Source of the DNA: Bacteroidia bacterium | GTDB lineage: Bacteria > Bacteroidota > Bacteroidia > CAILMK01 > JBBDIG01 | Assembly (NCBI GenBank): GCA_040880525.1 | Contig: JBBDIG010000038.1 | Coordinates: 57,575-111,079 of the forward strand | DNA: 53,505 bases | Reading direction: 5' to 3' | Notes under the pieces: generated by a model | What the model was told of the DNA's origin: nothing | Seen by the model: the letters and a program-made list of their open reading frames with translations, nothing else | Database searches by the model: none | Program-made: the position numbers and the translations under genes | In this document: one piece after another, positions 1-53,505 of the stretch | Numbering within the stretch: the first letter of the stretch is position 1 | Layout of the letters: each line of letters opens with the position of its first letter

Positions 1-645
1 TAAAACTTCGTGAACCTTGTGCGTTCCTTGTGTCCCTGGTGGTTAATATTTTTTACCACAATGCACACAAGGAGTTTTCACAATGGACACAAAGAATATA
101 AAACTTCGTGAACCTTGTGCGTTCCTTGTGTCCCTGGTGGTTAATATTTTTTACCACAATGCACACAAGGAGTTTTCACAATGGACACTAAGAATATAAA
201 ACTTCGTGAACCTTGTGCGTTCCTGGTGTTCGTAGTGGTTAATATTTTTTTTACTACAATGCACACCAAGAGTTTTCACAATGGAGACTAATAATATAAA
301 ACTTCGTGAACCTTGTGCGTTCCTGGTGATCGTAGTGGTTAATATTTTTTACCACAATGCACACCAGGAGTTTCACAATGGACACTAATAATATAAAACA
401 TCGTGAACCTTGTGCGTTCCTGGTGTTCGTAGTGGTTAATATTTTTTACCACAATGCACACCAAGAGTTTTCACAATGGACACTAAGAATAAAAACCTTC
501 GTGAACCTTGTGCGTTCCTTGTGTCCCTGGTGGTTAATATTTTTAACACAATGCACACAAGGAGTTTTCACAATGGACACTAATAATATAAAACATCGTG
601 AACCTTGTGCGTTCCTTGTGTTCGTAGTGGTTAATATTTTTGTGT
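1..645. repeat. Tandem array of ~98-bp repeats (about 6.5 copies)
   Basis: Units begin (at the phrase taaaacttcgtgaacc and its variants) near 1, 99, 197, 297, 394, 490 and 589, so the period is 96-100 bp. Each unit can fold. In the first unit, CCTTGTGT (26-33) pairs with ACACAAGG (65-72) and GTGGT (39-43) pairs with ACCAC (55-59) around an AT-rich loop. Copies differ by substitutions and 1-2 base indels and no unique spacers separate them, so this is not a CRISPR array. The last copy stops just before the stop codon of the minus-strand gene ending at 651. The array runs off the left edge of the window, so its full length is unknown. Confidence 0.95.
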
Positions 646-650
646 TTAAG

Positions 651-2141
651 TCATACCAACTGATCCACCACCCACGGCCACAGCCGCTCAAATGGAATAA
701 TCTCGATATTCTCGATATTGCCCTGCGGCCCGCGTGGAATTTCCCTGAGCTGTTTCAAAAGGCCAATGGAGGACTTTGCGGTCTTTTCTTTATTAAAAGA
801 ATTTTTTTCAGCTAAAATTAAAAGATCAATAAAAACCCGAACACGTGTGGTTTCTGCAATTTTTAGGTTGCGCTTTTTATATTGGCGAAATGCCTCTATC
901 CGGTCTGTGATTTTTGATAACTCTTTGTTCATCAAGTAATATAGGACCTCGAGAACCAGTACGGCCACATGCAAGCCCTCCTTATTATTGCGATAAATAA
1001 TTATTTCGTTTAATAATTTATGTATACGCAGTTTATTTTGCGAGCTGCCATGGAGAAAAATATTTTGGGCTAAATGTCCATACCCACTGTATATCTGCCA
1101 TTCTTCTTTATTTGCTTCAATCTGATTTTTTAAATCAGGATGATTGAGTATTTCATTATTAATATTTAATGCCTCCTTATAATCTTCTGCATGCATAAGC
1201 ACAAGGAAGTAATAGCGGTGAAAGACAAACCACATCATGCCATCCTTGGGTGTAATGGCAATCCCTTTTTTTGCCGCTGATCTGGCCAGGGCATAATCGG
1301 CCTGGTACAATGCTACATAAAGTTTACTGCTATATAAATCCGACCAGTGTTCAGGTGAAACAAAAGTTGGCCTTGATTCAAAAAGCCCCTGCATTTCTTT
1401 AATTGCCACGGAGGCAGCATCATATTCATCAGCCAGTGTAAAGGCATATTTTTTCAGCAAAAGATAAATGTAATTGGAATGAAATGTTTTCTGATGCTTT
1501 AATGACTCTTCTATTATTCCAGCGCTTTTCAATGCTTTTTCTGACTGTGCGGAAGGCACCGCTCCCGGTGTGCGCATATCAAGTTCCAGATCTGTTTTTA
1601 ATATATCAGCTCTGTAATCTGCCTGCTGGGCATTCATGGCATTTTCTAAAAGCAGCACATAGTTCTTATACTTTTTCCGGTCGTGCTGGCTGGAGGCAAT
1701 GCTTTTTAAATATCCTAGCAGGGGAATAGCCTCATTCCACAATTCAAATTTCAAGGCAGCAGGCAGTGTTGCTTCGGCTATCTCCAAAGCCCCTTTTATG
1801 TTGCCCGTAAATATCAGCATCTTCACTACATGCAGGTTCCGGCTACACTCGTGCATTTTCTTAAGCCGGGGCGGAAAACCGGTTTTTTCCATATCCAGAA
1901 AGAAGGCATTGTTCATCATTAATGCCTTCACGCGCTTTTTCAGCATCCGGAATTGGTCATCTGGCTTTTTGCCGAAAAGGGCCATTGCCAGGTCATCATC
2001 GGTTTCAATATTAGCCTGGCTCAGCAACCGGTAAAATTTTAAGGCTTGGGAGGAGGATTTGCCCGCTTCATCACTCAGCACTTCGATTTTCCTGAGCCGC
2101 TTACGGGAAAGGAGCCGATACAAGGATTTAAGGGTGTTCAT
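651..2141 (-). CDS. Helical (TPR-like) protein of unknown function
   Basis: The 496-residue product has no signal peptide and no membrane segment and is rich in Leu, Ala, Lys and Glu. Its pattern suggests stacked helical hairpins of TPR type along most of the length, for example around residues 110-160 and 250-340. A basic N-terminus (LYRLLSRKRLRKIEVL) precedes the repeats, and the C-terminus ends with an aromatic stretch (FERLWPWVVDQLV). I do not recognise a catalytic motif. A cytoplasmic scaffold role is a guess from the fold only. It is transcribed away from the T9SS-substrate genes, and its 3' end abuts the 98-bp repeat array. A -7 element (TAGTTTTG on the minus strand, 2166-2173) lies just upstream, which supports the ATG at 2141. 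Confidence 0.8.
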   Translation of the reverse strand: MNTLKSLYRLLSRKRLRKIEVLSDEAGKSSSQALKFYRLLSQANIETDDDLAMALFGKKPDDQFRMLKKRVKALMMNNAFFLDMEKTGFPPRLKKMHECSRNLHVVKMLIFTGNIKGALEIAEATLPAALKFELWNEAIPLLGYLKSIASSQHDRKKYKNYVLLLENAMNAQQADYRADILKTDLELDMRTPGAVPSAQSEKALKSAGIIEESLKHQKTFHSNYIYLLLKKYAFTLADEYDAASVAIKEMQGLFESRPTFVSPEHWSDLYSSKLYVALYQADYALARSAAKKGIAITPKDGMMWFVFHRYYFLVLMHAEDYKEALNINNEILNHPDLKNQIEANKEEWQIYSGYGHLAQNIFLHGSSQNKLRIHKLLNEIIIYRNNKEGLHVAVLVLEVLYYLMNKELSKITDRIEAFRQYKKRNLKIAETTRVRVFIDLLILAEKNSFNKEKTAKSSIGLLKQLREIPRGPQGNIENIEIIPFERLWPWVVDQLV

Positions 2142-2165
2142 AAATAGCTTTTTAAGGGTTGACTA

Positions 2166-2173
2166 CAAAACTA
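2166..2173 (-). promoter_or_regulatory. Candidate -7 promoter element (TAGTTTTG)
   Basis: Read on the minus strand, this matches the Bacteroidota -7 consensus TAnnTTTG. It lies 24 bases upstream of the ATG at 2141. A weak -33 match (GTTG, 2196-2199) is about 22 bases further upstream. The position fits a short 5' UTR for the helical protein. Confidence 0.45.
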
Positions 2174-2196
2174 ATAAAGATGAAGGTAGTGGAACC

Positions 2197-2229
2197 AACC
2201 CTCCAAGGGTTCAGAACCCTTGGAGGGTT
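2197..2229. repeat. Perfect palindrome, CTCCAAGG family
   Basis: Two 15-bp arms (AACCCTCCAAGGGTT and its exact complement) are separated by a 3-base CAG loop. It lies between divergent genes. It shares the core CTCCAAGG...CCTTGGAG with the palindrome at 53198-53228, which sits inside a broken REP-associated transposase. It is therefore probably a REP-like mobile palindrome and not a terminator, because no gene converges on it and no T-tract follows. Confidence 0.85.
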
Positions 2230-2247
2230 TAGCAGCTGAATAAAAAT

Positions 2248-2276
2248 ACCTTTTAAGTTTCTAAAACCTTGAAGGT
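2248..2276. repeat. Degenerate palindrome of the CTCCAAGG family
   Basis: The right arm AAAACCTTGAAGGT (2263-2276) differs by one base from the arm of the palindrome at 53214-53228. The left arm (2248-2261) pairs with it at only about 10 of 14 positions. It looks like a decayed copy next to the intact palindrome at 2197-2229. Confidence 0.5.
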
Positions 2277-2373
2277 CTGTAGGGATACTTCTTACAGCGT
2301 TATAAATTGATGCTTTTTGTACCTGATAAAATGAAATGGAAGAAGGTTCTTCGGGCCATAAAAAATTTTATCC

Positions 2374-3399
2374 ATGTTTCGATCAGCCCTCTTCACCCTG
2401 TTTTTACCCATATCGTTATGGAGCCAATCGGTAATAGATGAATCCCGGTTTCCCCCTATTAATGATAGTTATGGCGGAGTCAATATAAGTAGTGTTTTCT
2501 TCGGCTTTATATCTGCCCAGCGCGGTGACACCTGTACAGATAGCAGCCAGACCATCTATGGTGCAGTTTCTTTTGATAATTCAGGAATTCAACAGACAAT
2601 TTCAGACTATTCATGTCATACTTCGTACATAGAAGCCCTAACGGAAAGTAGCTATTGTTATGCCCTTGCCTCAGCCGGGTCAGGAATGAGCGGCATGGTA
2701 AGAGGAACTTTCGAAAACGATGGTAACGCAACAGCCAAAGGAACACTAAAAGCTCATTGGGATTATGGCGCCAACAAAGTAACCCTTGATCTTACGGCTG
2801 CTGAACTTATTGCCGACCGGCAAGGAATTGCTGCATCAACACTATCAGTGGTGGTCTGGGAAGCAGATGAGGATGAGGATACAGTATTCGAAGTTTCTGA
2901 TATCATATGGCAATCCACGGCCACACTAAAGGACGATCAGATATTCCTGACGGGCGCATTTCAACCGGCTCACTTTCTCCTTCAAAGCTATGCAGACTCT
3001 ATGGTGGGCTTTGCGGGCGGGCTTCATTTCATTGTAGACATTCCGGCCGGTGTTGACATGCGGGATGTAATGGCACAAATTGATGGACGGATTTATCGCA
3101 TAGAGGCAATAGAGGCTCCTGGTACTTTAGGGTTATCCGATGAACAGAAAGAAACAATACAGATATATCCGAATCCGGCTACAGATCATCTGACCATAGT
3201 GTTTGACGAAGCCGCAAAAGGCAAGATTACCTTAATGGATATAAAAGGACAAAGCATCAGGACGATCCATTTCTTACCCAATTCTTCCATGGTAAAACTT
3301 AATGTGGACGATCTTCGGCCAGGGATATATCTTTTGCTTTGGCGATCCAATTCCAAAGTCATTATCAGGCGGATGTCAATAATAAGGACTTCGCCATGA
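2374..3399 (+). CDS. Secreted protein with T9SS type A sorting domain
   Basis: The 341-residue product has an N-terminal signal peptide (MFRSALFTLFLPISLWSQS) and a C-terminal T9SS type A sorting domain from about residue 262. That domain has the usual order: IYPNPATDHLTI, then a middle strand LMDIKGQSIR, then LRPGIYLLLW. The central ~240 residues are beta-rich and contain several Cys (DTCTDSSQ, YSCHTSY, SSYCYAL). I do not recognise their family. The protein is expected to cross the inner membrane by Sec and the outer membrane by T9SS, then be anchored or released at the surface. It leads a run of four plus-strand genes for secreted proteins. Confidence 0.88.
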   Translation: MFRSALFTLFLPISLWSQSVIDESRFPPINDSYGGVNISSVFFGFISAQRGDTCTDSSQTIYGAVSFDNSGIQQTISDYSCHTSYIEALTESSYCYALASAGSGMSGMVRGTFENDGNATAKGTLKAHWDYGANKVTLDLTAAELIADRQGIAASTLSVVVWEADEDEDTVFEVSDIIWQSTATLKDDQIFLTGAFQPAHFLLQSYADSMVGFAGGLHFIVDIPAGVDMRDVMAQIDGRIYRIEAIEAPGTLGLSDEQKETIQIYPNPATDHLTIVFDEAAKGKITLMDIKGQSIRTIHFLPNSSMVKLNVDDLRPGIYLLLWRSNSKVIIRRMSIIRTSP

Positions 3400-3448
3400 A
3401 GTGCCAAATCAGTCATCAATACTCACAATCCAATAAATTTATTACATT

Positions 3449-5386
3449 ATGAAAAATTCTAATTACCAATCATTCATTAAGCTGCTAACCTTTGCGGCTG
3501 TGATTCAAGCACTAATGCTTATCTTTGGAACTGCTAATTTGCATGCGCAATGTAATTGCACAAAAAAATCACCAACTGAACGGGACGTGGCAGGAACCCT
3601 AACATGGCCAGGACCTGACCTGACAAACACCAATTGCCTAGATCAGGATATCTTTATATTAAGCGGATCTACCGTTACAATTAATGATAATATTGAGATT
3701 GTCAAGGATGTTCTGATTACTGTCAGGGCGGGGGGCAAGCTAATCATTGAAGGCCCAGGTACAACCCTTTCATTGTCCTCAGCCTGTACCAGTTCTGATT
3801 CCTGGAAAGGAATTTTGGTACAAGGCACTAATTATGAACGCCAACGTACCGGGACCGGTACCTATGCCTTAGACAACTATTATTCAGCACAAGGCTTAGT
3901 CAAAGCGACTAATGCAGCCTTCAGGGACATGTCCAATGGCATTGAGTCCGTGAATGGGGGAATAATTGTGGCAAAAAAGTGCAATTTTATTAATAATCGA
4001 CATTCAATTCAGAGCTCCTCTTATACCTATGAGGGCCCTCCAGAGAATATTGCAAATTTGGTGGAAGACTGCTACTTTGCTTGGGATGAACCTTGGTATA
4101 ACGAAACAAATTATTCAGGACGTTGCTTCATTTTTTTATGGGACGTAGCCGGTTTTGAAATAGCTGGTTGTATCTTTAACAATGCGGATGGTGATCCCTA
4201 TGATCTGACTGTTGATGAAAAGGCCAGAGGTATAGGAATTAAAATAATAGGTTCAAATTTTTTAGTGCATCAAACAGGATTCAACGCCTATGTCTATGCC
4301 GACAACGATAGGGATGAATACAACTGTCCTAAGTATGATGGAACACCAATACGCAGCTCTTTTAACACCCTTTCTTATGGTATATTGATAGAAAACCCAT
4401 CCCCCACAGAGGATCTTTTTACCGTTGCCTACACTGACTTTCATACCAATCATCTGGACATCTCGGCAAACAATATTAAGATTGATCCTAATACTCCTGA
4501 GCATAAACAGAAGCCTTGCGTTATTGGAAAGAACAACACATTCAACTTTAACCATTTCACTTTTGATGCAAGGTTTACTACTCCCGCTTCCCATGTAAAG
4601 AGGTTTATTTCATTTGATGCCATTGAGAAATTTGTGATAACTGACAACGAATTCATCGCAGATAGAAATGGGAAACAGGAATTTATTAGGATTAATAATA
4701 CCGGTACTGGATATAGCCGCATTTATCGTAATTTCTTTGAGGACAATGGCAGCACCCATGAGGAATCTTACGCTAACTACATTGATGGCCCGAATGGTGG
4801 CTTGCTCATTGAATGCAACGATTATGAAGATTTCTACTATGACTGGTATCTTACCAATGACGCAACCGTGGGTACGACCCGTGAAATCCACCTAAACACC
4901 TTTTCTAAAACAGGCCCACCTCCCCCTGCCCCTGATTATGACATCTTTGTTGAGCCGGGAAACCCCAACAGCAGTATGGAATATAAATTTTGTGCAGAAT
5001 ATGCCACCGCTGTAAATAAACCAGTCGTAAATTCAAATTTTACGGTTTCACCTGTGGCTGACGGATGCTCAGTGAATTGTGATGAACTTCGGTGTCCAGG
5101 TGATCCAGAAACGGGTATTAATAGCCCTGCTACCAGAGATGATCGCACTGTCATTACTATCCTTCCCAATCCTTCCCGGCCGGGTACTACTGTCACCCTT
5201 TCTTCTTCAGAAAAGATTCTGAATCTTACCATCATCAATGCGCAAGGCAAACTTATCGCAGCGCAGTCGGGTTATGACATTACAAAGATTAATCTGCCGG
5301 ATAACCTGACACCAGGAATATATTTGTTTATTCTCACCACGAGCGATAATCAACTTTTGACCACCAAGGTATTGGTAAATGATTAA
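3449..5386 (+). CDS. Secreted parallel beta-helix protein with T9SS type A sorting domain
   Basis: The 645-residue product starts with a long signal sequence (to about residue 33, ending LHAQC). The body resembles a right-handed parallel beta-helix, as in polysaccharide lyases and adhesins. Strand-turn repeats run through residues 70-480 (VLITVRAGGKLIIEGPGTTLSL, GIESVNGGIIVAKKCNFINN, GILIENPSP). No lyase catalytic triad can be read with confidence, so a structural or adhesive role is equally possible. The last ~75 residues form a type A sorting domain (ILPNPSRPGTTVTL ... LTPGIYLFIL). Its stop codon overlaps the next start in ATGATTAA, which suggests translational coupling. Confidence 0.88.
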   Translation: MKNSNYQSFIKLLTFAAVIQALMLIFGTANLHAQCNCTKKSPTERDVAGTLTWPGPDLTNTNCLDQDIFILSGSTVTINDNIEIVKDVLITVRAGGKLIIEGPGTTLSLSSACTSSDSWKGILVQGTNYERQRTGTGTYALDNYYSAQGLVKATNAAFRDMSNGIESVNGGIIVAKKCNFINNRHSIQSSSYTYEGPPENIANLVEDCYFAWDEPWYNETNYSGRCFIFLWDVAGFEIAGCIFNNADGDPYDLTVDEKARGIGIKIIGSNFLVHQTGFNAYVYADNDRDEYNCPKYDGTPIRSSFNTLSYGILIENPSPTEDLFTVAYTDFHTNHLDISANNIKIDPNTPEHKQKPCVIGKNNTFNFNHFTFDARFTTPASHVKRFISFDAIEKFVITDNEFIADRNGKQEFIRINNTGTGYSRIYRNFFEDNGSTHEESYANYIDGPNGGLLIECNDYEDFYYDWYLTNDATVGTTREIHLNTFSKTGPPPPAPDYDIFVEPGNPNSSMEYKFCAEYATAVNKPVVNSNFTVSPVADGCSVNCDELRCPGDPETGINSPATRDDRTVITILPNPSRPGTTVTLSSSEKILNLTIINAQGKLIAAQSGYDITKINLPDNLTPGIYLFILTTSDNQLLTTKVLVND

Positions 5387-8174
5387 GCATATTCGGACAA
5401 TAGCTTTAATAACATTCCTTCTACAGATGGGTTTGGGGGCTGCCAAAGCGCAGCCCCAAACCCACTTGTGGCATGATTGGGGAAATAAACTTTCATTTAG
5501 CAGCCAGCCTCCGGTAATGACCAACTGCCTGCAGCGCTACAGTATTGCCGGACAGTACTATTCTGATAGCACCGGTAATTTGGTTTTTCAGTTGTTTTCT
5601 TTAAATAAAAGATTTCGAGATGAACCCTTAGGACTCTATAATGCTCATGATCAACCTATACCTGGAGGTGATAGTATCATTGCGATCCGCGCCCAATGGA
5701 CCGGTTCATTTTGGAACGCCAAGATCATCTTGCCAGGGCTAAAAGACGAATGGTATCTGTTCAGTATTTATATGGAGTACTGGAATGACTTGGATGCGGA
5801 TTATTATCAGAATAGCATCCCTGGCCTCTACTATTCAAAAATTAAAAAACTGGGACCTGACTCTTTTGAAATTGCAGAACGGGACGTCCTGGCATGGAAA
5901 GGCGACATTCGGGACATCATCTATACTCCCAAGGGGGATGGAAGCTATTGGATCGTTGGCCGGAGCGGAGACAGCGTGCTGGCTTTCGAGTTTACACGTC
6001 AGGGGTTGAAACAACCCGTGGCGACCATTGCACCACAACACGGCATAACGCAGCCACGGTTGGTTCAAATAGCCTCTACGTTTTCATGGCAAGGGGAAAA
6101 ATATCTCACTACTTGTGTTGATAATGGCGAAGCAACGCTTACGGTTTATGATTTCGATAAGCAAACCGGCCATGTTTCCAACAGCCGTCTTTTAGATCAA
6201 TGGTATTGGGCACGGCCAAGTGGAGACTCGGTGGACGTTCAAATTAATAGTCTATGCTTTTCACCCAACGATTCGCTTTTTTATATTGCAGGTTACGGAA
6301 GTGGCTGGGGCTTCGATACCATTGACGGCCGGATAATACCTTATCAATTAAGTGAACATTATTTATATCAATACAGCTTATATGACCCCATTCCCAGTGC
6401 CTCGAAATTGGATCTGGTTCCGGAATTTAAAAAACAGCTCTATAAAGGTGTAAATGTTCAAAGCATAACTTTGGGGCCGGATGGAAAGATATATATGACA
6501 TCACCCGGGGTTAATGTCATAAACTATCCGAACAGAAGAGGTGTCGCTTGCGGGCTAAGTAACGTGATACCGTTTGATGCCGGTTGCATGGGATGGTTCC
6601 TCCAACCCAACTACGAATACTGGCCCATCTCCTTCACCCACTCCCGTACCTGCGAGGGCGTGGAATTCACCAACACCTCCGACAGCATGTTCACACGGTT
6701 TACCTGGTATTTCCAGACCGGGGATTCTACTTTTGATACTTTGAGCGGCCCTACTTCTAAATATGCCTGGCCAGCCACAGGCAAGTATTTCGTTAAGATG
6801 AAGGCGCAAAAACCTTCAGGCTACGCAGCCTGGACCAGCGACAGCGTAGTTTATATTGCACCGCCTGAAGTTGATTTTTCTATTAATGACAGCCAGTATT
6901 GCCGTTATGCAGATGTAGAATTTAATATTCAAATAAAAACAGATACAATAAATAGTAATAATGAATTTCTAAAAGTTAAATTAAGCGATGGGTTCGATTC
7001 CACTTTTACCGGCACCATTGCGCCTGTATTTGCCTTTAATCATGCCTTTGCCGATACGGGGGTATTCCACGCTACAATGATCTACAGCAATGGCTTTTGC
7101 TCCGATACAATTATTAAAGACAGCATTTTAGAAATAATTGACGCACCAAAGGCAGGTTTCACAGCAGATCCTTTGGAAGGATGTACACCATTGGAGGTGG
7201 AAATTGCTGATAATAGCTCCGGACTAATCAGCAGTTACCTGTACACTTTCGGCAACGGCCAGTCCGATACAGTGGCGGAGCCAACGGTCGTATACCAAAC
7301 TCCCGGAATTTTTAAGATCGTCCAGGCTCTCACCGGCCCTACCGGATGCATATCGAAAGATTCTGCGCTCGTCCACGTAATGCCCGGCCTCACGGCTGAT
7401 GACACGGTGGAAATGCTTCGCGCCACCGTGCAGCCGGATGAAACCGTGCTGGTAGAATGGCAACCATTGCCCAACGCGGTTTATTACCGCGTAACTAAGG
7501 ATGGGGAAGAACTGCCGAAGCAGCAAAGCCTGTTTCTTAGTGACCGCTCGGTGCAGCCTGAAAACCGCAGCTACACCTACCAAGTGGCCGCTTTCGATAG
7601 CTGCGACAACAGCAGCACCCCCAGTCGCATTGCCCGCACCATCCTCCTCTCCGGCCAGAATATCGAAAACGAATACGCGCTCCTCACGTGGAATGCCTAC
7701 GAAGAATGGCAGCAGGGCGTGGAAGATTATACGCTGCAAATGCGCCTGCCGGACAGCTCCTGGGCGTATGCCACCTCCACCCTGGCGCTGGAATACCAGG
7801 ACCACGATTTCCTGAAAATGGAGCAGAACGAAATGTGTTACCGGATTGCCGCCACGGAAAAAGATGGCAACAGTCAGCAGAGTTACAGCAACGTGGCCTG
7901 CGTTCCCTACCTGCCGGTGCTGTTTATTCCCAATGCGTTCAGTCCCAATGGAGATGGCCACAACGAGGTCTGGCAGCCCTTTGCCCTCGCATTGAAAGAT
8001 TATACCCTGCAAGTATACAACCGCTGGGGTGAGGAGCTTTTCAAAACAAATGATCCTTTTCAGGGCTGGGATGGAGGCACTGCTCCGGAAGGAACTTATC
8101 TATACCGCATCAGCGCTGCCAGCCACACCGGAAAAGGCTTTGTGCGGGAAGGGATGGTTGTGCTGCTGCGATGA
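5379..8174 (+). CDS. Large secreted PKD-domain protein with gliding-motility (T9SS type B) C-terminus
   Basis: The 931-residue product has a signal peptide (to about residue 24). The N-terminal half (30-400) has a beta-propeller-like pattern (IIYTPKGDGSYWIVGRSGDSVLAF, LCFSPNDSLFYIAGYG, ITLGPDGKIYMTSPG). PKD-type domains follow at about 415-680 (CEGVEFTNTS, CTPLEVEIADNSS), then a fibronectin III-like stretch. The C-terminal ~85 residues are the CHU_C / gliding-motility-associated domain that serves as the type B T9SS signal (FIPNAFSPNGDGHNEVW ... VYNRWGEELF ... GTYLYRI). Start and stop overlap the preceding gene by 8 bases. From about 6600 onward the gene is more GC-rich than its 5' part. A surface adhesin-like role is inferred. 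Confidence 0.9.
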   Translation: MIKHIRTIALITFLLQMGLGAAKAQPQTHLWHDWGNKLSFSSQPPVMTNCLQRYSIAGQYYSDSTGNLVFQLFSLNKRFRDEPLGLYNAHDQPIPGGDSIIAIRAQWTGSFWNAKIILPGLKDEWYLFSIYMEYWNDLDADYYQNSIPGLYYSKIKKLGPDSFEIAERDVLAWKGDIRDIIYTPKGDGSYWIVGRSGDSVLAFEFTRQGLKQPVATIAPQHGITQPRLVQIASTFSWQGEKYLTTCVDNGEATLTVYDFDKQTGHVSNSRLLDQWYWARPSGDSVDVQINSLCFSPNDSLFYIAGYGSGWGFDTIDGRIIPYQLSEHYLYQYSLYDPIPSASKLDLVPEFKKQLYKGVNVQSITLGPDGKIYMTSPGVNVINYPNRRGVACGLSNVIPFDAGCMGWFLQPNYEYWPISFTHSRTCEGVEFTNTSDSMFTRFTWYFQTGDSTFDTLSGPTSKYAWPATGKYFVKMKAQKPSGYAAWTSDSVVYIAPPEVDFSINDSQYCRYADVEFNIQIKTDTINSNNEFLKVKLSDGFDSTFTGTIAPVFAFNHAFADTGVFHATMIYSNGFCSDTIIKDSILEIIDAPKAGFTADPLEGCTPLEVEIADNSSGLISSYLYTFGNGQSDTVAEPTVVYQTPGIFKIVQALTGPTGCISKDSALVHVMPGLTADDTVEMLRATVQPDETVLVEWQPLPNAVYYRVTKDGEELPKQQSLFLSDRSVQPENRSYTYQVAAFDSCDNSSTPSRIARTILLSGQNIENEYALLTWNAYEEWQQGVEDYTLQMRLPDSSWAYATSTLALEYQDHDFLKMEQNEMCYRIAATEKDGNSQQSYSNVACVPYLPVLFIPNAFSPNGDGHNEVWQPFALALKDYTLQVYNRWGEELFKTNDPFQGWDGGTAPEGTYLYRISAASHTGKGFVREGMVVLLR

Positions 8175-8227
8175 GGGTTGTGGAACCTTTCCGGCTAATA
8201 ATTTATTAACCATTTAAACTAAGAACT

Positions 8228-9130
8228 ATGAAAACTTTAACAGGACTGCTCACCTTCATCATTTTCCCTTTTATCGCTATGCAAGCCCAGGAATGGGCGC
8301 CTATTGGTGCAGAATGGTATTATGAAATTATGGATGTTGATTTTTCGAGGCCGGCCATCTACGGCTATCAACACATGGTTTCTACAAAAGATACTGTGGT
8401 TGCCGGTGACACTTGCCGCCTCATTACCCGCACCACTTACATGTCAGACGCGCGGACCTTGCACCTTGACCCCATAATCATTCGCCAGGACCAGCGAATG
8501 GTATATCAGTATTTTCAGGGGGACTTTCATTTGATTTTTGACTTTACGGCCATGCCCGGTGATACATTGCGGCTGAGGCAAACTTATTATACATCGCCCT
8601 ATCCTGATAGTATGGAAATGATCATTTCTTCTGTCGGCACACAGATGATCAATGGTACTTCATTTAATTTTCAATTTGCAGGGGCGATGGGATGGATGGA
8701 TGGAAGATTAATTGAGAAAATAGGTTTTGACCTTTATTTTATTCCCTTTATAGAACACGCTGATGGTGGCTTTCGCCCCAATGGGCTTCGCTGCTATAAT
8801 GAGGGGAATTTCTCTTATAAGCCTGCTGATATAAAGTTGTGCGACTCGTTTCGTTACGACCCTTCAGGAATTGAAGAATCGGTGCTTTCTGATGTTACTT
8901 TTTTAATAAATAATAATAGCATTTATTTATCAGCCTCAAACGCGGGCCTATACAATTGCTTTATTTATAATACGGATGGTAAATTGATGCAACAGGAGCA
9001 GGTCAACCTCCTGCCTGAAGCAACCACTGCAATACCCCTGAAGCTGGAAAGGCCGGGTGTTTATTTTATTGCTTTATCAAACCGGGAGGGGCACACGGTT
9101 ACGCGGAAGTTTTTGTATTTGAGGGAGTAG
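8228..9130 (+). CDS. Secreted protein with T9SS type A-like C-terminus
   Basis: The 300-residue product has a signal peptide (to about residue 20, IAMQAQ). It begins with a motif common in secreted Bacteroidota proteins (EWAPIGAEWYYEI), followed by KDTVVAGDTCRLI. The domain is unknown and beta-rich. The final ~75 residues resemble a type A sorting domain (NAGLYNCFIYNTDGKLMQQ ... ERPGVYFIALSNREG), although the opening YPNP motif is degenerate. It is the fourth consecutive secreted product and lies 53 bases after the PKD gene, so it is plausibly co-transcribed. Repeats begin only a few bases after its stop. Confidence 0.82.
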   Translation: MKTLTGLLTFIIFPFIAMQAQEWAPIGAEWYYEIMDVDFSRPAIYGYQHMVSTKDTVVAGDTCRLITRTTYMSDARTLHLDPIIIRQDQRMVYQYFQGDFHLIFDFTAMPGDTLRLRQTYYTSPYPDSMEMIISSVGTQMINGTSFNFQFAGAMGWMDGRLIEKIGFDLYFIPFIEHADGGFRPNGLRCYNEGNFSYKPADIKLCDSFRYDPSGIEESVLSDVTFLINNNSIYLSASNAGLYNCFIYNTDGKLMQQEQVNLLPEATTAIPLKLERPGVYFIALSNREGHTVTRKFLYLRE

Positions 9131-9136
9131 GGGGTT

Positions 9137-9560
9137 TAGACACTAAAGCTAAAAGGCACGCAGTAGCACGAAGTTATTTAATAAGAGAAATTAGACACAA
9201 AGGCGCTAAGGCACGAAGTTTAAATTATTAGTGGTACTCTTTTAAATTTATAGGGAGTATTTTAATTAGACACAAAGACTCTGAGGCTCAAAGTAGTCAG
9301 GAGGTTTTGTTTTTAAATATATTAGACACAAAGGCTCTAAGGCTCTAAGGCTCAAAGTAACACTAAGTTTAGGTTATTAGTGGAACTTTTTTAAATTTAT
9401 AGGGAGAATTTTAATTAGACACAAAGACTCTGAGGTACAAAGTAACACTAAGCTTAAATTATATTAATGGAACTTATTATTTAGACAATTTAGACACTAA
9501 GGCGCTAAGGCACAAAGCAACACGAAGATTGAATTATCAGGGATACCTTTAAATATGATA
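9137..9560. repeat. Degenerate dispersed repeats (tagacacaaaggc... type) in a gene-free stretch
   Basis: The phrase tagacac, followed by aaaggc/aaagac and usually by ggc(a/t)c(g/a)aag, recurs near 9137, 9192, 9267, 9323, 9416 and 9491 at irregular spacing. A longer higher-order duplication joins about 9226-9296 and 9373-9445, with only a few mismatches over ~72 bases. The complement of the left-edge unit (gacacaaggaacg...caaggttcacgaag) is recognisably the same class, so the two fields lie in opposite orientation on either side of the T9SS-substrate block. I see no coding sequence here. Confidence 0.85.
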
Positions 9561-9569
9561 AATATATAA

Positions 9570-10796
9570 TTAAATATTTGCAGCGATTAAAAGATCAATT
9601 TCTTTGCTGGAAATATTGAATTTTTCTCCGATATAGCGATTCGTAAGATTGCCTTTATATACATATACTCCATGCCTTACGCTTTCTTTGTCCCATAAAT
9701 AGTTTTTGATGCCACCGGCTTCGCCCACGCTTACCAGGATGGGAGCGAAAATATTGCTGAGCGCATAAGAGGCGGTGCGTGAGACCCGGGAAGGAATATT
9801 GGGCACACAATAATGAATCACATCATGTTTCAGGTAGATGGGCTTTGTATGGTTCGTAACTTCTGAAGTCTCGAAACAACCGCCCTGGTCAATTGCTACG
9901 TCCACCACCACAGAACCGGCTCTCATTTCCATTACCATTTCTTCGCTTACGATGCATGGCGTGCGGCCCTCCCTGGCACGGATAGCTCCGATGGCAACAT
10001 CAGCCGTGCGGAGCGCCTTTACCAGCGTATGAGGATGGATGATGGAGGTGTAAACCCGTGTACCGAGGTCGTTCTGCATTCTGCGCATTCTATAGATGGA
10101 ATCATCAAAAACCTTGACCTGCGCGCCCAGTCCGAGTGCAGTGCGGGTGGCAAACTGGCCTACGGTTCCTGCGCCCAGTATTACCACCTCTGAAGGGGGC
10201 ACGCCTGACACGCCTCCCAGCATCACGCCTTTGCCATGATATACATTGCTCAGATATTCCGCAGCAATGGTGATGGACGCAATACCGGCAATCTCGCTCA
10301 TCGCCTGCAAAACCGGGTACAGGCCGGCTTCATCACGAATGTACTCGAAGGAGATGGCCGTCATTTGCTTTTTCATCAGGATCTGGAGTTGCTTTTCGCC
10401 AAGCAGCGGTAAGGTTAGCGCAGAGATCAGGGTCTGATGGCCGGGCATCATCTCCAGTTCCTTCTCAGAGGGGAAAGCCACTTTCATTACAATATCTGCC
10501 TGGTATATCTCTTTGCGGTCGTAGCTGATCTTTACGCCCACTTCATTGTAATCCTCATCCGAAAATTTGGATTCAAGTCCTGCTCCGGCTTCCATGATCA
10601 CTTCATGGCCGCGGGCCACTAACATTTGCGCACCATGTGGCGTAAGGCCCACTCTGTTTTCCTGGTAGATGATCTCCCGCGGAATGGCAATGGTGAGGTG
10701 GTGCTTTTTGCGCTTTACCTCGGCAAGGGCTTCTTTTGGTTGTAATGCAGCCTGCTTGGCTATTTCATAAAAACCTGATCTGTGTTTGGTCGGCAT
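9570..10796 (-). CDS. ald: Alanine dehydrogenase
   Basis: This enzyme interconverts L-alanine and pyruvate plus ammonia with NAD(H) in the cytoplasm. The 408-residue product carries the family's N-terminal domain (PREIIYQENRVGLTPHGAQMLVARGHEVIMEAGAG) and a Rossmann dinucleotide-binding motif (VVILGAGTVGQFATRTALGLGAQVKVFDD). It also has the conserved VVVDVAIDQGGCFETS. It is about 35-40 residues longer than classical Ald because of an N-terminal extension (FYEIAKQAALQPKEALAEVK), seen commonly in Bacteroidota homologues. Pyridine nucleotide transhydrogenase alpha subunits share this fold, but the length and the absence of a partner gene favour Ald. It lies on the same strand as porX-tsaE, a neighbourhood I recall from other Bacteroidota. 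Confidence 0.9.
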   Translation of the reverse strand: MPTKHRSGFYEIAKQAALQPKEALAEVKRKKHHLTIAIPREIIYQENRVGLTPHGAQMLVARGHEVIMEAGAGLESKFSDEDYNEVGVKISYDRKEIYQADIVMKVAFPSEKELEMMPGHQTLISALTLPLLGEKQLQILMKKQMTAISFEYIRDEAGLYPVLQAMSEIAGIASITIAAEYLSNVYHGKGVMLGGVSGVPPSEVVILGAGTVGQFATRTALGLGAQVKVFDDSIYRMRRMQNDLGTRVYTSIIHPHTLVKALRTADVAIGAIRAREGRTPCIVSEEMVMEMRAGSVVVDVAIDQGGCFETSEVTNHTKPIYLKHDVIHYCVPNIPSRVSRTASYALSNIFAPILVSVGEAGGIKNYLWDKESVRHGVYVYKGNLTNRYIGEKFNISSKEIDLLIAANI

Positions 10797-11129
10797 CTCT
10801 CGTCATTCTATAAAACGTAGAAAGGTATAGCTTCTTAAATAGATTAGCAGAAAAAAGTGCAGAATTAATGGCTGATGTAAAAAGCCCCTGAAAGTTAATA
10901 CCAGAAAGGATAAGGCATTAAGTTGTTCGTTTCGGAGCAAAGAATTTGTAAAAGTGGAAGATTGGCCGGGCACAACAAAAATCCACGAATCAATTTTGAA
11001 AGTTGTGTTTAGAATTCTTTCTCCGGACGCCACGGTTTGACCTGTTGCGGAAACATCTGGTAGCGCCAGTGAAAGTCAGAAAGAAAACAAGAGCGAGCCG
11101 GAAATGATCTGCTGGTGAGGTGCAGGCAT
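10797..11129. other. Gene-free stretch upstream of ald
   Basis: There are 333 bases between ald and the lipoprotein gene. A near -7 match (TACCTTTC on the minus strand, about 10823-10830) could serve ald. A 76-codon minus-strand frame exists here, but its composition (Phe/Leu-rich, no domain) is not persuasive. I see no repeat or RNA gene. Confidence 0.5.
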
Positions 11130-11735
11130 TTAATCCATCTGGCTTGAGGCCTGCGCTTGCATTCTGGCATCATGCACCCAGGCGGTGAGGTAATACTCCA
11201 ACCATTTATATTCTTCAGAGCTCATGGTTTTTTGCAAGTCCTCCATGGAGGCTAAATATACCGGGCATTCGGGCTGTTCTATGCCATTCTCCACAGGTTT
11301 CCACACAGGTCCCAAACCCAGGATCTCAATATCGTGCATGGTATTGGGGCCACGTTGGAAAAATCTAAAGACAACGCAATAGCTCCTAATATCACACTGA
11401 TCGAAGGGGACAAAAGTGATGGAATCATGGTATTGGCTGGAGTCATCCGGGTTCGTATAGTACCGGGTGGTATCTGTCATTCCGGTTTCGCGCAGGGTTG
11501 CTGCCGGAATGAGGTCGCGAAGCTGTACATTGCTGTAAGCCCTGATCTTAGGTTCTTTTGCCAATTCATTTATCGCAGCCTGAAGTCCGATAAACTCCGG
11601 CTCCATGCGATCCTTTTGCAGGTTGATATCTTCCCTGAAATATTCTTTACGTTCTAAAACTTCCTTTTCACAGGAAGTAAGTATTATTACAGAGGCAATG
11701 AATGCAATTACGGGAGGGTACAAAAATCTTTTCAC
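11130..11735 (-). CDS. Predicted lipoprotein of unknown function
   Basis: The 201-residue product has a lipoprotein signal (IASVIILTSCEKE, Cys at about residue 22), so it should be lipidated and held on a membrane facing the periplasm or outside. The mature part is charged and helical near the N-terminus (ERKEYFREDINLQKDRMEPEF). A region with CDIRSYCVVFRFFQRGPN and a C-terminal helix with EEYKWLEYYLTAW follow. No known domain is evident. It sits alone between ald and tsaE-porX on the same strand, with gaps of over 200 bases, so it is probably transcribed separately. Confidence 0.75.
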   Translation of the reverse strand: MKRFLYPPVIAFIASVIILTSCEKEVLERKEYFREDINLQKDRMEPEFIGLQAAINELAKEPKIRAYSNVQLRDLIPAATLRETGMTDTTRYYTNPDDSSQYHDSITFVPFDQCDIRSYCVVFRFFQRGPNTMHDIEILGLGPVWKPVENGIEQPECPVYLASMEDLQKTMSSEEYKWLEYYLTAWVHDARMQAQASSQMD

Positions 11736-11981
11736 GGGTATAGGTTTGCTGCATGATGATCAACTGTTTCTGCCGTTCAGGAAAAATGGGCGCTTGTTTT
11801 GGGGGAGATAACGGTTGGTTGCAGAATTATAGATAAACGCAGCGAGAGAGATAAAAGTTCTGCAAACGGACGTAAAAATACTTATTGAAATGATAGCTCG
11901 TACAACTAAAATCTATGCCATCCTTTGCAGGAGATGTTCAAAATATTAAACAAAAATTCAGGGCAAATGGAATAGTGGGGA

Positions 11982-12410
11982 TCAGAGGTGCAGGACGTGC
12001 GCTATCAGGCGGCTGCCATCCTCCTGCTCTGTAATGCGGAAAAGCATAAAATCAGGGGGAATGAGGCCGGGGATCAGTTCCGGCCATTCTATAAATACGT
12101 AAGCCTCGCTGTAGAAGTACTCTTCGTAGCCGAGATCATACATTTCTTCTTCCTGTCTTAGCCGGTATACATCGAAATGGTATATGGTGCTTTGGCCCTG
12201 ATATTCGTTTACCAGCGAAAAAGTGGGGCTGCTTACTTCGGAATCAGGAACTTCCAGGATGTGGCAAAAAGCCTTGATGAGCGTTGTTTTTCCAGCACCC
12301 ATCGCTCCCTGTATGGCAAATTTTTTCCTGCCACCGGCATAGTCCAGGATTTCCTGTGCAGCATTATGAAGCTGCTTCTCAGTTTTTGCGCGCCATTGTT
12401 TTACGGCCAT
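11982..12410 (-). CDS. tsaE: tRNA threonylcarbamoyladenosine biosynthesis ATPase TsaE
   Basis: TsaE is the ATPase that works with TsaB-TsaD in adding threonylcarbamoyl to A37 of ANN-decoding tRNAs. The 142-residue length is typical. The Walker A motif GAMGAGKTTLIKAF lies at about residues 34-47. The family-specific segment SSPTFSLVNEYQG follows, then YHFDVYRL, a Walker B-like YVFIEWPELI, and a C-terminal strand. The start is 13 bases after the porX stop, so the two genes are likely one transcript. TsaB and TsaD are not in this window. Confidence 0.93.
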   Translation of the reverse strand: MAVKQWRAKTEKQLHNAAQEILDYAGGRKKFAIQGAMGAGKTTLIKAFCHILEVPDSEVSSPTFSLVNEYQGQSTIYHFDVYRLRQEEEMYDLGYEEYFYSEAYVFIEWPELIPGLIPPDFMLFRITEQEDGSRLIAHVLHL

Positions 12411-12423
12411 TGCCGGGTTTGGA

Positions 12424-13980
12424 TTAGCTTCCTTTCGATTCCATAGTGATGACGGGAATGATCATTTCTTCCAGGGAAATTCCGCCATGCTGAAAGGTGT
12501 CCTTAAAAAAGTTGACGTAATAATTGTAATTATTCGGATATACGAAATAGTTATCCTCTTTCGCAAAAACGTAACTGGAACTGACGAATGGAGCGGGCAG
12601 CAGAATGTCATCCGGTTCTTTGACATGGAGAACTGCCTTTGCGTCAAAATTCAGGTTCTTGCCTTGCTTATAGCGAAGATTGGTGGTGGTGTTTCGGTCG
12701 CCAATAATTTTAGAGGGCCGTTTTACCCGCACAGAACCATGATCGGTCGTGAGCACCAGGTTCACCTTCTTGCTAGCCACTTTTTTCAGAAAATCGTAGA
12801 GCGGTGAATGCTCGAACCATGAAAAGGTGAGAGAGCGGTATGCGGGCTCATCTTCCGCTAATTCCTTCAGCACCTGCATCTCCGTCCTGACGTGAGAAAG
12901 CAGATCTACAAAATTGTATATTACTACGGCCAGATCGTTATTCAGGATATTTGAGGCATTGTCCACCAGGCTTTTGCCAGCCTCCAGGTTCGTAATTTTA
13001 TTGTAGCTGAAGCGGATATCTTTCCTGGCGCGCTTCAGGTATTCTCCAATAAACTCCTGTTCATTCAGATTTTTGCCACCTTCATCTTCATCGTTTACCC
13101 ATAACTTGGGGTAGCGTTTGGCAATTTCCGAAGGCATCATTCCGGTAAAGATGGAATTCCGCGCATAGTTGGTGGCGGTAGGAAGAATGCTGAAATAGGT
13201 GCTGTCATCCTTAATATTAAAAAGCTCAGAAAACTTTGGTTGCATGATTCGCCATTGATCATATCTCAGATTATCAATGAGCAGAAAAACGGTAGGCTTT
13301 CCATTATCCAGAAGCGGAATGAGTTTTTTGCTCAGCAGCCGGGGAGACATCAGGGGGGCGTTGTCAGGATCATTGATCCAGTCCACATAATTATTTTCCA
13401 CAAAACGGGAGAAGTTGGAGTTGGCTTCGCTTTTTTGGGTTACCAACACATCTTTCATCGTTTCGTCATCCGATTTTTCCAGCTCGATATCCCAATGCAC
13501 AAGTTTGCGATAAACGTCCATCCATTCTTCAGCATTCAGTTGTTCGTTTACGCTCATGCTCAGTTCGCGGAAATCCTGCTGATAGTTCAGGGTGATTTTT
13601 TCACTAACCAGTCTCTTGGTATCCACCAGCTTTTTGACCGTCAGCAGAATTTGCTTCGGATTTACAGGCTTAATAAGGTAATCACTGATCTGCGAACCGA
13701 TGGCATCTTCCATTACCATTTCTTCTTCGCTCTTGGTGATCATTACCACCGGCACTTCCGGCCTGATGCGCTTTATCTTGTATAGCGTTTCCAGCCCCGT
13801 CATTCCCGGCATGTTTTCATCCAGGAAGATGAGACTGTAAAATTTATCAGTTGCTTCCTCAACGGCTTCAGCACCGTTGGTCACTGCGGTTACCTCAAAG
13901 CCTTTTGTCTCTAAAAAAAGGATGTGGGGTTTGAGCAGATCAATTTCATCATCTGCCCACAGTATCTTAATTTTATCCAT
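12424..13980 (-). CDS. porX: T9SS response regulator PorX (receiver + PglZ phosphatase domain)
   Basis: PorX, with its sensor partner PorY, controls T9SS gene expression and assembly. It binds and hydrolyses cyclic oligonucleotides through its alkaline-phosphatase-superfamily domain. The receiver domain spans residues 1-120, with the acidic pair D10/D11, phospho-acceptor Asp54 (IFLDENMPGM) and the conserved Lys in YLIKPVNP. A helical linker leads to the PglZ domain from about residue 220: VFLLIDNLRYDQWR, TATNYARNSIFTGMMP with the candidate nucleophile Thr, and the metal-binding LTTDHGS. The full length of 518 residues matches the family. It is divergent from the HD-lpx operon and upstream of tsaE. 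With porQ and the secreted substrates it shows that the host has T9SS. Confidence 0.95.
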   Translation of the reverse strand: MDKIKILWADDEIDLLKPHILFLETKGFEVTAVTNGAEAVEEATDKFYSLIFLDENMPGMTGLETLYKIKRIRPEVPVVMITKSEEEMVMEDAIGSQISDYLIKPVNPKQILLTVKKLVDTKRLVSEKITLNYQQDFRELSMSVNEQLNAEEWMDVYRKLVHWDIELEKSDDETMKDVLVTQKSEANSNFSRFVENNYVDWINDPDNAPLMSPRLLSKKLIPLLDNGKPTVFLLIDNLRYDQWRIMQPKFSELFNIKDDSTYFSILPTATNYARNSIFTGMMPSEIAKRYPKLWVNDEDEGGKNLNEQEFIGEYLKRARKDIRFSYNKITNLEAGKSLVDNASNILNNDLAVVIYNFVDLLSHVRTEMQVLKELAEDEPAYRSLTFSWFEHSPLYDFLKKVASKKVNLVLTTDHGSVRVKRPSKIIGDRNTTTNLRYKQGKNLNFDAKAVLHVKEPDDILLPAPFVSSSYVFAKEDNYFVYPNNYNYYVNFFKDTFQHGGISLEEMIIPVITMESKGS

Positions 13981-13988
13981 TATTGCGC

Positions 13989-13996
13989 TATTTTTG
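13989..13996 (+). promoter_or_regulatory. Candidate -7 element for the HD-lpx operon (TATTTTTG)
   Basis: This is an exact match to TAnnTTTG in the 70-base divergent region between porX and the HD gene, about 55 bases before the TTG start at 14051. No clear TTTG lies at the -33 distance, so the call rests on the -7 element and the position. Confidence 0.4.
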
Positions 13997-14050
13997 GCGA
14001 TTTTTTATTAGAAATTTCAGTTACAAAACAACGGCAAATACCAGTAATCG

Positions 14051-15283
14051 TTGAGCCAAACAAAAATATTTAACGACCCGGTTTACGGCTTCGTTACCAT
14101 TCCTACTGCCACTCTTTTCAAGGTCATTGAACATCGTTACTTTCAGCGGCTCCGCTATATAAAGCAATTGGGCCTTACGCATATGGTTTATCCGGGAGCT
14201 TTGCATACCCGGTTTCATCATGCAATTGGTGCATTGCACCTGCTGCTGGAAGCGCTGGAAGTGTTACGAATGAAAAAGGTGAAAATATCAGATGAGGAAG
14301 CGGAAGCGGTATCGCTTGCTGTGCTGCTACATGATATTGGCCACGGCCCCTTTTCGCACGCCCTGGAGAATACTTTGGTGCAAGGCATAACGCACGAGGA
14401 GATTTCGGCTTTGTTCATCAGCAAGCTGAACGGGGAATTGGACGGAACATTATCTCTGGCCATCGAAATGTTTAACGGCCGCTACCACCGTCCGTTTTTT
14501 AACCAGCTTATTTCCGGACAACTGGATGTGGACAGGCTTGATTACCTGAGAAGGGACAGTTTCTACACAGGTGTTTCTGAGGGCGTTATTGGCTCTGAAC
14601 GCATTATTAAAATGATGGATGTGGTGGATGACGAACTGGTGGTGGAAGCAAAGGCAATATATTCCATTGAGAAATTTCTGATTGCCAGGCGGCTGATGTA
14701 TTGGCAGGTGTATCTTCATAAAACAGTAATAGGGGCGGAAGTGCTGCTGGTAAAAATTCTTCAAAGAGCCAGGAAAATGGCGGAAAAGGGAGAAGCGCTG
14801 TTCTGCTCTCCCGCATTGGCATTTTTTCTTTACAAACCCTTGCAGGCCGCTGATTTTAGAGCAAATCCAAAAGTTTTAGATACCTTTGCGCGATTAGATG
14901 ACCACGACATCATGGTATCTGTTAAAGCCTGGAGCCAACATCCTGACCTTGTACTTTCTCTTCTCTGCCAGCGGTTGGTAAACAGGCAATTATTCAAGAT
15001 CGAAATTTCCGATAATCCCTTTTCTGAAGACAGGATAGCATTATATCGATACGCCATGGTAACTGATTGGAATATTCCTCTCGAAGACGCAGGATACTTT
15101 GTTTTTTCTGATATAGTTGAAAACAATGCCTACAATGCAGAAACCAACAAGATCATGATTTTGCAAAAAGATGGCGACATCACCGGTTTTTCTCAGGCTT
15201 CAGATTATCCTTATTCCTCGGTGCAAAGCGGAATAGTGAAAAAGTATTTTCTCTGCTATCCCAAGGAACTCAATAAAGCCTGA
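14051..15283 (+). CDS. HD superfamily phosphohydrolase (TTG start)
   Basis: The 410-residue product belongs to the COG1078 HD family, which is related to dGTPases and SAMHD1. Metal-binding motifs are visible at HTRFHHAIGALHLL (about residues 55-68) and LAVLLHDIGHGPFSHALE (about 92-109). The family signature QLDVDRLDYLRRDSFYTGV is near residue 160. The substrate in Bacteroidota is not established. The reading frame opens with TTG, encoding SQTKIFNDPVYGFV, the usual N-terminus for this family, and no in-frame ATG precedes it. It ends 8 bases before lpxD and heads the lipid A operon, an order I recall from other members of the phylum. Confidence 0.88.
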   Translation: MSQTKIFNDPVYGFVTIPTATLFKVIEHRYFQRLRYIKQLGLTHMVYPGALHTRFHHAIGALHLLLEALEVLRMKKVKISDEEAEAVSLAVLLHDIGHGPFSHALENTLVQGITHEEISALFISKLNGELDGTLSLAIEMFNGRYHRPFFNQLISGQLDVDRLDYLRRDSFYTGVSEGVIGSERIIKMMDVVDDELVVEAKAIYSIEKFLIARRLMYWQVYLHKTVIGAEVLLVKILQRARKMAEKGEALFCSPALAFFLYKPLQAADFRANPKVLDTFARLDDHDIMVSVKAWSQHPDLVLSLLCQRLVNRQLFKIEISDNPFSEDRIALYRYAMVTDWNIPLEDAGYFVFSDIVENNAYNAETNKIMILQKDGDITGFSQASDYPYSSVQSGIVKKYFLCYPKELNKA

Positions 15284-15291
15284 ATTGATCT

Positions 15292-16341
15292 ATGCAATTA
15301 ACCGTTGCGGAAATAAGCAGAATGGTGGATGGCGAGTGGGAAGGGGACCATGAGGTTCTGATCAGCAGCTTCGCACCCATAGAAGAAGCTAAGAAAGGCG
15401 ACATTACTTTTCTTTCCAATCAAAAATATACTCCTTATTTATACACCACCGGGGCCTCGGCTGTGCTTGTGGAAAAGAGTTTCAAGCCTGGAAAAAACAA
15501 GCATCCTACACTGATTTACGTAGACGATGTCTATTCCAAACTTTCATTTCTGCTCAGTAAATTTCAAAACAACCTTAACGGTAAATCCGGTATTGAACAG
15601 CCTTCGTTTGTCTCAGACGAGGCTGCTTTGGGCAAACAAGTCTATGTCGGAGCGTTTAGCTATGTGAGCAGCGGGGTAAAAATTGCGGACAAGGTGAAGA
15701 TCTTTCCCCAGGTATACGTTGGAGAAAATGTGGAAATAGGGCAGGGCACCATTCTGTATCCCGGAGCGCGGGTATATGCCAATTGCAGGATTGGCCAAAA
15801 CTGCATTATCCATTCAGGTTGCGTGATCGGTTCAGATGGTTTTGGTTTTGCGCCACAGGCTGATGGATCCTACAAGAAAATGCCGCAGACCGGAAACGTC
15901 ATTATAGAGGACGATGTGGAGATTGGCGCCAACACAACCATTGACCGAGCTACCATACGTTCAACTATTATTAAAAAGGGTGTAAAACTGGATAACCTGA
16001 TCCAGATCGCACATAACGTAGAAATAGGCCAGAATACAGTGATAGCAGCACAATCCGGAGTTTCCGGCAGCACCAAAATTGGCAGCCAGTGCGTAGTTGC
16101 AGGCCAGGTGGGCATTATCGGCCACATTACCATCGCAAAGGGAACGAAGATAGGGGCGAAGAGTGGAATCGGTAAGTCCATCACAGGCGAAGATCAGAAG
16201 TGGCATGGCATTCCTGCGGGGCCTTATCAGGATACATTGCGGGCCCAGGTATTGATGAGAAAGCTTCCTGAATTAGCTGCCCGCATTGCCGAACTGGAGA
16301 AAACTATCAAAGAATTAAAAGAAGGTTCTGATATCCAATGA
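15292..16341 (+). CDS. lpxD: UDP-3-O-acylglucosamine N-acyltransferase LpxD
   Basis: LpxD adds the N-linked acyl chain to UDP-3-O-acyl-glucosamine, the third step of lipid A synthesis. The 349-residue product has the N-terminal uridine-binding domain (residues 1-100, with FLSNQKYTPYL). A left-handed beta-helix of hexapeptide repeats follows (about 105-300). The catalytic His is in LIQIAHNVEIG near residue 240, and GSDGFGFAP precedes it. A short C-terminal helix (LPELAARIAELEKTIKEL) follows, as in trimeric LpxD. Its stop overlaps the next start by 4 bases (ATGA). Confidence 0.96.
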   Translation: MQLTVAEISRMVDGEWEGDHEVLISSFAPIEEAKKGDITFLSNQKYTPYLYTTGASAVLVEKSFKPGKNKHPTLIYVDDVYSKLSFLLSKFQNNLNGKSGIEQPSFVSDEAALGKQVYVGAFSYVSSGVKIADKVKIFPQVYVGENVEIGQGTILYPGARVYANCRIGQNCIIHSGCVIGSDGFGFAPQADGSYKKMPQTGNVIIEDDVEIGANTTIDRATIRSTIIKKGVKLDNLIQIAHNVEIGQNTVIAAQSGVSGSTKIGSQCVVAGQVGIIGHITIAKGTKIGAKSGIGKSITGEDQKWHGIPAGPYQDTLRAQVLMRKLPELAARIAELEKTIKELKEGSDIQ

Positions 16342-17732
16342 ACGTGAAGCAAACAACCATTAAAGAGTCCGTGACGGTTTCCGGGGTCGGTCTTCATACA
16401 GGTGAAGAGGTTAATTTAACTTTTCATCCTGCTGATGATAATCACGGGTTTAAATTTCAGCGAACAGACCTTGAGGACCGGCCGGTCATTGAGGCTGACG
16501 TAGACCTCGTATTGGATACTTCCAGGGGAACCACCCTCGGGAAAAATGGTGTGAAGGTGGCCACAGTAGAACATGTGCTGGCAGCGCTTGCCGGCCTGCA
16601 GCTCGATAATGTGCTCATCGAACTGGACAGCAGCGAAACGCCTATTATGGATGGAAGCGCGCAACAGTTCATAGAGGCCGTACTGCAGGCAGGCATCTTG
16701 GAGCAGAAGACTGACCGCGATTATTTCGAGGTGCCTGTGAATATTCACTTCTCAGAACCGGAACGCAGGGTGGAGATGATCGCTATGCCGCTTGATACCT
16801 TCAGGGCAACCGTGATGGTGGATTATAATTCGCCCGTACTCGGAAGCCAGCATGCCTCCATCAGTGATATTAGTGATTTTAAAAGAGAAGTTTCAAGCAG
16901 CCGAACCTTCTGCTTTCTGCATGAACTGGAGCAACTGGTGGAGCATAATCTCATTAAAGGAGGAGACCTGAACAACGCCATCGTTATTGTAGATCGCAAA
17001 GTTTCCGAGGAGGAATTATCTCATCTTGCCAAGCTCTTTAACAAACACAGCATTCAGGTAAAAAAAGAAGGTATTCTTAATAATGTAGAGCTGCGATATC
17101 AGAATGAACCCGCGAGGCATAAGTTGTTGGATCTTGTCGGAGACCTTGCCCTGATCGGAACTCCGCTTAAAGCGCAGATAATGGCGGCCCGTCCTGGCCA
17201 CGCTGCCAATGTTGCCTTCGCAAGAAAGATCAAGCGGTTTATGCAGAAAACCCGCAGGAAAAATAAATCTCCTCATTACGATCCTAACCAGACGCCCATT
17301 TTTGATGCGCGGGAAATTGAGCGCATTCTTCCCCATAAATATCCGTTTTTGCTCGTGGATAAGGTCATTGATCTTTCTAGTACCCATGTGGTTGGGATTA
17401 AAAATGTATCAATGAATGAGCACTTTTTTAAAGGCCACTTTCCCGGAAATCCGGTGATGCCGGGAGTTTTGATCATAGAGGCAATGGCACAGACCGGAGG
17501 CGTCATGATCCTGAGCCAGCTTGAGGATCCGGAGAACTACATGACCTACTTCCTGAAAATAGAAAGCGTAAAATTCAAAGAGAAGGTAGTGCCGGGAGAT
17601 ACCTTAGTTTTGCGGCTGGACATTACCCAGCCTATCCGCAGAGGTATTTGCTCCATGAAGGCCCAGGCTTTTGTGGGCAACAGGCTCGTTACGGAAGCGG
17701 AACTCATGGCGCAAATCGTAAAATACAGGTAG
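16338..17732 (+). CDS. lpxC-fabZ: Bifunctional LpxC deacetylase / FabZ hydroxyacyl-ACP dehydratase
   Basis: This 464-residue fusion is typical of Bacteroidota. The LpxC half (residues 1-300) removes the acetyl group from UDP-3-O-acyl-GlcNAc. Zinc ligands are visible in VEHVLAALAG and in HKLLDLVGD (His-x3-Asp). The FabZ half (about 318-464) dehydrates 3-hydroxyacyl-ACP. It has LPHKYPFLLVDKV, the catalytic His in GHFPGNPVMPGVL and the Glu in LIIEAMAQTGG. The junction is the basic linker MQKTRRKNKSPHYDPN. Fusing the two probably keeps balanced the enzymes that draw on the shared hydroxyacyl-ACP pool. It overlaps lpxD by 4 bases and is followed 3 bases later by lpxA. Confidence 0.97.
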   Translation: MNVKQTTIKESVTVSGVGLHTGEEVNLTFHPADDNHGFKFQRTDLEDRPVIEADVDLVLDTSRGTTLGKNGVKVATVEHVLAALAGLQLDNVLIELDSSETPIMDGSAQQFIEAVLQAGILEQKTDRDYFEVPVNIHFSEPERRVEMIAMPLDTFRATVMVDYNSPVLGSQHASISDISDFKREVSSSRTFCFLHELEQLVEHNLIKGGDLNNAIVIVDRKVSEEELSHLAKLFNKHSIQVKKEGILNNVELRYQNEPARHKLLDLVGDLALIGTPLKAQIMAARPGHAANVAFARKIKRFMQKTRRKNKSPHYDPNQTPIFDAREIERILPHKYPFLLVDKVIDLSSTHVVGIKNVSMNEHFFKGHFPGNPVMPGVLIIEAMAQTGGVMILSQLEDPENYMTYFLKIESVKFKEKVVPGDTLVLRLDITQPIRRGICSMKAQAFVGNRLVTEAELMAQIVKYR

Positions 17733-17735
17733 CAG

Positions 17736-18515
17736 ATGCACCAGCCTTTGGCGTATGTACATCCCCAGGCTAAGATTGCAGAAAATGTAGTCATCGAACC
17801 TTTTGTTACCATCTATAAAGATGTGGAAATTGGTGCAGGAACCTGGATAGGGCCGAACGTAACTATAATGGATGGCGCCCGCATCGGCAGAAACTGCCGC
17901 ATCTTTCCCGGAGCCGTGGTTTCAGCCATCCCGCAGGATCTCAAATTCAAAGGCGAGGAAAGCAAAGTGATCATTGGGAATAACGTTACGATCAGAGAAT
18001 GCGTAACGGTGAACCGGGGAACTGTGGACCGGCATAAAACGCAGATTGGCGACTATTGCCTCCTGATGGCCTATGTACACATTGCGCACGATTGCATTAT
18101 CGGAAAGCATTGTATCCTCGGAAATGCCGTGAATCTGGCCGGCCATATTATTATTGATGATTATGCAATTATCAGCGGCCTTTCGGCTGTGCATCAATTT
18201 GTTAATATTGGCGTCCACGTCATGGTCTCTGGCGGATCACTCGTCCGGAAGGATGTGCCGCCTTACACCAAAGCTGCACGCGAGCCTCTTTCTTATTCGG
18301 GAATAAACTCCATCGGCTTGCGCAGGCGTGGATACTCCCCTGACAAGATCAATGAAATCCAGGAAATATTCCGCTACATATATCTTTCAGGATATAATAC
18401 TACCCAAGCATTGGAGAAGATAGAGGCAGAGATGGCACCTACCAAAGAGCGTGATGAAATAATCAGTTTTATCCGCAAATCAGACCGCGGGATTATGAAA
18501 GGATACCATCCCTGA
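17736..18515 (+). CDS. lpxA: UDP-N-acetylglucosamine acyltransferase LpxA
   Basis: LpxA transfers a 3-hydroxyacyl chain to UDP-GlcNAc, the first step of lipid A synthesis. The 259-residue length is standard. Hexapeptide repeats fill residues 1-185 (IHPQAKIAENVVIEPF-type turns). The catalytic His is in YVHIAHDCIIGKHC near residue 112-116. Family motifs QDLKFKGE and the C-terminal helical domain with GINSIGLRRRGYS are present. The gene lies in the lpxD/lpxC-fabZ/lpxA block with only 3-4 bases on either side, so all are surely one transcript. Confidence 0.97.
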   Translation: MHQPLAYVHPQAKIAENVVIEPFVTIYKDVEIGAGTWIGPNVTIMDGARIGRNCRIFPGAVVSAIPQDLKFKGEESKVIIGNNVTIRECVTVNRGTVDRHKTQIGDYCLLMAYVHIAHDCIIGKHCILGNAVNLAGHIIIDDYAIISGLSAVHQFVNIGVHVMVSGGSLVRKDVPPYTKAAREPLSYSGINSIGLRRRGYSPDKINEIQEIFRYIYLSGYNTTQALEKIEAEMAPTKERDEIISFIRKSDRGIMKGYHP

Positions 18516-18519
18516 AACC

Positions 18520-19176
18520 ATGCAGATCCTGCTGAAAAACATCGGCAAAAAATATCATCGAAACTGGATATTTAAAAGTATCACCGCAGAACTGGCCAGT
18601 GGAAACGGATATGCTGTTCTGGGTTCCAATGGCAGTGGTAAAAGTACTTTGCTCCAGATCATAAGCGGATTCCTTACACCCACAAGTGGAGATATTTTTT
18701 ATCAGGAGAATAACAAGACCATCCAGCCAGATGATTTTTTCCGGTATCTCACGCTCATCACGCCCTACATGGATATTCCGGATGAACTCAGTTTCGCAGA
18801 GATCCTTGATTTCCATTTTCGATTTAAGAAACTGGCCAACGGCATTCATAAAAATAATATTCCCGAAATGGCCAATATGGCGGCACACAAGGATAAAAAG
18901 CTGAAATATTACAGTTCCGGAATGAAACAACGCGTACGGCTAAGCCTGGCTCTTTTTTGTGACAGCGCCATTATTTTGCTGGATGAACCCACCACGCATC
19001 TTGACCAGCAAGGGATAGCCTGGTACCGGGAACTCATCCAGCCTTTGCTCAATGAGCGACTTCTGGTTATTTCCTCGAACCAAGCCGCAGATTATGATTT
19101 TTGCAACCATATTATAAAGGTTGAGGAATTTAAACCCCAACGCAATGAACAAGGCCGCAATGAAAAGCAGCAGTGA
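18520..19176 (+). CDS. ABC transporter ATP-binding protein
   Basis: The 218-residue product is a single nucleotide-binding domain. It has Walker A (VLGSNGSGKSTLL, about residues 33-45), an ABC signature (YSSGMKQRVRLSLALF), Walker B (AIILLDEPTTHLD) and a C-terminal SSNQAADYDFC carrying the degenerate switch region. No permease is encoded next to it, so its membrane partner must lie elsewhere, and its cargo cannot be stated. The position 4 bases after lpxA suggests an envelope-related role (inference). The 3' end overlaps the following miaE in another frame. Confidence 0.88.
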   Translation: MQILLKNIGKKYHRNWIFKSITAELASGNGYAVLGSNGSGKSTLLQIISGFLTPTSGDIFYQENNKTIQPDDFFRYLTLITPYMDIPDELSFAEILDFHFRFKKLANGIHKNNIPEMANMAAHKDKKLKYYSSGMKQRVRLSLALFCDSAIILLDEPTTHLDQQGIAWYRELIQPLLNERLLVISSNQAADYDFCNHIIKVEEFKPQRNEQGRNEKQQ

Positions 19177-19765
19177 TACTTTATCGGTGCTGGGATTGAA
19201 ACTTCCGACCGATCCACGATGGGCAAACCTGGCCGGGCAGCGACTTGTGGACATTCTCACAGACCATGCTTATTGCGAACAGAAAGCTGCTTCAGCCTGC
19301 ATTTCGCTTATCGTACAATATCCGGAGCAGGAATCACTGGTGGAAAAGCTGAGTCCGGTGGTGACGGAAGAATGGGGGCACTTCAGAATGGTACTGAAAG
19401 AGCTCGCTAAAAGGGGCCTGAAACTCGGGCGGCAACGAAAGGATGAATATGTAAATGAACTGATGAAGCTCATCCGAAAGGGGAAGCCAAGACAACAATT
19501 GCTGGATAAACTCCTTGTTTGTGCATTAATTGAAGCAAGGAGCTGTGAGCGTTTTAAGCGACTTTCAGAAGGGATAGATGATGCGGATCTTCAGCATTTC
19601 TATCACGAGTTGATGATTGCCGAGGCCGGACATTATCGCCTGTTTCTGGACCTGTCCAAAACGGTAGTGCCAAAAGAAGAGGCGATGCAACGTTGGCAGG
19701 AGTTCCTCAATATGGAAGCGGAAATTATCCGGAGCATGGAAGTGAGAGGAGACCGGATGCATTAG
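19145..19765 (+). CDS. miaE: tRNA 2-methylthio-N6-isopentenyl-adenosine hydroxylase MiaE
   Basis: MiaE is a ferritin-like di-iron monooxygenase that hydroxylates the ms2i6A37 isopentenyl group of tRNAs. Iron ligands fit the pattern E...ExxH: DHAYCEQKAAS, TEEWGHFRMVL, LIEARSCERF and IAEAGHYRLFL. The length of ~200 residues matches the family. The start is uncertain. TTG 19121, ATG 19145 and ATG 19160 are in frame. The last has AAGG 5 bases upstream, and the conserved region (LGLKLPTDPRW) begins after all three. It overlaps the ABC gene by 17-56 bases, which points to coupled translation. It needs MiaA/MiaB products made elsewhere. Confidence 0.9.
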   Translation: MNKAAMKSSSDTLSVLGLKLPTDPRWANLAGQRLVDILTDHAYCEQKAASACISLIVQYPEQESLVEKLSPVVTEEWGHFRMVLKELAKRGLKLGRQRKDEYVNELMKLIRKGKPRQQLLDKLLVCALIEARSCERFKRLSEGIDDADLQHFYHELMIAEAGHYRLFLDLSKTVVPKEEAMQRWQEFLNMEAEIIRSMEVRGDRMH

Positions 19766-19923
19766 GAAATTTTGATTTAAACTTTTAATTTAACTACAGT
19801 ATGAATAGTATTTATATATCAGATATTTAACCAAAGACAAAGAGTTTTTTCAGCAAGGATTTATTTTACAAGATAAATGAAGTTTTTCGCTGGCAGGATG
19901 CGCCTGGAAGCGCAAAAAGTGGC

Positions 19924-21690
19924 ATGAGCAGTCAAAAATCAATTACAGGTAAAGCTTTCGATTTCACCTTGTTGCGGAGGGTATTTTCCCTGATCTCTCC
20001 GTACAGAGGGCAGTTTGTAGTGGCCGTAATACTCACAGTGGCGCTGGCCGTGATCGGTCCTTCCATTCCCTTTGCCATTCAAAAGACGATTGATAAGCAA
20101 ATCCTCAATCTCGACTTTCGAGGCTTGTGGCAAATGAGTCTGCTGATTTTAGGATTGCTCTTCCTGCAGGCAATCGTGAATTATTTTCAAACCTACCTCA
20201 CCAGTTATTTGGGCCAGAATGCAATACTTCATCTGCGTAGCGGAATATTCAAGCACGTGCTGGGCTTTCGGTCGCGGGTATTTGACCGCACTCCGATCGG
20301 GACGCTCATTACCCGTACCATCAGCGATGTAGAAACCGTAGCCGATGTTTTTGCCCAGGGCCTCATCAACATTATTGGCGATTTGCTTCAATTGCTGGTT
20401 ATTATCGTGATCCTGTTTTTTCTGGATTGGGAACTTACGCTGGTATGCCTGAGCCTGTTCCCATTGCTTTTTTTGAGTTCTTATGTATTTAAAGAAAAAG
20501 TAAAAGCAGCATTTCAGCAGGTACGTACACAGGTTTCACGGCTCAATGCTTTTCTTCAGGAGCATATTACAGGAGTCCAGATCATCCAGGTTTTTGGCCG
20601 TGAAAAGGACGAAATGGAACGGTTTAAACGCATCAATGGAGCACACCGGGATGCTAATATTCGAGGTATCATGGCCTATTCCATATTCTTTCCGGTTATT
20701 GAAATTCTTTCGGCCATCACCATTGCGCTTATCGTGTGGTATGGGAGCGGCCAGGTGCTGGAGGGTGAGCTGACCTTCGGAGTAGTGACGGCATTTATTC
20801 TTTATATCAATATGATGTTCCGCCCTATCCGGCAAATAGCAGATAAGTTCAACACCCTGCAAATGGGAATGGTAGCCTCCGAGCGGATATTCAGGTTGAT
20901 GTCAGTGGAAGATTCTATTCCGGATGAAGGCAAACTGCCGGCACGGGAAATCCGCGGCCAGATCGAATTCAGAAATGTATGGTTTGCATACGAACAAGAG
21001 GATTGGGTGCTGAAGGATGTTTCATTTAAAGTAGAGCCCGGTCAGACGCTGGCAATTGTTGGAGCTACAGGTGCGGGTAAAACCACCATAATTAATCTTA
21101 TAAACCGGCTTTACGAAATACAAAAAGGCAGTATTTGCCTGGATGGAGAAGATATCAGGGATTATCCGCTTGCCTTCCTGCGCAGGGTCACCGGTGTGGT
21201 TCTCCAGGATGTGTTTCTCTTTTCTGATACTATTGAGAATAATATCCGCATCTATAATGATACGATCTCAGAAGAGGAATTAGAACAAGCAGCCCGGCTG
21301 GTAGGCGCGGAGAAATTCATCAACCGGTTGCCCAATGGTTTGCGATACGAAGTGCAGGAGCGGGGAGCAACTTTATCTTCCGGGCAGCGGCAGCTCATCT
21401 CATTTATCCGGGCCATTATCCAGGATCCGCGTGTACTTATTCTGGACGAGGCTACTTCTTCTGTGGATAACGAAACGGAGGAGATGCTGCAACATGCCAT
21501 TCAGGTTTTGCTGAAGGACCGGACCAGTATCGTTATTGCCCACCGGCTCAGTACAATCCAGCATGCCAGTCAGATTATGGTTATGGACAAAGGAAAAATA
21601 GTGGAGGCCGGTACGCATCAGGAACTCCTGACGCTCAACGGCCACTACAAGAAGCTATATCAGTTACAGTTCGCGGAATTAGTGGTGTAG
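19924..21690 (+). CDS. ABC exporter, MsbA / multidrug type (fused permease-ATPase)
   Basis: The 588-residue half-transporter has about six transmembrane helices in residues 20-310. A nucleotide-binding domain follows with Walker A (IVGATGAGKTTIINL), the Q-loop VVLQDVFLF, signature TLSSGQRQLISF, Walker B (VLILDEATSSVD) and the H-loop VIAHRLSTI. It should work as a homodimer or with a second half-transporter. Lipid A flipping (MsbA) is suggested by the nearby lpx genes, but 158 bases separate it from miaE, and multidrug or lipid exporters look alike. The function is therefore left open. Confidence 0.88.
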   Translation: MSSQKSITGKAFDFTLLRRVFSLISPYRGQFVVAVILTVALAVIGPSIPFAIQKTIDKQILNLDFRGLWQMSLLILGLLFLQAIVNYFQTYLTSYLGQNAILHLRSGIFKHVLGFRSRVFDRTPIGTLITRTISDVETVADVFAQGLINIIGDLLQLLVIIVILFFLDWELTLVCLSLFPLLFLSSYVFKEKVKAAFQQVRTQVSRLNAFLQEHITGVQIIQVFGREKDEMERFKRINGAHRDANIRGIMAYSIFFPVIEILSAITIALIVWYGSGQVLEGELTFGVVTAFILYINMMFRPIRQIADKFNTLQMGMVASERIFRLMSVEDSIPDEGKLPAREIRGQIEFRNVWFAYEQEDWVLKDVSFKVEPGQTLAIVGATGAGKTTIINLINRLYEIQKGSICLDGEDIRDYPLAFLRRVTGVVLQDVFLFSDTIENNIRIYNDTISEEELEQAARLVGAEKFINRLPNGLRYEVQERGATLSSGQRQLISFIRAIIQDPRVLILDEATSSVDNETEEMLQHAIQVLLKDRTSIVIAHRLSTIQHASQIMVMDKGKIVEAGTHQELLTLNGHYKKLYQLQFAELVV

Positions 21691-21713
21691 TATTATTAGC
21701 CGGGTGCTCCTGC

Positions 21714-21953
21714 TTAATAAAGCGGAATAGCTACAGGGGCTGTGTGGGCGTGCTGAACGGGTGGTTTTATTTCCTGCCGTTGATTGGAATACAGGTCGTA
21801 GTTAGCCGGGCTTTTTGGGCCGTTGGTTGCACAGCCACTGAGCATTACGATGAATGCAAAGGCGCCAAAAAGTTTAAGCCATTCAACAGGATTTACTGTT
21901 TTAATGTATTCCTGAAAAATTGAAAGGGCGATATGAAATATTGCTGGTTGCAT
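21714..21953 (-). CDS. Small predicted lipoprotein
   Basis: The 79-residue frame contains a hydrophobic stretch followed by a lipobox (LFGAFAFIVMLSGCATN, Cys near residue 46). Then comes a short polar tail rich in Pro, Gln and His. The lipobox sits unusually far from the first ATG, so the true start may be internal. No in-frame ATG or GTG nearer the lipobox gives a full signal peptide, however. It converges with the exporter gene 23 bases away. I do not recognise a family. Confidence 0.5.
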   Translation of the reverse strand: MQPAIFHIALSIFQEYIKTVNPVEWLKLFGAFAFIVMLSGCATNGPKSPANYDLYSNQRQEIKPPVQHAHTAPVAIPLY

Positions 21954-22006
21954 GTTTCGTTACGTTTTTAAGAGTGTATTAATGCTAACAGCCCTGACAG
22001 ATGAAA

Positions 22007-22028
22007 TGTTCAGTAAAAATACTGAACA
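22007..22028. promoter_or_regulatory. Perfect 9-bp inverted repeat (possible operator)
   Basis: TGTTCAGTA and its exact complement are separated by AAAA. The dyad lies 54 bases upstream of the small lipoprotein start (minus) and 193 bases upstream of the DUF4197 gene (plus). The size suits a dimeric repressor site, but no T-tract follows and no regulator gene is adjacent, so the function is open. Confidence 0.4.
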
Positions 22029-22220
22029 AATACGTAAGTGGTGTTTTTTGTTTGGATGATCGATTTCTTACAGGAATTTTATTTCCCCAAAATTGATAAT
22101 AGAACAGAAAAAAGAAACCGGAAAGGTTTTGGATAATTGAAAATACAAGGGGAGCTTTAACCCCTGTTCCTGGAGGCGCTTTGCGTTTAATAGGTACTTA
22201 TCTTTAAATCAGATACAAAT

Positions 22221-22925
22221 ATGAAATACGCCAAATTGATTTTCCTGCCCCTGTTGATGCTGGCCTTGAGCTGTGATAAACTGGAAAACCTGGATCCGGC
22301 ACTGGCAGAACCCAATCTCGATGAAATGGTAACGGCCCTGAAAGAAGCGCTGGAAACAGGAACCGGCAGGGCAGTGGAAGGCCTGAATGAGAAAGACGGA
22401 TATTTTGGAGACGAACTGGTAAAAATACTTTTCCCACCAGAGGCCACTAAAGTCGCAAACACGCTAAGGGATATGGGTGCCGGAGCGTTGGTTGATGATT
22501 TTGTCCTCTCCATGAACCGTGCTGCCGAAGATGCAGTAAGCGAGGCCGCTCCCATTTTTGTTGGTGCCATCACAGACATGACTTTTGATGACGCCAAAGG
22601 AATTTTACTAGGACCGGATGATGCCGCAACCGAATATTTCAAAGGAAAAACCAACCAGCAGTTGTATGATCTTTTTAAACCTAAGATCCAGAATGCGCTG
22701 GATAGAGCCTCAGCTACTAAACATTGGAATGACATTACTTCTACATATAATTCCATTCCTCTTGTAACTCCGGTAAATACAGATTTGCCCGACTATGCTA
22801 CAACTGAGGCACTTGAGGGCCTCTTTCTGAAACTGGAAGGGGAGGAGGCTGAGATCCGGCAGGATCCGGCTGCCCGGACCACAGATGCCATGAAAAAGGT
22901 GTTTGAATGGGCAGAATCTCAGTAA
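22221..22925 (+). CDS. DUF4197 family lipoprotein
   Basis: The 234-residue product has a lipoprotein signal (LIFLPLLMLALSCDK, Cys near residue 18). The body matches the DUF4197 pattern: LKEALETGTGRAVEGLNEKDGYFGDELVKILFPPE, MNRAAEDAVSEAAPIF, FDDAKGILLGPDDAATEYF and YNSIPLV near the C-terminus. The molecular role of this family is not known, and the lipid anchor implies a periplasm-facing location. It converges with the PEBP gene, only 4 bases apart. Confidence 0.88.
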   Translation: MKYAKLIFLPLLMLALSCDKLENLDPALAEPNLDEMVTALKEALETGTGRAVEGLNEKDGYFGDELVKILFPPEATKVANTLRDMGAGALVDDFVLSMNRAAEDAVSEAAPIFVGAITDMTFDDAKGILLGPDDAATEYFKGKTNQQLYDLFKPKIQNALDRASATKHWNDITSTYNSIPLVTPVNTDLPDYATTEALEGLFLKLEGEEAEIRQDPAARTTDAMKKVFEWAESQ

Positions 22926-22929
22926 TCGT

Positions 22930-23430
22930 TTAGTCCCTCTTATAATAAGCGATCAATGATGCGCGTGTTATTTCGTGCTGCATCACGATCTGGTAAACAG
23001 CCTGAGCTAATGGCGTATCCTGGTCCAATTCAGGTTTTTCAGTTTTCAGAGCGTAAACGGTGATAATGTATTTGTGTACAAAATCATCTTCCGGAGGGCA
23101 GGGGCCACCATAGGCATTTTGCCCGGTATCTGCCCGTCCCATAAAAGCACCTTTCGGCAGGAGATCCTTGTCAGGATTCCCGGCTCCGGCCTTCAATTCA
23201 GTAACATTTACGGGAATATTGAAAACCGCCCAATGCCAGAATCCGCTATCCGTTGGGGCATCAGGGTCGTGCATAGTGATAGCGAAACTCTTAGTGCCTT
23301 CCGGTGCATTTTCCCATTGTAGGTGAGGAGAAATATTTCCACCTGAACATCCAAAATTATTCATTACCTGCTCATGCGTAAAAGTACCTCCCAGATCGTT
23401 GCTGCTTAAAGTGAAAGTTTTGTCGCTCAT
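22930..23430 (-). CDS. YbhB/YbcL family (PEBP / Raf kinase inhibitor-like) protein
   Basis: The 166-residue product carries the phosphatidylethanolamine-binding protein fold. Signatures are NFGCSGGNISPHLQWENAPEGTKSFAITMHDPDAP, GFWHWAVFNIP and GPCPPEDDFVHKYIITVYAL, with the DPDAP and GxHRY-like (here FVHKY) ligand-site motifs. No signal peptide is present, so it is cytoplasmic. Bacterial members have no firmly established function. It is divergent from thyA. Confidence 0.93.
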   Translation of the reverse strand: MSDKTFTLSSNDLGGTFTHEQVMNNFGCSGGNISPHLQWENAPEGTKSFAITMHDPDAPTDSGFWHWAVFNIPVNVTELKAGAGNPDKDLLPKGAFMGRADTGQNAYGGPCPPEDDFVHKYIITVYALKTEKPELDQDTPLAQAVYQIVMQHEITRASLIAYYKRD

Positions 23431-23534
23431 CGTTTAAATTTTTTACCTACAACGATGAGGGCATTGACTTGTTTAAGCATTTTTAGAATCAATGAAACGG
23501 TACAAAATCGCCAAGCCCTGTGTTAGCTTCTCCT

Positions 23535-23542
23535 TATTTTTG
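23535..23542 (+). promoter_or_regulatory. Candidate -7 element for thyA-folA (TATTTTTG)
   Basis: This exact TAnnTTTG match lies 26 bases before the thyA ATG. No TTTG is seen at the -33 distance. Confidence 0.4.
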
Positions 23543-23568
23543 CCGGGTCTGATCAAGAAGAAACCTGC

Positions 23569-24363
23569 ATGAAAAATTACCTGAACCTGCTGAGCGAAGT
23601 GATGAACACCGGTATTGAGAAAAATGACCGCACCGGGACCGGTACCCGCAGTGTGTTCGGACGTCAGCTTCGTTTTGACCTTTCTGAAGGGTTTCCATTG
23701 GTTACAACTAAAAAAGTACATCTGAAATCTATTATCTATGAATTGCTCTGGTTCCTTAAAGGGGATACTAATACGGCTTATTTAAAGACGCACAACGTGA
23801 GGATCTGGGACGAATGGGCCAGTGAGTCAGGCGATCTGGGCCCTGTGTATGGCGCTCAGTGGCGGTCGTGGCCGGCTACTGATGGACGTACCATTGACCA
23901 GATTTCCGGAGCAGTCGAAATGATCCGAAATAATCCAGATTCAAGAAGAATTATCGTAAGCGCCTGGAATGTAGGCCAATTGGAGGAGATGGCGCTTGCT
24001 CCCTGCCACTGCCTGTTTCAGTTCTATGTGGCGGAAGGCAGGCTTAGCTGCCAGCTCTACCAAAGAAGCGCTGATCTTTTTCTGGGTGTTCCTTTTAATA
24101 TCGCTTCGTATGCTCTGCTGACAATGATGATGGCGCAGGTGTGCGGCCTGGTGCCAGGCGAGTTCGTTCATACCTTTGGGGATGCCCATATTTATAATAA
24201 CCACTTTCAGCAGGTAAAGGAGCAGTTGCAGCGCGAACCCCGCCCTCTGCCGGAAATGCGAATAAATAGTGATGTGAAAAACATCCTGGAATTCGAATAT
24301 TCGGATTTTGAACTTATCAATTATAATCCACTTCCACGCATTAAAGCTCCGGTGGCAGTCTGA
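23569..24363 (+). CDS. thyA: Thymidylate synthase
   Basis: ThyA methylates dUMP to dTMP using 5,10-methylene-tetrahydrofolate and releases dihydrofolate. The length of 264 residues equals the E. coli enzyme. The catalytic Cys lies in [12 protein letters not shown] (near residue 146). The nucleotide-binding [18 protein letters not shown] and the N-terminal [19 protein letters not shown] are intact, as is the hallmark [12 protein letters not shown]. The gene is 17 bases upstream of folA, which recycles the dihydrofolate it makes. Confidence 0.97.
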
Positions 24364-24380
24364 CCAAATCCAAGTATGCA

Positions 24381-24872
24381 ATGAAAATATCACTGATAGC
24401 AGCCATGAGTACCAACCGGGTCATAGGAAAGGACAATGATCTGGTCTGGCACATGCCCGCAGATCTGAAGTTTTTCAAAAAAACCACGATTGGCCATCAT
24501 ATCCTTATGGGGCGAAAAACCTTCGAATCTTTTGGAAAGGCCTTGCCGGGCCGCACCAATCTGGTACTTACCGGTCAGCGTGATGTTGAGATTCCCGGGG
24601 CTACTGTAGTTCATTCAATGGAAGATGCCATATCCCTGGCCCAGGCAGCCGGAGAGGAGGAGCTTTTTATTGGAGGCGGAGCCAAAGTGTATGAAGAATC
24701 GCTATCCATAGCTGATCGAATTTATCTCACGCTGATCCATCATACTTTTGAAGGACATGCTTTTTTCCCGGTGTTTGATGTGTCGGAATGGAAAGAGGTG
24801 AGCAGAGAGGATCATGCTCCTGATGAGAAAAACCCGTATGCGTATTCTTTTCTGCTGTTAGAGCGGAAATAG
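24381..24872 (+). CDS. folA: Dihydrofolate reductase
   Basis: FolA reduces dihydrofolate to tetrahydrofolate with NADPH. The 163-residue product has the canonical N-terminus (ISLIAAMSTNRVIGKDNDLVWHMPADLKFFKKTT), the MGRKTFESFGKALPGRTNLVLT cofactor segment, and FIGGGAKVYEESL. The active-site acidic residue is the Asp of MPADLKFF. It forms an operon with thyA, the classic pairing. Confidence 0.97.
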   Translation: MKISLIAAMSTNRVIGKDNDLVWHMPADLKFFKKTTIGHHILMGRKTFESFGKALPGRTNLVLTGQRDVEIPGATVVHSMEDAISLAQAAGEEELFIGGGAKVYEESLSIADRIYLTLIHHTFEGHAFFPVFDVSEWKEVSREDHAPDEKNPYAYSFLLLERK

Positions 24873-24879
24873 CGGCTTT

Positions 24880-25575
24880 CTATGACGTTTCATTTTCACT
24901 GTCGCCAAAGGTGAAACCCAGCCGTTTGCCGGTAGAAATGGCCGCATTGCCTGATTCCTTGATTTTTTGAAGCAGTGTAATCTCCTTTATCTTATCGAAA
25001 GGCGGTACGTACAGATCAAAATCCAGGGTATGAAGAATAGCCGTCTCCACAATTTTGTCAATATTTTCCTTTGTGATGAGCTGATTGGCAAAGTCGCCAA
25101 ACAGAAAAGATAACTGCCGCTGCCCCTGGACAAAAAAGTGCCCATCCTTATTAATGAAGATTCGACCTATAAGGTAGCCAAGGTCATGGTAACGGTGGTA
25201 TTTCAGCGAATCCGCCAGGAAGTTGTAGACCATGATCATTCCGCAGTAGGACCTTAGCGGATCCTCCTTCACATAAGCCGAGTTGTGGACAAAATGCTCA
25301 GAAGGAAATGTGAAGACATTAGAATGCATCATAAAATAGAGCATATCCCCTGAAAACTTCAACGAGCTTTCAAACATGCCATGGTCCTGATAGCTGATCT
25401 CTACTGAAGAATCTTTTTTGCTGAGGATCCCTGAAAGCGTTTCGGCATAATGAGCCGAGCATTTTTTCAGTTGCTCAAAGCTTTCCAGCGTTTTCCTGTA
25501 AATAAATTGTTTGGTACCCGCCTTATTCTCCAGTGCGAAAATGATCTTGTTCAGATTATCGTTTGGCTTTTCCAT
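24880..25575 (-). CDS. Conserved protein of unknown function, downstream of proS
   Basis: The 231-residue product is cytoplasmic with mixed alpha/beta character. The first 70 residues look helical and charged (LESFEQLKKCSAHYAETLSGIL). A middle part reads like a small sensor-like domain (SSLKFSGDMLYFMMHSNVFTF ... YHDLGYLIGRIFINKDGHFFVQGQRQLSFLFGDF). The C-terminus ends with KRLGFTFGD. I recognise no catalytic motif. It starts 9 bases after the proS stop and is probably co-transcribed with it. No function should be inferred from that alone. Confidence 0.8.
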   Translation of the reverse strand: MEKPNDNLNKIIFALENKAGTKQFIYRKTLESFEQLKKCSAHYAETLSGILSKKDSSVEISYQDHGMFESSLKFSGDMLYFMMHSNVFTFPSEHFVHNSAYVKEDPLRSYCGMIMVYNFLADSLKYHRYHDLGYLIGRIFINKDGHFFVQGQRQLSFLFGDFANQLITKENIDKIVETAILHTLDFDLYVPPFDKIKEITLLQKIKESGNAAISTGKRLGFTFGDSENETS

Positions 25576-25584
25576 CCATTCATT

Positions 25585-27060
25585 TTAATAAGCTTTGGCA
25601 AATACTACCCGTTGTGCCGAGGGATTTCCGGAGTAGATACAAGTACCTGCTTCTTTGTTTTCATTTAGTGGGATCAGGCGGATCGTGGCTTTGGTTTCCT
25701 GTTTTATCTTTTGTTCCGTTTCAGGAGTTCCATCCCAATGGGCATAAATGAATCCGCCACGTTTCTCGAGCACCTCCCGGAACTCTTCATAAGAATCTAC
25801 TTGATGTGTATTTGCTTCGCGAAAATCCAGCGCTTTCTGGTAAATATTTTTCTGAATCTCTTCAAGTAGCTCAGGGATATGAGAAGATAACGTATCCAGC
25901 TTCACCAGATTCTTTTCGCGGGTATCCCTCCTGGCTACTTCTACCGTACCATTTTGCAAATCGCGCGGCCCAATTGCAAGCCTGACCGGCACGCCTTTTA
26001 CCTCGTATTCGGCAAACTTCCATCCCGGCTTGTGAGTTTCGCGGTTATCAAACTTCACACTGACTCCTTTGCTGCGCAATTCAATGCTAATGCGCTCAGC
26101 TACTTCAGTTATTTGGTCCCGCTCCTCATCCTTTCTGTAAATAGGAACAATCACGACCTGAATAGGAGCGAGTTTTGGCGGAAGGATAAGACCCTCATCA
26201 TCCGAATGAGCCATGATGAGGGCCCCGACCAGGCGGGTAGAAACGCCCCAGGAAGTAGCCCAAACCAGTTCTTCTTTTCCTTCGGAACTGGTAAAGGTGA
26301 CGTCAAACGCCTTGGCAAAATTTTGTCCCAGGAAATGCGAAGTGCCGGCCTGTAAGGCTTTACCATCCTGCATAAGCGCTTCAATGCAATAGGTATCCAC
26401 AGCTCCGGCAAATCGTTCGCTCTCGGTTTTGACGCCCTTGAGCACCGGCATCGCCATAAATTCTTCGGCAAACGAAGCGTAGACATCCAGCATTGTTAGT
26501 GTTTCTTTCAAGGCCTCATCTTTTGTTGCATGAGCAGTATGGCCTTCCTGCCAGAGGAATTCAGCGGTACGAAGGAAAAGCCGGGTGCGCATCTCCCATC
26601 GCACTACGTTCGCCCATTGATTGATCAGGATGGGAAGATCCCGGTAGCTCTGGATCCAGTTTTTATATGTGTTCCATATAATTGTTTCAGAAGTAGGTCG
26701 CACGATCAGTTCTTCTTCCAGCTTAGAATCCGGATCAACCACAACCTCTTTCGTATCAGGATCATTCTTTAGTCTGTAATGGGTAACAACAGCACATTCT
26801 TTAGCAAAACCTTCAATATGTGCTGCTTCCTTACTCAGGAAAGATTTCGGAATAAAGAGTGGAAAGTAGGCGTTTTCATGCCCGGTTTCCTTAAACCGTT
26901 TATCGAGTTCCTGCTGCATTTTTTCCCAGATGGAGTATCCGTAAGGTTTAATGACCATGCATCCTTTTACAGCGGAATGTTCGGCCATTCCGGCTACCTT
27001 TACAATGTCATTGTACCACAAGGAGTAATTCTTATTTTTAGCCGTAATTTTTTCTGCCAT
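25585..27060 (-). CDS. proS: Prolyl-tRNA synthetase (archaeal/eukaryotic-type, class 3)
   Basis: This enzyme charges tRNA-Pro. The 491-residue product lacks the long editing insertion of bacterial-type ProRS and matches the shorter archaeal-like form used by Bacteroidota. Class II motifs are visible: [22 protein letters not shown] (motif 1), [26 protein letters not shown] (motif 2, R-x-x-E type) and [27 protein letters not shown] (motif 3). The anticodon-binding domain and a C-terminal zinc-like domain ending in a conserved Tyr (VVFAKAY) follow. A TAccTTTG -7 element lies 48 bases upstream. Confidence 0.96.
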
Positions 27061-27107
27061 TGCCTGTGTCTATTACGTTGGAATAACTTTTGCGATTTGG
27101 GTCGGGA

Positions 27108-27115
27108 CAAAGGTA
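27108..27115 (-). promoter_or_regulatory. Candidate -7 element for proS (TACCTTTG)
   Basis: This exact TAnnTTTG match on the minus strand is followed by the G/C-rich TCCCGAC often seen at Bacteroidota start sites. No TTTG stands at the -33 distance. Confidence 0.5.
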
Positions 27116-27159
27116 AAGATTAAACAATCTGCATTCTTTTACACTTAAATTTTACAGTT

Positions 27160-28674
27160 ATGAAATCACTCAATTTATTATTCGCGATAGCTGGATCATT
27201 GATAATATTTTCATCATGCTCATCATACCAAGTGGCAAAGGGAACAGATGATGTTTACTTTACTCCTGAAGATCCCCAATATGTGGCGGCCGTAACAAAA
27301 GCGAACCCGGCACCCGGCACTCTTTCAGATAACCGAAACCTTTCTACCAATCCGGATTCTGAAAGGCACTATGAAAATGATCAGTCCTATAGCCGCAGTA
27401 GTTCCTCTGAACAAACCACTGATGAAGGAGGCAATACCTATATCTATAATAATTATTATGATGACGATTATTACTATTCCCGCAGGTTGAGGAGGTTTCA
27501 TGTAGCACCTTCAGTAGGATTTGGCTACTATGATCCATTCTTTTCTTCGCCATATTATTATGATCCTTTTTTCCGGCCTGGATTATCAGTTAATATCAAT
27601 ATTGGCTATGGATATGGCTACGGTTACGGCTATCCATATTACCGTCCCTTCCCTTATTACTACCGTCCGTATTTTCCTTATGGTTACCCTTATTATGGCG
27701 GATTTCCTTATTACGGTTATTCCCATTACAATCCTTATTATGAAGGATATGGCTATCACCATCCATATTATTCACAGGTTCCGGGAACTGGTGGCGGATC
27801 AGGTTCAACACCATATTATCCGGTTGAGAACACGATGTATGGTCCCAGAGGTAGCAGCATGAGCAATAATGTTGGTTCCGGCAGCAACAGGAATACCGGC
27901 AGCCCAGGCCGCGTGGATAAGGTAGTACAGGAAGATGAATCAAACAGCCGGCAGGGAGCAGAAAGCGCCACAAAAAGCAATGAAATCCGCAGGGATGTGG
28001 ACTACCGGGAGTATGAGAGAAATACCGAGTATGGGACGCAACCTGCCGAAGAAGTTAAACAAGGTGAAAGGCCTGTACGCCAATCAGGCGAATCAAATAG
28101 TCCTGTGGAAGAACGGGCGAGCGAACCTGCCAGATCTACCAATCCCGCAGAGCAAAATGCACGACCGGAACGAAATACGAATCAGCAGGAACCAGTAAGG
28201 CAATCAGAACCTGAACGGCAACAAGAGCCTGAGCGGATTGAGCAGCGCAATCAGCAGGAACCTGTGAGGCAGTCAGAACCTAGGCGGCAACAAGCGCCTG
28301 AAAGGATGGAGCCGCGTAATCAGCCGCAGGAGCCTGTTCGCCAACAGAATCCTACTCCATCGCGAAACGAAAATTATTCGCCTCCGAGCCGGCAAACAAC
28401 ACCTCAGAGAAGTGAGCCTACCAGGTCAGTAGAACCAAGACAAAACCGTACGCCCCAATATAACGCTCCCCGGAGTAGTCCACGAAGCACCCCCAGGCAG
28501 AACACCCGGCCATCAAGGGATTATTCTACTCCATCCCGGTCTTCGAGCCCCAGTTATCAACGCTCCACTCCTTCGCCAACAAGGAGCAGTGGGAGCTATA
28601 ATCGTGGCTCCAATTCCAGAAGCAGCACCCCGGCCCGCGGTGGAAGCAATAACAGCCCGCGAAGAGGGCGGTGA
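27160..28674 (+). CDS. Low-complexity lipoprotein (Tyr/Gly-rich then Gln/Pro/Arg-rich)
   Basis: The 504-residue product has a lipoprotein signal (IAGSLIIFSSCSS, Cys near residue 20). YQVAKGTDDVYFTPEDPQY follows, a motif frequent at the N-terminus of Bacteroidota surface lipoproteins. Residues 105-210 are dominated by Tyr, Gly and Pro. Residues 280-504 are rich in Gln, Pro, Arg, Ser and Glu and contain two near-identical 23-residue units (NQQEPVRQSEPERQQEPE..., encoded by 28180-28248 and 28249-28317) and a partial third. No enzymatic domain is present. A surface-exposed, disordered or self-associating role is inferred. It lies 42 bases before an outer membrane protein gene. Confidence 0.85.
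   Translation: MKSLNLLFAIAGSLIIFSSCSSYQVAKGTDDVYFTPEDPQYVAAVTKANPAPGTLSDNRNLSTNPDSERHYENDQSYSRSSSSEQTTDEGGNTYIYNNYYDDDYYYSRRLRRFHVAPSVGFGYYDPFFSSPYYYDPFFRPGLSVNINIGYGYGYGYGYPYYRPFPYYYRPYFPYGYPYYGGFPYYGYSHYNPYYEGYGYHHPYYSQVPGTGGGSGSTPYYPVENTMYGPRGSSMSNNVGSGSNRNTGSPGRVDKVVQEDESNSRQGAESATKSNEIRRDVDYREYERNTEYGTQPAEEVKQGERPVRQSGESNSPVEERASEPARSTNPAEQNARPERNTNQQEPVRQSEPERQQEPERIEQRNQQEPVRQSEPRRQQAPERMEPRNQPQEPVRQQNPTPSRNENYSPPSRQTTPQRSEPTRSVEPRQNRTPQYNAPRSSPRSTPRQNTRPSRDYSTPSRSSSPSYQRSTPSPTRSSGSYNRGSNSRSSTPARGGSNNSPRRGR
28180..28335 (+). repeat. 69-bp in-frame tandem repeat inside the low-complexity lipoprotein gene
   Basis: Two complete 69-bp units (28180-28248, 28249-28317) and a partial third encode the 23-residue Gln/Glu/Pro/Arg motif. 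Because the unit is a multiple of three, copy-number change by slippage would lengthen or shorten the protein without shifting the frame. Confidence 0.85.
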
Positions 28675-28716
28675 TAAATCAGTTTCACCCTATAATGATC
28701 TCAATCAGCAGCGCGC

Positions 28717-30204
28717 ATGAAATTTATTATCCTTTTTCTTCTTTCGTTCATGATTTTGGGATCAGGCATAGTAACCGCCCAAAATCATATAGAAGCCCTT
28801 AGGTATTCTCAGAATTTTTATCAATCGGATGCGCGCGCTCTGGGTATGGGCAATGCAATGGGCGCGGTAGGCGGGAGTTTCATTGGCAGCATTCTTAATC
28901 CGGCAGGACTGGCCATTTCCAAACGCAACGAAATCTTTATTACACCGGCACTGATCCAGACCAATGCCAATAGCTTGTACCGGGGAAATATGGAAAGCGA
29001 TGGGGCTGGTGGAATGAGAATTGGCAATGCCGGTATATCATTAACAACCCTGAATTATAGTTTGGGCAAATTGGTGACGGAAGGATGGGTGAATTACACT
29101 TTTGCATTTGGCTTTAATCGTACCAATGACTTTCACCAAAATACCTTCTATGCCGGGTTCAATCAGGATAACTCAATCATGCAGGCGCTGGCCTTGGATG
29201 CTCAGGGTATTGACCCCTTAGACTTTGAAGACTATAATTCCCGCGAATCGCAGGCATACTTTGCCTATCTCATCAATCCCGTTGGAGGCCAGGAACCCTT
29301 TGAATATTATACTGCACTGGACGATTCGGCAATAGATATAGTACAGCAAAAATCTATACAGCGCAGGGGAGCTGCCAATGATATTACCTTTTCATTTGCG
29401 GCAAACTACTCCAACAAACTTTACCTGGGTTTGACGTTAGGAATTCCTACGATTGGATTTCATGAAAGGTCGACTTACCGGGAAGTGAACCGGAATCCGG
29501 AAGAAACAAACTTTGAAAGCCTGGAACTACGGGAAAGTATAGACACGCGCGGCTTTGGGGTTCATGGCATTTTCGGCCTGATTTACCGGCCTTCTGCAGC
29601 CGCCCGTTTTGGATTGAGTGTGGAAACCCCTACCAATTTCAGGATTAACGATAACTATAGCTTTTCTACTACCTCTGAACTCCTCATAGATGATGACGGT
29701 ACTTTTACCTCAGATGAAGGAGAGTTTGATTATAATCTCACCACGCCATTAAAACTCAGGACCAGCGGGGCTTTCTTTTTTGAGGATAATGGGTTTCTTT
29801 CGGTTGATTACATGTTCTCCAATATTTCCAAAAGCTCCCTGACCTCCGATCTCTATGACTTTTTCAGTGAGAACCGAAACATTGAAAACTTTTACCGCTC
29901 AGTCCATGACGTAAAATTCGGAGGTGAGTTTCGTTATGATACCTACTACCTGCGGGCAGGACTTGGATTTGCTACTACCCCTTTTAATGATGACCTTGTG
30001 CCTAAAGCCGCCAATAGCAGCAGCCGGTCGTATTCTTTGGGTGGTGGATTCCGGGAAAACAATGTGTTCCTGGATCTGGGTTGGCAATTAACCAGTCGCA
30101 AAGAATTTGAAGTCCCGTATGAATTAGGAGAAACGGCTGTACCCGGTGCTGAAATGAGGATGAACAGAAATTTGTTCCTTTTGACGATCGGAACCCGTTT
30201 CTGA
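28717..30204 (+). CDS. OmpP1/FadL/TodX-type outer membrane transport protein
   Basis: The 495-residue product has a signal peptide (to about residue 21, GSGIVTAQ). It has the conserved N-terminal region of hydrophobic-compound porins (ARALGMGNAMGAVGGSFIGSILNPAGLAISKRNEIFITP). A series of amphipathic beta strands runs to a C-terminal aromatic residue (LTIGTRF), as expected for an outer membrane barrel. By family it would import fatty acids or other hydrophobic molecules, but the substrate cannot be read from sequence. It probably shares a transcript with the preceding lipoprotein gene (42-base gap) and converges on dnaA. Confidence 0.88.
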   Translation: MKFIILFLLSFMILGSGIVTAQNHIEALRYSQNFYQSDARALGMGNAMGAVGGSFIGSILNPAGLAISKRNEIFITPALIQTNANSLYRGNMESDGAGGMRIGNAGISLTTLNYSLGKLVTEGWVNYTFAFGFNRTNDFHQNTFYAGFNQDNSIMQALALDAQGIDPLDFEDYNSRESQAYFAYLINPVGGQEPFEYYTALDDSAIDIVQQKSIQRRGAANDITFSFAANYSNKLYLGLTLGIPTIGFHERSTYREVNRNPEETNFESLELRESIDTRGFGVHGIFGLIYRPSAAARFGLSVETPTNFRINDNYSFSTTSELLIDDDGTFTSDEGEFDYNLTTPLKLRTSGAFFFEDNGFLSVDYMFSNISKSSLTSDLYDFFSENRNIENFYRSVHDVKFGGEFRYDTYYLRAGLGFATTPFNDDLVPKAANSSSRSYSLGGGFRENNVFLDLGWQLTSRKEFEVPYELGETAVPGAEMRMNRNLFLLTIGTRF

Positions 30205-30257
30205 TCGACTTCCCGACCGGAATTGAGTTCAGAACCCAAACCCACATTCCATTTACT

Positions 30258-31691
30258 TTATCCCAGGTTTAGCGAGATCTGTTTTTCCAGCTCATCAATT
30301 TTGCTGCGGAAAGCTTTGTCCGTCTCAATCAGGTTGGAAACAGTTTGACAGGCATGTATCACCGTTGAATGATCGCGGCCACCGAAGTGCCTGCCAATCT
30401 TAGCCAATGAATCTTTGGTGAATTGCTTGGCGAAATACATCGAGATCTGCCGGGCCTGCACGATGTGCCGTTTCCTTGATTTTGATTTCAGCAACTCCAC
30501 CTCCATGCTGAAGTGTTCACAAATCAGGTCCTGTATATGATCAATGGTGAGCTCACGGGAAGAGTTCTTTATAAAGTTCTTCAGGATTTCGCGGGCCATT
30601 GGCAAGTCAATCTCTTTCTTGCTGATGGATGCATTGGCCAAAAGAGATATCAATGCACCTTCCAGTTCCCTCACGCTGGTAGTAATATTATACGCAACAT
30701 ATTCCACCACGTCTTTCTGAAGTTCAATTCCATTCTCATACATTTTGTGCTCCAGGATCGCCATGCGCGTTTCAAAATCAGGCGAAGTCATATCAGCAGA
30801 CAAACCCCATTTGAAACGGGAGAGCAGCCGTTCTTCCAGACCTTTCAGATCTTTTGGCGGGCGGTCAGAAGTCAGAATGAGTTGTTTATTATTCTGATGC
30901 AAATGGTTGAAAATATGAAAGAAGATGTCCTGTGTCCGGTCCTTATTAGCAAAGAACTGAACGTCATCAAGAATTAGTACGTCTATTAACTGATAGAAAT
31001 TGATAAAATCGTTTAAGCTGTTATTTTTCACCGCTTCAATAAACTGGTTGGTGAATTTTTCAGACGAAACGTAGAGGACAATCTTGTTCTTTAAGGTCTC
31101 CTTCACTTTGTTGCCGATAGACTGCGCCAGGTGGGTTTTGCCTAGGCCTACTCCTCCATAGATCACCAGGGGGTTGAACGAGGTACCTCCAGGTCTGGCC
31201 GCCACAGCCATTCCTGCTGATCGCGCAAGCCGGTTGCAATCTCCCTCTATAAAAGTATCAAAGGTGAAGTTGTTGTTGAGTTGCGAATCAATATTGAGCT
31301 TTTTAAGGCCCGGAATAATGAAGGGATTCTTAATCGAGGAGCTGATATTCATAGGCATGGAAATCTCAATTTCGTCTTCATGCCGGGCTTGCTGAGCCGG
31401 CATGTTGATAGTATATGGTTTGTGAGAACCTGAACTTTGCTCTACCACTATATTATATTCAAGTTTCGAGCCTGCACCAAGTTCCTTTTTCAGGGTCTTC
31501 TTCAGCAGATTCACATAATGTTCTTCGAGCCACTCATAGAAGAACAAACTCGGAACCTGAATGGTCAGGATCTTTCCTTCCAGCCTCACCGGCTTTATAG
31601 GAATAAACCATGTTTTATAACTCTGGGAGTTCACATTATCCTTGATAACAGACAAACAATTATTCCATACCTGCTCAGAGGTTATATTCAT
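30258..31691 (-). CDS. dnaA: Chromosomal replication initiator DnaA
   Basis: DnaA melts the replication origin and recruits the helicase. Domain I is at the N-terminus (VWNNCLSVIKDNVNSQSYKTWF). A variable linker follows, then the AAA+ domain with Walker A (YGGVGLGKTHLAQSIGN), Walker B (VLILDDVQFF) and sensor motifs (TSDRPPKDL). The C-terminal helix-turn-helix carries the DnaA signature GGRDHSTVIHACQ. Three ATGs stand in frame (31700, 31697, 31691). Homologues usually begin MNITSEQVW, so 31691 is preferred. It converges with the porin gene. The 500 bases upstream contain no clear DnaA boxes. Confidence 0.97.
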   Translation of the reverse strand: MNITSEQVWNNCLSVIKDNVNSQSYKTWFIPIKPVRLEGKILTIQVPSLFFYEWLEEHYVNLLKKTLKKELGAGSKLEYNIVVEQSSGSHKPYTINMPAQQARHEDEIEISMPMNISSSIKNPFIIPGLKKLNIDSQLNNNFTFDTFIEGDCNRLARSAGMAVAARPGGTSFNPLVIYGGVGLGKTHLAQSIGNKVKETLKNKIVLYVSSEKFTNQFIEAVKNNSLNDFINFYQLIDVLILDDVQFFANKDRTQDIFFHIFNHLHQNNKQLILTSDRPPKDLKGLEERLLSRFKWGLSADMTSPDFETRMAILEHKMYENGIELQKDVVEYVAYNITTSVRELEGALISLLANASISKKEIDLPMAREILKNFIKNSSRELTIDHIQDLICEHFSMEVELLKSKSRKRHIVQARQISMYFAKQFTKDSLAKIGRHFGGRDHSTVIHACQTVSNLIETDKAFRSKIDELEKQISLNLG

Positions 31692-31700
31692 GGTCATCAA

Positions 31701-32225
31701 AATAAAGTTGGTTAGTAGGTTAAAATTTCAGGCCGGTCGCCAGCCCGAAATGGGGAGCTAATTTGAGGCTAATTTTTCAGAAAAAAATAAAGAATTACTG
31801 TTGATTTTTAAAGAATTTTTACAGGTACCGAAAGATTTTTTTTCGAGCTTTTTTGTCATTTTAAAGGAAAAATTATTTAGCGATGACGTTTACACAGGGA
31901 AATGAAACAGGGCTATTATTAACCTTATTATCAAATACTTACACCCGTCAACCGGGAGCTGGAAAAAATTAAAAGATTGTTCCAGACAGCTTCAAAATTG
32001 GCTGGTAGCACCGTGCCAGATTTTACTGATGGATTATTGATTTTTGTACTCATAATTGAGAAAAACTTTGTTTATAATAATTTCAGATTTTTTCTTGTTT
32101 TTATGGGAATTTTCTAACTCCTTGAACGCACTCTGAAGAAGGGGAAATAGAAGGAAAAAACAGGCTCCTGAAAACTTTTCCGGATTTTTTTTCTGAGGCC
32201 GGAAATTTTTTAAAATCTTCCTGAG
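31701..32225. other. AT-rich intergenic region upstream of dnaA
   Basis: There are 525 bases between the dnaA start and the end of the mutase gene. The stretch is rich in A/T runs. I searched both strands by eye for TTATCCACA-type DnaA boxes and found no convincing one, so it is not called an origin. It must hold the dnaA promoter, but no clean TTTG/TAnnTTTG pair is seen. A short inverted repeat (TTTCCGG/CCGGAAA, about 32180-32210) just after the mutase stop may contribute to termination. Confidence 0.5.
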
Positions 32226-33794
32226 TTATGTTCCGGAATATTCGCCTGCCACTTTCCTGAAAGCATCGGCAATTTCGCCCAGGGTGCAATATGCTTCCAC
32301 GGCTTCTACAATATGCGGCATTAGGTTTTCCGAAGTGGCGGCCTTTTCCTCCAATCTCTTCAGCAAGGCGGCCACTTTCTCCGGGTTGCGAATGGCTTTC
32401 AGTTTCCGCAGTTCTTCGATCTGGTAATCTCGAATATTGTCATCCACGCTGAATACGTTCATCTGGGTCTGATCATCCGTTTCGTATTTATTTACCCCTA
32501 CAATGATTCTTTCCTGCTCCTCCACCCTGGTTTGATACTCATAAGCTGCGCGCGCAATCTCATCCTGTATATATCCAGCTTCGATGGCACTTACAGAGCC
32601 ACCCATTGCATCTATTCTTTCAATATACTCCCACGCTTTTGCTTCCAGTTCATCCGTAAGGGTTTCAACGAAATGGGAGCCGCCCATCGGATCGGCAGTG
32701 GCAGTGACCCCGCTTTCATGCGCAATGATCTGTTGTGTGCGCAAGGCAGTTTGGGCAGCTTGCTCGGTAGGGAGCGAAAGAGCCTCATCATAGCCATTGG
32801 TATGCAATGATTGCGTACCGCCCATTACAGCCGCCAGCGCCTGAAGCGCCACGCGCACCACATTATTCTCTGGCTGACGAGCGGTCAACGTAGATCCTCC
32901 CGTCTGGCTATGAAACCGCAGCATCATGGCTTTTTCATCCGTTGCGCCCATTTCCTTCATTATTCCCGCCCACATTCTCCGTGCAGCTCTGAACTTGGCA
33001 ATCTCCTCAAAGAAATTGTTATGGGCATTAAAAAAAAACGAAAGCCGTCTGCCAAAGACGTTAATGTCTAACCCTTTTGCCAGGGCAGCATTTACATAAG
33101 CCTTTCCATTGGCCAGCGTAAACGCAAGTTCCTGCGCTGCCGTTGATCCGGCTTCTCTGATGTGATAGCCTGAAATTGAGATTGTATTCCAACGCGGCAC
33201 CTCTTTACTGCAATATGCAAAAATATCAGTGATGAGGCGCATTGAAAATTTTGGAGGATATATATATGTACCGCGCGCGGCATATTCTTTAAGAATGTCG
33301 TTCTGTACCGTTCCGCTGATCTTTTTCAAGTCGGCTCCCTGTTTTTTTGCCAGGGCAATGTAAAGCGCCAGCAGGGTAGAAGCTGTGGCATTGATGGTCA
33401 TCGAAGAGGTGATCTTCTCCAGGTTTATCCCATCGAAAAGAATCTCCATGTCCTGGAGCGAATCAATGGCTACACCTACCTTACCTACTTCTCCCTCAGA
33501 AAATTCATGATCCGAATCATACCCGATTTGCGTTGGCAGGTCAAAAGCCACCGAAAGTCCGGTGGTGCCGTGGCTCAGAAGATAATGATAGCGCTTGTTG
33601 GATTCCTCTGCCGTAGAGAAGCCTGCATACTGCCGCATCGTCCAAAGCCGGCTGCGATACATTTCTTCATGAATTCCGCGCGTGTAGGGGAACTTGCCGG
33701 GATACTCATTTCTTTCTTTATGGCTGGTGTAAACCCGCTTTATGGCTATACCTGAATCAGTTGTGTATTTAGCTTCTCTTTCCGAATCTGTCAT
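32226..33794 (-). CDS. Methylmalonyl-CoA mutase family catalytic subunit (no B12-binding domain)
   Basis: The 522-residue product is the TIM-barrel catalytic part of an adenosylcobalamin-dependent acyl-CoA mutase. Hallmarks are [61 protein letters not shown] and [20 protein letters not shown]. From recalled alignments, the Tyr of EMY, the Arg of AARGTY and the His of SGYH correspond to substrate-binding residues typical of methylmalonyl-CoA mutase, which favours it over isobutyryl-CoA mutase. RLWT instead of the usual RPWT is unusual. The C-terminal cobalamin-binding domain is absent, so a separate B12 subunit must be supplied from outside this window. The start at 33794 is preceded by GGAAC-like pentamer repeats. 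Confidence 0.9.
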
Positions 33795-33795
33795 G

Positions 33796-33820
33796 GTTCC
33801 CTTCCGTTCCGTTCTGTTCC
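33796..33820 (-). repeat. Pentamer microsatellite (GGAAC-like) just upstream of the mutase start
   Basis: Read on the minus strand, five consecutive pentamers (GGAAC, AGAAC, GGAAC, GGAAG, GGAAC) sit directly before the ATG at 33794. The purine-rich units can serve as ribosome-binding sequence, and slippage would change its spacing. Two units differ from the consensus, so the tract is imperfect. Confidence 0.6.
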
Positions 33821-34085
33821 CTGTTTGTATTTTAGGGATGTCTCGTCTTTAGTTCAAAGGTCTGGTTTTGGAGATTAAGATTCAACTATCAAACAGGTCA
33901 ATTTATTAGTTATAATATATCTATCTTAAGTCTATTTTGGCCGGGAAAATAAATATTAATTAAAATTTGTGACGGATTTTTTAATGGTGATTTAGAAAAA
34001 TCAAAACATTAAAACAAAATATGTTGATTAAAAAAAGAACGATTTCGGCAGGTTCAACCGTGAATTGAAAAAAGTTTCAGAAAAA
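33821..34085. other. AT-rich gene-free stretch between the mutase and ArsR genes
   Basis: This divergent intergenic region is strongly A/T-rich with long A runs. I see no open frame, RNA gene or strong dyad. It presumably holds the mutase promoter. A TTTG lies on the minus strand, but no good TAnnTTTG follows at the right distance. Confidence 0.4.
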
Positions 34086-34117
34086 TTTGCGTAGTCAAAT
34101 AACTACACTAATATTTG
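34086..34117 (+). promoter_or_regulatory. Promoter of the ArsR operon
   Basis: TTTG (34086-34089) is followed 19 bases later by TAATATTTG (34109-34117). This is the Bacteroidota promoter form, with one extra base within the -7 element. Transcription should begin near 34124, leaving a leader of only about a dozen bases before the ATG at 34136. Confidence 0.6.
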
Positions 34118-34132
34118 CAGCCAAATAGCTAC
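34091..34132 (+). promoter_or_regulatory. Twin operator sites for the ArsR regulator
   Basis: Site 1 (34091-34106) is GTAGT-CAAATA-ACTAC, a perfect 5-bp dyad between the -33 and -7 elements. Site 2 (34117-34132) is GCAGC-CAAATA-GCTAC, the same spacer with one mismatch between the arms, covering the start site. They are 26 bases apart centre to centre, about two and a half helical turns. The arrangement predicts that the product of the first gene represses its own operon. Confidence 0.65.
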
Positions 34133-34135
34133 ATA

Positions 34136-34450
34136 ATGAAGCTGAGACGAGACGTGTTCCAGGCAATAGCCGACCCAACCAGGAGGGCCATCCTGCTATT
34201 GGTAGCCTCACAAGCTATGACGGCAGGAGCGATCGCTTCAAACTTTGATACGGCAAGACCCACCGTTTCGAAGCACTTGCAGATCCTGACCGAATGCGAG
34301 CTGCTAAAGCCAGAGCAAAGCGGAAGAGAAATTTATTATCACATAAACCCCGGCAAAATCAAAGCTATTGCAGACTTTATTGAACCTTTTCGACAGATGT
34401 GGGATGACAGGTTTGATAAACTCGAAGCAATAATGAAAAAACATAAATAG
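34136..34450 (+). CDS. ArsR/SmtB-family transcriptional regulator
   Basis: The ~104-residue product is a winged-helix repressor: [18 protein letters not shown] at the N-terminus, a recognition helix in [18 protein letters not shown], and the wing ending in GREIYYHIN. The metal-binding CxC of true ArsR is absent, which fits the subgroup that is co-encoded with SRPBCC proteins (SdpR-like). A longer frame opening with TTG at 34115 would place codons inside the operator and promoter. The ATG at 34136 is therefore chosen. Twin operator-like dyads lie immediately upstream, so autoregulation is likely. The SRPBCC gene follows after 7 bases. Confidence 0.92.
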
Positions 34451-34457
34451 AAATTTA

Positions 34458-34925
34458 ATGACTCAAAAAACCCGGATAAATGCTCAGGAAGGCAAACAGG
34501 AATTGTTTATTTTCAGGGAATTCGATTTACCGCTTGAGTTGCTCTTCAGGGCGTATACAGAACCCGAAATTGTGGAGCAATGGATGGGAAATAAGGTGTT
34601 GAAGCTGGAATGCAGAAATCACGGCAGCTACCAATTTGAAACATCAGATGCCGATGGAAACGTGCTGCTTCGGTCAAACGGGGTTATCCACGAGTTTGGC
34701 ATGAATAAGAAAATTACACGGACTTTTGAAATGGAAAATACGCCTTTTCCTGTCCAGCTTGAATTCCTGGAATTTGAAAAAACCTCGGATGACACCAGCA
34801 ATCTGACTATACACATTATTTATAAATCAGTTGCAGACCGGGATAAAATGCTGCAATTGCCGTTTGCCAAAGGAATTAATATGGCGCATAATAAATTGCA
34901 AGAAGTTGTAGGCAAATTAAAATAA
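34458..34925 (+). CDS. SRPBCC (AHSA1-like) domain protein
   Basis: The 155-residue product has the helix-grip fold of the START/AHSA1 family: FREFDLPLELLFRAYTEPEIVEQWMG near residues 20-45, strands through LKLECRNHGSYQFET and VIHEFGMNKKITRTFEME, and a long C-terminal helix (FAKGINMAHNKLQEVVGKL). The family binds hydrophobic ligands in a deep cavity, and its partners here are unknown. Pairing with an ArsR-type repressor is a widespread arrangement in Bacteroidota and actinobacteria. It starts 7 bases after the regulator. Confidence 0.92.
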   Translation: MTQKTRINAQEGKQELFIFREFDLPLELLFRAYTEPEIVEQWMGNKVLKLECRNHGSYQFETSDADGNVLLRSNGVIHEFGMNKKITRTFEMENTPFPVQLEFLEFEKTSDDTSNLTIHIIYKSVADRDKMLQLPFAKGINMAHNKLQEVVGKLK

Positions 34926-35004
34926 TACGTTACGCCATGTGGAGATAAAAGGTACTTGAACTAAGAATTTTCAATAAGAAAGATGAACCGAACAAAAACA
35001 CATC

Positions 35005-35397
35005 ATGAAAAAGAGAGATAAAATTATCTATTGGATTGCCACGGTATGGCTGGCATTGGGAATGACTTCCGCTGGAATAGTGCAGATCATCAAAATAGAG
35101 GAAGAAGTTGAAATGATGAATCATTTAGGATATCCGACATATTTACTAACAATACTCGGAATCGGAAAAATTCTGGGAGTGATAGCCATCCTCATTCCTA
35201 AATTCCCCCTGCTTAAAGAATGGGCTTATGCCGGGTTTTTCTTTACAATGGTTGGGGCAATAACTTCTCACCTTATATTAAATGATTCATTTGGCGAAAT
35301 ATTCCCGCCTGTATTACTTTTGGTACTTATAGCTGTGTCCTGGTATTTCAGGCCTGCGGAGAGAAAAACAGTTTCAGTTAACCAAACCAGCGAATAA
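35005..35397 (+). CDS. DoxX-like integral membrane protein
   Basis: The 130-residue product has four predicted membrane segments (about residues 8-30, 45-68, 74-92, 97-117). It has the DoxX-like pattern MMNHLGYPTYLLTILGIGKILGVIAIL and LKEWAYAGFFFTMVGAITSHL. Members of this family are common beside ArsR/SRPBCC genes, and their biochemical role is not settled. It lies 79 bases after the SRPBCC gene and 1 base before the DUF4256 gene. Confidence 0.9.
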   Translation: MKKRDKIIYWIATVWLALGMTSAGIVQIIKIEEEVEMMNHLGYPTYLLTILGIGKILGVIAILIPKFPLLKEWAYAGFFFTMVGAITSHLILNDSFGEIFPPVLLLVLIAVSWYFRPAERKTVSVNQTSE

Positions 35398-35398
35398 C

Positions 35399-35956
35399 AT
35401 GAAAAAGGAATTATCAGAGAATGAACATGAAACATTACTCAAAACTTCAAAAATGCGTTTTGAGAAAAATTTAGATCGCCATAAAGGAATTAAATGGTCT
35501 GAAGTACAAACCAAGCTTGAAGCGAATCCGGAAAAGTTATGGTCGCTCCATGCCATGGAAGAAACAGGCGGTGAACCTGACGTAGCAGGATTTGTCAAAA
35601 AGACTGGTGAGTATATTTTTTACGATTGCAGCGCGGAATCTCCTAAAGGCCGAAGGAGTATATGTTACGACCATGAGGCATTAGAATCGAGGAAAAAACA
35701 CAAACCTAAGCACAGTGCAGTTGGCATGGCAGAGGAAATGGGCATTGAGCTACTAACGGAAGAACAATACCGGGAGCTGCAAAAGCTCGGAAAGTTTGAC
35801 ACCAAAACTTCCAGTTGGCTAAAAACTCCTGCTGACATCAGAAAACTGGGAGGAGCAATTTTCGGGGATTGGCGATTTGGTCAAGTATTTATTTATCACA
35901 ATGGCGCTGAATCTTATTACGGTGCAAGAGGTTTCAGAGGCTTGTTAAAAGTTTAA
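35399..35956 (+). CDS. DUF4256 domain protein
   Basis: The 185-residue product matches DUF4256: TSKMRFEKNLDRHKGIKWSEV, LWSLHAMEETGGEPDV, YIFYDCSAESPKGRRSICYD and MGIELLTEEQYRELQKLGKFD, then WLKTPADIR and GARGFRGLLKV at the end. It is a soluble protein with no known activity. It closes the ArsR-SRPBCC-DoxX-DUF4256 operon, a set I recall recurring in Bacteroidota and Firmicutes. Confidence 0.92.
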   Translation: MKKELSENEHETLLKTSKMRFEKNLDRHKGIKWSEVQTKLEANPEKLWSLHAMEETGGEPDVAGFVKKTGEYIFYDCSAESPKGRRSICYDHEALESRKKHKPKHSAVGMAEEMGIELLTEEQYRELQKLGKFDTKTSSWLKTPADIRKLGGAIFGDWRFGQVFIYHNGAESYYGARGFRGLLKV

Positions 35957-35993
35957 TTCCTAAGCAATTAATAATACCAGGTCTGATAAATTA

Positions 35994-36374
35994 TCATTTC
36001 TGGCCGGCCAGCGGGTTTGGAAAATTATCTGATTCGTCCTCGTCTTCCCGTTCGCTGAGGCATTGGAAGTCTTTTTCAATAAGAAGGCGCAGCGGCTCGG
36101 TTTCTCCTTCCAGCGGTATAAGCTCCTCCATGCCGACCTCGGTTGGCAGCAGCCACTTTTCCCCGGCTTCCCGTGGGACAGTAACCAGGATCCGGGTTCC
36201 GTCAAATTCAGCCTGAAAGTCAGCTCCGGATTTGCCCGACCGCAGGATGTAATGAAGCTTCGTGCCGTTTGGAAATGCGATGGCAGCCAATACTTCTCCT
36301 ACCTGCTGAAACCGGTCAACCTCCTGTTGCGTAAGCCGGAGCCGCAATGAGTTATTTCGTATTCTGATTTTCAT
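35994..36374 (-). CDS. Conserved small protein next to fdhD (DUF7009-like)
   Basis: The 126-residue product begins MKIRIRNNSLRLRLTQQEVDRF and contains FDGTRILVTVPREAGEKW and an acidic C-terminus (REDEDESDNFPNPLAGQK). It resembles a family annotated as DUF7009 in Bacteroidota. The assignment is from memory. It overlaps the fdhD stop by 23 bases, so translation is likely coupled. A role in molybdenum/formate dehydrogenase maturation is suggested only by this neighbour. Confidence 0.75.
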   Translation of the reverse strand: MKIRIRNNSLRLRLTQQEVDRFQQVGEVLAAIAFPNGTKLHYILRSGKSGADFQAEFDGTRILVTVPREAGEKWLLPTEVGMEELIPLEGETEPLRLLIEKDFQCLSEREDEDESDNFPNPLAGQK

Positions 36375-37206
36375 TTATCCGATATGCGTTTGAATAAACA
36401 TTAAAACCATTGTTCCGCGAAAAACCCAGCAGCGTAACACCCAGTTTTTCTGCCGTTTTCACTGCAAGGCTCGAAGGCGCACCTACAGCCGAAACCACAG
36501 GCACACCGGCCATCACAGCCTTCTGTACCAGCTCAAAACAACTGCGGCCACTCAGCACCACAATATGGCTGTGCAGCGGAACAAGGTTCGAAGATAATGC
36601 TGCGCCAATTATTTTGTCCAGTGCATTGTGGCGGCCAATATCTTCACGCATTAACAGCAATTCACCCGTGGCGGTAAACAGCGCAGCCGCGTGGAGTCCA
36701 CCGGTATATTCAAATACATTCTGAGCTTGCCGCATTTTATCCGGCAAATTATGGAGCACATCTGCAAAAACGGTAACGGTTGCAGATACCGGAACCGGGC
36801 AAAGTTTTTCCAGCGTTTCAATGGAGGCTTTGCCGCAAATGCCGCAACTGGAATTTGTGTAAAAATGCCGTTGAAGGTCTTGCCAGTTTAGTGATTTTTC
36901 CGGCTTCAGTTCTACGCGCACTACGTTTTCACTTTCTTCGCCCCGGTGGTCTTTGCAATGGTTTATGTACGTTATTTCGTCCTGGCGTTGAATAATTCCT
37001 TCGGTGGAAAGAAATCCTATCACCAGTTCCAGGTCATGGCCTGGAGTGCGCATGGTGATGGCCAGGCTTTTCTGCTGCCGTTCTTCTTCCGGTCCAAATC
37101 CCAGGCGAATTTCCAGCGGCTCTTCTACCGCTACGAGATCTTGTTTTTCCTCGTGCAGGTTATTCTTATATTTCCGGATTTGAATGGGATGGACGAGAGA
37201 AGGCAT
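36352..37206 (-). CDS. fdhD: Formate dehydrogenase sulfurtransferase FdhD
   Basis: FdhD transfers sulfur from IscS-type desulfurase to the molybdenum cofactor and is needed for formate dehydrogenase activity. The 284-residue product has the family motifs GFLSTEGII, the Cys pair in SSCGICGKASIE, GGLHAAALF, REDIGRHNALDKIIG and SGRSCFELVQKAVMAGVPVVSAVGAPSSLAV. No formate dehydrogenase or molybdopterin gene is in the window, so its client lies elsewhere. It overlaps the following small gene by 23 bases. Confidence 0.95.
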   Translation of the reverse strand: MPSLVHPIQIRKYKNNLHEEKQDLVAVEEPLEIRLGFGPEEERQQKSLAITMRTPGHDLELVIGFLSTEGIIQRQDEITYINHCKDHRGEESENVVRVELKPEKSLNWQDLQRHFYTNSSCGICGKASIETLEKLCPVPVSATVTVFADVLHNLPDKMRQAQNVFEYTGGLHAAALFTATGELLLMREDIGRHNALDKIIGAALSSNLVPLHSHIVVLSGRSCFELVQKAVMAGVPVVSAVGAPSSLAVKTAEKLGVTLLGFSRNNGFNVYSNAYRINENQNTK

Positions 37207-37347
37207 GTCGTAATTTATTCAGGTGAAAATTAATTTCGTTTCAGTATTGTATTAAATATTTCAATCCATCCAACCCGCTTCGTAAAATAATTTATTTACA
37301 GCAAAAATTGCAAATAACCAATTGCCCAAATATGCATCCGGGAAGTT

Positions 37348-37887
37348 CTATTTCGTTGGCGTGGGTCTGAAAACCTCTATTTTCCCTTTAGTAATATCGG
37401 CCAGCTTGAAATCAGTCAATCCCACTTTTCGGCCGGTGGCGGCTATGTTCTGATGGGCAAGCACGAATTCTTTCTGCGAAGGTGTTTTATAAATAATAGC
37501 GGTGTGGTGCGACATGATTTCCTCGAACTGCATTCCATCCTCCATGTAGGTCAGGTGTACTCCCTTAAACTGCACAATATCTCCCGAATAAATACATTCT
37601 TTCTGCGGGTCAACCTCACGGCCAAAGCGATATTGGCCATCCCACTTCGCGTTAACGCTGTATAGCGCCTCTGCTGCCAGATCCCAGCATTCTCCGCGAT
37701 CCACCTTCTTGCCAATCGTGCCGGAAACGTAAGAGACTATCTGCCTGTTGATTTCCGGCATCTTATCGCAATCCGAAGAACTGGCAGAGGCGGATGAATC
37801 TTCATTCTTTAAAGTAAAGGCATAGTTGCCTGAGATCAGAGGGATAATTGTCAGTATAATTATTAACTTGAATATTCTGGACATCAT
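37348..37887 (-). CDS. Secreted protein with Cys/His/Asn pattern of an NlpC/CHAP-like fold
   Basis: The 179-residue product has a signal peptide (to about residue 23). A candidate papain-like triad can be read: Cys in RGECWDLAAEAL, His in EIMSHHTAIIY, and His/Asn in FVLAHQNIAATGRKV. The segment IYSGDIVQFKGVHL fits the strand order of NlpC/P60 and CHAP amidases. A role in cutting cell-wall peptides would follow if the triad is real, which cannot be settled from sequence alone. The gene is not obviously in an operon. Confidence 0.75.
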   Translation of the reverse strand: MMSRIFKLIIILTIIPLISGNYAFTLKNEDSSASASSSDCDKMPEINRQIVSYVSGTIGKKVDRGECWDLAAEALYSVNAKWDGQYRFGREVDPQKECIYSGDIVQFKGVHLTYMEDGMQFEEIMSHHTAIIYKTPSQKEFVLAHQNIAATGRKVGLTDFKLADITKGKIEVFRPTPTK

Positions 37888-38024
37888 TTGTTCTTTTGAT
37901 TTGTTGTTCCCCGTAAACCAACTTGTACGCCAATTTCCCTTCCACGTTTCTGCAAAGACACATTTCAGGTTGCCGATTATTTTTCAGGACAATGTCCGGT
38001 GGAACACCTATTCATTGCTGTGTC

Positions 38025-38312
38025 TCATTCGAGATAACCTTTCAGCGCCTCCACATAACTTTCGAATGCATTTATGCCCTTAGCCGTGATCTTGCAGGTT
38101 GTGAGCGGATAATTATCCCTGAACTTTTTCTGAACGGAAATATACCCTGCCGCCTGTAGCTTTTTAATTTGAATGCTAAGGTTACCAGCCGTGGCCCCGG
38201 TTTTATCCTTTAAAAAAGTAAAATCACCCTGCTCCGCACTCACGAGCAGCGACATGATGGCCAGGCGCAATTGAGAGTGCAGCAAAGGGTCCAGGTCTTT
38301 AAACAGGCTCAT
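38025..38312 (-). CDS. Winged-helix transcriptional regulator (PF13601-like)
   Basis: The 95-residue product is almost entirely a winged helix: LDPLLHSQLRLAIMSLLVSAEQGDFTFLKDKTGATAGNLSIQIKKLQAAGYISVQKKF, a wing ending TTCKITAKGINAFESYVEAL. This is the small MarR/ArsR-like regulator type (winged helix DNA-binding domain) without a sensing domain. It overlaps the preceding membrane-protein gene by 4 bases and shares its promoter. Such pairs are common, and the regulator probably controls the pair itself. Confidence 0.9.
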   Translation of the reverse strand: MSLFKDLDPLLHSQLRLAIMSLLVSAEQGDFTFLKDKTGATAGNLSIQIKKLQAAGYISVQKKFRDNYPLTTCKITAKGINAFESYVEALKGYLE

Positions 38313-38884
38313 CCTTCCTCTGCTTTTTTCAGCATTAATCCCGGAATAATATATCCGGCAATGATAGCAAAGCTGAACATCAGTGATTTGAATTCTTCAA
38401 AAAAGAAAAATGAAATGATCCCGATAATCCAGAACAAAATACCGCCAACAATCAGCGGTTTGAATTTGAGTATACCTCCGGTTACAAATGTGGGCAACCC
38501 GGTAAGGATGATGATAAATGAGCCGGGATTCAAGCCGGTTCCTACGGTTGAAATTATCAGCAGCACTAAAGTAATTCCAAAAGAGCCCCACAGGTATCCA
38601 AAAATTCTGTCATAATAGGAGGGAACCCTTTCGCGATCATCTTTGCGCCCCTTCCACATGGCGGCAACAAAACCGGCCAGGCCCATTGCGGGCCACCCTA
38701 TATAATGATGTTCGTAGTGGACGAGGTGTTCCAGCACGTACTCCATTACTCCGGCAATAGCGAGCAGCACTCCCCATAGCAGGAAATAGAAGCTGATGCC
38801 GGCAAAGCTGCGCTTGGCCCTGGAAATCATTTCATTGATCAGTTGCAGACTTTCCTGCGGGTTCATCTTTTCTGTGTGGTGCAT
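38309..38884 (-). CDS. Multi-pass membrane protein of unknown function
   Basis: The 191-residue product has a short cytoplasmic N-terminus (SLQLINEMISRAKRSFAG). About five hydrophobic segments follow: FYFLLWGVLLAIAGVMEY, HYIGWPAMGLAGFVAAMW, YLWGSFGITLVLLIISTV, PGSFIIILTGLPTFVTGG, and a C-terminal pair. No transporter motif is recognised. Its stop and the next start share ATGA, so it is translationally coupled to the small winged-helix regulator. It is preceded by a textbook promoter. Confidence 0.85.
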   Translation of the reverse strand: MHHTEKMNPQESLQLINEMISRAKRSFAGISFYFLLWGVLLAIAGVMEYVLEHLVHYEHHYIGWPAMGLAGFVAAMWKGRKDDRERVPSYYDRIFGYLWGSFGITLVLLIISTVGTGLNPGSFIIILTGLPTFVTGGILKFKPLIVGGILFWIIGIISFFFFEEFKSLMFSFAIIAGYIIPGLMLKKAEEG

Positions 38885-38908
38885 AATGGTAGTCGTTTAA
38901 ATATATTG

Positions 38909-38940
38909 CAAACATAAAGTAGTTTATGATATAAATCAAA
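38909..38940 (-). promoter_or_regulatory. Consensus Bacteroidota promoter (TTTG-N20-TATGTTTG)
   Basis: On the minus strand TTTG (38940-38937) is followed after 20 bases by TATGTTTG (38916-38909). Both elements and the spacing match the phylum consensus exactly. The start point is expected near 38902, leaving a leader of about 18 bases before the ATG at 38884. Confidence 0.8.
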
Positions 38941-39126
38941 TTCATTCAAAAGGATTCGGAAGAATATAGGTCCTTCAAAGAAGCTATTTGCAATTGCTGC
39001 GTACCGCTAATTCCCGGCACATAACGGAAATGGGAAAGAAAATTCTGCTTTCCTTTTTATTTTAATAATAACTAAGAGAAATATACTTCTCGAAAATCCG
39101 CTAAATCCGTTCCATCCGCGTTCCTA

Positions 39127-39639
39127 TCACCCGTGCAAATATTTCTGCGCCAACTGCACATAGACCTCAGCATTTTGCCTTACCGCTTCCTTTTGCTCCT
39201 CGTTTAATTGCTTCACCACTTTGCCGGGGGATCCTAGTACAACAGAGAAGTCAGGTATTTCGGATCCTTCAGTGATAAGGGCATTGGCACCTATGACGCA
39301 GAATTGGCCGATGCGGCAGTTGTTCAAAATGGTTGCGCCCATTCCGATCAAAGTATTGTCGCCAATTACAGAGCCGTGAACGATAGCGCTGTGGCCAATG
39401 ATCACTTCGTGGCCAATGGTTACCGGCACGCCCGGGTCCACATGGATTACCGCATTGTCCTGGATATTGGTGCGGTCTCCCACAGTGATCTTGTCTTTAT
39501 CAGAGCGCAATACGGCCCCGAACCACACAGAGCAATGGTCACCCAGGGTAACTTCTCCCATAACGGTGGCTGTGGGTGCCATAAATACTTCTTTTCCCAG
39601 TTTTACGCGCTTCTTCAGCGCCTCAATGTAAGCAGTCAT
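39127..39639 (-). CDS. Gamma-class carbonic anhydrase family protein
   Basis: The 170-residue product is a left-handed beta-helix of hexapeptide repeats, the LbH gamma-carbonic anhydrase-like fold. Zinc-binding histidines appear in IQDNAVIHVDPG and in VIIGHSAIVHGSVIGD, the three-His pattern of the family. Also present is LGDHCSVWFGAVLRSD, with family residues Trp, Gly and Arg. Activity is not certain, because many such proteins act in other acyl or metal contexts. A TAgtTTTG -7 element precedes it. Confidence 0.9.
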   Translation of the reverse strand: MTAYIEALKKRVKLGKEVFMAPTATVMGEVTLGDHCSVWFGAVLRSDKDKITVGDRTNIQDNAVIHVDPGVPVTIGHEVIIGHSAIVHGSVIGDNTLIGMGATILNNCRIGQFCVIGANALITEGSEIPDFSVVLGSPGKVVKQLNEEQKEAVRQNAEVYVQLAQKYLHG

Positions 39640-39673
39640 GTTTCCTTTATTTTTGTGCAGATGGACATTCTTG

Positions 39674-39681
39674 CAAAACTA
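39674..39681 (-). promoter_or_regulatory. Candidate -7 element for the gamma-carbonic anhydrase gene (TAGTTTTG)
   Basis: This exact TAnnTTTG match on the minus strand is 35 bases before the ATG at 39639. No clear -33 TTTG is seen. Confidence 0.45.
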
Positions 39682-39722
39682 ATGTCCCTTTTTTTGTTGA
39701 TTGATCTGAAAAAAACTGATTT

Positions 39723-40967
39723 ATGGATCTGCTGCTGACCAATATCAAAGGCCTTATACAAACAGAGGACGAACCGCGAAAATGCGTAAAAGGAACGTAT
39801 ATGCATGAACTGGCCGTTCTTGAAAATGCTTTTCTTTTTATTGAAAATGGGAAGATCCGGGATTTTGGCCTAATGGAAAATGCGGAGCAGCACATTGCAC
39901 AAAAGGTAGATTGCAGCGGCCGCTTTGTTTTGCCCACATTTGTTGATTCGCACACGCACCTGGTTTTTGCTGCTACACGGGAGAAGGAATTCGAGATGCG
40001 GATAAAAGGTGCCACGTATGAAGAAATTGCGGCAGCCGGGGGTGGCATCCTGAATTCTGCGATGAGGCTACAACAGACCCCTGAAAATGAACTTTATGAA
40101 AGCGCACGAAAGCGGCTCCATGAAGTGATTAGCCTCGGCACGGGTGCCATCGAAATAAAATCCGGCTACGGCCTTTCATTGGAGGCAGAGCTGAAAATGT
40201 TGCGGGTCATAAGGCGGCTGAAGGAAAAAAGCCCCATTCCCATTAAAGCTACTTTTCTTGGCGCCCATGCTTTTCCTGCCGTATTTAAACAGCACCACGA
40301 CCGGTACATTGGCATAATCATTAAAGATATGCTACCGCAAATTGCAGAAGAAGGCCTGGCCGATTACATGGACGTGTTCTGTGAGCGCAACTATTTTTCA
40401 CCCGAAGAAACGGCCCGGTTGCTCGTGGCGGGTCTTGAGCATGGGCTTAAACCGAAAATCCATGTGAACCAGTTCAGCACTTCCGGAGGGATAAAGGTGG
40501 CGGTGGAACATAAAGCAGTTTCGGTGGATCATCTGGAGGTGCTGGCTGACGAAGATCTGGAGGCGCTGAGAGGTTCCGGTACCATTGCCACGCTGCTGCC
40601 GTCCTGCTCATTTTTCCTGGGTTTGGATTATGCGCCCGCGCGCAGACTCATGGAAGCCGATGTTCCGGTGGCCCTCGCCACCGATTACAATCCCGGTTCC
40701 ACGCCTTCGGGGAATATGCCTTTCGTGGTGTCGTTGGCATGTTTGCGAATGAAAATGACACCTGCGGAAGCCATTAATGCCGCCACACTCAATGGGGCCG
40801 CAGCACTGGAAATTCAACATAAGGTGGGCAGCATCAGCCGGGGAAAACTGGCGAATGTGATAATTACTAGAAAAATGGATTCCCTGGCGTATTTGCCCTA
40901 TGCGTTTGGGAGTGGCCACAACACGGTGGAGACGGTGATATTGAATGGAAAAGTGTGGGAAGAATAA
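39723..40967 (+). CDS. hutI: Imidazolonepropionase HutI
   Basis: HutI opens imidazolone-5-propionate to N-formimidoyl-L-glutamate, the third step of histidine degradation. The 414-residue amidohydrolase has metal ligands in VDSHTHLVFAATREKEFEMR, the substrate-binding EIAAAGGGILNS, GAHAFP, HVNQFSTSGG and ATDYNPGSTPSGNMP. The length is typical. It is followed after ~330 bases by the formimidoyltransferase that uses its product, but hutH and hutU are not here. Confidence 0.95.
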   Translation: MDLLLTNIKGLIQTEDEPRKCVKGTYMHELAVLENAFLFIENGKIRDFGLMENAEQHIAQKVDCSGRFVLPTFVDSHTHLVFAATREKEFEMRIKGATYEEIAAAGGGILNSAMRLQQTPENELYESARKRLHEVISLGTGAIEIKSGYGLSLEAELKMLRVIRRLKEKSPIPIKATFLGAHAFPAVFKQHHDRYIGIIIKDMLPQIAEEGLADYMDVFCERNYFSPEETARLLVAGLEHGLKPKIHVNQFSTSGGIKVAVEHKAVSVDHLEVLADEDLEALRGSGTIATLLPSCSFFLGLDYAPARRLMEADVPVALATDYNPGSTPSGNMPFVVSLACLRMKMTPAEAINAATLNGAAALEIQHKVGSISRGKLANVIITRKMDSLAYLPYAFGSGHNTVETVILNGKVWEE

Positions 40968-41010
40968 ATAAAGTTAAAAGTGTTTGTTTGAAATTTTGAG
41001 CAACGGGCTT

Positions 41011-41040
41011 GACACCCCCCTGCCCCCTCAAGGGGGGAGT
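41011..41040 (+). repeat. CCCCTCAAGGGG-type element, copy 1
   Basis: Contains ACCCCCC, then a CCCCCTCAAGGGGG hairpin (arms CCCCCT...AGGGGG). The complement matches copy 2 (41184-41215) closely. Elements with this core are frequent between genes in Bacteroidota genomes, as I recall. Confidence 0.75.
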
Positions 41041-41183
41041 ATTAGCGCTGAAGCGCAATCGGACAAAAGCTGAGGGCTGGCATTAAGTAAGGAGAAATGG
41101 ATAACTATTTAGGATCATGAATAATTCAAACACTAATCGTTCTTCAAGATTTGATTTTCACAATGCGACCTCCCAGGACGCAA

Positions 41184-41215
41184 ATCCCCCCTTGAGGGGG
41201 GCGAAGGGGGGTGTT
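41184..41215 (-). repeat. CCCCTCAAGGGG-type element, copy 2 (inverted)
   Basis: CCCCCCTTGAGGGGGG followed by a GGGGGGTGTT tail. It is the inverted counterpart of copy 1. The intervening ~143 bases are non-coding, so the pair resembles the two ends of a miniature inverted-repeat unit. Confidence 0.75.
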
Positions 41216-41295
41216 GATGCAAACGCTAAGACCTATCGCCCCACCCGAAAGCCTTTGCAACTCATTCAAATAATTTAATATTTGCCAAACCAACC

Positions 41296-42342
41296 ATGAA
41301 AACCAAACTCCTCGAATGTGTGCCTAATTTCAGCGAAGGCCGCGATACCGCGAGAATACAGCAGATTGCCGAAGCTATTGAAATGGTGGCCGGAGTGAAG
41401 CTTTTGAATATTGACAGCGGAAAGGCGGCCAACCGTACGGTAATGACTTTTGCCGGAGAGCCGCAAGCCGTGGCGGAAGCCGCATTCCAGGCCATTCAAA
41501 CTGCTGCTGAAGTGATTGATATGCGACAGCAAAAGGGCGCCCACCCGCGAATGGGCGCCACGGATGTATGTCCCTTCATTCCGCTGAATGGCTGCACGAT
41601 GGCGGAAGCCGTTGGAGTGGCACGGGCTGTGGCAAAACGGGTGGGAGAAGAGCTGATGATTCCGGTTTTCCTTTATGAAGAAGCAGCTCTGCAAAAAGGG
41701 CGGACAAACCTCTCGCGCATCCGCAGGGGCGAGTATGAGGGCATGGCCGCCAAAATGCAACAGCCTGGATGGGAGCCGGATTTCGGGCCGGGCGAGCTGA
41801 ACCCAAAAACGGGTGCAAGCGTAATCGGAGCGCGGGATTTCCTTATTGCATACAATATCAACCTTAACACAACTTCGGCTGAGAAGGCACATGAGGTGGC
41901 GGAGCAGATAAGGGAATCGGGCAGGCGGATAACGAGCGTGCATCCTGAAACCGGAGAGCAGCAGCACGAAATGGTACCAGGCACGCTGAAAAAAGTGAAG
42001 GCTTTGGGGTGGTTTATAGAAGAATATGGCCTGGCGCAAATTTCCATGAACCTGACGCATTTTCATACTACCTCCATCCACCAGGCTTTTGACGAGGCAA
42101 CAAGGGTGGCGGAAGAAATGGGCCTGCGGGTCACCGGTTCTGAAATCGTGGGCATGGTGCCGCTGGAGGTAATGAAGCTGGCCGGGGAGCACTACTACAG
42201 GAAACAGGGAATGTCATCAGGCGTTTCAGATGAGGCGTTGGTGGAGATGGCCATCCGTTCATTGGGACTAAATGATTCAGTGGAATTTGATCCCAATCAA
42301 AAAATAATTGAATGGCGGCTAAGAAATTTGGAGGAATCTTAA
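41296..42342 (+). CDS. ftcD: Glutamate formimidoyltransferase
   Basis: This enzyme moves the formimidoyl group of N-formimidoyl-glutamate to tetrahydrofolate, ending histidine breakdown with glutamate release. The 348-residue product has the formiminotransferase N- and C-subdomains: LECVPNFSEGRD, GAHPRMGATDVCPFIPL with the catalytic His region, LARIRRGEYEG-like SRIRRGEYEGM, and GVSDEALVEMAI at the end. The cyclodeaminase domain found in the mammalian protein is absent. It follows hutI with a repeat-filled gap. Confidence 0.94.
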   Translation: MKTKLLECVPNFSEGRDTARIQQIAEAIEMVAGVKLLNIDSGKAANRTVMTFAGEPQAVAEAAFQAIQTAAEVIDMRQQKGAHPRMGATDVCPFIPLNGCTMAEAVGVARAVAKRVGEELMIPVFLYEEAALQKGRTNLSRIRRGEYEGMAAKMQQPGWEPDFGPGELNPKTGASVIGARDFLIAYNINLNTTSAEKAHEVAEQIRESGRRITSVHPETGEQQHEMVPGTLKKVKALGWFIEEYGLAQISMNLTHFHTTSIHQAFDEATRVAEEMGLRVTGSEIVGMVPLEVMKLAGEHYYRKQGMSSGVSDEALVEMAIRSLGLNDSVEFDPNQKIIEWRLRNLEES

Positions 42343-42536
42343 AAAATTTAAAAGATCAACCATCTAAGAAGAAATAAATGGAAAAAGCAGATAAGATTAA
42401 ATCGCTGGCAACAGAACTTGAGTTATTAATACCGGAAAACATTTAGCCTTTAATTATATTATCTTAATTGAAATAAGAAATAAGAGGGTCTTTCTGGTAT
42501 TTTAATGAAGGCAGAAATATTAATTCCATAAGAAAA

Positions 42537-43472
42537 ATGACGAAAGAAAAATTCAAGGGATTTAAAAGATTCGGAAAAGTTCTTTTGAAATCATCCAAGG
42601 AATATAAGCGCCATGATCCTGTGCGGCTGGCCGGAACGCTGGCATTCTGGACCATATTTGCCCTGCCGCCTATCCTGATCATTATCATTTCAATAGGTGG
42701 TTTTTTTATTGGGCCTGAAGATTTCGGAGATAAAGTGTATGATGAACTGAATTCGCTGATCGGTTCTCAAGGAACTCAAACTGTTCGGGATATTGTAAAA
42801 AGCTACAGTTCTATGGAAAGGAATGTGGCAGGTACCATTTTCGGGATCATTATTTTCCTGATGGCCTCAAGTACTTTTTTCGTTACCATACAAAATGCAC
42901 TCAATACTATATGGCAGGTAAAGCCTAAACCTGTGCATAATTTCCTGAAGTTTTTGCAGGACAGGCTGCTCTCTTTCGGAATGATCATCAGTATCGGTTT
43001 TCTCTTTTTGGTTTCATTGATGATTGATGTGGCGGTGGCACTGGTCAGCAACCACCTGAGTGAAGTCCAGCCGGTGGTGATAAATATCCTGGTGCGGGCA
43101 CTGCATTTCATTGTTACGTTTGGCCTGGAATGGCTGGTTTTTGCCAGCATCTTTAAGCTGCTGCCGGATGCAAAAGTGAAATGGCGCGTGGTATGGGTGG
43201 GGGCAGCCGTTACGGCATTGCTCTTTACTGTGGGGAAATATCTTATCGGGTTTGGCCTGGGGCAGAGCAATCTTGGCAGTATGTATGGCGCTGCCGGTTC
43301 GGTCGTTATCCTTCTGCTATGGGTATTTTATTCTGCTCTTATTCTGTTCTTCGGGGGAGAGATCACAAAGCAATATGCAGCGATGATTGATAAGCGGATT
43401 GAGCCGAAAGACCATGCTGTATTGATAGAAACACGGGAAGTGGAACAATCTGATAGCGGTTCCTCAGGCTGA
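42537..43472 (+). CDS. YihY/BrkB-family inner membrane protein
   Basis: The 311-residue product has six membrane segments between about residues 30 and 285. Family signatures are DPVRLAGTLAFWTIFALPPILIIII (the usual A-x-x-Y-F replaced by TLAFWTIF), NALNTIWQV, and LWVFYSALILFFGGEITKQYA at the last helices. The family was once misnamed RNase BN, and its function is unknown. The C-terminal tail is acidic and Ser-rich. The gene is free-standing, 194 bases after ftcD. Confidence 0.9.
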   Translation: MTKEKFKGFKRFGKVLLKSSKEYKRHDPVRLAGTLAFWTIFALPPILIIIISIGGFFIGPEDFGDKVYDELNSLIGSQGTQTVRDIVKSYSSMERNVAGTIFGIIIFLMASSTFFVTIQNALNTIWQVKPKPVHNFLKFLQDRLLSFGMIISIGFLFLVSLMIDVAVALVSNHLSEVQPVVINILVRALHFIVTFGLEWLVFASIFKLLPDAKVKWRVVWVGAAVTALLFTVGKYLIGFGLGQSNLGSMYGAAGSVVILLLWVFYSALILFFGGEITKQYAAMIDKRIEPKDHAVLIETREVEQSDSGSSG

Positions 43473-43570
43473 CGATCGTTGCTGTAAATTTCCGGAAAAT
43501 GTGAAAACCATCATTCATCTGTACTAAACTTCTTTTTTTACGTTCTCTTTGCAGCAATTGATTTCTTGAT

Positions 43571-44608
43571 ATGAAAAGAATTTTCCTTTCGGTGCTGCTG
43601 TTTATGCCGCTATTGGCGTTGTCCCAGCCGGGCGGGCGAGCCGTTTATAAGTTTCTTGAATTGCCGGCATCTGCGCGGGCGGCTGCTCTGGGTGGCGTTC
43701 CCATCACTATTCTGGATGATGATCTGGCATTGGGGTTTCACAACCCATCGGTACTGAATCCGGAGATGGCTGACTGGTCTTCGCTCTCAATAACTGATTA
43801 TTACAGCGATATATACTTTGGCAGTGCACTCTATGCACGCGAGCTGGAAAATATTGGCACCGCCTCAGCAGGGCTGCAATTCATCCGTTATGGCGATTTT
43901 GAGCTTGCCGATGAGTTTGGCAATCGTCTCGGCAATTTTACTGCAGGTGATTACAACCTGCAGGTTGGCCTCGGGCGCAAATACCAGAATCTGCACTATG
44001 GCGCCAACCTGAAGTTTATTTATTCATCTTATGAAAGTTACACCTCTGTGGGAGCTGCGCTGGATTTGGGAGCCACTTATTATAATCCGAAAAACGAATT
44101 GCTCGGTTCCATTGTGCTGAAGAATGTGGGACTGCAATTCAGTTCGTATTCCGGCAATGGAAGCGAGCCGCTGCCATTTCAGATCCAGGCCGGGTTTTCA
44201 AAGCGGCTGCTGCATACGCCATTTCGCTTCCACGTCATTTTGCACGACCTTCAGCAATTTGATCTCACCTTTGTGAATCCTGAACGCGATACCCGTTTTA
44301 ATCTGGAGACAGGGGAGGAGGAGGTTGATGAACCACCTTACAGCGAAAAAATATTCCGCCATTTCATTATTGGTACGGAGCTTTTGCTCAACGAGAATTT
44401 TCATATTGAATTTGCTTACAACCACCAGCGCAGAAAGGAAATGCTGCTTGACAGCCGGAAAGGGCTTGTCGGGTTCTCCTATGGACTGGGATTCCGCGTC
44501 AATCGCTTCCATATTGATTTTGGCAGGTCTACTTACCATATTGCCGGTGCTACCAATCATTTTACCATCGCCACCAACTTTAAGCAATGGACAAAAAAAG
44601 AGAATTAG
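43571..44608 (+). CDS. porQ: T9SS protein PorQ
   Basis: PorQ is an outer-membrane barrel protein of the type IX system. It cooperates with PorU, PorV and PorZ in sorting and attaching cargo. The 345-residue product has a signal peptide (to about residue 20). It shows the PorV/PorQ N-terminal pattern FLELPASARAAALGGVPITILDDDLALGFHNPS, with repeated amphipathic strands to a C-terminal FTIATNFKQW. Length and motifs fit PorQ and not PorV. Together with porX it shows that the secreted proteins at 2374-9130 have a home system. The rest of T9SS is outside the window. Confidence 0.92.
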   Translation: MKRIFLSVLLFMPLLALSQPGGRAVYKFLELPASARAAALGGVPITILDDDLALGFHNPSVLNPEMADWSSLSITDYYSDIYFGSALYARELENIGTASAGLQFIRYGDFELADEFGNRLGNFTAGDYNLQVGLGRKYQNLHYGANLKFIYSSYESYTSVGAALDLGATYYNPKNELLGSIVLKNVGLQFSSYSGNGSEPLPFQIQAGFSKRLLHTPFRFHVILHDLQQFDLTFVNPERDTRFNLETGEEEVDEPPYSEKIFRHFIIGTELLLNENFHIEFAYNHQRRKEMLLDSRKGLVGFSYGLGFRVNRFHIDFGRSTYHIAGATNHFTIATNFKQWTKKEN

Positions 44609-44677
44609 TATAGATCGTTTCTGGTTCTCAAATAGTCGGTCCAACTGTTTCGCTTTCCCGGTCTGAAACATTATTCC

Positions 44678-45235
44678 TTGAAAAAAATACTGGCATCCAT
44701 TTTTTTAAAGTTCACAGGCTGGAAGGTGACTTTTCAGGCCACACCGGAGATGGCGCATTCCGTGATGGTGGCCGCTCCGCATACGTCAAACTGGGATTTT
44801 CCGCTGGCGCTTGCAGTATTTTGGTACAAAGGCCTCAATATTAAATATTTCATAAAATCAAATTATACGAACGGCCCTTTTGGCTGGTTTTTCAATTGGA
44901 CAGGCGCAATAGGTGTAAACAGAAACAAGAAGCAGAACCGGCTCACCGACTTCGCCATTGAATTAATGAAAGAACGGAAGAAGCTGGTGCTGTTGGTTCC
45001 TGCTGAAGGCAGCCGCAAGTGGGTGAAGAAATGGCGCTCAGGATTTTATCACATTGCCAGAGCTTCCGGCAGGCCCATCAGCCTGGGATACCTGGACTAT
45101 GGAAAGAAGGAAGCCGGAGTAATGGATGTATTTTATCCCACAGGAAATTTTGAAAAAGATATGCTTTACATCCAGGAATCATATCAAGGTATAAAAGCCA
45201 GGCATCCGGAAAACTACAATCCCCGGATATTTTAA
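44678..45235 (+). CDS. 1-acyl-glycerol-3-phosphate acyltransferase family protein (TTG start)
   Basis: The 185-residue product is a short PlsC-superfamily acyltransferase. The catalytic HX4D motif is HTSNWD (near residue 35-40). NRNKKQNRLTDFAIELM follows, then VPAEGSRKWVKKWRSGFYHIA, the FPEGTR-like acceptor motif. The gene opens with TTG, and no in-frame ATG lies upstream. The N-terminus KKILASIFLKFTGWKVTF is the usual one for the subgroup, so TTG is accepted. The acceptor lipid is unknown. It lies 69 bases after porQ, perhaps on the same transcript. Confidence 0.88.
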   Translation: MKKILASIFLKFTGWKVTFQATPEMAHSVMVAAPHTSNWDFPLALAVFWYKGLNIKYFIKSNYTNGPFGWFFNWTGAIGVNRNKKQNRLTDFAIELMKERKKLVLLVPAEGSRKWVKKWRSGFYHIARASGRPISLGYLDYGKKEAGVMDVFYPTGNFEKDMLYIQESYQGIKARHPENYNPRIF

Positions 45236-45283
45236 TGCTGAAACTGGATAAGGCTGGGCAGCTTTTCCAGGCCTCCTTGCTGG

Positions 45284-45715
45284 CTATAAGTAGCGTACCA
45301 TTTCCATCGCCATTTCCGGTTTTTGCAATGCTCTGAATCCAAATCTCTCATACAGCAAGTGTGCATCTTTGGTCATCAGCAACCATTTTCTCACATCTTC
45401 AAAATCAGGATAATTAAGTACGTATTGCATCAGCTTCCGGCCATATCCTTTCCCCCGGAACTCACTGAGCACAAAAACATCGGCCAGGTAAGCAATCGTA
45501 ACATAGTCCGTTACTACCCGCGCAAAACCAGCTTGCCTGCCATTTTCAAATATTCCGAAGCAAAGCGAGCTGTCCATTATCTTCTGTAATTGCTCCGGGG
45601 TTCTGCCCTTAGCCCAGTATGCTTCTCCGGATAAGTAGTTAAGGATCATATCAAAATCCATTTGCTCTTTGCCGGTGCTTATTCCATCGAAATATGAAGG
45701 GAGAGGTTTTTCCAT
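45284..45715 (-). CDS. GNAT-family N-acetyltransferase
   Basis: The 143-residue product has the GNAT fold. The acetyl-CoA binding motif VLSEFRGKGYGRKLMQYVL lies at about residues 82-100, preceded by TIAYLADVFV. The C-terminal part has LLMTKDAHLLYERFGFRAL, a segment typical of the small GNATs with a Tyr proton donor. The substrate is unknown. It is divergent from the lipoprotein gene at 45866, across a region with a nested dyad. Confidence 0.92.
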   Translation of the reverse strand: MEKPLPSYFDGISTGKEQMDFDMILNYLSGEAYWAKGRTPEQLQKIMDSSLCFGIFENGRQAGFARVVTDYVTIAYLADVFVLSEFRGKGYGRKLMQYVLNYPDFEDVRKWLLMTKDAHLLYERFGFRALQKPEMAMEMVRYL

Positions 45716-45770
45716 TTGTGTCGGCCGTCCGTAAAAACGTCTTTTTTTTTGAAAAAATGTAGCTGCCTGG

Positions 45771-45815
45771 CTTCAAAGTTAAATTCCTGTGATTTAACTT
45801 GCGCAAGGTTTGAAG
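45771..45815. promoter_or_regulatory. Nested inverted repeat in a divergent promoter region
   Basis: An inner dyad has arms AAGTTAAAT (45776-45784) and ATTTAACTT (45792-45800) around 7 bases. An outer pair, CTTCAAA (45771-45777) and TTTGAAG (45809-45815), encloses it. The position between divergent genes favours an operator or a structured leader. It is not followed by a T-tract. Confidence 0.45.
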
Positions 45816-45865
45816 AAAGAACCTGATTTTAATCTGTAAAATTTATCATTCAAAAATTAACAACT

Positions 45866-46651
45866 ATGAAAAAATTGATGCTTTACTGTTTGCCCCTCCT
45901 TATTGTTTTTGCCTCATGCAAAAAAGATAAAGATGGTGATGATTTACCGCAAATTCCTGAAACGGCCTGTTACATTACCAGTCAAAAAATAGTAGGTTCC
46001 TCTTATGATACCTATGAGTACGATGATGACGACAATCTTGTAACGATCAATCATGAAGGGCCAAGCGGATCTATAGGCCGCACTGAATACATCTGGGAAA
46101 ATGGCCAGAACGTGAAGATCTCCAGATACACTGCCGCAAATGATCTTGTTTATTTCTATGATATAAAATACACTGACGGGGAGGTTTCCAGCGCTGAGCG
46201 CAACGATTATATTCCACGGGACAGTCGTTTTGGCGTAACTGAAAAGGATACTATCGTAAGCGAAAACGGAAAGATCAAAGAATACTACACATACATCAAC
46301 TTTGGTACTGAATGGAGACTCCGGGATTATACCATTATCGATTATGACGCGAATGGAAACGGCATCAAGCGAACAAGATACGACAGCGGAGATATCATGA
46401 CTGGAATTACTGAGTTGGATGTGGATAATGCCAAAAAGAGCCCACAACGCTTTTTCGAAACAGCGCTTGTTGTGCCATCAAAAAATTTGGCTACTGAGGT
46501 CAGAACCTACGGCCCAATGGGAGGGCTTGAGACCACAACTATTGTTACGGTAGAAGAGGAAAATGAGCATAATTATCCTCTCGATATGACATCAAAACAA
46601 AAAGGAAGTTCCAGCGGTGCTCAGGTGCTTTATACTTACAACTGCAAGTAA
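45866..46651 (+). CDS. Predicted lipoprotein with YD-like repeats
   Basis: The 261-residue product has a lipoprotein signal (LLIVFASCKKDKDGDD, Cys near residue 18). The remainder is a run of short beta units of the form TYEYDDDDNLVTI, RTEYIWENGQNVKIS, DIKYTDGEVSSAE, DYTIIDYDANGNGIKRTRY. These resemble the DUF4595/RHS-YD type of repeats common in Bacteroidota lipoproteins. No enzymatic motif is seen. Surface binding or structural use is inferred. A strong terminator follows 26 bases after the stop. Confidence 0.85.
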   Translation: MKKLMLYCLPLLIVFASCKKDKDGDDLPQIPETACYITSQKIVGSSYDTYEYDDDDNLVTINHEGPSGSIGRTEYIWENGQNVKISRYTAANDLVYFYDIKYTDGEVSSAERNDYIPRDSRFGVTEKDTIVSENGKIKEYYTYINFGTEWRLRDYTIIDYDANGNGIKRTRYDSGDIMTGITELDVDNAKKSPQRFFETALVVPSKNLATEVRTYGPMGGLETTTIVTVEEENEHNYPLDMTSKQKGSSSGAQVLYTYNCK

Positions 46652-46676
46652 CCTTGCCTTTTCCAAACTTAAAAGG

Positions 46677-46713
46677 GGTGAACGAGAAATTAATTTCGTT
46701 CACCTTTTTTTTT
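46677..46713 (+). terminator. Rho-independent terminator after the YD-repeat lipoprotein gene
   Basis: The stem arms GGTGAACGA (46677-46685) and TCGTTCACC (46696-46704) are perfectly complementary. They enclose a 10-base loop and are followed by nine T residues (46705-46713). Confidence 0.92.
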
Positions 46714-46815
46714 GTTTAAATGGCTTTAACTTTTTCAATAGCTCACGAATTAATTGGTGGGTATTGAAGCGGAAACAACCAAGCAAAATGGTTTACGTTT
46801 ATATTCGACTTTCCT

Positions 46816-46831
46816 CACGGTTAGAACCGTG
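46816..46831. repeat. Short perfect palindrome (CACGGTT-AG-AACCGTG)
   Basis: A 7-bp dyad with a 2-base centre lies in the 240-base gap between convergent genes. It is not followed by a T-tract and could be a REP-like remnant. Confidence 0.5.
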
Positions 46832-46894
46832 CATTATAGGTTGTTATCAAAATGCGGATTGTTTTATTGATCACCGGTGGCGCTTCTAAAGCCA

Positions 46895-47476
46895 TTAAAA
46901 TATGATCCCGAAATTAAGTCGGAAAGGAGACTCATAAATTGAGGTAGAAGGTTTATAGAGCAGGTCCATCAGAAGCAATACTTCAATATGGCCGCGTCTC
47001 CCCAGACTTTGCCGGATGCCTCCCCCTAAAGGCAATGCAGGAGTCCATTTCCTTTCATACGATAATTTATTCTCATTATAGAATTCAGCATTTAATAATT
47101 CATACTCACCGTGGGCAATAAATTTCTCCAAAAAATAATACCGGGAAAATAAGCGTCCGCCATATACGGATGTTGAAATATTAAAATAATTACTTTTATA
47201 ATAAATATAAGTTCCACCCACACCGGCTGCAAAATTTGGCGTTAATCGAAGTCCCGTTAGCGGTGAAACATTGATATAGGTAACATTCCCAAAACTTGCA
47301 CCCCCGGTTCCCCCGAAAAATATTTTCTCCTTCACAAATTCCCAGGCTGTAGTCGTATCATCAGACTCAGCGGAAACCTCCCTATCCTGGTTGTCTTCAG
47401 CAGCAGGCCGTTCTTCCTGTGCAAACGTCAACATTGGACAGAGCACTAGGAAAGCTATTATTTGAATGTATTTCAT
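46895..47476 (-). CDS. Outer-membrane-like beta protein of unknown function
   Basis: The frame is open to 47611, but the ATG at 47476 starts a clean signal peptide (KYIQIIAFLVLCPMLTFAQE) and is chosen. The mature ~170 residues begin with an acidic segment (RPAAEDNQDREVSAESDDTT). Alternating strands follow (FFGGTGGASFGNVTYINVSPLTGLRLTPNFAAGVGGTYIYYKSNYF), ending SPFRLNFGIIF, an outer membrane barrel-like ending. This resembles small Bacteroidota barrel proteins. No specific family is recognised. Confidence 0.78.
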   Translation of the reverse strand: MKYIQIIAFLVLCPMLTFAQEERPAAEDNQDREVSAESDDTTTAWEFVKEKIFFGGTGGASFGNVTYINVSPLTGLRLTPNFAAGVGGTYIYYKSNYFNISTSVYGGRLFSRYYFLEKFIAHGEYELLNAEFYNENKLSYERKWTPALPLGGGIRQSLGRRGHIEVLLLMDLLYKPSTSIYESPFRLNFGIIF

Positions 47477-47827
47477 TTTGCCGGAATATTTATTCATTGC
47501 TTGTTCAAATTGGCAAACCGTCTGCCAATCTATTGCACACACTGCCGGGAAACAGACGATAGGCAGAACCTTGAAAATCAGCTTAAAAAGAAAGGCTCTT
47601 ACTTTACTCATCGGCCCGATCCTGCATTATATGTCATTCTTACCGCTTATTCTTCAACATGCGGCCACAATTGCTCGTAGGCTATAAGCGTTGCCACAAT
47701 TTCCTGACGTATTCAGATGATTAGTGACAGATTTACAACCGATATGCAATGCTTTTGGTTGGTGAATAAATTGATAGCAAAGGTTATAAATTACAGTGTT
47801 TTAGAATTGAACAATTAAAAGACAATC
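47477..47827. other. Divergent intergenic region upstream of clpB
   Basis: There are 351 bases between the barrel-like protein start and clpB. A dyad TTGGCA-N7-TGCCAA (47510-47528) lies 34-52 bases upstream of the minus-strand gene and may be its operator. No CIRCE element or clear heat-shock promoter is visible before clpB. The middle portion (about 47600-47720) has codon-like stretches on both strands but no convincing gene. Confidence 0.45.
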
Positions 47828-50440
47828 ATGAACTTCAATAATTTCACAATAAAGGCCCAGGAAGCCGTGCAGAAAGCACAGGAAATCGTACTTGGAAATC
47901 AACAACAAGCCATCGAACCAGCACATATCTTAAAGGGGATGCTCATGGAAGACGAGAACGTGGTCGGCCATCTGCTAAAGAAACTCAACGTGAACGTGCA
48001 GCGCGTGACACAGGTGCTGGATCAAATGATCAACAAATTCCCCAAAGTATCAGGTGGGCAGGCCTATCTTTCTTCGTCTTCTAATAATGCGTTGCAAAAG
48101 GCGCTTTCATACTTAAAGGAGTTTGGGGACGAATACGTCTCCGTAGAACATATACTGCTGGGGCTGCTCAATGCAGGCGACCAGGTAGCCCAACTGCTGA
48201 AGGACAGCGGGGTAACAGAGAAAGAACTAAAGCTGGCCATAGAGCAGTTGCGCGGAGGCAGTAAGGTAACTGACCCCAATGCGGAGGCCAAGTACAATGC
48301 CTTGGACAAATACGCAAAGAACCTGAACGAGCTTGCCCGCTCCGGTAAGCTTGACCCCGTAATTGGCCGCGATGAGGAAATCAGGCGCGTCATCCACATC
48401 CTGAGCCGCAGGACCAAGAACAATCCAATCCTGATTGGTGAGCCGGGTGTGGGCAAAACGGCCATTGCCGAGGGAATTGCCTACCGCATGGTAAATGGCG
48501 ATGTACCCGAAACCCTGAAGACCAAAACGATTTTCAGCCTGGACATGGGCGCACTGATAGCCGGGGCCAAATACAAAGGCGAATTTGAGGAAAGGCTAAA
48601 AGCCGTGGTAAAAGAGGTGATAGGCAGCAACGGCCAGATTGTTCTTTTTATAGATGAAATCCATACGCTGGTGGGGGCAGGAGCCTCAGAAGGTGCGATG
48701 GATGCTGCCAATATTCTGAAACCCGCCCTGGCGCGTGGCGAATTGCGGGCAGTAGGAGCCACTACATTAAATGAGTACCAAAAGTATTTTGAAAAGGACA
48801 AGGCGTTGGAAAGGCGCTTTCAGAAGGTAATTATTGATGAGCCGGATGTAGAAGATGCCATATCTATTCTTCGCGGACTGAAAGAGCGCTACGAAACCTA
48901 CCATAAGGTGCGCATCAAGGACGAAGCAATTATTGCTGCGGTAGAGCTTTCGCAGCGATACATCAACGACCGCTTTTTGCCAGACAAGGCCATTGACCTG
49001 ATTGACGAATCTGCCGCCAAAATCCGCATTGAGATTGACAGCCTCCCTGAAGAGCTGGACGAAATGGAGCGTAAAATCCGCCAGCTCGAAATAGAGCGTG
49101 AAGCCATAAAACGTGAGAAGGACGAAGCCAAACTGGAAAAGCTGAACCGTGAACTGGCCGAATTGAACGACAAGCGCTCTGAGATAAAATCGCGCTGGCA
49201 GGAGGAGAAAGAGGTGGTGGACAACATTCAGCAGGCCAAGCAGGATATAGAAAATTACAGGCTGCAGGCTGAACAGGCTGAACGCAGCGGGGAATATGAG
49301 AAAGTTGCAGAATTGCGCTACGGAAAAATTAAGGAATCGGAAGCGAGATTGCAGGAATTACAAAAACAGCTTTCAGAAGAACAGAAGGAAAATCCGCTGA
49401 TAAAGGAAGAAGTTGATGCAGAAGATATTGCCGCCATCGTATCGCGGTGGACGGGCATTCCCGTGACACGGATGCTGGAGAGCGAGCGCGAAAAACTGCT
49501 GAAGATGGAGGAAGTGCTGCACAACCGGGTCATCGGCCAGGAAGAGGCGATCACCGCCATTGCTGATTCAGTGAGGCGCAACCGTGCCGGCCTCAGCGAT
49601 CCCAACAAGCCCATCGGCTCGTTTATTTTTCTCGGCCCCACAGGTGTTGGAAAAACGGAACTGGCAAAATCGCTCGCCTGGTTCCTCTTTAATGACGATA
49701 GCATGATGACCCGCATTGACATGAGCGAATACCAGGAGCGCCACGCTGTATCGCGCCTCATCGGTGCGCCTCCAGGATACATTGGCTATGAGGAAGGCGG
49801 CCAGCTCACCGAGGCCGTGCGCAGAAAACCCTACTCCGTGGTGCTGCTTGACGAGATCGAAAAGGCGCATCCTGACGTGTTCAACATCCTGTTACAAGTG
49901 CTGGACGATGGCCGGCTTACCGACAACAAAGGCCGGATGGTAAACTTCAAGAATACCATCATCATCATGACCAGCAATCTTGGTAGCCATATCATTCAGG
50001 AGAACTTCTCCAAAGCGCAAAGCGATGGGAATGAATTCGGCACCTACGAAACCACCAAAGTGGAAGTCTTTGGCCTGCTGAAAAAGACCATACGCCCGGA
50101 ATTCCTGAACCGGATTGACGACATCATCATGTTTACCCCGCTAAGGAAAGAAGATGTGAAGCAGATCGTAAGCCTGCAATTCCACAACGTGCAGGAGATG
50201 ATGAAGAAAAACGGAATAGACATGGAAATAACGCCCGAAGCCGTAGATGCCCTGGCCAACCTCGGCTACGAACCCGAATTCGGTGCGCGCCCCCTCAAAC
50301 GCCTCATGCAGCGCGAAATCCTCAACGACCTCTCCAAGCGCATCCTCTCCGGCAACATCAGCCGCGAAGGCAAAATCATCGTGGACTACATGGGTGGGAA
50401 TATTGTGTTTCGGCAGCCGGAGGAGGTTGCTTCTTCTTAA
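47828..50440 (+). CDS. clpB: Disaggregase ClpB
   Basis: ClpB is the cytoplasmic Hsp100 ring that, with DnaK, extracts polypeptides from aggregates. The 870-residue product has the N-terminal Clp repeat domain (residues 1-145) and a first AAA+ domain with [18 protein letters not shown] and [13 protein letters not shown] long coiled-coil M-domain (about 400-525, [21 protein letters not shown]) marks ClpB against ClpA/ClpC. The second AAA+ domain has [15 protein letters not shown] and [23 protein letters not shown], and the C-terminus has [14 protein letters not shown]. The length is standard. A terminator-like hairpin follows its stop. Confidence 0.97.
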
Positions 50441-50475
50441 TGTTGAATTTTAAGTTTTAAGTTTTGAGTAGAAAA

Positions 50476-50507
50476 CGGTGCTGCGGGGGTGGTGCCGCTT
50501 TTTTTTT
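50476..50507 (+). terminator. Probable rho-independent terminator of clpB
   Basis: CGGTGC (50476-50481) pairs with GTGCCG (50492-50497) using two G-T wobbles, over a G-rich loop, followed by C and nine T (50499-50507). Its presence argues against reading the next gene from 50464. Confidence 0.6.
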
Positions 50508-50544
50508 AGTTAACTCAACCTTAGTTTGCAGCCCTATAAGCGAA

Positions 50545-52164
50545 ATGCTGAAAGAAACTATATTTGCTTCCGACACCACATATTCAAAATTACCCTTGAA
50601 CTGCACATTTGATAACTGCTCACTGGAGGTTTATAACACTGAAGAAAAGAAGTGTCTCTTTCATGCCCAGGATAAGATGGGTTTATCTTTGGAAGATTTT
50701 AATAAGAATTTTAATCATTTTCTTCATTTTTCCAATAATTGCCAGGGATTCATATTTCATTATCCGCTAAAGATTGATTACAATGAAAATACCTTTGGCT
50801 ACGTAAACTTTACTGATTGTGTTTTTAATGAGGATGTTTTACTTAAAAATTTCAGTATTGAAGGCGAATGGGATTTTTCTTATTCTCATTTTAAAGGACA
50901 TTTTTCACTTATAAAAGTAACTCTTACTGCTGCCTATGCCAATTTGAGGCTAACAGGAATAATTGTGGATAAAAACCTAAGCCTTAGCCAGATTGTAATA
51001 CCTGAGAATGCGGCTTCTTGTATCTATTGCTTCTACATGTCGGTTAGGGGAGAATTAGCGTTAGTTGGCATGAAACAAACAAGAACAGGTGTGATAGTCG
51101 TAGATGGCTGCACGATCAATAAATTTAGAATTGAAGGGAATGCCTTAAGGGGGTTAAATATTCGGAATTCGAAGATTGAGACTGAATTCAAAATAAACGG
51201 CTCTCAGCTATCCGGTTCTAAAATCACCAATATATCACTAGAGAAGAGTGCAGAGTTTATTATTAAAGATGTAAAACCACTTGAAAGCACCAATTTTGAA
51301 AATCATACTATATTGATTGAAAACATAGTGTTTAATCCCTATAAAACATTATTTAAGAATTTTATGTACTCGTATGATAACAAAGATCCAGTGTTGCAAT
51401 TTAAATATTGTGATCTAAGCAGTTCTTATTTTGAGAGGTGTGATTTTACTAATATTTTACTTTTTTCTAGTAAATTTGAACATGCGATTTTTTTGGATAG
51501 CACATGGGGTAAAATTAGAAGGAGTGTGTTACAAAGCATCAAAATGGTTCAGCAAGACCATTATATGTGTGAACACATTAAGAAATTAGAAGAAGACCAG
51601 AAAGTAAAGGTTAGTGGCGAGGAGATCGCAAACATGTACAGCCAGCTCAAGGCTTCTTATGATAGCAGTAAAAAATTTGATCAAGCGGGAGCTTTTTATC
51701 TCCATGAAATGGAACTAAAAAGAGCGATAAATAAACGCAGGAAGAAAATTGGATCTTATATTATCCAGTCGATAATTTGGTACTTTTCCGGGTATAGTCA
51801 AAAGCCGTTTAGGAGTTTAGGATGGGCACTCTTCATTTTTGTTGCTTTTACAATCTATAATTTTCTGGGTGGGTTAAAGATATTTACCCAATCTAATTAT
51901 TTGATTAAGTCAGTTAACTATGATCTTGCATGGTCGTTAGATTTTTTCAGTTCAACCCAGTTTTATGAGGATTTTGCACAATCGCTATCTTTTAGTTTTA
52001 TAAAAATCCTTCCTTTCAATTACTATCGTCAATATGAATTACTGGTCGTGCCAGATGGAGCTCCTAACATTAACCTAGTCATTGGGGTTGTTTATTCATT
52101 TATTGTTTTGGCTCTTATTGCCTCTACCATTATAGGAATTAGAAGAATGGTAAAACGATTTTAA
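50545..52164 (+). CDS. Pentapeptide-type solenoid with C-terminal two-helix membrane domain
   Basis: The ~539-residue product is taken from the ATG at 50545, because the longer frame from 50464 crosses the clpB terminator. Residues 60-330 show pentapeptide-like strands (NFTDCVFNEDVLLKNFSIEG, YCDLSSSYFERCDFTNILLFSSKFEHAIF). A conserved-looking helical link follows (IANMYSQLKASYDSSKKFDQAGAFYLHEMELKR), a motif seen in bacterial pentapeptide/ion-channel fusions. Two membrane helices complete it (LGWALFIFVAFTIYNFLGG and VIGVVYSFIVLALIASTIIG). The loop between them (SLSFSFIKILPFNYYRQY) lacks the TxGYG-type potassium filter. The gene is clearly more AT-rich than clpB, which suggests acquisition. The function is unknown, and an ion-channel-like or signalling role is inference. 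Confidence 0.85.
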   Translation: MLKETIFASDTTYSKLPLNCTFDNCSLEVYNTEEKKCLFHAQDKMGLSLEDFNKNFNHFLHFSNNCQGFIFHYPLKIDYNENTFGYVNFTDCVFNEDVLLKNFSIEGEWDFSYSHFKGHFSLIKVTLTAAYANLRLTGIIVDKNLSLSQIVIPENAASCIYCFYMSVRGELALVGMKQTRTGVIVVDGCTINKFRIEGNALRGLNIRNSKIETEFKINGSQLSGSKITNISLEKSAEFIIKDVKPLESTNFENHTILIENIVFNPYKTLFKNFMYSYDNKDPVLQFKYCDLSSSYFERCDFTNILLFSSKFEHAIFLDSTWGKIRRSVLQSIKMVQQDHYMCEHIKKLEEDQKVKVSGEEIANMYSQLKASYDSSKKFDQAGAFYLHEMELKRAINKRRKKIGSYIIQSIIWYFSGYSQKPFRSLGWALFIFVAFTIYNFLGGLKIFTQSNYLIKSVNYDLAWSLDFFSSTQFYEDFAQSLSFSFIKILPFNYYRQYELLVVPDGAPNINLVIGVVYSFIVLALIASTIIGIRRMVKRF

Positions 52165-52247
52165 AAGACTTTTAAATTATTTTTATTAGATTTGCTCGTA
52201 TGGAATGAAAATCCAAGTTTTATACTCTATAACTAATAATCTTCCTT

Positions 52248-52751
52248 ATGCTAACAGATGTTTTGACCTATGATTTAGATGTCGTCTTTTGCGGCACTGC
52301 AAAAGGAGAGGCTTCTGCCCGTTTGGGGTATTACTATGCTGGCCCAGGAAATAAATTCTATGGCATACTTCACCAAGTCGGCTTCACCCCTGATCGACTC
52401 CTGCCAAAGGATTGCTATGGAATCAATCAATATAGAATTGGATTAACTGATTTGGTCCACACGGAATTCGGCAATGACAATCAAATAAAAAATGAGAGTT
52501 ATGATGTAGACGGATTTCTTGAAAAAATGAAAAAATATCAACCTAGTTTTATAGCTTTTAATAGTAAGAAAGGTGCCTCATTTGTACTTGGATATAAAGG
52601 AGTTACGGGTTTGGTAGAATATGGGTTGCAGGACAAAATGATTGGAGGGTCCAAATTATATGTGCTTCCTTCAACATCTGGTTCAGCCCGTAGATATTGG
52701 GATGATAAGTATTGGTATGAACTAAAATCTTTATTAGCTTCTAATAAATAA
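52248..52751 (+). CDS. Mug/TDG-like (mismatch-specific) uracil-DNA glycosylase family protein
   Basis: The 167-residue product aligns from memory along the whole of E. coli Mug: DVVFCGTAKGEASARLGYYYAGPGNKFYGILHQVGFTPDRLLP, then GINQYRIGLTDLV, the central KYQPSFIAFNSKKGASF, and VLPSTSGSARRYW. The Mug catalytic motif GINPG reads GTAKG here, so the catalytic Asn position is Ala, and the NPSG motif reads STSG. This is the pattern of a recognised subgroup of the superfamily. It would excise damaged or mispaired bases, but the specificity is unknown. It is AT-rich like the preceding gene and 83 bases downstream of it. Confidence 0.85.
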   Translation: MLTDVLTYDLDVVFCGTAKGEASARLGYYYAGPGNKFYGILHQVGFTPDRLLPKDCYGINQYRIGLTDLVHTEFGNDNQIKNESYDVDGFLEKMKKYQPSFIAFNSKKGASFVLGYKGVTGLVEYGLQDKMIGGSKLYVLPSTSGSARRYWDDKYWYELKSLLASNK

Positions 52752-52765
52752 GTAAAACCTCCCGC

Positions 52766-52800
52766 TGGCGCGCGTTTAGCGATAGCGTAACGCGTGTCCT
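52766..52800. repeat. REP-like imperfect hairpin beside the transposase remnant (copy A)
   Basis: Begins TGGCGCG and ends CGTGTCCT, with complementary CGCGCGTT/AACGCGTG arms. The ends resemble those of the hairpins at 52822-52845 and 53423-53446. Confidence 0.6.
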
Positions 52801-52821
52801 TCCCGTTCCTCAACCTCCATC

Positions 52822-52845
52822 TGGCGCGAACATCAGCTCGTGCCT
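52822..52845 (+). repeat. REP-like imperfect hairpin (copy B)
   Basis: TGGCGCGA and CTCGTGCC can pair with one mismatch. Twenty-one of 24 positions equal the complement of the copy at 53423-53446, so the two face each other across the transposase remnant. Confidence 0.75.
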
Positions 52846-52854
52846 AACGCCCGC

Positions 52855-53362
52855 TTAGGCAATTAGCTTAACACCTGCCAGCAGCCCCTTCCCTCCGCTA
52901 TAGTCCAATGCACTGCTGTATAACCAATGATGCGGCTCAGCCACCAACCCTGCCTTCACAGGGTTTACATGAATGTAATCAAGCTTTTGCTGTATCATTT
53001 CATTGGTGCTCAATTCAATTGGGTTATTGTGTTGCTGCCAAAATTGAAAGCCTTTGTTGTGCTTGTTCTTTTTTTCAGCCCTTTCCATCATCCAAAGCAT
53101 CCATTCCCTGCGGCTTTCCTGCGGGTGCATTTGGATCAGTTCCCTCAGCTTGGTGGCAGTGTGCCTTTTCATATCCCGCAGGATATTTTGGGTATGAGAC
53201 CTCCAAGGTTTTCAAAACCTTGGAGGTCTGGGTAAAGTAGCACCAGCTATCCATTAGCAGTTCTTTGTACTCGTCCTTTATGAATACACCTAGCCAGTTC
53301 AACACGGTAAAACTGATGAAGTGCAATCCTTCCTGGTTATGGAACTTATATTTTCTGCTCAT
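52855..53362 (-). pseudogene. Broken REP-associated tyrosine transposase (RAYT, Y1_Tnp family)
   Basis: The N-terminal part (ATG 53362: SRKYKFHNQEGLHFISFTVLNWLGVF ... LLMDSWCYFTQ) and the C-terminal part (QNILRDMKRHTATKLRELIQ, PQESRREWMLWMMERA, FQFWQQHNNPIEL, KLDYIHVNPVKAGLV...HHWLYSSALDYSGGKG) are in different frames. They meet at a 31-bp palindrome (53198-53228). Intact relatives, as I recall them, carry about 30 residues there that include the HUH metal-binding motif (NHVH-type), which is absent. The DYIH Tyr thought to be catalytic remains. The copy cannot be an active transposase. Flanking inverted hairpins make this a decayed REPtron. Confidence 0.85.
53198..53228. repeat. Perfect 15-bp-arm palindrome inside the RAYT remnant
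   Basis: GACCTCCAAGGTTTT and its exact complement are separated by one base. It has the same CTCCAAGG core as 2197-2229. It occupies the place of the missing central segment of the transposase and throws the two halves out of frame. Confidence 0.92.
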
Positions 53363-53422
53363 GGATGAAAGGTATTGATTTAGCGGTTACTTTGAATGGG
53401 TGCTGTACCAATCAGGCGTGGA

Positions 53423-53446
53423 AGGCACGAGCGAATGCTCGCGCCA
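53423..53446 (-). repeat. REP-like imperfect hairpin (copy C, inverted relative to B)
   Basis: AGGCACGAGC and GCTCGCGCCA pair with one mismatch around GAAT. It is the inverted near-copy of 52822-52845 and lies 61 bases upstream of the transposase start. Confidence 0.75.
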
Positions 53447-53459
53447 GGATGGGGTGTCT

Positions 53460-53505
53460 TGTCCTGAAATAGGTTTACACTAAACGTAAACCCAAACATG
53501 GAAAG
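53460..53505 (+). mobile_element. Possible tip of an insertion sequence (truncated by window edge)
   Basis: The sequence from TGTCCTGAAATAGGTTTACA onward resembles the terminal sequences of some Bacteroidota insertion sequences (recalled, not checked). It contains a dyad GGTTTAC-N7-GTAAACC (53472-53492) and an ATG at 53498 that could begin a transposase frame. Only 46 bases are visible. Confidence 0.3.

Follow-up and report, generated by a model that had tools for sequence, protein, structure and literature searches.

REP sequences, i.e., short palindromes that occur in several dispersed copies and are linked to the gene of a REP-associated tyrosine transposase (RAYT), are known in several arrangements. 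In subclass 2.4 (RAYT group 4), REPs are located inside the tnpA-REP genes themselves, in frame, in a variable loop between HuH and Y, and the same repeats flank the genes; in that subclass the HUH motif is kept, the repeats have a GT[AG]G foot and the members include Bacteroidetes (PMC6006769). Subclass 2.6 (RAYT group 5), which is mostly found in Bacteroidetes, is characterized by an HUH motif of the form NH[LIV]H, by WQ and YIH[QN]NP motifs followed by a serine-rich extension, and by atypical flanking hairpins without the GT[AG]G foot (PMC6006769). REPs are found also in the genes of error-prone DNA polymerases, of tRNA synthetases and of other proteins, where they are, as are the Rickettsia palindromic elements, short palindromes in frame (PMC3733652). 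In REPINs, two inverted hairpin units, served by a RAYT, form a longer palindrome (PMC3116915).

The RAYT gene considered here is located near the end of the window, i.e., the whole stretch of 53,505 nucleotides that was analysed. The findings share with subclass 2.4 a palindromic repeat in a RAYT just past the HUH motif, repeats that also flank genes, and hosts among the Bacteroidetes. The window RAYT differs from that subclass in that its HUH motif is gone, its reading frame is broken, and its palindrome lacks a GTAG foot and goes with another RAYT type.

A RAYT gene without its HUH segment

The gene is found on the minus strand in two parts. The N-terminal half (MSRKYKFHNQEG...DSWCYF, residues 1−43; positions 53234−53362, in the open reading frame 53075−53362) covers positions 6−48 of an HMM of 77 intact relatives and gives a tblastn-type match to intact paralogs of the same genome. 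The C-terminal half (HTQNILRDMKRHT...; positions 52855−53196) covers HMM positions 77−182; its open reading frame extends over 52855−53172, with in-frame homology from about 53196, and the order in translation is NILRDMKRHT...FWQQHN...YIHVNP...YSSA. It matches NF047646, the REP-associated tyrosine transposase family, with an E value of 7e-13, which is below the cut-off because the match is partial. These motifs, i.e., WQ (in FWQQ), YIHVNP with V at the variable place and SSA (in YSSA) after them, together with the Bacteroidota host and flanking hairpins without GTAG, identify the gene, as judged from its sequence, as a broken member of TnpA-REP subclass 2.6 (RAYT group 5), of Bacteroidetes type. 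It differs from this subclass in being a pseudogene without HUH and in carrying a palindrome that the intact members lack.

The initial annotation of this DNA had proposed that a segment of about 30 residues bearing the HUH motif was lost, and alignment to intact relatives bears this out. Between the halves 28 HMM positions (49−76) are missing, the HUH motif included; in 57 of the 67 measurable relatives the absent stretch amounts to 28−30 residues with the HUH motif within it, and comparison with the intact paralog L003 of the same genome gives the same picture. The motif itself reads SHVH in that paralog and NHVH in other relatives, and the NH[LIV]H of subclass 2.6 is absent from the window RAYT together with the deleted segment. 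The two halves are, in addition, in different frames, i.e., there is a frameshift besides the missing segment, and the palindrome that separates them contains a TGA when read in the frame of the C-terminal half. Because the HUH segment is missing and the frames differ, with a stop codon in the palindrome, the window RAYT is dead by two criteria. The intact RAYTs of the genome are near-identical tandem pairs on two contigs (L003/L004, C48:51147−52274; L008/L009, C29:1066−4467).

The palindrome AGACCTCCAAGGTTTTCAAAACCTTGGAGGTCT at positions 53197−53229 is perfect, REP-like and a member of a covarying 33-bp family, with loop TCCAA/TTGGA; its 27-bp core is found identically in four other genomes. 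A perfect palindrome between the RAYT halves had been annotated before with a length of 31 bp, which is the inner part of the 33 bp: with 16-bp arms around a 1-nt centre there is one more pair on each side. Its 25-bp core is expected to have no match in the shuffled window, and such shuffles exclude chance as its origin. The palindrome is not present at the same place in functional full-length relatives. A search of the genome yielded, besides intact paralogs such as L003, about 7−9 related palindromes, all of 33 bp and with different arm sequences. One of these, perfect and intergenic, is located in the window at 2197−2229 (AACCCTCCAAGGGTTCAGAACCCTTGGAGGGTT), and a degenerate relative, in which only the core with three mismatches is found, at 2249−2275. 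The exact palindrome was absent from viral contigs, and a literature search with its sequence returned only unrelated matches of primer type. A different sequence feature of the window, a tandem-like array of several copies of units of about 120 bp (aaaacttcgtgaaccttgtgcgttcc...), occupies positions 1−640.

The palindrome may have no causal connection to the deletion, i.e., the gene may have been decaying as a pseudogene and have lost its core by an ordinary deletion first, with the palindrome inserted afterwards at this scar or next to it. RAYTs evidently decay in this genome anyway, as seen from other truncated remnants without a nearby palindrome (L018, L022, L025, L011), and the window RAYT is frameshifted; against two unlinked events, the position of the palindrome coincides exactly with the deletion junction, a few bases at most from sequence that can be aligned on either side, and we regard this course as rather unlikely. 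Microhomology was considered as well: the arm CTTGGAGGT really matches the GLEV codons of the paralog L018, and this candidate was dropped because the offset differs by three codons and an ancestral sequence for comparison is lacking.

The window RAYT is flanked by hairpins of a different kind. Downstream, at 52822−52844 (plus strand), a hairpin (TGGCGCGAACATCAGCTCGTGCC) is found that is probably the gene's own REP-like end, and its inverted partner (TGGCGCGAGCATTCGCTCGTGCC) is located 62 bp upstream of the RAYT, at 53424−53446 (minus strand); these are two matches in the window where 0.02 are expected. The hairpins are of the form TGGCGCGAG...CTCGTGCC, and the same hairpin is found beside the closest paralog remnant, L011. 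Such an inverted pair agrees with the description of subclass 2.6 as a mostly Bacteroidetes group with atypical hairpins that lack GTAG (PMC6006769), and, from the sequence, the window RAYT probably served these hairpins, which are unrelated to the 33-bp palindrome. In Pontibacter, RAYTs of the window type are located near other hairpins (AAGCGGCAGCCATACTTTGGCTGCCGCTT; loci L074, L084, L087, L095 and L097), which are likely their cognate repeats. The inverted pair around the gene also bears on a possible assembly artefact, in which two RAYT fragments would have been joined via the palindrome. The window ends with the contig (111079 bp), 143 bp past the RAYT, i.e., in a region where such errors could be suspected; neither half, however, has a highly similar copy in the rest of the assembly (best matches 57% for the N-terminal and 79% for the C-terminal half), and with the hairpins in place on both sides an artefact is very unlikely.

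A family of covarying 33-bp palindromes

The palindromes of the family have the architecture AAnnn-N5-nnnTT-NNN-AAnnn-N5'-nnnTT, are perfect and exactly 33 bp long, have covarying arms and are found in Bacteroidota. Each is composed of two 15-nt units that are mutual reverse complements with a spacer of 3 nt between them; either unit forms a small hairpin of its own (AAnnn-N5-nnnTT). In a pattern search that allowed any loop, 60 of the 395 genomes of the class proved to contain copies, with up to 33 per genome, while a control pattern gave two matches. Even though this search does not require the loops to be complementary, the free 5-nt loops are fully complementary in 51 of the 66 distinct 33-mers listed, which represent 17 loop types. 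At 124 sites the pairing falls from about 1.0 to background just beyond 33 bp; because these sites were selected for inner pairing, only the outer drop is informative. A GTAG or CGTC foot tag is absent, and all listed copies start with A[AG]nnn and end with nnn[CT]T.

There is no signal of target-site duplication around the family: 5-bp repeats were found 15 times as compared to 8 in shuffles, and longer ones are not enriched. A GGGTA repeat at the window palindrome is therefore weak evidence, given that 5-bp repeats are only slightly more frequent than in shuffles. Lack of target-site duplication is expected for enzymes of the RAYT class.

Several members reside inside genes other than RAYTs. 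In the genome of the window, a gene for a DnaE-type DNA polymerase (L065 1498−1821, G000:C60:48950−49273) has three different 33-bp palindromes in frame within its first 200 codons, and these are absent from relatives; one of these sites suggests a short replacement, as judged against relatives that are distant. Between two of the palindromes (L065 1540−1640) there is another inverted repeat (CCCCCTCAAGGGGGGA ... TCCCCTTGAGGGGAC), i.e., a second repeat family in this gene. In another genome (G141) a clean in-frame insertion of 33 bp is found in the essential isoleucyl-tRNA synthetase gene, ileS (L204 2057−2089; compared with PDB 8c8w). Most other genic palindromes also look like in-frame additions with little or no loss, as judged from IleRS and from the RAYT loop lengths. 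That palindromes replace sequence rather than add to it was considered and rejected; the RAYT loops show no difference in length (p 0.63).

The DnaE-type and IleRS sites resemble the intragenic REPs and the Rickettsia palindromic elements (PMC3733652), and the two inverted hairpins resemble REPINs (PMC3116915). The family differs from the former in the absence of a GTAG or CGTC tag and in the constant 33 bp with two 15-nt inverted hairpins and a 3-nt spacer, and from the latter in being far shorter, with a spacer of 3 nt and perfect arms that covary between genomes. As the copies are short, palindromic and dispersed (about 7−9 in this genome and up to 33 elsewhere), they are likely, on the strength of their sequences, to be REP-like, non-autonomous elements of a known repeat kind, with a new architecture that lacks the GTAG foot; the main texts of open papers contained no description of a 33-bp covarying architecture without a GTAG or CGTC foot, and a prior description is possible. 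It is doubtful that they would constitute a separate, unrecognised class of mobile REPs in Bacteroidota, whose arms stay complementary under drift and which are carried by one RAYT type into rival RAYT genes, where they destroy the catalytic core.

Linkage of the family to NHFH-type RAYTs

RAYTs of another type contain some of the sampled palindromes in frame, just past the HUH motif, and from an alignment of these RAYTs (A2) a profile of the NHFH-type RAYT (YHIxNRANG...NHFH) was built. Of 59 palindrome-bearing genomes, 35 gave strong relatives, as compared to 2 of the 20 other genomes (Fisher p 0.0002); in the remaining 24 of the 59 no strong NHFH-type RAYT was found. A 33-bp palindrome is found beside or inside 34 of 46 NHFH genes (18 upstream, 18 inside, 17 downstream); about four of the 34 are dubious by eye (L293, L296, L297, L308), which leaves about 30 that clearly belong to the family. 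In genome G359 (L316), a TCCAA palindrome like that of the window is located upstream of and inside a truncated NHFH-type RAYT. One of the two NHFH genomes among these 20 others (G025, L272) has perfect 33-bp palindromes of very different sequence (AGGTGTCCTACACCT...; at 1460 and 2082) on either side of its RAYT, at distances of 8 and 5 nt, like the ends of a minimal element.

As in subclass 2.4, the in-gene palindromes reside in a variable loop: 14 NHFH genes have palindromes in this loop, which otherwise is 32−69 residues long. The place aligned with WQ reads G[SNKA]LF[QNE], similar to the FQ variant of subclass 2.1, a comparison made to the published description rather than to reference sequences.

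Beside RAYTs of the window type the family was not found in any of 69 control loci. These comprise 49 loci, nearly all of the window type, two of which have any 33-bp palindrome nearby, and 20 further non-NHFH RAYTs, mostly of the window type, from palindrome-bearing genomes, one of which has a terminator-like hairpin. The family is thus linked to a RAYT gene as REPs are, through the NHFH-type RAYTs that it flanks or enters, and not to the type of the window RAYT. From the sequences, RAYT activity may have mobilised the palindromes. In the genome of the window no strong NHFH-type RAYT was found with the A2 profile; its palindromes are orphans, or their cognate enzyme was lost or is unassembled.

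The earlier proposal that the palindrome is a REP of the interrupted RAYT is contradicted by this linkage and by the gene's own, different hairpins. The same observations bear on strand slippage or self-targeting, through which the RAYT would have removed its own core via a REP inside its own gene. RAYTs act on hairpins and other RAYT types do carry intragenic REPs (PMC6006769), but palindromes of this type do not go with this kind of RAYT, and slippage usually deletes a palindrome, which here is perfect; this course, of which the slippage at a REP had also been suggested in the initial annotation, is extremely unlikely. Targeted insertion with deletion, its other suggestion, survives as a possible insertion with deletion, though not with the palindrome as a target of the RAYT's own type.

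Proposed entry of a foreign palindrome with loss of the core

In NHFH-type RAYTs the palindromes occupy a loop of highly variable length that directly follows HUH and precedes the helix FSNxFxxYT, which is aligned with ILRDMKRHT. A profile comparison aligns this loop with the residues immediately preceding ILRDMKRHT in RAYTs of the window type, and the window palindrome has its C-side border there. Because the border coincides with the position of the NHFH loop, we propose that the palindrome entered that loop and that the HUH segment was lost with it or afterwards. The HUH segment would thus have been lost in an event that involved a non-autonomous 33-bp palindrome, whose cognate enzyme would be a RAYT of another type. 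The most likely point of entry is the surface loop that follows the HUH strand, where NHFH-type RAYTs carry their own palindromes; the adjoining 28 codons would have been deleted together with this entry or later. The dead gene has kept its own inverted hairpins on both sides. The evidence that couples the palindrome to the deletion is circumstantial; the account as a whole, in which a foreign palindrome entered the loop and 28 codons were deleted then or later, is nevertheless the one that we consider probable.

REPs inside RAYTs and other genes have been published, and new here are the pairing across RAYT types with loss of the core and an architecture of 33 bp that lacks the GTAG foot. The suggestion that this way of inactivation was undescribed therefore holds for loss of HUH with a REP of another type, not for REPs inside RAYTs, which have been described in frame and with HUH kept (PMC6006769); in the main texts of open papers no case was found in which a REP that belongs to one RAYT type stands where another type has lost its core. 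If correct, the account distinguishes a RAYT from a REP that simply happens to reside inside it: a RAYT of one type can come to contain a repeat of another type, which contributes to its destruction. The family also offers a ready data set, i.e., hundreds of 33-bp palindromes that have covarying arms, go with a single RAYT type and also lie in frame within genes such as that of isoleucyl-tRNA synthetase, for studies of how such repeats spread and of the identity of their arms.
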